From: Pelagibacteraceae bacterium
Lineage (GTDB): Bacteria > Pseudomonadota > Alphaproteobacteria > Pelagibacterales > Pelagibacteraceae
Direction of reading: 5' to 3'
DNA: 43,913 bases
Assembly (NCBI GenBank): GCA_008638165.1
Contig: VTPL01000002.1
Location: 1 to 43,913, forward strand
Part shown: positions 1 through 43,913 of the stretch, piece after piece
Layout of the letters: the number at the start of each line of letters is the position of its first letter
Position numbering within the stretch: the first letter of the stretch is position 1
Notes under the pieces: model-generated
What the model saw: the letters and a program-made list of their open reading frames with translations, nothing else
Database searches by the model: none
Told to the model about the DNA's origin: nothing
Made by a program: the position numbers and the translations under genes

Positions 1-2
1 GT

Positions 3-77
3 GAAAAAGAAAATTATGATATTATTGAGAATAATCTTACAAGTATAAAAAACCACATAACAGAGAGAGTAAAATGA
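3..77 (+). CDS. C-terminal end of a truncated upstream CDS (…EKENYDIIENNLTSIKNHITERVK*), function unknown
   Basis: Open frame from the window edge to TGA at 75-77; the stop overlaps the next start codon as ATGA, typical of co-transcribed genes. Confidence 0.45.
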   Translation, partial: EKENYDIIENNLTSIKNHITERVK

Positions 78-559
78 ATTTAAAAGAAAATGACCAAATA
101 CCTAATTCTGAGGTATTTATTTTAGAAAGTAACGAGCCAGTTAAAAAAAGACTACATGACTTACTAAGTGGAAAAAAAGCAGTTGTGTTTGGATTACCTG
201 GGGCCTACACCTCAGTTTGCTCTGCAAAGCATTTGCCAGGTTATGTAAATAATTTTGAACATTATAAAGCAAAAGGTATAGATCATATTATTTGTGTTTC
301 AGTTAATGACCCATTTGTAATGAATGCATGGGGAAAAGAACACAAAGTTGAGGATAAAATTATAATGATGGGTGACCCATTTTTAAATTTTACTAAGTCT
401 ATTGGTGCTGATGTAGATAAAAGCGCTAGGGGTCTTGGAATTCGTTCAAATAGATACACAATGTTAATTGATGATCTTAAAGTAGTTAAATTACAAGAGG
501 AAGACGATACAGGTGCTTGTGAAATATCAGCAGCTGAAAATTTTCTAAAATTAGTTTGA
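74..559 (+). CDS. Peroxiredoxin (Prx5-like, AhpC/TSA superfamily)
   Basis: 161 aa; VVFGLPGAYTSVCSAKHLPGY active-site region and Prx5-type C-terminus. Confidence 0.88.
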   Translation: MNLKENDQIPNSEVFILESNEPVKKRLHDLLSGKKAVVFGLPGAYTSVCSAKHLPGYVNNFEHYKAKGIDHIICVSVNDPFVMNAWGKEHKVEDKIIMMGDPFLNFTKSIGADVDKSARGLGIRSNRYTMLIDDLKVVKLQEEDDTGACEISAAENFLKLV

Positions 560-976
560 TTTAGCCGCGTCTTTTGCAAGAGCGTCAACTTCTTCATTTA
601 AAGTATTGCCAGCGTGGGCTTTAACCCAGTGCCACTCAACGTCATGGGATTGGGTTAATTTATACAAATTTAACCAAAGATCTTTATTTTTTACATCTTC
701 TTTCTTAGATGTTTGCCAATTATTTTTAATCCAATTATGTATCCAATTGGTAATTCCCATTTTAACATATTGAGAATCTGTAAATATTTGAACTTTCTTT
801 TTTTTTGTAATTTTACTTAAAGCGGCGATTGGCGCCATTAATTCCATACGATTATTTGTAGTATTTTTTTCACTGCCACTAATTTTTTCAATTTTTCCAT
901 CATCATTAATTATAGCTGCCCAGCCACCATTACCTGGGTTTTCTAAACAAGAACCATCAGTGTAAATTTCAATCAT
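551..976 (-). CDS. rnhA: Ribonuclease HI
   Basis: 141 aa; MIEIYTDGSCLENPGNGGWAA, NNRMELMA, TDSQYV, WVKAHAGN motifs. Confidence 0.95.
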   Translation of the reverse strand: MIEIYTDGSCLENPGNGGWAAIINDDGKIEKISGSEKNTTNNRMELMAPIAALSKITKKKKVQIFTDSQYVKMGITNWIHNWIKNNWQTSKKEDVKNKDLWLNLYKLTQSHDVEWHWVKAHAGNTLNEEVDALAKDAAKSN

Positions 977-1944
977 TAGTTAAGATAATCTTTAAAGGTT
1001 TTTAATTGCTTGTGAGCTAAAAGTTTTTGATAATATTCTTTAGGATCTTTAATCTTAATAAGTGCAGTTTTTGGTGTATTTGAAAAATCATACAATCTAG
1101 TCAAAAGATATCTAAATGCGGAACCTAAACATAAAATATTTAAATTTCTTTTTTCTTTAGAGGTAAATTTTCTAACTTTTTCATAGCCCTTTATTAGAGA
1201 ATTTATTTTATGTTTATTGATTTTGAATTGATTATTTTTCAGATCAAAACATAGTGCATTGATACATATTGCAACTTCATACATATAATACTCATTTGAG
1301 GCAAAATAAAAATCTATTATGCCAGAAATCTTATTTTTTTTAAAAAAGATATTATCAATAAACAAATCTCCATGAATAATTCCTTGAGGTAAATTAGCTG
1401 GCCATTTTTTATTTATTTCAATTTGAGTTTTTTCAAGATTTTGTTTTATATTTTTAGCAAATTTAATTTTCTTAAAATTTATACTTTTTAGAAGTTTTGG
1501 CATATTTTTCATACCCATTGAATTTTCTCTTTTAATTTTAAATTTATTTGTAATTTTGTGCATTTTTCCAATTATCATTCCAACTTGATAACAATTGTTT
1601 GTAGTCAAAACTTTTTTATCTTTTCCATCTAAAAAAGTGACAATGCAAGCAAGTTTGCCCTTAATTTTTATTAGATATTCGTCCTCTAAATTTTTTATTG
1701 GTTTTGGACAATTTATTTTCTTTGAATTTAATAAATCCATCAATTTCATAAAAAAGGGCACATCTTTATTTGCAACTCTTTTTTCGAATATTGTTAAAAT
1801 ATACTTATTGTTTTTCGTTTTTAATAAATAATTAGTATTTTCTATTCCTTTTTTAATTCCAACGAAGCTGGTAATTTTCTCTATAGGAAAATTTTTATTT
1901 ATACTCAAAATATCTGAATGATTAATTTTAGTATATACAGCCAT
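976..1944 (-). CDS. thrB: Homoserine kinase (ThrB type II, APH-like fold)
   Basis: 322 aa; GIENTNYLL…, IIHGDLFIDNIFF, IIDFYFA motifs; ispH-thrB-rnhA order is common in alphaproteobacteria. Confidence 0.9.
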   Translation of the reverse strand: MAVYTKINHSDILSINKNFPIEKITSFVGIKKGIENTNYLLKTKNNKYILTIFEKRVANKDVPFFMKLMDLLNSKKINCPKPIKNLEDEYLIKIKGKLACIVTFLDGKDKKVLTTNNCYQVGMIIGKMHKITNKFKIKRENSMGMKNMPKLLKSINFKKIKFAKNIKQNLEKTQIEINKKWPANLPQGIIHGDLFIDNIFFKKNKISGIIDFYFASNEYYMYEVAICINALCFDLKNNQFKINKHKINSLIKGYEKVRKFTSKEKRNLNILCLGSAFRYLLTRLYDFSNTPKTALIKIKDPKEYYQKLLAHKQLKTFKDYLN

Positions 1945-2888
1945 TAGTTTAATTTTTTTGGAACATTGAATACAATATCTTCTTTGATAATTTCAACTTC
2001 TTTTATTTCTAATTGGTACTTATTATTTAATTGGTCTAAAAAATTCCTAACTAATATTTCAGGCGCTGATGCCCCAGAGGATACGCCAATAGTTTCACAA
2101 TCATTAATTTTATCAAAGGGAATAACACTTTCTGAGTGGATTAAATGTGAGTCAATGCAACCAGATTTTTTTGCAACCTCAACCAATCTTACAGAGTTAG
2201 ATGAATTCCTGCTGCCAATGACAAAAAACATATCACATTTTTGAGCAATATTTTTTACAGCTTTCTGCCTATTTGTTGTTGCATAGCAAATATCTTCTTT
2301 TACAGGTTCTTTAATATTTGGAAATCTTTTCTTTAAAACCTTAATAATATTTATTGTATCATCAACAGATAAAGTGGTTTGTGTGACATATGCTATTTTA
2401 TCCTCAGATTTTGGTGAATAATTTTCTGCCTCGTTTTCATCTTGAATTAGATCAATTGAACCGTCAGGTAATTGGCCCATAGTTCCTATAACTTCAGGAT
2501 GATTCTTATGGCCAATTAATATCAAATGATATCCTTGTTTATTTAAATTTTCAGCTTCCCTGTGAACTTTAGAAACCAATGGACATGTAGCATCTACATA
2601 TTCCATATTATACTTCATTGCATCTATAGGAACTTTTTTTGGGACACCATGTGCAGAAAATATTACAGGTCTTGTTTTATCTTGAATTTCCTCCAGTTCT
2701 TCAACAAATATTGCACCTTTTGATTTTAAGTCATCAACTACATATTTATTGTGAACAATTTCATGTCTAACATAAACAGGGGCGCCATACTTTTTTAATG
2801 ATTTTTCTACAATCTCGATTGCTCTTTCAACACCAGCACAAAACCCTCTTGGGGCTGATAAAAGTATATTAAGTTTTTTGTTTTTCAT
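1944..2888 (-). CDS. ispH: 4-hydroxy-3-methylbut-2-enyl diphosphate reductase
   Basis: 314 aa; Fe-S cysteines in GFCAGV, DATCPLV and EDICYATTNRQ; HGVPK. Confidence 0.97.
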   Translation of the reverse strand: MKNKKLNILLSAPRGFCAGVERAIEIVEKSLKKYGAPVYVRHEIVHNKYVVDDLKSKGAIFVEELEEIQDKTRPVIFSAHGVPKKVPIDAMKYNMEYVDATCPLVSKVHREAENLNKQGYHLILIGHKNHPEVIGTMGQLPDGSIDLIQDENEAENYSPKSEDKIAYVTQTTLSVDDTINIIKVLKKRFPNIKEPVKEDICYATTNRQKAVKNIAQKCDMFFVIGSRNSSNSVRLVEVAKKSGCIDSHLIHSESVIPFDKINDCETIGVSSGASAPEILVRNFLDQLNNKYQLEIKEVEIIKEDIVFNVPKKLN

Positions 2889-3804
2889 TTTTTTCTAATA
2901 AATATTCCAGCAATATATGAGGAAAGGTTAAAGACGCCAAACCAATAAAGATGACTTTAATAATTGCATCATCAAATATGACTTTAAAATTGATAAAATA
3001 AAGTGAAAGCAATGCTAATAAACCTGTAAGCACTGTTAGAGGAATAGATTTAATTATAAATAATTTGGCTCCATTTAAGAAATTATCTTTATCTAATTCA
3101 AAAATTAAATTCACAATGTGTCTAATAGAATGTAAAAAACAAAAATACACTGTAAAAGCCACAAGAGGTGAAAAATAAAAATTAACCAAAAGAATTGAAG
3201 TGTAATCAATAAAAATTGTTACTTTATTGATTTCATAATTTTTTAAAAATAGATACAAGCATGCTAATGAGCTTAAACTAACACCTATTAAAAATATCTT
3301 TAATTCTTCTAATTTACCCAGCAGAGTATAAAAATTTTCATTCTCTATTAATAATAATTTAAATAACTCTATTGTTTCAGCAAAATTAAAATACAAAGGT
3401 GCAAAAATAATTAAAGAACCTTTTAGTATAAATAATAATTGATTTGTATAACTGGTGTAAGGTATCAAAAATTGAGTGTCTTCCTTACCAAAATGATAAG
3501 CAGCTACAATTAGAAAAATAATTAACAATTGAGCTGGAAAAATAAGCCATAAAATTATGATCAAAGAAGCAATAAAGATATAAGCAATATAAAAATAAAA
3601 AGTATTACTTATATTATAATGACTTAATAATTTTTTACCTTTTAGATGATCTAGAGATCCATGTGTAACGCCAATTAATAATATCAGCAACAAACATCCA
3701 AATGGTGTAATAGAAAAATTAGAAAATATTAGATTTAAAAAAATAAATAAATTAATGATTATAAAAAATATAAAGGAATGAGTTAGATTAATTTTTTTTA
3801 TCAT
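2869..3804 (-). CDS. blh: Brp/Blh-family beta-carotene 15,15'-dioxygenase (retinal-forming)
   Basis: 311 aa multi-TM protein with GVTHGSLDHLKGK and YHFGKEDTQF, following crtI-B-Y. Confidence 0.88.
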   Translation of the reverse strand: MIKKINLTHSFIFFIIINLFIFLNLIFSNFSITPFGCLLLILLIGVTHGSLDHLKGKKLLSHYNISNTFYFYIAYIFIASLIIILWLIFPAQLLIIFLIVAAYHFGKEDTQFLIPYTSYTNQLLFILKGSLIIFAPLYFNFAETIELFKLLLIENENFYTLLGKLEELKIFLIGVSLSSLACLYLFLKNYEINKVTIFIDYTSILLVNFYFSPLVAFTVYFCFLHSIRHIVNLIFELDKDNFLNGAKLFIIKSIPLTVLTGLLALLSLYFINFKVIFDDAIIKVIFIGLASLTFPHILLEYLLEKNEKQKT

Positions 3805-3813
3805 TTAATAAAT

Positions 3814-4878
3814 TTAAAAAAGTTCTTTAAAAAAAGTCCATTTAGGCATTTTGGAAACTATCTGGAAATCCTCTAATATATTACTTTTGTTAGATAAAAA
3901 ATTAATGATAGATGAATTTTTTGAACTGAACATTTTATAAAATATATCTGGCATTTTTTTTGGATTATTTGCTAAAACTTTTAAAAATATTTTATCTAAA
4001 AATTGATATTTATCAGGAATGATTTTTGGTTTTAATTTATGAACATTATCTAAATTTTTTCTTATAAACTTTGAATGTTCTTGAATATTTAGAAAAGTGT
4101 AGCCTGTACTTAATCTTGTCATGCCTCCAGCTGTTCCAATGTCAATTTGATTTAATTTTTTAATGTTTGTTGGATGAAATAATGGAATTGCACCTTTTTC
4201 TCTAAAAAGTACCTTATATTTTTTTATATTTAAGTGATTTTCCAAATAATCTTTTAACTGAGTTTCGTAACTATGAACTGATCTATGATTTAAATTTGAC
4301 AACCAGGTAGTTTCAACAAGTGCATTTTTTTTAGAAAAAGGAAGCGTATAAAAGAAGTGAACATTGTTATCTTGTTCACAATCAAAATCCATTAAATTAA
4401 ATATTTCTTCATCAAAAAAATCTTTTTCAGTTTCAATCTCTACGCCACAAAAGTGTTGCCATAATTTATCATTTGTATTTTCAAAATCTGAAACACTATT
4501 AAAAATCTTTGTATTTTTGACATCAATTTCATTAATATTTTTAAAAAATTCAATATTTGTATTCTTATTTAGAGTTGTTAAAATTTTTTCATAAAATAAA
4601 CCACTATCAATAGTCTGATATGGAGCGAAAGTGCAGTCATGATATTTTGTTTTTTTTGGTAAATTTACTGAAAAATTATTCCAACTTTTTCTTACACAGT
4701 CATCAAAGTTATGATCAAAAACTCTCCAAAAAGACCAAGTTTTATCTTTTTGATATTTGTCCCGTGGTTCAATAATTGCTAGAGATTTTTTTTGAAGCTG
4801 ATTATTTATCTCAAGTTCATAAGCAAGTGATAATCCTGAACAACCACCTCCTATTATTGTATAATCAAATTCTTTCAT
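3814..4878 (-). CDS. crtY: Lycopene beta-cyclase
   Basis: 354 aa; IIGGGCSGLSLAYEL FAD motif, DKTWSFW, GTAGGMTRLSTGYTF. Confidence 0.9.
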   Translation of the reverse strand: MKEFDYTIIGGGCSGLSLAYELEINNQLQKKSLAIIEPRDKYQKDKTWSFWRVFDHNFDDCVRKSWNNFSVNLPKKTKYHDCTFAPYQTIDSGLFYEKILTTLNKNTNIEFFKNINEIDVKNTKIFNSVSDFENTNDKLWQHFCGVEIETEKDFFDEEIFNLMDFDCEQDNNVHFFYTLPFSKKNALVETTWLSNLNHRSVHSYETQLKDYLENHLNIKKYKVLFREKGAIPLFHPTNIKKLNQIDIGTAGGMTRLSTGYTFLNIQEHSKFIRKNLDNVHKLKPKIIPDKYQFLDKIFLKVLANNPKKMPDIFYKMFSSKNSSIINFLSNKSNILEDFQIVSKMPKWTFFKELF

Positions 4879-5716
4879 CTAAATTAATTAATCCGTATAT
4901 ATCTTTATAATTAAGATTATACTTTTCTTTATTATCCTTAATTATCATCAATTTAAAAAAATCATAAATCGAATACACTGTTTCTAAAACTTTTTCTAAA
5001 TTATTTACATAAATTTTTCCTGAATTTTTGTAAGCCTCAAAGCTATTAATCTTCATAATTTTACGTCCTATTTTTCTATAGACTCTTCTTGCAACCAAAA
5101 TTGCAAATCTCAAATTAATTGGAATTTCTTTTATTGAATAAAAAGAATTATCATAGAAAACTTCTGAAATTTTAATTGTAGATTTTATGTCGTCCATTGA
5201 GTGATGAATATAAAATCTATTATTAATGCTATCTTCAATCACATCTCTAGAGATATTAGTAAGTTGCATAGCTACTCCAAGATTGATTGCAGCTTTTAGG
5301 GATGTTATTGTTTTTACACCTAATATTTTGGCCATCATCAAGCCAACAGTTCCAGCTACCCGATAAGAATATAGCAACAAATCTTTTTCAGATTTAAATT
5401 TTACAGTTTCTTTAATATCAGATTCAATTCCGTCAAATAAATCATTTATTACATTTTTTGAAATATCATAATTTTTTTCTAATTCTTTCATGTCTTCGAC
5501 AATAGAATTGTTGGAGTTATTTTTTAAATATAATTGTTTAAAGTCTTTAAACTTTTGTTCTTTACTCGCTATGGTGTCCTGATCATCAGCGATATTATCA
5601 AGAATTCTACAAAAACTATAAAGCTTAGAACAATTTTGATATGTATGTTGAGGTAGAAAAAAACCAGCCCAATTAAAAGATTTAGCATAGATAGACAAAT
5701 AACTCTTTTTAGACAT
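4865..5716 (-). CDS. crtB: Phytoene synthase
   Basis: 283 aa; YSFCRILDNIADD, YSYRVAGTVGLMMA, QLTNISRDVIED. Confidence 0.93.
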   Translation of the reverse strand: MSKKSYLSIYAKSFNWAGFFLPQHTYQNCSKLYSFCRILDNIADDQDTIASKEQKFKDFKQLYLKNNSNNSIVEDMKELEKNYDISKNVINDLFDGIESDIKETVKFKSEKDLLLYSYRVAGTVGLMMAKILGVKTITSLKAAINLGVAMQLTNISRDVIEDSINNRFYIHHSMDDIKSTIKISEVFYDNSFYSIKEIPINLRFAILVARRVYRKIGRKIMKINSFEAYKNSGKIYVNNLEKVLETVYSIYDFFKLMIIKDNKEKYNLNYKDIYGLINLDERI

Positions 5717-7173
5717 TACAGAATTTTATCTAGAACTTTTGCAGATGACAGCACCCCTGGTACTCCTGCGCCTGGATGTGATCCAGCTCCAACAAAATAC
5801 AATCCATTGTAAATCTCCGATTTATTGTGAAATCTAAAATAAGCAGATTGTGTAAATTTAGGCTGAATAGAAAAACCTGATCCATGTTTTGTGTTTAATT
5901 CTTTTTCAAAATAGTCTGGAGTTAAATAAAAATCTTCAACGATATTTTCTCTCAAATCAGGAAGAAGATGTTCTTGCATTTTTTCAATGACAAGATTTTT
6001 GAGTTTTTCACCCTCTGTGCTCCAATCAATTTTAGATTGATTATTTGGAACTGGAACCAAAACGTAAAAACAATCATGATTTGGAGGTGCCATAGATTTA
6101 TCTGTAGCAGTTGGTCTGTGTAGGTAATAACTTATATCGTTGTTTAGTTTTTTATTGTCAAATATATCGTCTAAATGCTCTTTGTATTTATTTCCAAATT
6201 TTATGGTGTGATGTTCTACATTGTTATAAATTTTTTTTGTTCCAAAATAATACACAAATAAACCCATTGAGTATTCCATTCTTCTTTTTTTCCATTTAAA
6301 TAAAAAGTTTTCATTATCTTTGTTTATCATTTTTTCATAAACAGAGGGTGGGTCTGCATTACATATAACATTATTTGCTTCAATGGATTTACCATCACTA
6401 AGTTTAACGCCTATAACATTAGTTTCATGTGTATTAATTTCTAATACTTCTTTACCTTTAATTATCTCAATGCCTTCTTCATTCATTAGTTTCTCTAATC
6501 CTTTTACAATATTTCCTGTACCACCTATGGAATAATGGATTCCCCATTTTTTTTCTAAGTATAAAATTAATCCATAGATTGAAGTTGTGGTGAAAGGATT
6601 ACCACCTACCAATAATGGATGCATACTTAACATTCTTCTTAATTTTTCATTTTTTATATAAGAAGCTACAAGTGAATAAACAGATTTGTAACTTTTAAGG
6701 GCCAACAGAGATGGTAATTGCTTAATCATTGTAAAAGGTTTGTTAAAAGGAACATCTGCTAATTCAATATAACCTTTTTCAAATATCTTTTTTGTAAAAT
6801 TTACTAATCTTGCATAACCTTCAACATCCTCTTTTTCAATTTGTTCTATTTGATTTTTCATTTCATTTTCATTTCCTGAATAATTAAATTTAGAATTGTC
6901 TTCAAAAACAAATTGGTACCAGGTTTTAAGAGGAGTTAGATTTATGTAGTCTTTTGAATTTTTATTAAATAGATTAAATAATTCATCTAATAAGTACGGC
7001 GCTGTAATTACTGTTGGTCCACCATCGAACGTGAAACCATTTCTTTTAAAAACTCTAGCTCTGCCACCAAGATCATTCTGCTTTTCAATTAGTACGACAT
7101 CATGATTTTTTGCTTTTAAGCGAAGTGCTGCTGCAATTCCACCAAATCCAGAACCAATAACAATAGATTTCAT
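5716..7173 (-). CDS. crtI: Phytoene desaturase
   Basis: 485 aa; GSGFGGIAAALRLKAKNHDVVLIEK, GGRARVF, FDGGPTVIT; C-terminal GLYFVGAGSHPGAGVPGVLSSAKV. Confidence 0.95.
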   Translation of the reverse strand: MKSIVIGSGFGGIAAALRLKAKNHDVVLIEKQNDLGGRARVFKRNGFTFDGGPTVITAPYLLDELFNLFNKNSKDYINLTPLKTWYQFVFEDNSKFNYSGNENEMKNQIEQIEKEDVEGYARLVNFTKKIFEKGYIELADVPFNKPFTMIKQLPSLLALKSYKSVYSLVASYIKNEKLRRMLSMHPLLVGGNPFTTTSIYGLILYLEKKWGIHYSIGGTGNIVKGLEKLMNEEGIEIIKGKEVLEINTHETNVIGVKLSDGKSIEANNVICNADPPSVYEKMINKDNENFLFKWKKRRMEYSMGLFVYYFGTKKIYNNVEHHTIKFGNKYKEHLDDIFDNKKLNNDISYYLHRPTATDKSMAPPNHDCFYVLVPVPNNQSKIDWSTEGEKLKNLVIEKMQEHLLPDLRENIVEDFYLTPDYFEKELNTKHGSGFSIQPKFTQSAYFRFHNKSEIYNGLYFVGAGSHPGAGVPGVLSSAKVLDKIL

Positions 7174-7212
7174 AAAGACAATCTATAGTTTTTTAAAAAA
7201 ATTGTAAGGTTA

Positions 7213-7725
7213 TTATGAGTTAATTTTTTTTAACTCTTCTTTTGTTTCATTCAAATTTTTTTGAAACAAGCTATCAAGTTTTGAAGAGTCGACAGATGTG
7301 GTAATTATTTTTTTTACAGAGTCTACAGCAATTTTAATCGATGCATCTTTTATCTCTTTAATTGCATTTTCTTTCATTTGATTAATTTTATTTTCAGCTA
7401 AGTTTTTTTTCAAATCAGATGACTTATGAAATTTGTCATTTAAATCTATAATTAATCTATCGCTATCTTTTTTTGCTTGATCAAGAATTTCATTTTTTAC
7501 GCTTTGAGCTGTATCAAGTTTATTTTGTGCATTATCCAATAATGTTTTTGCTTCTATTCTTAGTTTTTCACTTTCGTCAATTTCATTTTTGATATCTATT
7601 ATTAGTTTGTTAAGGATCTCATTTATTTTATGAGGCACTTTTAGATAGATTAACCCACCAAAAAAAATGACAAAAGAAACTGCTACCCAAAACGTTGAAT
7701 CAATTGCCATAATACTTATCTCCAT
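7213..7725 (-). CDS. atpF: ATP synthase F0 subunit b
   Basis: 170 aa; one N-terminal TM then a long charged helix; position in the F0 operon. Confidence 0.88.
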   Translation of the reverse strand: MEISIMAIDSTFWVAVSFVIFFGGLIYLKVPHKINEILNKLIIDIKNEIDESEKLRIEAKTLLDNAQNKLDTAQSVKNEILDQAKKDSDRLIIDLNDKFHKSSDLKKNLAENKINQMKENAIKEIKDASIKIAVDSVKKIITTSVDSSKLDSLFQKNLNETKEELKKINS

Positions 7726-8290
7726 TTCTCTTAGATAAATCGTCTACAATTGCTGATATACTGCTATTGTTTACCTCAGCACCTATTAATTTTTGAATTA
7801 GTTCTGATGCTGTTTCGATTGCAATTTTATTAATTTTTTCAGGCGCGCCTTTTCTTAGCTGATTAATTTCATCTTCTGCTTTTTTTATTTCCTCATCAAT
7901 TTGTTTATCTAAGACATCTCTTTTTAAATTAATATCTTTTAAGGCTTTTTCTCTAGCTTGATTAAAAATATTTTTTGCTTCGTTTTTACTTTTATTAACT
8001 ATTTCCTCGTACTCTTTTAATTTCGCTTCACTTTCTTCTCTTTGCTTGTCTGCAGCCTCAATATTATCTGAAATTTGTGATTTTCTAGACTCTAAGTTAG
8101 CACTTATTTTTGGCAGTATTAGTTTTGACAAAACGATATACAAAATACCAAAAGTAATGGTTAACCAGAATATTTGAGAAACCCAAAATTCAGGATTTAA
8201 TTGAGGCATACCTCCACTTTCAGCTGCAAAAACTTTCTTTTCTAAAAGAAAGCTAAAAAATACTAACTGAAAAATAATTTTTTTAATCAT
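7700..8290 (-). CDS. ATP synthase F0 subunit b'
   Basis: 196 aa; signal-like N-terminus, then GGMPQLNPEFWVSQIFWL typical of alphaproteobacterial b', then coiled coil. Confidence 0.88.
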   Translation of the reverse strand: MIKKIIFQLVFFSFLLEKKVFAAESGGMPQLNPEFWVSQIFWLTITFGILYIVLSKLILPKISANLESRKSQISDNIEAADKQREESEAKLKEYEEIVNKSKNEAKNIFNQAREKALKDINLKRDVLDKQIDEEIKKAEDEINQLRKGAPEKINKIAIETASELIQKLIGAEVNNSSISAIVDDLSKRNGDKYYGN

Positions 8291-8296
8291 TCAAAT

Positions 8297-8524
8297 TTAA
8301 AATGCAAAAAGAATAATTAAAGCTACTACCAATCCAAAAAGACCAGTTGCTTCTGCAAGTGCAAAACCTAATAATAAGTTTGGAAATTGTTTTTGAGCTG
8401 CAGATGGATTTCTCATCGCACCAGACAAATAATTTCCAAAAATTATTCCAATTCCAACACCGGCACCTGCTAGAGCGATTGCTGCTAGTCCTGCACCGAT
8501 CATTTTTGCTGCTTCTAATTCCAT
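8297..8524 (-). CDS. atpE: ATP synthase F0 subunit c
   Basis: 75 aa hairpin; GAGLAAIALAGAGVGIG…RNPSA…GFALAEATGLFGLVVA, with the ion-binding Glu in helix 2. Confidence 0.97.
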   Translation of the reverse strand: MELEAAKMIGAGLAAIALAGAGVGIGIIFGNYLSGAMRNPSAAQKQFPNLLLGFALAEATGLFGLVVALIILFAF

Positions 8525-8542
8525 TATATCCTCCTATATTAA

Positions 8543-9277
8543 TTAATGGTGTAAATTTAATGCATCATTTAAATAGATGCAGGTTAAGATCGCAAAAACA
8601 TATGCTTGAAGAAAAGCAACTAGTATCTCCAAACCTGTTAAGGCAACCGAAAAACTCAGTGGAAGCCATCCACCAACTATTCCAAGGCTTATTACAAAGC
8701 CTCCGAAAACTTTCATCATAGTATGACCAGCCATCATATTTGCAAATAATCTGACAGATAAGCTTATTGGTCTACTTAAGTAAGAAATTATCTCAATCAC
8801 AACAATAAGTGGAAGCAGTACTGCAGGCACTCCACTAGGGACAAATAATTTCAAATAACCAAATCCATGTTTGATAAAACCTATTATAGTTACGCCTATA
8901 AAAATAAATGCTGCCAGCATAAATGTTACTATGATATGGCTAGTGACAGTGAATGTGTAAGGTATCATACCAAACATATTGCAGAACAAAACAAACATGA
9001 ATAAAGAAAATATAAATGCAAAATAAGGTCTTGCTTTTGAGCCAGCTGTATCTCCAATCATCTTAGAAACAAACGAGTAACTCAGCTCTGCTAATAACTG
9101 AAGTTTATTTGGTAAGATAGAATTTTTCTTTGATCCTAAATTAAAGATTATTAAAATTGCAAGTGTACTAACTACCATGAATAAACTTGCGTTAGTAAAC
9201 GATATATCAAACGCACCTATCTTTATTTCTGGGCCAATTCGATAAACTTCGAATTGTGTCATTGGATTTGCTGCCAT
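8543..9277 (-). CDS. atpB: ATP synthase F0 subunit a
   Basis: 244 aa; SLSVRLFANMMAGH and LEILVAFLQAYVFAILTCIYL. Confidence 0.97.
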   Translation of the reverse strand: MAANPMTQFEVYRIGPEIKIGAFDISFTNASLFMVVSTLAILIIFNLGSKKNSILPNKLQLLAELSYSFVSKMIGDTAGSKARPYFAFIFSLFMFVLFCNMFGMIPYTFTVTSHIIVTFMLAAFIFIGVTIIGFIKHGFGYLKLFVPSGVPAVLLPLIVVIEIISYLSRPISLSVRLFANMMAGHTMMKVFGGFVISLGIVGGWLPLSFSVALTGLEILVAFLQAYVFAILTCIYLNDALNLHH

Positions 9278-9284
9278 AAAAAAT

Positions 9285-9560
9285 CTATTTTTGCATATTT
9301 TTTGCTGATCTGACCACGTTAATTATACCCGCAACCACCCCAACAAAAAAAAATATTAAAATTAACCAGGGTTTAGTACCAAAGGTCTTGTCTAAAATAA
9401 ACCCAATAATTGTCCCAACAGCAACAGCAGAGACCAATTCAGTGCTTAGCTTAAAGGCGGCGCCAATTGAAGACCGGTTTTCATTATTTTCTTTTAGATT
9501 TTTCTTTAAAAGCTTATCTTTTGCAATCTGTAAGCGAGTTTTGAACTGATCTTTTGACAT
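9285..9560 (-). CDS. atpI: AtpI/AtpZ-like F0F1 assembly protein
   Basis: 91 aa; two TM segments, upstream of atpB. Confidence 0.8.
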   Translation of the reverse strand: MSKDQFKTRLQIAKDKLLKKNLKENNENRSSIGAAFKLSTELVSAVAVGTIIGFILDKTFGTKPWLILIFFFVGVVAGIINVVRSAKNMQK

Positions 9561-9566
9561 CCAGTT

Positions 9567-12140
9567 TTAGGCAACCATACTCTCTGCTTTTTGAAGGTCA
9601 ACTGCTACTAGCTGGCTTATACCTTTTTCTGGCATAGTTACACCGTAAAGCCTATCCATTTTAGACATGGTTAAAGCATGGTGTGTTACAATAATAAATT
9701 TTGTGCTTGTGATTTTTGTTAATTCTTCAAGAAGACTACAAAACCTTGTTACGTTAGCATCATCAAGTGGAGCATCCACTTCATCTAAAACACAAATTGG
9801 CGATGGGTTAGTTAAAAAAACTGCAAAAATTAGTGAAAGGGCAGTAAGAGCTTGTTCTCCACCTGATAATAAAGTTATTGATTGTAATCTTTTTCCTGGA
9901 GGACTTACAAGCATCTCAAGACCTGCTTCAAGTGGATCGTCAGAATCTACTAATTCTAATTTGGCATTTCCACCATTAAATAACTTTGTATAAACTTCAT
10001 TAAATTTTCTATTAACTTTTTCAAAAGCTTCAATTAATCTTTCTCTACCTTTTTGATTTAATTCATTAATACTTTCTTTAAGTTTAACAATTGCAGTAAC
10101 TAAATCAGCTCGATCTTGCTCCATTTTTTTAATTTCAACTTCATATTTATTTGTTTCTTCGTCAGCTTTTAAATTTACTGAACCAAGTTTTTCTCTTTCT
10201 TGTTTTTTTTTGTCTAATAAATCTTCTTGATCTATGTGATTTGGTAATTCTTCTACACCATTTAAATTTGAGTTTTCTAACAAATTATCTTCTTTAAGAT
10301 TGAGCTCAGAACTAATTCTGTCTAATAAATCTGATTTTCTTTTTTTAAGACCTTCAATAGTAGCTCCTGAGCTAGCTTTTCTTTCTCTAAATTGTATAGA
10401 TTGCTCTTGTATTTTATTTAATTCGCTTCTTAAATTTTCAATTTTTTCATCAGTTTCATTAATAATTATTTCATTATCACTTTTTTCTTTTTCTGAAATT
10501 CTTAAATTTTCAGATATTTGTCCTTTTCTTTCCGCTTGAGTTCGAGGTTGATTTTCTAATAATTCTAATTGTTGATTAAGTTTATTTTTTCTTTCAGTTA
10601 ATTCATTAACCATTTTTTCAGAATTAATTAAAAGATTTTTCCAACTCTCTATTTCAGTTTCGATTGTTCTAATTCTCTCATTTCTTTTTATCGACTCTTT
10701 TTTAATAGATTGATTTTTGCTAAAAGCGTCTGCGTACTTTTCTTGAAGAATTTTTATATTTTTTGATTTTTCATTAATACCAATTAGCTCACTTCTACTT
10801 TTGTCATCTTTGATATCTCTTAAAAAATTATCAAGTTCAATATTGCATCTATCTAATAATGTTAGTGCTTGATTAATTTCATTACTCTCTATTAACTCTT
10901 TAGCTCTAGTAATAGTATTTTTTACATTGTTTATTGGTCCTAAGCTTATGTTAATGGTACTTTCAGCAATATTACTTACAACCGTATCAACTTCTTTTTG
11001 TTCTTGATCTAATTTATTTTTAGCACTTTCAAGATCTTCATTAGATAATTTTTCAGTTTCAAAATATTTAGAATCTATTTCAATTAGTTCACTTTTTTCC
11101 TCTTTAAGCCGCTTTTCATTGGAATTTGCATCAATAATGATGCCCCTTTCTCTTGAAATATCCTCTTCCAAAGTTTTTAAAGATTTTTTAATGGATTCTA
11201 TTTCATCCTGTATTCTTGTATTTTCCTCATCTAGGCTTTGAAGCTCTAAATTTAGTCTCTGAATTTTCGATAAATTTTCAATATTTTTTTCTCTAAGTGG
11301 ATTAACTTTTTCAGTTTCAGACTTAATTTGTTTTTCAAAATCAGCTATTTTTTCATTATAACCAGAAACCTCACCTTCAGCTTCATTATTTATTTCATTT
11401 TCGATCGTAATTTCTTTTTCTATCTCAATTAATCTTAGATAATAAAGTCCAGCTTCTACTTTTTTTATCTCTTCAGAAATAAGTTTATATTTTGTGGCCT
11501 CTTCAGCTTGTTTTTGAAGATTAGCTAATTGCCTTTCTTGTTGCCTTCTTAGTTCATCAGCTCTTTTTAAATTACTCTCAGCCGCATTTAATCTTAATTC
11601 TGCTTCATGTCTTCTAACATGTAAACCAGATATACCGGCTGCTTCCTCCAAAATTGCTCTTCGATCAGTTGGTTTAGCTGTTACTAATGCTCCAATACGT
11701 CCTTGACTAATCATTGAAGGGGAGTGGGCACCAGTTGATAAATCAGCAAAAAACATTTGAGCATCTCTTGCTCTTACCTCTTTGTCGTTAATGTAAAATT
11801 TTGAACCTTTATCTTTTTCTATTTTTCTCCTTACATGAACCTCATCTAATTCACGGTATTGAATTGGACCTTCATTGTTTGGATTGCTAACTGATATAGA
11901 TACTTCAGCAATATTCTTAGAAGCCTTGTTTGAGGTACCTGAAAATATCACATCCTCCATCCCTGATCCCCTCATACTCTTAGCAGAAGTTTCACCCATC
12001 ACCCATCTAAGAGACTCAACAATATTTGATTTACCACAACCATTAGGACCAACTATTCCAGTTAGACCTTTTTCTATTAAGAAATTAGTTTTATCAGCAA
12101 AAGATTTAAATCCATTTAGCTGGATTTTTTTAAACTCCAT
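9567..12140 (-). CDS. smc: Chromosome segregation protein SMC (short, 857 aa)
   Basis: Walker A GPNGCGKSNIVESLRWVMGE, signature LLSGGEQALTALSLIFAVF, Walker B CVLDEVDAPLDDANV. Confidence 0.95.
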   Translation of the reverse strand: MEFKKIQLNGFKSFADKTNFLIEKGLTGIVGPNGCGKSNIVESLRWVMGETSAKSMRGSGMEDVIFSGTSNKASKNIAEVSISVSNPNNEGPIQYRELDEVHVRRKIEKDKGSKFYINDKEVRARDAQMFFADLSTGAHSPSMISQGRIGALVTAKPTDRRAILEEAAGISGLHVRRHEAELRLNAAESNLKRADELRRQQERQLANLQKQAEEATKYKLISEEIKKVEAGLYYLRLIEIEKEITIENEINNEAEGEVSGYNEKIADFEKQIKSETEKVNPLREKNIENLSKIQRLNLELQSLDEENTRIQDEIESIKKSLKTLEEDISRERGIIIDANSNEKRLKEEKSELIEIDSKYFETEKLSNEDLESAKNKLDQEQKEVDTVVSNIAESTINISLGPINNVKNTITRAKELIESNEINQALTLLDRCNIELDNFLRDIKDDKSRSELIGINEKSKNIKILQEKYADAFSKNQSIKKESIKRNERIRTIETEIESWKNLLINSEKMVNELTERKNKLNQQLELLENQPRTQAERKGQISENLRISEKEKSDNEIIINETDEKIENLRSELNKIQEQSIQFRERKASSGATIEGLKKRKSDLLDRISSELNLKEDNLLENSNLNGVEELPNHIDQEDLLDKKKQEREKLGSVNLKADEETNKYEVEIKKMEQDRADLVTAIVKLKESINELNQKGRERLIEAFEKVNRKFNEVYTKLFNGGNAKLELVDSDDPLEAGLEMLVSPPGKRLQSITLLSGGEQALTALSLIFAVFLTNPSPICVLDEVDAPLDDANVTRFCSLLEELTKITSTKFIIVTHHALTMSKMDRLYGVTMPEKGISQLVAVDLQKAESMVA

Positions 12141-12148
12141 GCACTAAC

Positions 12149-12736
12149 TTATATCAGTTTTTCTAGAGTTTTTTTTAAATTTTTATAATTTAGAGATTTT
12201 TCAAACTTTTTATCATTAATTATAATCGTAGGAGTAGCATTTACTTTGAATTTTTTTACTCCCTCGATTCGATCATTTAGAACAAAATCTTCAATGTTTT
12301 TGTCAGTTGTGCATTTATTGAAATCAAACTGAAATCCTTCAGATTTTAAAAATTTTTTTAGATTTTCATTTACTTCTTCAATTGTTTTACCTTTGATCCA
12401 TTTTGGTTGATTTAGATACAAACTATTTAAGATATCTGAGCCACCATCATTATTACATTGTGCAATTTTTGAGGCGTTAAATGCCGCGATATCTAGGGGG
12501 AAATGTCTAAATTCTATCTTAGCAATACCCGTATCAATGAATTCCTTCTTTAAGTCTGGCAAAACATTAATATGAAAGTTTGCGCAGTGACTACAAGTTA
12601 AAGACTCGTATGCAATAATACTAATTTTTGCATCCTGGTTACCTATTACAATTCTTTTTATTTCATTCGCATCTTCAGCTTTAATTGGTGAAGCATTAAT
12701 TAATAAAATAAATAAAACTGTAAGTAATTTTTTCAT
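12149..12736 (-). CDS. DsbA-family periplasmic thiol-disulfide protein
   Basis: 195 aa; signal peptide, YESLTCSHCANFH (CxxC), NATPTIIIN cis-Pro region. Confidence 0.88.
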   Translation of the reverse strand: MKKLLTVLFILLINASPIKAEDANEIKRIVIGNQDAKISIIAYESLTCSHCANFHINVLPDLKKEFIDTGIAKIEFRHFPLDIAAFNASKIAQCNNDGGSDILNSLYLNQPKWIKGKTIEEVNENLKKFLKSEGFQFDFNKCTTDKNIEDFVLNDRIEGVKKFKVNATPTIIINDKKFEKSLNYKNLKKTLEKLI

Positions 12737-13221
12737 TTTTGTTTAAAAACTTTTGTTAATTCTATTAAAGACTTTTTAATTTTGTCATTCTTAATATCAT
12801 TGATCTTAGTTTGATATTTCTTAATTGTCACATTTTTTTCATTCTTCTCACTCCTAGATAAAACATTTTGATCATCATCAAAGCTTATAAATTTTAACTT
12901 TTCAACTACCGAGTATCCAAAAAAACTATTCATTTTATCCATAATATCTTTTTTAGAGTACTCCATATCTACTTCGTGACCTCTTTTGACCATTACAAGT
13001 AAAGTGCTTACGCCAAATCGATTTGAGTTTTTGAAAGACTTTGGATAACAAATTTTAAATAATTCATCGCCCACTATATATTTCCAATTATTTAATGTTT
13101 CTGAAAAAATGTGTCCCTTTTTATTAATAATTTTTTTGACATTTTTTGGTAAAGTATCTCGGAATGATCTTAGGCCTTGAATGACCGTGTTTCTCTGCTT
13201 AGAACTATTTTTAGATTGCAT
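12733..13221 (-). CDS. DUF721/DciA-like protein
   Basis: 162 aa; NWKYIVGDELFKICYPKSF region resembling DUF721; mutY/DUF721/dsbA/smc neighbourhood is common in alphaproteobacteria. Confidence 0.72.
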   Translation of the reverse strand: MQSKNSSKQRNTVIQGLRSFRDTLPKNVKKIINKKGHIFSETLNNWKYIVGDELFKICYPKSFKNSNRFGVSTLLVMVKRGHEVDMEYSKKDIMDKMNSFFGYSVVEKLKFISFDDDQNVLSRSEKNEKNVTIKKYQTKINDIKNDKIKKSLIELTKVFKQK

Positions 13222-14205
13222 ATGAAAAGTCTATTAATAACAAATAAAATTCTTAATTGGTATGATATTAATAAAAGATCACTTCCATGGCGAATAAAAA
13301 CTTCAGCTAAAAAAAAAGAATATTACACATTAGTTAGTGAATTTATGTTACAGCAAACTCAAGTTGCAACTGTAATACCTTATTTTAATCGTTTCATAAA
13401 AAATATTCCAGATTTAGAGACTTTAGCAGAATTCCAAGAAGAAAAATTAATTAAACTCTGGGAGGGCCTTGGTTATTATTCAAGGGTAAAAAATTTAAAA
13501 AAAACAGCAAAAATAATAACCACAGATTTCAATAAAAAAATTCCTGATGATTTTGAAAAATTAAAAACACTACCGGGGATAGGTGATTACACAGCCAGTG
13601 CAATTCTTGCGATAGCGTTTAATAAACCTTTTATTCCTCTTGATGGAAATATTGAAAGAGTTCTAAAAAGATATTTTTATTTAAAAAAAACAAGTCAAAT
13701 ATCCAAAGATTACTTAATCAAGAAAAAAAAGTTATTAGGTGTTTCAAAAAGATCAAGTGATTATGCTCAAGCATTAATGGAGTTAGGTGCTCTCATATGC
13801 AAACCTAAAAACCCAAGCTGTACTGAGTGTCCCCTCATAAATAGTTGTAAGTCTTTTTTAAAGAAAGATTTTTTTTTAACAAAAATAAAAAAGATAAATA
13901 AAAGTAAGTATTTTGAATTAAGTATTATTAAAAAAAACAATAAATATCTTTTAATCAAAAATAATAAATTTAATTTTTTAAAAAATTTTATAATTTTTCC
14001 TATGATAGAAACAAAAGCATCTAGTAAATTTAAAAAGGATTTGAATATAAAAATTTCAAATATGACCATGTATATACAAATCAAATTTGGAAATTTTTAT
14101 ACTAATACATCTAATGCTATTTGGATTGATCCTGGAAAATTAAATAATTATACTTTGCCTACTTTTACTAAGAAAATATTTAGACATTTAAAAAATAAAA
14201 TATGA
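13222..14205 (+). CDS. mutY: A/G-specific adenine glycosylase
   Basis: NWYDINKRSLPWR, FMLQQTQVATVIPYF, LPGIGDYTASAILAIAF; Fe-S ligands CKPKNPSCTECPLINSC. The ORF track starts at 13177; the internal ATG at 13222 fits the MutY N-terminus better. Confidence 0.95.
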   Translation: MKSLLITNKILNWYDINKRSLPWRIKTSAKKKEYYTLVSEFMLQQTQVATVIPYFNRFIKNIPDLETLAEFQEEKLIKLWEGLGYYSRVKNLKKTAKIITTDFNKKIPDDFEKLKTLPGIGDYTASAILAIAFNKPFIPLDGNIERVLKRYFYLKKTSQISKDYLIKKKKLLGVSKRSSDYAQALMELGALICKPKNPSCTECPLINSCKSFLKKDFFLTKIKKINKSKYFELSIIKKNNKYLLIKNNKFNFLKNFIIFPMIETKASSKFKKDLNIKISNMTMYIQIKFGNFYTNTSNAIWIDPGKLNNYTLPTFTKKIFRHLKNKI

Positions 14206-15353
14206 AAAGAATTGCAATAATAGGTGCTGGAATTTCTGGTTTATTTGTTGCCAATTTATTTCAAAAAAATAAGAATTATCAAATTTCAATCTATGAAAAA
14301 AAAGACTCTATTGATCTAAATAAAGGTTATGGAATTCAATTATCAAGTAACTGTATAAAATTGCTTAATAAATTAAGTTTCAATACCCTTGATAAAGACG
14401 AAGTATTTAATCCTACTGTAATTAACTTTTTTCAGACTAACAAAGAAATAAAAATATGTGACTTAGATATTACAAAATTTAATGATGAGGATTGTAAATA
14501 TAGTTCTCTTAAAAGATCTACTTTAAGTAAATTTTTGGTGGAAAAATTAGATAGTCATGTAATTAAATTTAATCATGAAATTACCGAAATCAACAATACT
14601 GACCACAAAATAAGCCTAAACTTTAAACAAGGTGATGTTGTAAATTGTGATTATTTAATAATTGCAGATGGTGTTTTTTCAAAATGCAAATCTTTACTTT
14701 CAAGCAATACAATAAAACCTAAATTTAACAATTCTATCGCTATAAGAGGTTTGATTGATAGTGAGCATTTACCAAAAGCTAAAAGAGATAATGTCTCTAT
14801 ATCTATGGGATCTAATTTTCACTATGTTGTTTATCCAGTTGATAATAAAGGACAAAAAACCAATTTTATTGGCATTCTAAAAGAAAAATTAACACAAGAT
14901 CAATTAAGTAATTACAAATTTTTTGATCAAGGTTCATACTTAAACTCTATTAAAGAGAAATTAAAAAATAAAATTTCAATTAATATTTTGGAAAATCTTC
15001 AGGATTTAAAGATATTCCCAGTGTTTGTTAGTGAAGAATTTTATAAATCTGAAAAAAATATTTTTTGTTTGGGAGATGCTTTTTTTGCTTATCCACCATC
15101 ATTTGCTCAAGGAGCTTCTCAGTCGATTGAAAGTGCATTTGAGTTGTACAAAGATATTATTGATGAAAAAAATAATTTTTATAATAATAGAATTATCAAA
15201 TCCAAAAGAGTTAATCTAAGATCTAAATTAAATCAGTTTGCTTTTCACATTTCAAACCCATTACTAGTTTATATCAGAAACTTTGTTCTTAAAATTTTAG
15301 TTAAAAATAAAAAGTTTTTAGATAGTTATTTAGGTAAAGTTTATAAAAATTAA
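14202..15353 (+). CDS. FAD-dependent monooxygenase (UbiH/salicylate-hydroxylase-like)
   Basis: 383 aa; IAIIGAGISGLFVANLF and FCLGDAFFAYPPSFAQGASQSIESAFEL. Confidence 0.82.
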   Translation: MKRIAIIGAGISGLFVANLFQKNKNYQISIYEKKDSIDLNKGYGIQLSSNCIKLLNKLSFNTLDKDEVFNPTVINFFQTNKEIKICDLDITKFNDEDCKYSSLKRSTLSKFLVEKLDSHVIKFNHEITEINNTDHKISLNFKQGDVVNCDYLIIADGVFSKCKSLLSSNTIKPKFNNSIAIRGLIDSEHLPKAKRDNVSISMGSNFHYVVYPVDNKGQKTNFIGILKEKLTQDQLSNYKFFDQGSYLNSIKEKLKNKISINILENLQDLKIFPVFVSEEFYKSEKNIFCLGDAFFAYPPSFAQGASQSIESAFELYKDIIDEKNNFYNNRIIKSKRVNLRSKLNQFAFHISNPLLVYIRNFVLKILVKNKKFLDSYLGKVYKN

Positions 15354-16420
15354 TTTTTTGAAATAAATTTTTGTCTTAGATAATCAATCGGGTGAGTTCT
15401 TCCATTTATATCACAATGCCAGTAAGTCCATCCGTTACAGCTTTCTGCCCCTAAAATAGTTGCTGCAACTTTGTGGATAGATCCCTCTGCTTGATTATGT
15501 TTTATGCTTCCATCGGCCATAATTCTTGCAGTTATTTTTTTCTTATTATCAAATATGCTAGTGCCTGGTTTAATAATTCCAAGTTCAACTAATGAGCCAA
15601 AAGGAATTCTTGGTTTTGATCGATTATTTTTTAGCGTATCTAGTAAATTATCTTCTATTGGTTTAGTATTTCTTAATCTCTGTTCAGCTGCTTTAAAATA
15701 ATTTTTTTCTTTTTCTATACCATAATAATTTCTACCTAATTTCTTAGCTACTGTAGCTGTTGTTCCTGATCCTAAAAATGGATCTAAAATCATATCTCCT
15801 TTATTAGATGTTGCTAATAAAACTCTATGAAGTAATGACTCTGGTTTTTGAGTTGAGTGGATTTTTTTTCCATTTTTCTTTAATCTTTCAGCACCATTAC
15901 AAATTGGTAGATCCCAATTTGACCTCATTTGAAGATCGTCATTTAAACACTTTAAAGACTGATAATTGAATGTGTATTTAGATTTTTCACTCTTAGATGC
16001 CCAGATTAAAGTCTCATGCGCATTAGTAAAACGTGTCCCTCTAAAATTAGGCATAGGATTATTTTTGTTCCAGATAACATCATTTAATATCCAAAATCCC
16101 AAGTTCTGAATTGCAGTACCAACCCTAAATATATTATGGTAACTACCTATAACCCAAATTGCGCCATCTTTTTTTAAAATTCTTTTACATTCATTGAGCC
16201 ACATGTATGTGAATTCATCATATTTTTTAAAACTATCAAATTGATCCCATTTATCATTTACAGCACTTACTTTTGATCTATCTGGTCTGATTAATTCATT
16301 TTTTAATTGTAAGTTGTAAGGGGGGTCTGCAAAAATTAAATCAAAACTTTCGCTTGGAATTTTTTTTAACTCCTCCAAACTATCTCCATTTATAATTTTA
16401 TTTTTGAGATTGGTATTCAT
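15350..16420 (-). CDS. ccrM: CcrM-type adenine-N6 DNA methyltransferase (predicted GANTC)
   Basis: 356 aa; FADPPYNLQL, DPFLGSGTTATVAKKLGRNYYGIE; C-terminal GSIHKVAATILGAESCNGWTYWH domain typical of CcrM. Confidence 0.93.
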   Translation of the reverse strand: MNTNLKNKIINGDSLEELKKIPSESFDLIFADPPYNLQLKNELIRPDRSKVSAVNDKWDQFDSFKKYDEFTYMWLNECKRILKKDGAIWVIGSYHNIFRVGTAIQNLGFWILNDVIWNKNNPMPNFRGTRFTNAHETLIWASKSEKSKYTFNYQSLKCLNDDLQMRSNWDLPICNGAERLKKNGKKIHSTQKPESLLHRVLLATSNKGDMILDPFLGSGTTATVAKKLGRNYYGIEKEKNYFKAAEQRLRNTKPIEDNLLDTLKNNRSKPRIPFGSLVELGIIKPGTSIFDNKKKITARIMADGSIKHNQAEGSIHKVAATILGAESCNGWTYWHCDINGRTHPIDYLRQKFISKN

Positions 16421-16432
16421 TTGTAAAAATTA

Positions 16433-16461
16433 ATTAGACTCGAAATGGATTCTACGGTCAA
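16433..16461 (-). promoter_or_regulatory. Candidate ccrM promoter with embedded GANTC sites
   Basis: Minus strand: TTGACC (16461-16456), 17-bp spacer, TCTAAT (16438-16433), 12 bp before the ATG at 16420. GANTC at 16437-16441 and 16448-16452, plus 16481-16485 just upstream. Confidence 0.65.
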
Positions 16462-16512
16462 CCTGAGATTGAAATATTTGGAGTCGCCTTGTGTTTCTTA
16501 TTAAGGTGATAA

Positions 16513-17085
16513 CTAGATGTTGTGTTTGGATATTTTAGCTACTGGTGAAAAAGTTTTTCGATGGTGCTTGGTGATACCAAGTTTTGTTAAAGCTTTTAAG
16601 TGCTGCTTAGTGCCGTAACCAAAATTTTTTTCCCAATAGTAACCTTTATTTTTTTTGGATAGTAAAATTATAAAATTATCTCTAGCAACTTTTGCAATTA
16701 TCGAGGCGGCAGAGATCGCAGGTATTTTTGTATCTCCCTTTATAATAGCTTTCATTTTATAGTTATTCATCACAGGAATTTTGTTACCATCAACTAATAC
16801 GTAAGAGGGTTTTTTCTTAAGTTTTTTAATTGCTCTTTTCATTGCAAGTAAACTTGCTTGTAAAATATTAATTTTATCAACCTCATTTTTTGATGCTTTC
16901 CCGATAGCCCAGATAGAATTTTTTTTTATGTATTTAGATAAAATTTCTCTTTCTTCCTTTTTAATACTTTTAGAGTCTTTTAATAATTTGATATTTATAT
17001 TTTTATTTAAAATAACTGCTGCAGCGTAAACTGGTCCTATTAAACTACCTCTGCCAACCTCATCTACACCAGCAATAACTTTCAT
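16513..17085 (-). CDS. rnhB: Ribonuclease HII
   Basis: 190 aa; IAGVDEVGRGSLIGPVYAAAVIL, KDSKSI, AASIIAKVARD. Confidence 0.95.
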   Translation of the reverse strand: MKVIAGVDEVGRGSLIGPVYAAAVILNKNINIKLLKDSKSIKKEEREILSKYIKKNSIWAIGKASKNEVDKINILQASLLAMKRAIKKLKKKPSYVLVDGNKIPVMNNYKMKAIIKGDTKIPAISAASIIAKVARDNFIILLSKKNKGYYWEKNFGYGTKQHLKALTKLGITKHHRKTFSPVAKISKHNI

Positions 17086-17804
17086 TAAAACTTTATTTTT
17101 AAATCTAAAATTTTTTGTCTAATTTTCTTTAAATCTTCCCAAGAAAATTTTTTATTTTCAGGAAATCGAATTAAATAAGAAGGACTAAATGTTATCATCA
17201 AAGGATATGTTTTATTTTTAAGAATAATTTCTTTCCATTTGCCTCTCTCATTGGAAATTCTTTCATTTGATGAGATAACAGATTCCATCGCAGTGCTTCC
17301 AAAAAGAATAATTATTTTTGGATCAATAATTGAAATATGCTCTTTTAAAAATATAGAATATCTTTTAATTTCTTGAGTTGTTGGTTTTCTATCCTCTGGT
17401 GGCCTAAAATTTATTGCATAAGTTGAGTAAACATCATTCTTTAGAATATCAATTGCTTTAAGCATTTTTTCCAACAATGCACCAGACTCTCCTTGAAAAG
17501 TTTTTTCTGTTTTTTCTTCTTCCTCCCCAGGAGCTTCTCCAATAATCATGATAGGGCTGTTAATATTTCCATCTCCCATAATTAATTTTTTAGAATTATC
17601 TTTAAGATTGCAATTTTGAATTGAATTTATGTGATTTTTGAGTTCTAAAAGCTCTGCACTTTTATCTAATTTATTATTATTGCTGTTAGTTTTTTGAATT
17701 TTAAATCTATTTATTGGTTTTTTGCTAAAAATGAAATTTGGCTCTATTGAATTTAATAGCTCTTCTCTATAAGACATATCCTGATCTAAAGATTTTTTGG
17801 TCAT
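17085..17804 (-). CDS. Uracil-DNA glycosylase superfamily (family 4-like)
   Basis: 239 aa; IIGEAPGEEEEKTEKTFQGESGALLEKML, INFRPPEDRKPT, ITFSPSYL. Confidence 0.85.
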   Translation of the reverse strand: MTKKSLDQDMSYREELLNSIEPNFIFSKKPINRFKIQKTNSNNNKLDKSAELLELKNHINSIQNCNLKDNSKKLIMGDGNINSPIMIIGEAPGEEEEKTEKTFQGESGALLEKMLKAIDILKNDVYSTYAINFRPPEDRKPTTQEIKRYSIFLKEHISIIDPKIIILFGSTAMESVISSNERISNERGKWKEIILKNKTYPLMITFSPSYLIRFPENKKFSWEDLKKIRQKILDLKIKF

Positions 17805-17818
17805 ATTAATTTGTCCAT

Positions 17819-19504
17819 ATGTTTAAAAGAAGAATATTATTCATACTAATTTTTACACTACTGTACCAGAGCCCATTATTATCTAAAAGTACTAGTTTTA
17901 GTGAATTTAGTTCAAGAAATTTATCTAAATATTTTTCTGGAATTGTAGCTTTAGAAAATCAGAAAAATTCTGATGCATTAGAATTTTTTAATACTTCTAA
18001 AATTTTAATCAATCGACATGATCCTTATTTAGAAAAGCTCGTGACCACTTTAGTTTTAGAGGATAAAGTTGCTCAAGCAATTAACCTAATAAGAATTAAT
18101 GATGAAAAAAATAATTCACAATTTTTTGAAGCCTATGTTTTATTAGCCTTAGATCACTTAAAAAAAAACAATATCAACAAAGCATTAGAAGTTTTGTCTG
18201 AAGTACCAGAAGAATTTAAAAGAGATAGATTTAATTTTATTATTGTAAACTCGCTCATTCAGTATGCTAATGTTTTTAAATATAAAAAAGTTAGCAAAGA
18301 AAAACTAAATTTTGGAAACCTATCTTTAATATCTGAAACTTTTCAACGATGTTATTTAGACGATGAAAGCACTGACACTTTTTTTTCAACGCTAATAAAT
18401 AATAGTCAAGCAGATTACTCAAGATATATTTATTTTTATTTAACATACTTAATTGAAAAAAACAGAATAGAAGATGCAAAAGCTATTACAGAAGAGTTAG
18501 AATATGTAAACACAACTTTACTACTATCCCAAGGTAAAAGTTGGATTGATAGAAATCAAAATAAAGAATTTAGTAAAGTTTTTTCATGTAATGATCATAA
18601 CGATATTGTTGGAGAGTTTTTATTCTTAATTTCTAATTTATTTTCTTCACAGAATGAATTTGAGAAATCAAATTTTTATTTAAGTTTATCAACTTATTTA
18701 AATCCTAAGTTTGTTTTTAATTTTTCACTAGTAGCTGAAAATTTATATCTCAATAAAAATTATGAAAAATCAAAAAGTGTTTTAAAAAATTTTAATAAAA
18801 ATCATGACTTTTATTATTGGTTTAGATTAAAGAAAGAAGCGCAAATAATTGCAAAAACCAGAAATGATGAGGAGGCATTAAATTATATTGCCTCTAAATT
18901 TGAGAAGATAGAAAATCCAAATAATAAATTTATTTTTGACATTGCAAATTTTTATAAAAACTCAAAAAATTATAAAACAGCAATTAAGTATTATTCTTTG
19001 ATTATTGATAAAATAGAGAGTGATAGTGAAGTTAAAGCTGACTTATTATATAGAAGAGGAGGAAGTTATGAGAGATTAAAAGAATACGTAAAAGCGGATG
19101 AAGATCTTTTAGCCTCCCTTAGTATTAATCCAAATGATGCTTACGTATTAAATTATTTAGCTTATTCGTGGCTTGAAAGAGATTTTAAAATTGATGAGGC
19201 AATTGAAATGCTGGAGAAAGCCTATGAACAAGAAAATAACGATCCCTATATAATTGACTCAATAGGTTGGGCTTATTACTTAGTTGATGATTATGTCAGG
19301 GCTGAACAATTTCTAAAAAGAGCCGTTGAATTAATGCCAGATGATCCGATTGTCAACGATCACTACGCTGATATTCTGTGGAAATTAGATAGAAAAATAC
19401 AGGCACGTTATTTTTGGTCTATGGTACTTAAGATGGAAGATGCAGAAGAAGATTTATTAAATCAAATAAAAGATAAATTAATAACTGGCCCACAAAACTC
19501 ATAA
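17819..19504 (+). CDS. TPR-repeat protein with signal peptide
   Basis: 561 aa; N-terminal signal; TPR units such as ADLLYRRGGSYERLKEYVKADEDLLASLSINPND and PYIIDSIGWAYYLVDDYVRAEQFLKRAVELMPDDP. Confidence 0.87.
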   Translation: MFKRRILFILIFTLLYQSPLLSKSTSFSEFSSRNLSKYFSGIVALENQKNSDALEFFNTSKILINRHDPYLEKLVTTLVLEDKVAQAINLIRINDEKNNSQFFEAYVLLALDHLKKNNINKALEVLSEVPEEFKRDRFNFIIVNSLIQYANVFKYKKVSKEKLNFGNLSLISETFQRCYLDDESTDTFFSTLINNSQADYSRYIYFYLTYLIEKNRIEDAKAITEELEYVNTTLLLSQGKSWIDRNQNKEFSKVFSCNDHNDIVGEFLFLISNLFSSQNEFEKSNFYLSLSTYLNPKFVFNFSLVAENLYLNKNYEKSKSVLKNFNKNHDFYYWFRLKKEAQIIAKTRNDEEALNYIASKFEKIENPNNKFIFDIANFYKNSKNYKTAIKYYSLIIDKIESDSEVKADLLYRRGGSYERLKEYVKADEDLLASLSINPNDAYVLNYLAYSWLERDFKIDEAIEMLEKAYEQENNDPYIIDSIGWAYYLVDDYVRAEQFLKRAVELMPDDPIVNDHYADILWKLDRKIQARYFWSMVLKMEDAEEDLLNQIKDKLITGPQNS

Positions 19505-20346
19505 TGAGTTATACAAAGATCAAATCTCACGCAAAGATTAATTTGGCTTTAAATATAGTTGGTAAATCTAAAATACTTCACAAAATAGAGAGTATAGTTA
19601 GTTTCTTAGATTTGCATGATGAAATTCAAATTAAAAAAGTTAACCAGAAATATAATGAAGTTAGATTTTTTGGAAAATTTTCAAGTGGAATTAATTCTAA
19701 AAATACAGTTTCTCAGTTATTAGAGAATATTGAAAAAAAAAAATTACTTAAGAACAAATATCAAATCATTATTAAAAAAAATATCCCTTCTAAAGCTGGA
19801 CTAGGAGGAGGCTCAATGAATGCAGCAAGTATTTTGAATTTTTTTATTAAAAAAAAACTAATAAAAATTAAAAAAAAAGAGATCATAGAATTGTCAAAAA
19901 CTATTGGGTCTGATGTTATTTTAGGTTTGTACTTAAAAAATTTAGTTTTAAAAGGAAATGGTGCAATTAAAACTATATCCTCAAGCAGAAAATTTTATAC
20001 TTTACTCGTTAAACCAAGCTTTGGTTGCTCAACAAAAAAAATTTACTCAAAAGTAAAAAAATTTCATAAACCAGAATTTACTTCAATTTCTAATAATTTT
20101 ATGAGTGTAGATTATTTGAGTAATAAAAAAAATGACTTAGAGCTAATTGCTATAGAGAGCTACCCCAGACTTAAAAGTTTAAAGAATTTTTTAGTAAAAT
20201 TACCTAACGCTAAATTTGTAAGAATGACAGGATCTGGATCAACTATGATTGCTTACTTCAATTCATCAGAAAGCTGTAAAGAAGCGGCAAAAAAAGTAAA
20301 AAAACAATTTAGAAATTACTGGTGCAAAACTTCAAAAACTATATAA
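19504..20346 (+). CDS. ispE: 4-diphosphocytidyl-2-C-methyl-D-erythritol kinase
   Basis: 280 aa; SHAKINLALNIVGK, IPSKAGLGGGSMNAASIL, MTGSGSTMIAYF (GHMP kinase). Confidence 0.93.
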   Translation: MSYTKIKSHAKINLALNIVGKSKILHKIESIVSFLDLHDEIQIKKVNQKYNEVRFFGKFSSGINSKNTVSQLLENIEKKKLLKNKYQIIIKKNIPSKAGLGGGSMNAASILNFFIKKKLIKIKKKEIIELSKTIGSDVILGLYLKNLVLKGNGAIKTISSSRKFYTLLVKPSFGCSTKKIYSKVKKFHKPEFTSISNNFMSVDYLSNKKNDLELIAIESYPRLKSLKNFLVKLPNAKFVRMTGSGSTMIAYFNSSESCKEAAKKVKKQFRNYWCKTSKTI

Positions 20347-20379
20347 ATTTAATTTTTTTGTGTTATACGAAAATACTAT

Positions 20380-20453
20380 TGGGGCGTAGCCAAGCGGTAA
20401 GGCACGGGTTTTTGGTACCTGCATCCTAGGTTCGAATCCTAGCGCCCCAGCCA
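20380..20453 (+). tRNA. tRNA-Gln(UUG), CCA encoded
   Basis: Acceptor TGGGGCG/CGCCCCA, D-loop AGCGGTAAGGC, anticodon arm CGGGT-TTTTGGT-ACCTG (anticodon TTG), T-loop TTCGAAT, 3' G-CCA. Confidence 0.96.
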
Positions 20454-20456
20454 AAT

Positions 20457-21731
20457 ATGATTAACTTTTTAGACAAATTCATTAAAAGGACCCACAACTT
20501 AAACAGTGTAACAAAAAAAATTTTAGATTTATCAAAAAATACTCCAGTTAAAAAAATTTTTAATTCAATAAATAATTATTCATCTAATTCTGAAGTTAGA
20601 TACGTAGGCGGTTGTATTAGAAAAATAATAAAAGAAGAATTAGTCGATGATATTGATCTAGCAACCAATTTAAATCCACAGCAAGTTTGCGAAGTTTTAA
20701 AAAAAAATAATATCAATTTTTATGAAACTGGGATTGAGCATGGAACGATAACTGCTGTTATAGAAGGTTATAATTTTGAGATAACTAGTTTAAGAGAAGA
20801 TGTCGAAACTGATGGTAGACATGCTCAAGTAAAATTTTCTACTGATTGGAAAAAAGATGCATCCAGAAGAGATTTTACCATTAATGCAATTTACTCTGAT
20901 ATTGAGGGAAATTTATTTGATCCGTTCAATGGAAAAGAAGATCTAGAAAAAGGGCTGGTAAAGTTTATTGGTGACCCGGAGCAAAGAATTAAAGAAGATT
21001 TTTTGAGAATACTGCGCTATTTAAGATTCCACCTAAGTTATTCAAATCATAATCATGAACCCGAAACTTCAAAAATTATAAAAAAAAATATAGTTGGAAT
21101 TTCTAATTTATCTAAAGAAAGATTATTAAATGAATTAAAAAAATTTTTTAAATCAAATAGTATAATTAAGCTTTCAAAAGATAAATTTTCTCTTGAGTTA
21201 TTTGAGATTATTTTTCCTCAGCTTAAAAATTTTAGATTATTTTCAAATCCGAATAGTTTTGCAAAAGACAAGATTAACGAGTCAGATTTTATATTTTTAC
21301 TCTCAATTTTATTAATTGATGGAACGGATAATACTGATTATTTTATTTATAAATTTAATATTTCTAAAAAGGACCAAAAACGTCTCAAAATAATAGATAA
21401 TTTTTATAAAGATAAAATCTCTGCAAAATCTTTTACTGAAAAAAATCTGAATAAAATATTTTATTATATGGGCAAGCAAGCTTTAATTGATATTTTAAGC
21501 TTTAGAATTTTTACTTCAAAAAAGATTGATAAAAAAGTTTTGAAATTAATTGAACAATTTCAATCAAAAGATCCACCTTCAATGCCTATTGGAGCACAAT
21601 TTTTAATGGATAAATATCAAATGACTGAGGGTAAAAATTTAGGAATTAAACTTAAGAACATTGAAGAAGAGTGGGTGAATAACAATTTTAAGTTGTCAGA
21701 AAAGCAGATAGATAAAATAGTAAATCGCTAG
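20457..21731 (+). CDS. CCA tRNA nucleotidyltransferase / poly(A) polymerase family
   Basis: 424 aa; [36 protein letters not shown]-like region, [21 protein letters not shown]. Confidence 0.93.
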
Positions 21732-22204
21732 ATATATTTAACATCTATAATTTCAAAATTTTTTGTTCCTGCGGGTGTATTAATTTCAACAAGATCTTTT
21801 TTGTTTTTTCCAATTAATCCTTTGCCAATAGGAGATTGAAAATAAATAAGTTTTTGTTTTAGGTCAGCTTCATCTTTTCCAACAATTTTATAATTAATTT
21901 TTTCACCTGTATCTAAGTTTTCAAGATAAACAGTAGAGCCAAAAATAACCTTACCTTCATTATTCATTTTAGTTACATCAATTACATTAGCTCTTGCAAT
22001 AATATCATTAATTTCAGTTATTCTCCCTTCATTGTGAGACTGCTCCTCTTTTGCAGCATGATATTCAGCATTTTCTTTTAAGTCTCCGTGTGATCTTGCT
22101 TCTGCAATAGCCGCAACTATCTCAGGTCTCTTTTTTTCTTTTAAATAAACTAATTCCTCTTTTAGTTTTTCTAATCCATTAAGGGTTATTGGTTCTTTGT
22201 CCAT
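21728..22204 (-). CDS. greA: Transcription elongation factor GreA
   Basis: 158 aa; [46 protein letters not shown]. Confidence 0.97.
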
Positions 22205-22205
22205 A

Positions 22206-23051
22206 TCATTTCCATTTTGCTAGAGGGGGAAGAGACATTAGAATTCCTTCCACATTGCCACCAGTTTGTAATCCAAATTTCGTACCTCTATCATATAATA
22301 AATTAAACTCAGCATATCTACCTCTTTTGATATATTGTAATTCTTTATCATTTAAAGTCCATTTTCTGTTTAGTTTTTTTCTTATAATCTTATTAAATAG
22401 CATTTGGAATGTAACGCCAACATCTCTAACGAATTTAAAATCTTTTTCAAAATTATCATTTTTGTAATCAAAGAAAATTCCACCAATACCTCTGGGTTCT
22501 TTACGGTGAGGTAAATAAAAATATTCATCACACCATTTTTTATATTTCTTATAATAATTTTTGTTATGTCGATTACACATTTTCATCAAATCCTTGTGAA
22601 AATCTTTTTTCTCTAAGTCGTCTTTTTTAGATGGAGTAACATCCATCCCTCCACCAAACCATTGTTGAGTTGTAGATATAAATCTAGTGTTAAAATGCAT
22701 AGCAGGTATCAAAGGATTTTTCATATGCATCACTACAGATATTCCTGAGGCCCAAAATCTAGGATCTTTACTTGCACCACGTATATTTTTTTGAAATTTT
22801 TTTGGAAATTTTCCATAAACTTTTGAATAATTTACACCTACTTTATCAAATACTTTTCCATCTCTTAATATTCTGTACTCACCTCCACCTTCGTCTTTGT
22901 CAGGGCTTCTTTTCCATGTAGTTGATTTGAATTTTGTTTTATGATTTTCTAATTTAGAAATATCATTACAAAATGCATCCTGAAGTAATTTAAACCAATT
23001 ACTTGTTAGGTCTTTTTTAATATCTAAGTCCATTTTGTTTGCTTTAAACAC
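22206..23051 (-). CDS. hemF: Oxygen-dependent coproporphyrinogen III oxidase
   Basis: 281 aa; [64 protein letters not shown]. An internal Met (MDLDIKK) may be the true start. Confidence 0.95.
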
Positions 23052-23506
23052 TCTGCTAAAATAATTGCAACAGACGATGCAAGATTTAATGATCGTTTAT
23101 TATTTTCCATTGGTATTTTTAATCTATTTTGTACAATTTTATGAATATTTTCAGGCACACCTGCGCTTTCACGACCAAATAATATGGTATCATTTTTTTC
23201 AAATTTAAATTCTGTATAAGGTATAGAAGCTTTAGTTGTCATTAGTACAATTCTGCCTTTTTGTTTTTGTTTAAAAAATTCATCATAGCTTTGATAAAAG
23301 TTTATGTCTTTTTCATCCATATAATCCATTACTACTCTTTTAAATCTTTTATCAGAAAGCAAGAACCCGCATGGTTCTATGATCTCAAGTTTTGCACCAA
23401 GACATGCACATGTTCTAATTATTGCGGCTGTATTTTGAGGTATATCAGGTTCAAATAATGCAATTTTTACCCCTTGATAACTAGAATTATGTGTCATTGT
23501 TTCCAT
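23024..23506 (-). CDS. trmL: tRNA (cytidine(34)-2'-O)-methyltransferase (SPOUT)
   Basis: 160 aa; [60 protein letters not shown]. Confidence 0.92.
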   Translation of the reverse strand: METMTHNSSYQGVKIALFEPDIPQNTAAIIRTCACLGAKLEIIEPCGFLLSDKRFKRVVMDYMDEKDINFYQSYDEFFKQKQKGRIVLMTTKASIPYTEFKFEKNDTILFGRESAGVPENIHKIVQNRLKIPMENNKRSLNLASSVAIILAECLKQTKWT

Positions 23507-23521
23507 AGAAAAAATACTTTT

Positions 23522-23545
23522 TTATTATATGAATTCATATATTAA
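23522..23545. promoter_or_regulatory. 24-bp near-perfect palindrome between trmL and petA
   Basis: TTATTATATGAATTCATATATTAA, one mismatched pair; the inner 16 bp TATATGAATTCATATA (23526-23541) are perfectly palindromic. Confidence 0.6.
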
Positions 23546-23567
23546 ATAACTCTAAATTAAATTCTAG

Positions 23568-24077
23568 ATGTCTGAAAAAAAACCAGAAAGAAGAGATTTT
23601 TTGTTTACAGCAACCTACGCTCTAGGAGCAGTAGGAGCGGGTGCAGTAGCATGGCCTCTTATCGATCAAATGAATCCCGATGCTTCCGTTAAAGCGTTAG
23701 CAAGTACAGAGGTAGATATTAGCTCAGTAAAACCTGGTAATACAATTACAGTTTTATGGAGAGGTAAACCAGTTTTTATAAGAAGAAGAACAGAGGAAGA
23801 AATTGCTGAGGCAAGGGCAGTTAAGATGGAAGATTTAATTCATCCAGAAAAAGATGAAGATAGAGTAAAAAATCCAGAATGGTTGGTTATGTTAGGAGTT
23901 TGCACTCATCTTGGGTGTGTGCCATTAAATGATAAAGGCGATTATGATGGTTGGTTTTGCCCATGTCATGGTTCGCATTATGATACTTCAGGAAGAATTA
24001 GAAAAGGCCCTGCACCATGGAACATGGAAGTTCCAGAATATGAATTTGTTGACTCTAACACAATTAAGATTGGATAA
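23568..24077 (+). CDS. petA: Ubiquinol-cytochrome c reductase Rieske Fe-S subunit
   Basis: 169 aa; twin-arginine RRDFL signal; CTHLGCVP…CPCHGSHYD. Confidence 0.97.
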
Positions 24078-24079
24078 TT

Positions 24080-25342
24080 ATGAGCGACCATGATTACACA
24101 CCAAAATCAAAAGTAGGCAAATGGTTTAATGATCGTTTACCATTACTGTCATTGGCAAATCATTTAACTGATTACCCTACACCGAAAAATTTAAATTACT
24201 GGTGGACGTTTGGTGGAATATTAACATTCTGTTTGATCACTCAAATTGTAACAGGTTTAACTTTGGCCATGCACTATATCGCTCATGCTGATATGGCATT
24301 TGATAGTGTTGAACATATCATGCGAGATGTGAATTATGGTTGGCTTATAAGATACATACATGCGAATGGTGCTTCGATGTTTTTCTTAGCAGTATATATT
24401 CATATTTTTAGATCTCTATTTTATGGATCATACAAAGCACCTAGAGAGATAATATGGATTATAGGTATTATAATTTATCTGTTAATGATGGCAGCTGCGT
24501 TCATGGGTTATGTTTTACCTTGGGGACAAATGAGTTTTTGGGGAGCAACAGTAATAACAAATCTATTTAGCGCAATTCCTTTAGTAGGTGAGGGTATTGT
24601 AACTTGGTTGTGGGGCGGTTATTCAGTTGACAATCCGACACTAACAAGATTTTTCACATTACATTATCTAATTCCTTTCCTAATCTTAGGACTTGTGGTT
24701 TTGCATATTTGGGCTTTACACGTTCCAGGAAATAATAATCCAGTTGGAATAGATATTAAAAAACCATCCAAAGACACTGTGCCTTTCCACCCTTATATTG
24801 TTATTAAAGACGGGTTTGCATTATTAATGTTCATGATTGTTTTTGCTTTTTTTGTTTTTTACACACCTAACATATTAGGTCATGCAGATAATTACATTGA
24901 AGCAGATCCTTTAGTTACTCCAGCTCATATAGTGCCAGAGTGGTATTTATTACCATTTTATGCAATTTTAAGATCAGTACCTGATAAGCTTTTAGGTGTG
25001 GTTGCAATGTTGTCAGCAATTTTAATTTTAGCTGCTTTACCTTGGCTAGATACATCAAAAATACGATCTGCAGTTTTTAGACCATTATATAAACAGTTTT
25101 ATTGGATACTGGTAGCTGATGTACTTATTCTTGGTTACATGGGCGCAATGCCAGCTGAGGGGCTTTATTTATTAATAGCAAGAGTTGCGACAGCATATTA
25201 TTTCTTACACTTCTTAGTAATTTTGCCAGTTTTAGGATTTAAAGAGAAAACCTTACCAGTCCCATTAAGTATTACGGAACCAGTTTTAGGTGGATCTGCC
25301 AATATGGCTGCTGCAAGAAATAAAGAAAGTATAAAAAATTAA
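24080..25342 (+). CDS. petB: Cytochrome b of the bc1 complex
   Basis: 420 aa; [59 protein letters not shown]. Confidence 0.98.
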
Positions 25343-25343
25343 A

Positions 25344-26120
25344 GTGAAAAATTTATTTAAAATTTTTTTAGTTTTTTTATTTATTATTAATTTCACACCA
25401 CTGAAATCTGCTGAAAAAGCAGAATATTTAAAAACTGATTGGAGTTTCAAGGGTTTATTTGGAAAGTTTGATAGAGCTCAATTACAAAGAGGGTATCAAG
25501 TTTATACTGAGGTATGTGCTTCTTGTCACTCGATGAAATATTTAAGTTATAGAAATTTATCAGAAAAAGGGGGACCAGAGTTTTCTGAGGATGAGGCAAA
25601 AGTAATTGCTGCTTCTTTTGAGATAACTGATGGACCTAATGCAGATGGTGAAATGTTTACTAGACCTGGAAAACTATCTGATAAATTTAAAAAGCCATAT
25701 GAAAATGTAGAAGCTGCTAAAGCAGCGAATGGTGGAGCGTATCCTCCGGATATGTCAGTATTGATTAAGGCAAGAGGTGGTGGAGCTGACTATATATACT
25801 CTTTATTGCAAGGTTATGAAGATCCACCAATGGGAGTAACCTTAGATGATGGTGTTTATTACAATAAATATATGTATGGAAACAAAATTAAAATGGCTGC
25901 ACCTCTTTCTGAAGGTATTGTAGAATATTCAGATGGTACAGAGGCTTCTGTTCAACAGATGTCAAAAGATGTTACTACGTTTTTAATGTGGGCTGCAGAG
26001 CCTCACTTAGAAGCTCGACATCAAATGGGTTTTAAAGCTATTGTGTATTTGATAATTTTAACTGTATTAGTTTATTTTAGTATGAAAAAAATATGGTCAC
26101 GTGTTGAAACGGAAGTTTAA
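25344..26120 (+). CDS. petC: Cytochrome c1
   Basis: 258 aa; signal peptide, CASCHSMKYLSYRNL heme motif, YPPDMSVLIKAR, C-terminal TM. Confidence 0.96.
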   Translation: MKNLFKIFLVFLFIINFTPLKSAEKAEYLKTDWSFKGLFGKFDRAQLQRGYQVYTEVCASCHSMKYLSYRNLSEKGGPEFSEDEAKVIAASFEITDGPNADGEMFTRPGKLSDKFKKPYENVEAAKAANGGAYPPDMSVLIKARGGGADYIYSLLQGYEDPPMGVTLDDGVYYNKYMYGNKIKMAAPLSEGIVEYSDGTEASVQQMSKDVTTFLMWAAEPHLEARHQMGFKAIVYLIILTVLVYFSMKKIWSRVETEV

Positions 26121-27170
26121 TACATCTCCATCTTTAACAATATAATCTTTGCCCTCAAGTCTCATTTTACCATTATTTTTAGAATTAACCCATCCTTCAT
26201 TAGCAACAAAATCCTCATAAGAGACTGTTTCAGCTCTAATAAAACCTTTTTCAAAATCTGTATGGATTTCTCCCGCAGCTTTGGGAGCAGTGCAATTTTT
26301 TTCTATAGTCCAAGCTCTTGTTTCTTCTGGACCAGAGGTAAAATAAGTGTCTAGCTCTAAAATTTTGTAACCTTTTTGAATTAAAGAGTCTAATCCAGTT
26401 TGGTTTAATCCAATCATTTCCATATAATTTTTACGCTCTTCTTTTTCTAGTGCATTGATTTGATTTTCTATATCCGCAGATACAATCAAGGTATTTTCTT
26501 CACCAAATTTATCTATAAAACTTTTAGTATATTGATTTCCATTTTGAACACTTTGTTCATCAACATTACATACAAAAATCTTTGGTTTTATTGATAATAA
26601 TCCACTTTGGTTAAGAGTTTTTTTATCAAATTGTTCTTTTAAAATAGATAAATCTTTATTGTTGTTGATACAATCTTGGGCTATCTCTAAAATCTTTAGT
26701 TGTTCTTCATCAACATTTTTTTTATTACTTTTTTCAAGTCTTTTTTGAATAGATTCTAAATCAGCCAACATCATTTCTGTTTCAATTATTTCTAAATCTC
26801 TAATTGGATCTACATTTGGATTAACATTTTGAATATCATCTGAGTCAAAGCATCTAATCATATGAATGATTGCATCTACTTCTCTAATATGTGATAAAAA
26901 TTTATTTCCCAAACCTTCACCCTTAGACGCTCCTTTAACCAAACCAGCAATATCAACAAAAGAAATTGTAGTATTAATTATCTTTTTTGAATTTGATACT
27001 TTTGCAAGATTGTTTAGTCTTTCATCTGGAACAGGTACAACTCCCACATTTGGATCTATTGTGCAGAATGGAAAATTTGCAGCTTGGGCTTTGCTTGAGT
27101 CTGTTAATGCATTAAACAAAGTTGACTTACCTACGTTTGGCAAACCTACTATTCCACACTTAAAACTCAT
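26097..27170 (-). CDS. ychF: Redox-regulated ATPase YchF (Obg-like)
   Basis: 357 aa; GIVGLPNVGKSTLFNALT, VDIAGLVKGASKGEGLGNKFL, TGS-like C-terminus. Confidence 0.96.
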   Translation of the reverse strand: MSFKCGIVGLPNVGKSTLFNALTDSSKAQAANFPFCTIDPNVGVVPVPDERLNNLAKVSNSKKIINTTISFVDIAGLVKGASKGEGLGNKFLSHIREVDAIIHMIRCFDSDDIQNVNPNVDPIRDLEIIETEMMLADLESIQKRLEKSNKKNVDEEQLKILEIAQDCINNNKDLSILKEQFDKKTLNQSGLLSIKPKIFVCNVDEQSVQNGNQYTKSFIDKFGEENTLIVSADIENQINALEKEERKNYMEMIGLNQTGLDSLIQKGYKILELDTYFTSGPEETRAWTIEKNCTAPKAAGEIHTDFEKGFIRAETVSYEDFVANEGWVNSKNNGKMRLEGKDYIVKDGDVLNFRFNT

Positions 27171-27730
27171 TTTTTATTATTTACAGTACTAGAAAATAAA
27201 TCTAATTTTTTTTTGATTAGATCTCCAATTGAATCAGTTATATTTTCAGAAATCTTATTAATTCCAGCCAACTCATCTTCGTCAAAATTTTGTAATACAT
27301 AATCAGCTATTTCAATTGGAGTTTGAGGTTTGCCTATACCAATTCTAACTCTTGAATAATCTTTTCCAATAAATTTATCAATAGAAGCTATTCCATTATG
27401 ACCTGCGCTTGAGCCACCAAATTTTGCTTTTATTTTTCCAAACTCAACATCTAGATCATCATGAAAAACAACTACATCTTCAGCATCAAATTTAAAATAT
27501 TCCAAAAGTTCTCTTATGCAGATTCCGGAATTATTCATAAAAGTTAATGGTTTTATTGCATAAACTTTTTCACCTTCAATATTTCCAGTAGTTAACAATC
27601 CCTTAAATTTAGGTTTTTGTTTTGATAACCCAAATTTTTTATTTATTGCGTCGATAATTTTAAATCCTACATTATGTCGATTATTTTCACTGTCTGGTGT
27701 TGGGTTGCCAAGACCTACAAATAAAAGCAT
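27167..27730 (-). CDS. pth: Peptidyl-tRNA hydrolase
   Basis: 187 aa; LFVGLGNPTPDSENNRHNVGF, TFMNNSG, HDDLDVEFGKIKAKFGGSSAGHNGI. Confidence 0.96.
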   Translation of the reverse strand: MLLFVGLGNPTPDSENNRHNVGFKIIDAINKKFGLSKQKPKFKGLLTTGNIEGEKVYAIKPLTFMNNSGICIRELLEYFKFDAEDVVVFHDDLDVEFGKIKAKFGGSSAGHNGIASIDKFIGKDYSRVRIGIGKPQTPIEIADYVLQNFDEDELAGINKISENITDSIGDLIKKKLDLFSSTVNNKK

Positions 27731-27763
27731 AAATTTATTGGATTTTTAATCTTAATTAATTGA

Positions 27764-28459
27764 TTATTTTTTTTCTTCAGCAGCTTTTTTATCTTCGCCT
27801 TCTTTTTTATCACCCTCAGCTGTTGCACCTTCAGCCGCTGCACCTTCAGCTGCTGCTCCATCTGCAGCTTCAGCTTCAGCTGGTTTTTCAGGTTCTTTCA
27901 TAACAGTAGGGGCTGCTAATGTGGCAATAACGAAATCTCTTCCCTGAATAGTAGGAACAACATCACTCTCTAATTTTACAGATGAAATTTTAAAACTTTC
28001 TCCAATGTCAACTCCATCAAGATCCAAAGTTAGTTTTTCAGGTATTTTTTCACTTGGACATTTTAATTCAACTTTTCTTCTTACAATGTTAAGAACCCCA
28101 CCTCTTTTAAGACCTGGTGATTTTTCATGATTAATAAATTCTACTGGAACTTCAATTCTAATTTTAACTCCTGGTACTACTCTTAAGAAATCAACATGAA
28201 TAGGTTCATCTGTTAGAACATCATAAACTACTTCTCTAGGTAAAACATTTTGGTTTTTACCATTAACAGATATTGAAATTATATTTGATAAGAAATTTTC
28301 TTTTTCAATTGTCGCTTTTAAAATTTTTTTTGATATTGAAATCTTTTCATTTTCACCCTTACCACCATAAATTATAGCAGGCACATTTCCACCATCTCTA
28401 ATGGCGCTTAACTGTCCCTTAGTTGTATTATCTCTTACGGTAGCGTCTAATGAAATCAT
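27764..28459 (-). CDS. rplY: 50S ribosomal protein L25/Ctc
   Basis: 231 aa; NVPAIIYGGKGEN, PIHVDFLRV, Ctc-type beta domain; Ala/Glu-rich tail. Confidence 0.93.
   Translation of the reverse strand: MISLDATVRDNTTKGQLSAIRDGGNVPAIIYGGKGENEKISISKKILKATIEKENFLSNIISISVNGKNQNVLPREVVYDVLTDEPIHVDFLRVVPGVKIRIEVPVEFINHEKSPGLKRGGVLNIVRRKVELKCPSEKIPEKLTLDLDGVDIGESFKISSVKLESDVVPTIQGRDFVIATLAAPTVMKEPEKPAEAEAADGAAAEGAAAEGATAEGDKKEGEDKKAAEEKK
27816..27860 (-). repeat. Three 15-bp imperfect tandem repeats encoding AEGAA/AEGAT units in the L25 tail
   Basis: TCAGCTGTTGCACCT / TCAGCCGCTGCACCT / TCAGCTGCTGCTCCA read directly on the + strand. Confidence 0.85.
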
Positions 28460-28461
28460 AA

Positions 28462-28486
28462 AAACACAGGTTTTTAGCCCATGTTT
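28462..28486 (-). promoter_or_regulatory. Possible hairpin immediately upstream of the rplY start codon
   Basis: Minus-strand RNA AAACAUGGG-CUAAAAA-CCUGUGUUU: 9-bp stem including two tandem G-U pairs, followed by UUAUG. The same DNA also fits a weak promoter. Confidence 0.35.
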
Positions 28487-28504
28487 GGGAATAACTCAAG
28501 GTAA

Positions 28505-29437
28505 TTATTTAAATAAATCTGACACTGAAGTTGAGTTAGATATTCTTTTAATGGCCTCTCCCATTAATCCAGAAATTGATAAAACTTCAATATTTTTAGC
28601 ACTTTTAACTTTTTCAAAGTTATCAATTGTATCTGTGATTACTAAATTTTTAATAACTGAATTTTTTATCTTTTTTACCGCCTCACCACTCAGTACTCCG
28701 TGAGTTATATAAACATAAACCTCTTTTGCTCCTCTATCTTTAAGTGCTTTTGCGGCGTTAACTATTGTTCCACCAGAGTCAATTATATCATCAACTATAA
28801 TACATGTTTTATCTTTAACACTTCCTATGACATTCATCACCTGAGATTGTCCAGGTTTTGGTCTTCTTTTATCAACAATAGCCAAACCAACGTTAAGTAA
28901 TTTACCCAAAGATCTAGCTCTCTCTGTTCCGCCAACATCTGGTGCAACACATATCAAATTTTTATTTTTTATTTTTTTCTTCACATGTCTTGCAAATATT
29001 GGAGTAGCAAATAAATTATCAACCGGTATATCAAAAAATCCTTGAATTTGTCCTGCATGTAAATCAACTGTTACCACTCTATCTGCACCAGCTTTTGTAA
29101 TTAAATTAGAAACTAGTTTTGCCGATATAGAGGTTCTTGGTACAACTTTTCTATCTTGTCTTGCATATCCAAAGTAGGGGATTACCGCAGTAATATTTTT
29201 TGCTGAAGATCTTTTTAAGGCATCAATACAAAGTAAAAGTTCCATTAAATTATCATTTGCTGGTGATGAAACTGACTGAATAATGAATATACTGTTTCCT
29301 CTAATATTTTCATTAATTTCAATATATATCTCGCCATCAGAAAATTTTCGAATACTAGAATTTACAAGTTTAGATTTTAAAAACTTAGCAATCTGCTTAG
29401 AAAGAGGCTTATTACTGTTTCCGGATAATAATTTCAT
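28505..29437 (-). CDS. prs: Ribose-phosphate pyrophosphokinase
   Basis: 310 aa; [40 protein letters not shown]. Confidence 0.97.
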
Positions 29438-29444
29438 TGATAGC

Positions 29445-30206
29445 TCAATTAATCATAATTACAGATATATTTCTACCATAATCATCATTTTTAAGTTTTA
29501 AAGATTTTCTGGCACTAAAAAAATTATTTTTTGGATCAAACGTATCAATATCTATTAGATCAATTTTACTAATTAAATTTGATTGAATTTGACTCTTAAC
29601 ATAACCTTTCAAATCAAAATTGATCATTTTTTTTGTAGTAGTAAAAAATTTGGTATTTTTTTTATTTTTTTTTATAAATCTTTTTTTAAATTCTAATTGA
29701 ACTTCATAGTTCTTTTTTGATATAGCGGGGCCAATTGCAGCAACTATATTTTTTGGTTTGCACCCTTTTTTTAGCATAAATTGAATAACTTTTTGAACAA
29801 TGCCCTTGTAAGCACCACGCCACCCAGCATGAATAGCTGCAATCATTTCTCTATGGTCATCATATATTAAAATTGGCACACAATCTGCAGTTAAAACTGC
29901 AATTGGCATTCCTTTTTTTTCAGTTACAATTGCATCAGCAGCTATACTTCTATTTTTAATATTTGAATTGTTATCTAAATATATAAATTTATTACTATGA
30001 AACTGCTTCACCAAAAAAATCTCTTTTGATTTAGAGCCTAATTTTTTGTTAACAATTTTTAGATTTTTTTTTACATTAATCTTTTTGTCATTTGACCCGA
30101 TACCGCAATTTAAACTTTTATAGATACCATTAGAAACACCACCGTTTCTGTTAAAAAATCCATGATTAATTTTGGAAAAATGGGATAATTTTTTTGATTT
30201 TATCAA
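29445..30206 (-). CDS. pgeF: Peptidoglycan editing factor PgeF / YfiH-like laccase-domain purine nucleoside phosphorylase
   Basis: 253 aa; [49 protein letters not shown]. Confidence 0.92.
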
Positions 30207-31249
30207 TTTTCAAATCCTAATTGAGATTTAATGCTAGAATTCTTTATTAACATTACTTTAAACAAATCTCCCATTTGTTCATCATCTGTTAATCTTTTGA
30301 TCCTATAAAAAATATCAGCTTTTTCAGAAAATTTTTTGTTTTTACATAAAATTTCTGCTCTTTGAAAAATTCCAAGATTAGTCAAAAATTTTTTTTGAGT
30401 AGTGTATTTATTATTTAAATTTTTATTACTTTTTACAATCTTATCAAACAAATGATAATTGATATTATGAGTTATATCTGACTTTCCAATATTTTCTAAC
30501 AAATTAGAATGTTTTTTATTATAAATTGCCTTTAGTGTATTTTGAAATTTTTCTTCGTAGTAACCATAGTCGATAATTAATAATCCACCTTTATACCTAT
30601 CAATGAATTTCATAATGTCTTTGAGATACTTTATTCCTTTTGGAGAATACTCAATAAAATTTTGATTTTTCAAAAATTTAAAATTAGTTTTATTTTCTAA
30701 TTTTTTAATATTTATTTTTTTTTTATCAAAAATAAGATTATTTTTTGAACTTTTAACCAATCTTTCGTACCATATTTTTTTTTCTTTTGTGAATTGTTTA
30801 ATTGGTATTGCATCAAAAAATTCATTAGCTAAGAAAATACTTGGCAACTTATTCAAACTTTTAAAATTTTTTATCCATTCAACATTTTTATACTGAATTT
30901 TATCTTTCTGAGTCTTAATTAATTTTGGGCTTTTTTCATGAATAATTATTTTGCAACAATTTAAAAAAGTTGGAAATCTCTTGAAACTTTCAATCATAAT
31001 TTTCATCATTTCACCATTCCCTGCGCCAAGTTCAATTAGATTAAATTTTTTGGGACATCCTAAATTTTCCCAAAAATCAATTGTCCAGATAGCAATCATT
31101 TCAGAAAATAATCTTGAAATATTTGGAGCTGTAATAAAATCACCGGTGATACCAAATGGATTTTTGGTCATATAATATCCATTTTTTTTGTCGTATAGAC
31201 AATACTCAATGAAATTATCGAGAGTTATACTACGTTTTTTTTTGAACAT
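30203..31249 (-). CDS. SAM-dependent methyltransferase, NDUFAF7/MidA family
   Basis: 348 aa; YYMTKNPFGITGDFITAPNISRLFSEMIAIW, IELGAGNGEMM, ANEFFDAIPIKQF, IIDYGYY. Confidence 0.93.
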   Translation of the reverse strand: MFKKKRSITLDNFIEYCLYDKKNGYYMTKNPFGITGDFITAPNISRLFSEMIAIWTIDFWENLGCPKKFNLIELGAGNGEMMKIMIESFKRFPTFLNCCKIIIHEKSPKLIKTQKDKIQYKNVEWIKNFKSLNKLPSIFLANEFFDAIPIKQFTKEKKIWYERLVKSSKNNLIFDKKKINIKKLENKTNFKFLKNQNFIEYSPKGIKYLKDIMKFIDRYKGGLLIIDYGYYEEKFQNTLKAIYNKKHSNLLENIGKSDITHNINYHLFDKIVKSNKNLNNKYTTQKKFLTNLGIFQRAEILCKNKKFSEKADIFYRIKRLTDDEQMGDLFKVMLIKNSSIKSQLGFEN

Positions 31250-32009
31250 TAATTTTTGAAAAAAATAAAAGTATTCCAGCTACAAAAAATATAAAACTTA
31301 TGATCTGACCCATTGTAGCATTTAAAATTAAATAACCCAATTGTTCATCTGGCACTCTAAAGTATTCTATTATAAATCTAAAAATAGAATAAAAGATTAA
31401 AAACAATGAAGATAGTATCCCTGCAATTTTAAATCTTTCTTTTTTTCTAAAGAATAAAAGTACAAAAAATAAAACAAAACCTTCAAAAAATGCTTCATAA
31501 AGTTGAGTCGGATGTCTGTATAAATCATCTACTTGAACAAACTTTACACCCCAGGGCAGGTTTGTTTCGTATCCATAAAGTTCAGAATTGATAAAATTTG
31601 CAAGTCTTCCAAAAAAAATACCAATAGGAGCAACTAGCGCTATTACATCAAGATATTCATAAACATCATCATTATTTTTTTTAGCGAATAAAATACTTGC
31701 AATAATTATACCCAAAACCCCACCATGAAATGACATCCCACCTTGCCATAATTTGAATACATCTAGAGGATTGTTGATATAAAAACCTAAGTTATAAAAT
31801 AATACATAGCCAATTCTTCCACCTAATATTAATCCAATAATTACGTATGTGATGTAATCATCAAATCTAGTGTAGATATTTTTACCAATAAGAAATTTTT
31901 TTGCTAAAAACCAGCCTATTAAAATCCCCATTATGTATGCAAGTGAATACCATCGTATTTCAAGAGAAAAAATTTCTAATGCTACTGGGTCAAAATTATT
32001 GATGAACAT
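31230..32009 (-). CDS. lgt: Prolipoprotein diacylglyceryl transferase
   Basis: 259 aa; GGMSFHGGVLG, GRLANFINSELYG, RHPTQLYEA. Confidence 0.97.
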   Translation of the reverse strand: MFINNFDPVALEIFSLEIRWYSLAYIMGILIGWFLAKKFLIGKNIYTRFDDYITYVIIGLILGGRIGYVLFYNLGFYINNPLDVFKLWQGGMSFHGGVLGIIIASILFAKKNNDDVYEYLDVIALVAPIGIFFGRLANFINSELYGYETNLPWGVKFVQVDDLYRHPTQLYEAFFEGFVLFFVLLFFRKKERFKIAGILSSLFLIFYSIFRFIIEYFRVPDEQLGYLILNATMGQIISFIFFVAGILLFFSKINVQKKT

Positions 32010-32060
32010 AATAAATAATTAAATATAAGATATAATTATATTAAGATAATAAATAAATAT

Positions 32061-32312
32061 ATGAAAAATTCTAAATTTGTATTTGATAAATTCGCAAAAT
32101 TATTTGAACAAGGTCTTGTTTCATCAAGAGATTTAGCAAATGAATTGATGACAATTCTAAAGTCTAAAAGAGATGAAATTGTTTTTAAAATGAAACTTAC
32201 AAGTAAAGATGAATTTGAAGTATTGTCTAAAAGAGTTGAAATTTTAGAAAAAAAAATTGAAAAGTTTAATTCACAAAAGAAAAAAAAAACTAAACAGGCA
32301 AAAAGATCCTAA
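32061..32312 (+). CDS. UbiK/YqiC (BMFP-domain) accessory factor family protein
   Basis: 83 aa; N-terminal helix, LTSKDEFEVLSKRVEILEKKIEKF coiled coil, Lys-rich tail. Confidence 0.75.
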   Translation: MKNSKFVFDKFAKLFEQGLVSSRDLANELMTILKSKRDEIVFKMKLTSKDEFEVLSKRVEILEKKIEKFNSQKKKKTKQAKRS

Positions 32313-33618
32313 CTTCAAGTCCGTTTAATTTAGACTTTTCTAATTTTATATTACCTCCATGTGATCGCAATATATCTGAGGCAATTGAAAGCCCCAATCC
32401 AACACTAGATTTTGACTCACTTCTACCTTTATCTATTTTGTAGAATGGCTTAAACACATTGTCATATTCATTTTCAGGTATTCCAGGACCATCATCTTCA
32501 ATCTTAATGAATATATTTGTATTTTTTTTTGATAGTTCAATATTAATATTTTCTCCATATTTTAAAGCATTATCAATTAAGTTATTGATACAACGTCTAA
32601 TTAAATTTTTTCTTCCATTATAATAAACTCTTTCAGTAATATTCTTTGAGATATTTTGATTATTATACTTCTTAATTATTTCTTCGAGTAGTTCACTCAG
32701 ATTAAATAATTCAACTTTTTCAAGGTAAGTTGAGCTAGTAAATTGCAGATATTCATTCAACATTTTTTCCATTTCGTTAATGTCATCTACTAGTTTACTA
32801 GAGATATCGTTGTCTTTAATAAAAGCTGTTTGTAATTTCATTCTAGTTAAAGGTGTCCTTAGATCGTGACTTATACCTGAAAGCATTTCAGATCTTTGAT
32901 TAAGATGTCTTAATATTCTTTTTCTCATTCGATCGAATTCCAAACCAGCTTGTCTAATTTCAGATGCTCCTGAAGGTTTAAATTCATCAACCTCTTCCCC
33001 TTTACCAAATTTTTCAGCTGCTTTTGCTAGAGCTGTGATAGGTCGGGTTTGATTTTTTAAAAATATTAAGGATATTATAATCATTACAAATGCCGGTACC
33101 GTTATCCACAAACCAAAGATTCTTGCAGAAGAACTACTTACTCGATCTTTTGGAATTAGAAATTTAAAGTAACCATCTTGAAATTTAATTCTTAAATCTA
33201 TTAACTCTTTATAATTAGTCGTACTAAACCAATATTCTCCTAAACCAAACCTTGATTTCAATTCCCTTCTGAGTGTTCTATCTACAGGGCTGAACCATCT
33301 TTCGTCATAAATGTAATTAAATTCATTGTCTTCAACAAACTCAATATTTAAATCTTGATAAAGGGAAAAAAGATTAGTGATCTCATTCTTATCGTAGTTA
33401 TCGTTGTTATAAACTTCAACAAAGGTTTTAACCTCATTAACTAGTGCTCTTGTCATACCTTGATTAGTTTTAATCCACAGGCTATCAAAAAAAACGATAG
33501 TGATTATTAATTGAATAACTATTACAGGAACAGCCACAATTAGTAGCGCTCTATAAAATAATCTTTTAGGCAGCAGATCTTTTATAAATTTACTCAATCC
33601 ATAAAACATAACCAGCAC
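32290..33618 (-). CDS. HAMP-domain sensor histidine kinase (EnvZ-like)
   Basis: 442 aa; two TM, HAMP, SGISHDLRTPLTRMKLQ, N-box NLIDNALKYG, DDGPGIPE, SSVGLGLSIA. Confidence 0.95.
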   Translation of the reverse strand: MLVMFYGLSKFIKDLLPKRLFYRALLIVAVPVIVIQLIITIVFFDSLWIKTNQGMTRALVNEVKTFVEVYNNDNYDKNEITNLFSLYQDLNIEFVEDNEFNYIYDERWFSPVDRTLRRELKSRFGLGEYWFSTTNYKELIDLRIKFQDGYFKFLIPKDRVSSSSARIFGLWITVPAFVMIIISLIFLKNQTRPITALAKAAEKFGKGEEVDEFKPSGASEIRQAGLEFDRMRKRILRHLNQRSEMLSGISHDLRTPLTRMKLQTAFIKDNDISSKLVDDINEMEKMLNEYLQFTSSTYLEKVELFNLSELLEEIIKKYNNQNISKNITERVYYNGRKNLIRRCINNLIDNALKYGENINIELSKKNTNIFIKIEDDGPGIPENEYDNVFKPFYKIDKGRSESKSSVGLGLSIASDILRSHGGNIKLEKSKLNGLEVRIFLPV

Positions 33619-34267
33619 CTCTTATTGTTTGTAGAAATTTAGGATTTTTTGGATCTAATTCTATTTTTTTTCTTAATCGTGTAATAATGACATCAATTGA
33701 TCTTTCTTTATCTAAATCAATTAATTTTCCTATTTCTAATCTCTCAAATGTTTTGCCAGGATTATTTATCATTTTTTCTAAGATAATTTTTTCTGTATTA
33801 TTAATTTTATATTCTGTTTTATTTTTGAATATTAATTGTTTGTTTAAATCAATTTTAATATTTTCAAATTCAATAACTCTTTTTTGATCTATTTTTTTTG
33901 TCTTATCTAAAATATTTTTTATTCGCAAAAGAAGTTCTTTTGGCTCAAAGGGTTTTGACAAATAGTCATCTGCACCAACTTCCAAACCTTCAACTCTTTC
34001 TGCTGCTTGGCCTTTTGCTGTTAAAAGAATAATCGGTGTATCCAAATCTTTTTTATTTTCTTGAATAAACTCTAAGCCACTTTTGCCTGGCATCATAATA
34101 TCGAGAATTATTAGATCAAATTTTATAATTTTAATTTTTTCAGAAGCATCTTCTGCACTACTAGCAGTATTAATTAAATATTGATTTTCATTTAAATACT
34201 TTTTTACTAAAGTTCTTATTCCCTCATCATCATCAACTACAAGAATATGAGCTAAATAATTATCCAT
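33590..34267 (-). CDS. OmpR/PetR-type response regulator
   Basis: 225 aa; ILVVDDDEGIR, LDIMMPGKSG, LLTAKG, GADDYLSKPFEPKELLLRI; winged helix with VIITRLRKKIE…IRGAGYVL. Confidence 0.95.
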   Translation of the reverse strand: MDNYLAHILVVDDDEGIRTLVKKYLNENQYLINTASSAEDASEKIKIIKFDLIILDIMMPGKSGLEFIQENKKDLDTPIILLTAKGQAAERVEGLEVGADDYLSKPFEPKELLLRIKNILDKTKKIDQKRVIEFENIKIDLNKQLIFKNKTEYKINNTEKIILEKMINNPGKTFERLEIGKLIDLDKERSIDVIITRLRKKIELDPKNPKFLQTIRGAGYVLWIE

Positions 34268-34697
34268 TTATTATTTTATGTAGAACGCTATCAAAGTTTA
34301 AAACTTCCTCTGATTTTGAGTTAAGCAGAGCGTTATATATTCTTTTTTTTTGCGACTGAAATATTTCCTCAGAAATGATTTTGCCTTTATCATTTAAAAA
34401 AACATGCTTTACCCTTGTATCTTGCTCATCTTTTTTAAAATCAATCGCTTCTAGTTTAATTAAATCTTTAAGCACTCTATTTAAACTCTGTTTGGTGACT
34501 TTTAGTCTTTTTAGCAGCTCAGAAATAGAGATGCCCTCATACATTGATAATAAATGTATGACCTTGTTATGAGCTAGCCCAATAGAATACTTATCAAGAA
34601 CCTTTTTAGAGTCTGAAAAGATTTCTCTATATCCGACAAACAACTTTTCAATGAGATCTTTAAGTTGATCATCTTTTAAATATAAAAGTTCTTTCAT
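34260..34697 (-). CDS. MarR-family regulator (PetP-like by context)
   Basis: 145 aa; ISISELLKRLKVTKQSLNRVLKDLIKLEAIDFKKDEQDTRVKHVFLNDKGK. Confidence 0.9.
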   Translation of the reverse strand: MKELLYLKDDQLKDLIEKLFVGYREIFSDSKKVLDKYSIGLAHNKVIHLLSMYEGISISELLKRLKVTKQSLNRVLKDLIKLEAIDFKKDEQDTRVKHVFLNDKGKIISEEIFQSQKKRIYNALLNSKSEEVLNFDSVLHKIING

Positions 34698-34712
34698 GAT
34701 AGGTAAGTTATA

Positions 34713-34741
34713 TTGACATATTACAGATACAAAGATATTTT
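34713..34741 (+). promoter_or_regulatory. Candidate sigma70-type promoter for ilvE
   Basis: TTGACA (34713-34718), 17-bp spacer, TATTTT (34736-34741), 24 bp upstream of the ATG at 34766. Confidence 0.55.
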
Positions 34742-34765
34742 TCAGTAATAATTTTTATTTCATAA

Positions 34766-35647
34766 ATGATACCGTACGACAAAAGATCTGGAAAAATTTG
34801 GTATAATAGTGAGCTTGTAGATTGGGCTGACGCCAAGATACATGTTCTAAACCATGGCTTACATTATGCTAGTTGTGTATTTGAGGGTGAAAGAGTTTAT
34901 GATGGATCTATATTTAAATTAGAAGAGCATACATCAAGACTTTTTTATTCAGCAAAAAGGATGGGAATGACTATTCCTTATTCAGAAGCAGAAATTAATG
35001 ACGCTTGTAATAAAATAATTGCAGTTCAAAAAGTAGAAAATGGTTATGTGAGACCTACTATTTGGAGAGGAAGCGAGATGATGGCAATTTCTGCACAACA
35101 AACTAAAATTCATGTTGCAATTGCAACATGGGAATGGGGATCTTACTTTGATCCAAAATTAAAAGTTGAGGGTATAAAATTAAATATTTCTAATTGGAGA
35201 AGACCTGCTCCTAATACAATTCCTTGGGATACAAAAGCATCTGGTCTTTATATGATTTGTACATTGTCAAAACACGAAGCTGAAAAACAGGGTTATACAG
35301 ACTCGTTAATGTTAGATCACGAAGGTAATGTTGCTGAAGCAACTGGTGCAAATATTTTTTTTAAAGATAAAAATAATGAAATACACACACCAATACCTGA
35401 CTCTTTTTTGGATGGAATAACAAGACGAACCGTAATCGAAATTGCAAAATCAAAAAATATCAAAGTTCATGAAAGAAAAATTAATCCCTCGGAGCTTAGT
35501 GATTTTGTTGGTTGTTTTTTAACAGGAACAGCAGCAGAGATTACCCCAGTATCGTCTATTGCAGATTATCAATTTAAAGTTTGTAATCTAATTATAGATT
35601 TAAATGAAAGTTATCAAAATTTAGTTAGAAAGAAAAAGGCAGCTTAA
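34766..35647 (+). CDS. ilvE: Branched-chain amino acid aminotransferase
   Basis: 293 aa; HGLHYASCVFEGERVY, KASGLYMICTLSKHEA, EATGANIFF, LTGTAAEITPV. Confidence 0.95.
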   Translation: MIPYDKRSGKIWYNSELVDWADAKIHVLNHGLHYASCVFEGERVYDGSIFKLEEHTSRLFYSAKRMGMTIPYSEAEINDACNKIIAVQKVENGYVRPTIWRGSEMMAISAQQTKIHVAIATWEWGSYFDPKLKVEGIKLNISNWRRPAPNTIPWDTKASGLYMICTLSKHEAEKQGYTDSLMLDHEGNVAEATGANIFFKDKNNEIHTPIPDSFLDGITRRTVIEIAKSKNIKVHERKINPSELSDFVGCFLTGTAAEITPVSSIADYQFKVCNLIIDLNESYQNLVRKKKAA

Positions 35648-36228
35648 TCTTTATTGTCTTCTGATATTGCGTGGTCGATTCCTTTTCGCATGTACTCATA
35701 ACCAGTAAACAATGTAAGGGCTGCAGATAACCACAATAAAATTATTCCAATAGTTTGTGCATTATAATCTTGAAAATTTAATATTCTATTTCCTGTATCA
35801 CCAGAAAGTAAAAGTGCGATAGAGACCATTTGTAAAACAGTTTTTAGTTTTGCAAGATTTGAAACGGGTAATTTAATTTTACCTTTGGCTAAAAATTCTC
35901 TTAATCCTGATATAAGTATTTCTCGTGTTAGTATAATTATTGCAGCGATTACTTCATAGTTTCTTATAGTGCCATCCATGACTAATAGGATTAAAGCGGT
36001 TGCAACAATTATTTTATCTGCAATAGGGTCAAGAAGCTCACCTAATTTAGATTCCTCACCCATCATTCTTGCCAACATTCCATCTAAAAAATCGGTGAAA
36101 GAAGCCACTATAAACAAGATTAAAGCTGTTAAATCACCATAAAATCCTGGCAAATAAAAAGCTAACACAAAAAATGGGACTATAATAATTCGTCCAATAG
36201 TTAGAATATTTGGTATTTTTTTTAACAT
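35644..36228 (-). CDS. pgsA: CDP-diacylglycerol-glycerol-3-phosphate 3-phosphatidyltransferase
   Basis: 194 aa multi-TM; DFLDGMLARMMGEESKLGELLDPIADK (CDP-alcohol phosphatidyltransferase motif). Confidence 0.95.
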   Translation of the reverse strand: MLKKIPNILTIGRIIIVPFFVLAFYLPGFYGDLTALILFIVASFTDFLDGMLARMMGEESKLGELLDPIADKIIVATALILLVMDGTIRNYEVIAAIIILTREILISGLREFLAKGKIKLPVSNLAKLKTVLQMVSIALLLSGDTGNRILNFQDYNAQTIGIILLWLSAALTLFTGYEYMRKGIDHAISEDNKD

Positions 36229-36231
36229 TTT

Positions 36232-38097
36232 TTACTCGTGAAAGAAGTTATATATCTTATTTGCAACTTTTTCTTCAACACCTTCAACTGATTTAATTTC
36301 ATCTAAACTTGCAGATTCAACTGCTCTTGCTGAACCAAAATGGTTCAATAGCGCTCTTTTTCTTATAGCACCAATTCCACTGATTTGGTCTAATAATGAC
36401 TTTGTTAGGTTTTTTGACCTTTTGGATCTGTGCGAGTTAATTGCAAACCTATGAGCTTCATCTCTTAATCTTTGCAAAAAAAATAAAGTTGGGTCATTTC
36501 TTTCAAATTTATATGACTTACCATTATAAAAGAATGTTTCATTGCCACTGTTTCTGTCTTTGCCTTTTGCAATAGCAATCATGGGAAGGTCATGTAGCCC
36601 AAATTCATTTAATACTTCTTTTGCAACAGAATATTGCCCCTTTCCACCATCAATTAGAATTAAATCTGGCAATGTTAAATAGTTGCCACTTTCCAGCATA
36701 GCTCGTTTAAATCTTCTTGTTAGAACTTCCTTCAACATTGCAAAATCATCTTGTTCAGCACCTTTAGTTTTAATATCAAATTTTCTATATCTTTTTTTTA
36801 TAAAACCTTCTTCACCAAAGGTTACCATTGCCCCAACACTGTTAGTTCCCTGAATATGACTATTGTCGTAAATTTCTACAAGATTGATATTATTTTTTAG
36901 ATCGAATTTTTTTGAAATACCTTCAAATAAATTTTTATTATTATTTGCTTCATACAATTTTCTATTTAAAGCCTCTTTTGCATTTTTTTCAGCAATAGCA
37001 ATAATCTTTGCTTTTGAACCTTTTTTGGCAACTGAAATACTGATATTAGCATTTTCTTTTTTTGTTAAGGTGTCCTCTATTAGCTTTTTATCCTCGATAT
37101 CAACATTAATAATTATTAATTTTGGAACATTCTTATTTTCATAAAATTGCATTAAGAATGAAGACATAATTTCAGAAATATTCTGCTCAGGATCATGTCT
37201 TGGAAAGTAAGATTGATTGCCCCAGTTTTGCTTTGCTCTATAAAAAAATACTTGAATACAAGTTTTTCCAGATTCTTTGTATGCAGCGATTACATCTGCT
37301 TCAATTAAATTTGCCTCATTCACTCTTTGAGAAGATTGAATAATATTTAGTGATTTTATTCTGTCCCTAAAAATTGAAGCTTTTTCAAAATCAAGATTTT
37401 CACTTGCCGCTTCCATTTGCTTAGATAAACTTTTTTGTATTTCTCTTGATTTGCCAGATACAAAATGAATTGCATCATCAACAGATTTTTTATACTCGTC
37501 TTTTTCTATATAACCAACGCAAGGACCAGAACATCTTTTGATTTGATATAAAATACAAGGACGTTCTCTATTTTTAAAAGTAGAGTCATCACATACTCTT
37601 ATTTGAAAAACTTTTTGTAACATTTTAATAGTCCAATTTGCTGATCCAGCTGATGCAAATGGACCGAAATAAAATCCATCTTTATCTTTTTTACCTCTAT
37701 GTTTTGTGACTTGAGGCCACTTATCTTTGTTACTGATAAATATAAATGGAAATGATTTATCGTCCTTGAGAAGAATATTAAATTTTGGTTTGTTTTTTTT
37801 TATTAAATTTGCTTCTAGTAACAAAGCCTCACTTTCATTAGCAGTAATTGTAATTTCTAGTTTTGCAGTTTGAGAGAGCATTCTCTCAGTTCGAATAATG
37901 TGATTTTTTTCACTTACATAACTTTTTAATCGATTTGGTAAATTTTTAGCCTTTCCCACGTACAAGATATCACCTTTTTGATTTAGCATCTTGTAAACGC
38001 CAGGACTTTTGGGGATTAAGGGTAACTCTTTTTTGATTACTTCTTTTCCAATATCAGAACTTCTCATTACTTCTTTTTTTAGTAATTTGGATACCAA
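36232..38097 (-). CDS. uvrC: Excinuclease ABC subunit C
   Basis: 621 aa; [25 protein letters not shown] (GIY-YIG), [28 protein letters not shown], HhH C-terminus. The true start may be the internal Met at about 38067. Confidence 0.96.
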
Positions 38098-38479
38098 CTG
38101 ACGAACATTCTTTTAAAATTTCAAGTTTTTCAATTTTTAACATTATTTTTTCAATTCTTTTATCTTTGAATAATTCATCAAATACAGCTTCTGCTAGCGT
38201 TTCTAGAAAGTTATAATGTTTTTTGTTAACTAGCTTTGTAATTAATTTTACTACAGTTCCATAATTCACAATTGATTTAATATCTTTATCATTAGTTGGC
38301 TTTTTATCCTGGTAATCAATTTCTAGACTGAATTTTACCTTTTGAGGTTTTTCTTTTTCAAAATCATAATATCCAAGTTTAAGTTCTAGAGTAAGTTCAT
38401 TTATGAGAATTTTTTTTTCATAATTAAATAAACTTCTATTTTTATTTATTTTAACTATTTTAAAGTTATTTTTTTTCAT
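38054..38479 (-). CDS. folB: Dihydroneopterin aldolase
   Basis: 141 aa; [43 protein letters not shown]. Confidence 0.85.
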
Positions 38480-39209
38480 TCTTTTCCTAATACATCTGGT
38501 GTTTGCCAGTTAAGTGACTGCCCACTATCTATTGCGATTACTTGTCCTGTAATAGAACTATTTTTTATAAAAAAGTCAACTGCATTGCAAATTTCATTAA
38601 CATCGACTTGTTTTTTTAAAGGTGTGGCTAAATACTGTTTTTTAAAATGTTGATTTGACTGTCGCTTATTTTTTATTGTGGGACCAGGCGCAATACCATT
38701 CACTCTGATATTTGGAGCAAGGCTCATCGCACTTGTTTTAGTTAAAGTATAAAGGCCAGTTTTGCTCAGTGTATAAGAGAAAAAAAAAGGAGTTAATTTA
38801 AACACTCTTTGATCAATAATATTAATAATATTATTATTTCCTTTTGAAACAAATTTTGAAAATTTTTTTATAAGTAATGCAGGTGCTTTGAGATTTGCAT
38901 TTATATGAGCGTCCCAACTTTTTGAAGTAAAATCAGTTATTTTATCATTTTCAAATAGTGATGCATTATTAATTAGGCAATCAAAATTTTTTAATTTCTT
39001 TTTTGCAAAATTAATTATTTTATCAATATCTTTTTCTTTTGTAAGATTTCCTTGGACTAAAAAGACTTTAGCATTTTTTTTTATCAGATTTTTTTTGAGA
39101 TTTTCTGCTTGTGTTTTTGATTTGTTATAATGAATAACTATTTCTTTATTGGGCCCAGCAAGCTTCATTGCAATAGCCGCCCCAACTCTTGTTGCAGCTC
39201 CTGTTATAA

Positions 39210-39228
<19 letters not shown>
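38476..39228 (-). CDS. Short-chain dehydrogenase, FolM/pteridine-reductase-like
   Basis: 250 aa; [50 protein letters not shown]; adjacent to folB. Confidence 0.85.
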
Positions 39229-42601
<3,373 letters not shown>

Positions 42602-42610
42602 ATTATCTTT

Positions 42611-43555
42611 TTAGTGAGATAAAAATTTTTCAGCTTCAAGAGCAGCCATACAGCCCATACCTGCAGCAGTTACAGCCTGTCTAAAAGTTTTGTCTTTAAC
42701 ATCACCTGCAGCATAGACACCTGGGATATTTGTTTCTGTAGAGTCTGGTTTAGTAATTAAATAGCCTTCTTTATCCATATCTAATTGTTCTTTAAATAAC
42801 GCTGTTGCTGGATCGTGACCAATTGCAATAAACAAACCATCAACCTTCATTTCTGTAATTTCATTGGTTTTTAAATTCTTTACTTTGATACCCTTTACAT
42901 TTTTAGGTTCATTGTCACCAATAACTTCATCAACTGCGCTGTCCCAAATGATTTCAATTTTTTTATTTTCCATTAATTTTTTTTGGAGCATTTTTTCAGC
43001 TCTCAAAGTATCTCTTCTATGAATTAATTTAACTTTTGAAGCAAATTTCGTTAGAAACATAGCTTCTTCTACAGCAGCATTACCGCCACCAACTACTGCA
43101 ACTTCCTTATCTTTGAAGAAAAAGCCGTCGCATGTTGCACAAGCTGAGACACCAAAACCTCTGAACTCTTGTTCTGATTTTAAGTTTAACCATCTTGCTT
43201 GAGCACCTGTTGAAATAATTATGCTATCGGCAGTATATTTTTGTCCACTATCACCTACAGCCTCGAATGGTTGTGATTTTAAATTCACTGAGGAAATATG
43301 ATCTTCTATCATTTCTGTTCCAACTGCTTTGGCTTGATCTTTCATTTGATCCATTAACCACGGGCCTTGAATTACATCTGCAAAACCAGGATAATTTTCA
43401 ACATCGGTAGTCGTAGTTAATTGTCCACCAGGTTGTGCCCCATAAACCAATATTGGATTTAACATTGCTCTTGCTGCATAAACTGCAGCTGTGTATCCGG
43501 CAGGACCAGATCCAATAATTAATACTTTTGTGTGTTTAGTTGGATTTTGACTCAT
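42611..43555 (-). CDS. trxB: Thioredoxin-disulfide reductase
   Basis: 314 aa; GSGPAGYTAAVYAARA, SACATCDGFFFKDKEVAVVGGGNAAVEEA, GVYAAGDVKD. Confidence 0.97.
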   Translation of the reverse strand: MSQNPTKHTKVLIIGSGPAGYTAAVYAARAMLNPILVYGAQPGGQLTTTTDVENYPGFADVIQGPWLMDQMKDQAKAVGTEMIEDHISSVNLKSQPFEAVGDSGQKYTADSIIISTGAQARWLNLKSEQEFRGFGVSACATCDGFFFKDKEVAVVGGGNAAVEEAMFLTKFASKVKLIHRRDTLRAEKMLQKKLMENKKIEIIWDSAVDEVIGDNEPKNVKGIKVKNLKTNEITEMKVDGLFIAIGHDPATALFKEQLDMDKEGYLITKPDSTETNIPGVYAAGDVKDKTFRQAVTAAGMGCMAALEAEKFLSH

Positions 43556-43576
43556 ACGAGAGGTATATAGTCATTA

Positions 43577-43913
43577 ATGTCTAAATTAAAAGGGATTTTA
43601 TTAACCGAAGGAATGCATGGGATGATAAGCCAGGTAGAAGGTTTAGCCAAAGCTCTTGATTTAGATTTTACTCACCACAAAGTTGAACTTGATAGTTTTT
43701 GGAAATTATTTCCTCCAAAATTAACTCCTATTTCTCAAAAAGTTTTTAAAAAGATTAATGCTGACGATTTTGATGTAATTATATCCTGTGGGAGAAAAAG
43801 TGTAATTCCATCTATTTTTTTAAAAAAAAACTCATCAAAAAAAGTTGTTAATATTCATATCCAAGATCCAAAAGTAAGTTTAGATAATTTTAATTTTATT
43901 ATAGCTCCAGAAC
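43577..43913 (+). CDS. Mitochondrial-fission ELM1 family protein (N-terminal part, cut by window end)
   Basis: My translation from ATG 43577: MSKLKGILLTEGMHGMISQVEGLAKALDLDFTHHKVELDSFWKLFPPKL…DDFDVIISCGRKSVIPSIFLKKN; open to the window edge. Confidence 0.8.
   Translation, partial: MSKLKGILLTEGMHGMISQVEGLAKALDLDFTHHKVELDSFWKLFPPKLTPISQKVFKKINADDFDVIISCGRKSVIPSIFLKKNSSKKVVNIHIQDPKVSLDNFNFIIAPE

Follow-up and report, generated by a model that had tools for sequence, protein, structure and literature searches.

The stretch of DNA analysed here (the window: 43,913 nucleotides of contig VTPL01000002.1) is from a SAR11 (Pelagibacteraceae) genome and carries on its minus strand a ccrM gene, encoding a GANTC adenine methyltransferase, preceded by an intergenic gap that itself contains GANTC sequences. 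The question raised by this locus is whether transcription of ccrM is governed by methylation of its own promoter. SAR11 bacteria rank among the most numerous cells on Earth, and this promoter may bear on the timing of both DNA methylation and division in them.

Profile searches revealed that the predicted CcrM protein is full length, with the N6_N4_Mtase domain (PF01555, E 5e-68) and the C-terminal RAMA domain (PF18755, E 1e-18) that are required for the CcrM family; the CcrM model NF050803 covers residues 6-351 at 579 bits, a score below the strict NCBI cut-off of 830. The nearest named ccrM loci, which encode CcrM proteins with 90-93% identity, are those of Pelagibacteraceae single-cell genomes and of Ca. 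Pelagibacter ubique AAA795-A20. GANTC methylation by CcrM has been reported for Pelagibacter, and in an isolate the sites were found to be nearly fully methylated (3477/3482), with less methylation near the origin in growing cells (PMC9516812). GANTC is correspondingly scarce in the window (55 sites observed, 117 expected from shuffles) and in G017, a closed relative with 95% identity in CcrM that served as the source of genome-wide counts, where the observed to expected ratio is 0.42 and sites number 1.08 per kb within genes as against 2.17 per kb of intergenic DNA. Depletion of this kind is known for Alphaproteobacteria that possess CcrM (PMC3973325), and fits with CcrM methylating GANTC in these organisms also. 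Separately, ccrM in one genome of genus group g12 (L093, G040:C1:621780-622831) is split by a stop codon into two pieces, one with an internal TAA, which could reflect a sequencing error or a pseudogene.

Table 1. Features of the ccrM locus, with positions numbered from the first letter of the window.
Feature	Position	Strand	Description
ccrM	15350..16420	-	GANTC adenine methyltransferase, 356 aa, N6_N4_Mtase and RAMA domains
-10 TCTAAT	16433..16438	-	predicted; 12 nt from ATG
GANTC site B	16437..16441		GACTC (GAGTC on minus); overlaps -10
GANTC site A	16448..16452		GATTC (GAATC on minus); in spacer
-35 TTGACC	16456..16461	-	predicted
Inverted repeat TCAATC-TCA-GGTTGA	16458..16472	-	operator-like; abuts and overlaps -35
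Box 2	16479..16494	-	half-box; 31 bp downstream of box 1; only left half ACACAA kept, right half holds site C
GANTC site C	16481..16485		GAGTC; inside box 2 footprint
Box 1	16510..16525	-	NrdR-box-like, ACACAACATCTAGTTA; 12/16 to ACACWATATATWGTGT
rnhB	16513..17085	-	ribonuclease HII, upstream of ccrM; PF01351 E 1e-41, NF000595 above cut-off

The gap between rnhB and ccrM is 92 bp in length. The promoter that the initial annotation placed on its minus strand, TTGACC-17-TCTAAT, does fit, at 16461..16433, and with a start site 7 nt downstream of the -10 it would give ccrM a leader of only about 5 nt. A generic sigma70 scan misses this promoter because the scan accepts only -10 elements with A as the second base, and in a generic promoter and terminator scan the number of promoter-like matches across the region was at chance level (16 found, 16.4 expected). 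The case for the promoter rests on conservation. A sample of 123 ccrM loci, drawn from two families of Pelagibacterales and 18 genus groups, was compared, and TTGAC is present at the corresponding place in every one, with the caveat that in L127 the automatic anchor picked a second TTGAC closer to the start codon. Around the -10, GAGTCTAAT is conserved in the window's own genus. The inverted repeat at the -35, in the form TCAATC-N3-GGTTGA, is conserved in the own genus and in groups g6, g11 and g13, and a longer form, TTCAATC-N2,4-RGTTGAC, occurs once only in G017. In groups g4 and g2 and in the second family (L033, L045, L114 and relatives) 6-7 nt separate the end of the predicted -10 from the ATG; the ccrM mRNA of L033, L045, L114 and their relatives would therefore be leaderless.

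All three GANTC sequences that had been described in the gap are present, and the coordinates bear out that one overlaps the -10 and another lies in the spacer (Table 1). The accompanying remark that GANTC was seen in none of the other intergenic gaps read is inexact, given a site at 20434 in the gap 20347-20456. At intergenic density, the probability of at least three GANTC in a 92-bp gap is about 0.001, and there are around 540 gaps of at least 30 nt, so the arrangement in one genome alone is weak evidence. Three GANTC in the 90 bp upstream of a gene are found in G017 at just two genes, ccrM and umuD, of which ccrM alone has two of its sites inside a predicted core promoter. The umuD/umuC upstream region, the second intergenic triple (49 bp; L138, G017:C1:135682-135709, and G000:C74:354-381 in the window's own genome), precedes a gene for a Peptidase_S24 protein and also contains a LexA-like GTTC-N7-GTTC, the DnaA-box-like TGTGGATAA and a weak NrdR-like pair. 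It is possible that error-prone repair by umuD/umuC also comes under a shared methylation control. The umuD triple was considered as a replication origin and rejected, as GC skew and a hemE-like gene (hemE being recognised by eye, with no profile) place the origin of G017 near 1.155-1.18 Mb.

Comparison across the Pelagibacterales provides the principal evidence for function. Within a core window of 32 nt counted from TTGAC, at least one GANTC is found in 108 of the 123 loci and in 16 of the 18 genus groups, the latter being the fairer measure since loci within a genus are related; the f2g18 locus (L127) was scored negative merely because its window was misplaced by the second TTGAC, and would be a 17th group. 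Of seven control palindromes with matching composition, six are found in 0-12 loci and the seventh, AGNCT, in 71, a count that arises partly because AGTCT is contained in GAGTCT. Site A is present in 88 of 123 loci, as GAATC (35), GATTC (33), GACTC (13) or GAGTC (7), such that all four bases appear at N, and the distal part of the core window, corresponding to site B, has a GANTC in 89. Site C, within box 2, is shared by 73 loci and 11 of the 18 genus groups. Among 80 named sequences from close relatives (71 of them distinct), all three sites are retained in 70, with B in 79, A in 75 and C in 73; N at site C in this set is A in 63 sequences, G in 14, T in two and C in one, with the G, A, T and C of the motif each at least 96% conserved. 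The sites proposed from a single sequence are thus kept in related strains, and across two families. They have been lost from the core promoter in group g9 (8/8 loci) and most of g12 (4/6), where GcrA and CcrM are retained, indicating that the arrangement is dispensable.

It might be supposed that the GANTC sequences are simply by-products of promoter bases that are conserved for other reasons, as where GAGTC runs into TCTAAT, and were never selected as methylation sites. The entire core promoter is indeed conserved in the own genus, with GAGTCTAAT nearly invariant. However, N is variable, with site A showing four different bases, and the distal GANTC shifts in register relative to the -10, the sequences being GAGTC/TCTAAT for the own genus, TTGAATC for g4 and GAATC/CATATT for the second family, which indicates that GANTC is kept while the adjoining bases change. 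The genome-wide depletion of GANTC noted above means, moreover, that drift would be expected to remove such sites. This explanation is largely refuted, and is regarded as improbable. The best explanation for the gap is that it represents the predicted ccrM promoter, inside which CcrM target sites appear to have been kept by selection. The sites lie inside the core promoter and are conserved beyond the adjoining bases, as would be expected of a methylation-controlled promoter; the arrangement itself is real and conserved, and is probably functional.

Retention of the GANTC sites in two families makes it likely that they serve a function as methylation sites in the ccrM promoter, and direct control of ccrM by methylation is likely also. 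To this extent the direct methylation feedback suggested by the initial annotation is partly supported, whereas repression as the sign of the effect, and a direct action upon RNA polymerase, are what we infer rather than what conservation reveals. CcrM would, on the proposed mechanism, methylate the very DNA that RNA polymerase must bind, via one GANTC in the spacer and another touching the -10, so placing N6-methyladenine in the spacer and at the -10 edge and making ccrM transcription dependent on the methylation state of the promoter. In the likeliest form, full methylation would lower initiation at ccrM; passage of the replication fork would then leave the promoter hemimethylated, permitting a burst of CcrM synthesis that would lead to remethylation and self shut-off. 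The ccrM gene of G017 is located at 52 kb, approximately a third of the replichore from the origin, and its hemimethylation would therefore fall within the first half of replication.

Three mechanisms could fit the conserved sites, namely direct reduction of sigma70-dependent initiation, reading of the sites by GcrA, and protection of the sites from CcrM by bound protein. Negative feedback is put first because it is self-limiting, requires no extra factor and fits with descriptions of Caulobacter ccrM, said to be active only when hemimethylated (PMC2217572), and of Agrobacterium gcrA, a cell-cycle promoter repressed by methylation (PMC11514494). Counting against repression, Caulobacter promoters with GANTC between the -35 and -10 have been grouped with a single phase of activation (PMC4287350), and the same observation favours GcrA, which in company with sigma70 could read methylated or hemimethylated core GANTC and switch ccrM on, methylation then being needed for expression. 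A subset of methylated promoters is known to be activated by GcrA (PMC7987155), and although Pelagibacter was placed by an earlier survey among lineages said to have neither CcrM nor GcrA (PMC2877005), GcrA (PF07750) is encoded over the full profile by 56 of the 60 family genomes, including the window's own (E 1e-38). Against activation by GcrA, the ccrM sites show no enrichment of YGAKTCK, the extended motif reported for GcrA targets in Caulobacter (50 of 265, compared with 21% genome-wide), and this motif was set aside as an explanation; f2g15 is the sole group in which all loci have the motif, which likewise was not recovered in Brevundimonas (PMC7987155). A methyltransferase gene that depended on methylation would, furthermore, form a positive loop that should be hard to restart from the unmethylated state. 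Activation by GcrA is considered rather unlikely, albeit a genuine rival to repression. The gcrA gene was also entertained as a second methylation-controlled promoter, and was ruled out since no GANTC was found in the gcrA promoter of the own genus.

The third mechanism holds that proteins bound at the promoter block CcrM, leaving stably unmethylated sites that act as the signal, in the manner of MucR-bound sites in Caulobacter. With one GANTC in a half-box and two in the RNA polymerase footprint, the sites are suitably placed for this, and the unmethylated GANTC of a Pelagibacter MAG are mostly in intergenic DNA (PMC9516812). However, the unmethylated regulatory sites named in the main text of the same report are those of sufE and groEL, with ccrM not among them, and site protection is considered very improbable.

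Negative feedback by methylation may not be the only input to ccrM. Box 1, a palindrome approximately 100 bp upstream of the gene, resembles the binding site of NrdR, the dNTP/ATP-sensing repressor, and over the corresponding 50 positions the best match to ACACWATATATWGTGT reaches 12/16 or more in 100 of the 123 loci and 13 or more in 69, compared with 4 and 0, respectively, of 861 control windows. In the window's genome box 1 is overlapped by the 3' end of rnhB, and the idea that it represents merely the conserved C-terminus of RNase HII was rejected because box 1 falls outside rnhB in 28 loci of the own genus, and elsewhere forces the use of rare codons: His is CAC in 75/75 cases (27% elsewhere), Leu is TTG in 94/94 (12% elsewhere) and Ile is ATT in 0/75 (59% elsewhere). 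Half-box 2, mostly ACACAA or ACACTA, stands at +31, where the distances peak sharply, in 83 of the 103 loci of family f1; in g5 and g12 it stands at +30. The -35 follows the half-box at a distance of 32-36 in most genera; in g5, g7, g9 and g12 the figure is 22-24, one helical turn less. A full 16-bp matrix gave no peak at 31 for box 2 of ccrM; only the half-site is conserved.

A role for NrdR at ccrM, while plausible, makes a weaker case than at gcrA, since, although box 1 is strong, box 2 is only half a box, and the ccrM tandem of G017 ranks just 952nd when scored with a matrix derived from the gcrA and nrdA pairs (box 1 alone ranks 41st), so that a scan for tandems would miss it. NrdR bound at the box and half-box could supply an input of nucleotide status, and methylation of site C, within the half-box, could affect its binding. 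As the pair is upstream of the -35, the effect of NrdR on ccrM could differ from the repression that it usually exerts. No strict pair was found before ccrM in 86 genomes of other Alphaproteobacteria, using a pattern that would miss half-boxes.

The boxes could instead bind some other regulator that recognises a similar AT-rich palindrome. In keeping with this are the incomplete box 2 of ccrM and the weak gcrA boxes in some genera (L097, L098, L204, L210 and L211, where the gcrA pair is weak or absent). Conversely, both the consensus and the 31-bp geometry (a 15-bp spacer) match those of NrdR, for which boxes function with 14-17 bp between them (PMC12051234), the same pairs precede nrdA and gcrA in many genera, and nrdR is conserved; TIGR00244 scores above cut-off in 36 of 41 genomes, the window's own included. 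A different regulator is conceivable, if at the upper end of what would be termed unlikely. With the plain consensus, the 31-bp tandem pairs preceding nrdA and gcrA score near the top in G017, and a matrix ranks the gcrA pair first and that of nrdA second, a result that is partly circular given that the matrix was built from both. An independent search of 41 genomes with a strict pattern, the counts being obtained by comparing coordinates, located the pair before nrdA in about 20 genomes and immediately before gcrA in about 17, spread over many genera. With two boxes about 31 bp apart in its promoter, the arrangement that defines an NrdR operator, predicted control of gcrA by NrdR is well supported at the level of sequence. 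The tandem boxes are directly before gcrA, and often near the start codon, in L181 (G017:C1:999893-999939), L199, L095, L200-L203 and L206-L208. The strict pattern also precedes gcrA, by 72 bp, in one alphaproteobacterium from a different family (G250:C13:1534809-1534845), so that the link between NrdR and gcrA may be older than SAR11. Single NrdR-box-like sites in G017 at C1:389264 and 690434 are upstream of clpX and an HU-like gene.

The presence of full-length GcrA and NrdR, and of a conserved NrdR-like operator at the promoter, qualifies the earlier portrayal of ccrM control as that of a genome with few regulators. Taken as a whole, negative feedback by methylation at ccrM, with NrdR as a probable second input, is given an even chance of being correct on the strength of these comparisons. 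A broader scheme, in which NrdR would act on the cell-cycle genes gcrA and ccrM as well as on ribonucleotide reductase, with CcrM methylating its core promoter and also the half-site for NrdR, such that dNTP supply and fork passage are combined at a single small promoter in a lineage reportedly devoid of CtrA, is offered tentatively, at somewhat short of an even chance. If true, it would constitute a compact and directly testable circuit joining dNTP supply, replication and DNA methylation, with a nucleotide-sensor operator common to nrdA, gcrA and probably ccrM. CcrM sites in promoters and NrdR operators are both of kinds already known; the present arrangement, and the likely link of NrdR to gcrA and ccrM, appear to be new, a partial literature search having found no paper that connects NrdR with gcrA, ccrM or SAR11.

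Several established systems offer points of comparison. The ccrM gene of Caulobacter crescentus similarly has GANTC near its own promoter and expression tied to hemimethylation (PMC2217572), but is activated by CtrA, which acts as master regulator of the cell cycle in other Alphaproteobacteria, whereas a SAR11 member, Pelagibacter, is reported to lack ctrA (PMC2877005); in SAR11, moreover, the sites are inside the -35/-10 region and adjoin an NrdR-like operator. Promoters of the GcrA/CcrM type in Caulobacter and Brevundimonas share with the SAR11 promoter the placement of GANTC between or overlapping the -35 and -10, in organisms that have both GcrA and CcrM, and differ from it in that the SAR11 sites show no enrichment of YGAKTCK and that the gcrA promoter of the own genus is devoid of GANTC. 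The gcrA gene of Agrobacterium tumefaciens is likewise a core cell-cycle gene with a GANTC-rich promoter, for which the model is that methylation lowers expression (PMC11514494), although in Agrobacterium the targeted promoter is that of gcrA and holds six GANTC within 250 bp, as opposed to ccrM with 2-3 in about 50 bp in SAR11. Lastly, the upstream boxes resemble those of nrd operons in their palindrome near ACACWATATATWGTGT, in the 31-bp pairing and in the conservation of nrdR; the SAR11 targets, however, include gcrA and probably ccrM besides the nrd genes, and whereas NrdR usually represses from boxes situated on the promoter, the ccrM pair lies upstream of the -35 with its second box a half-site.
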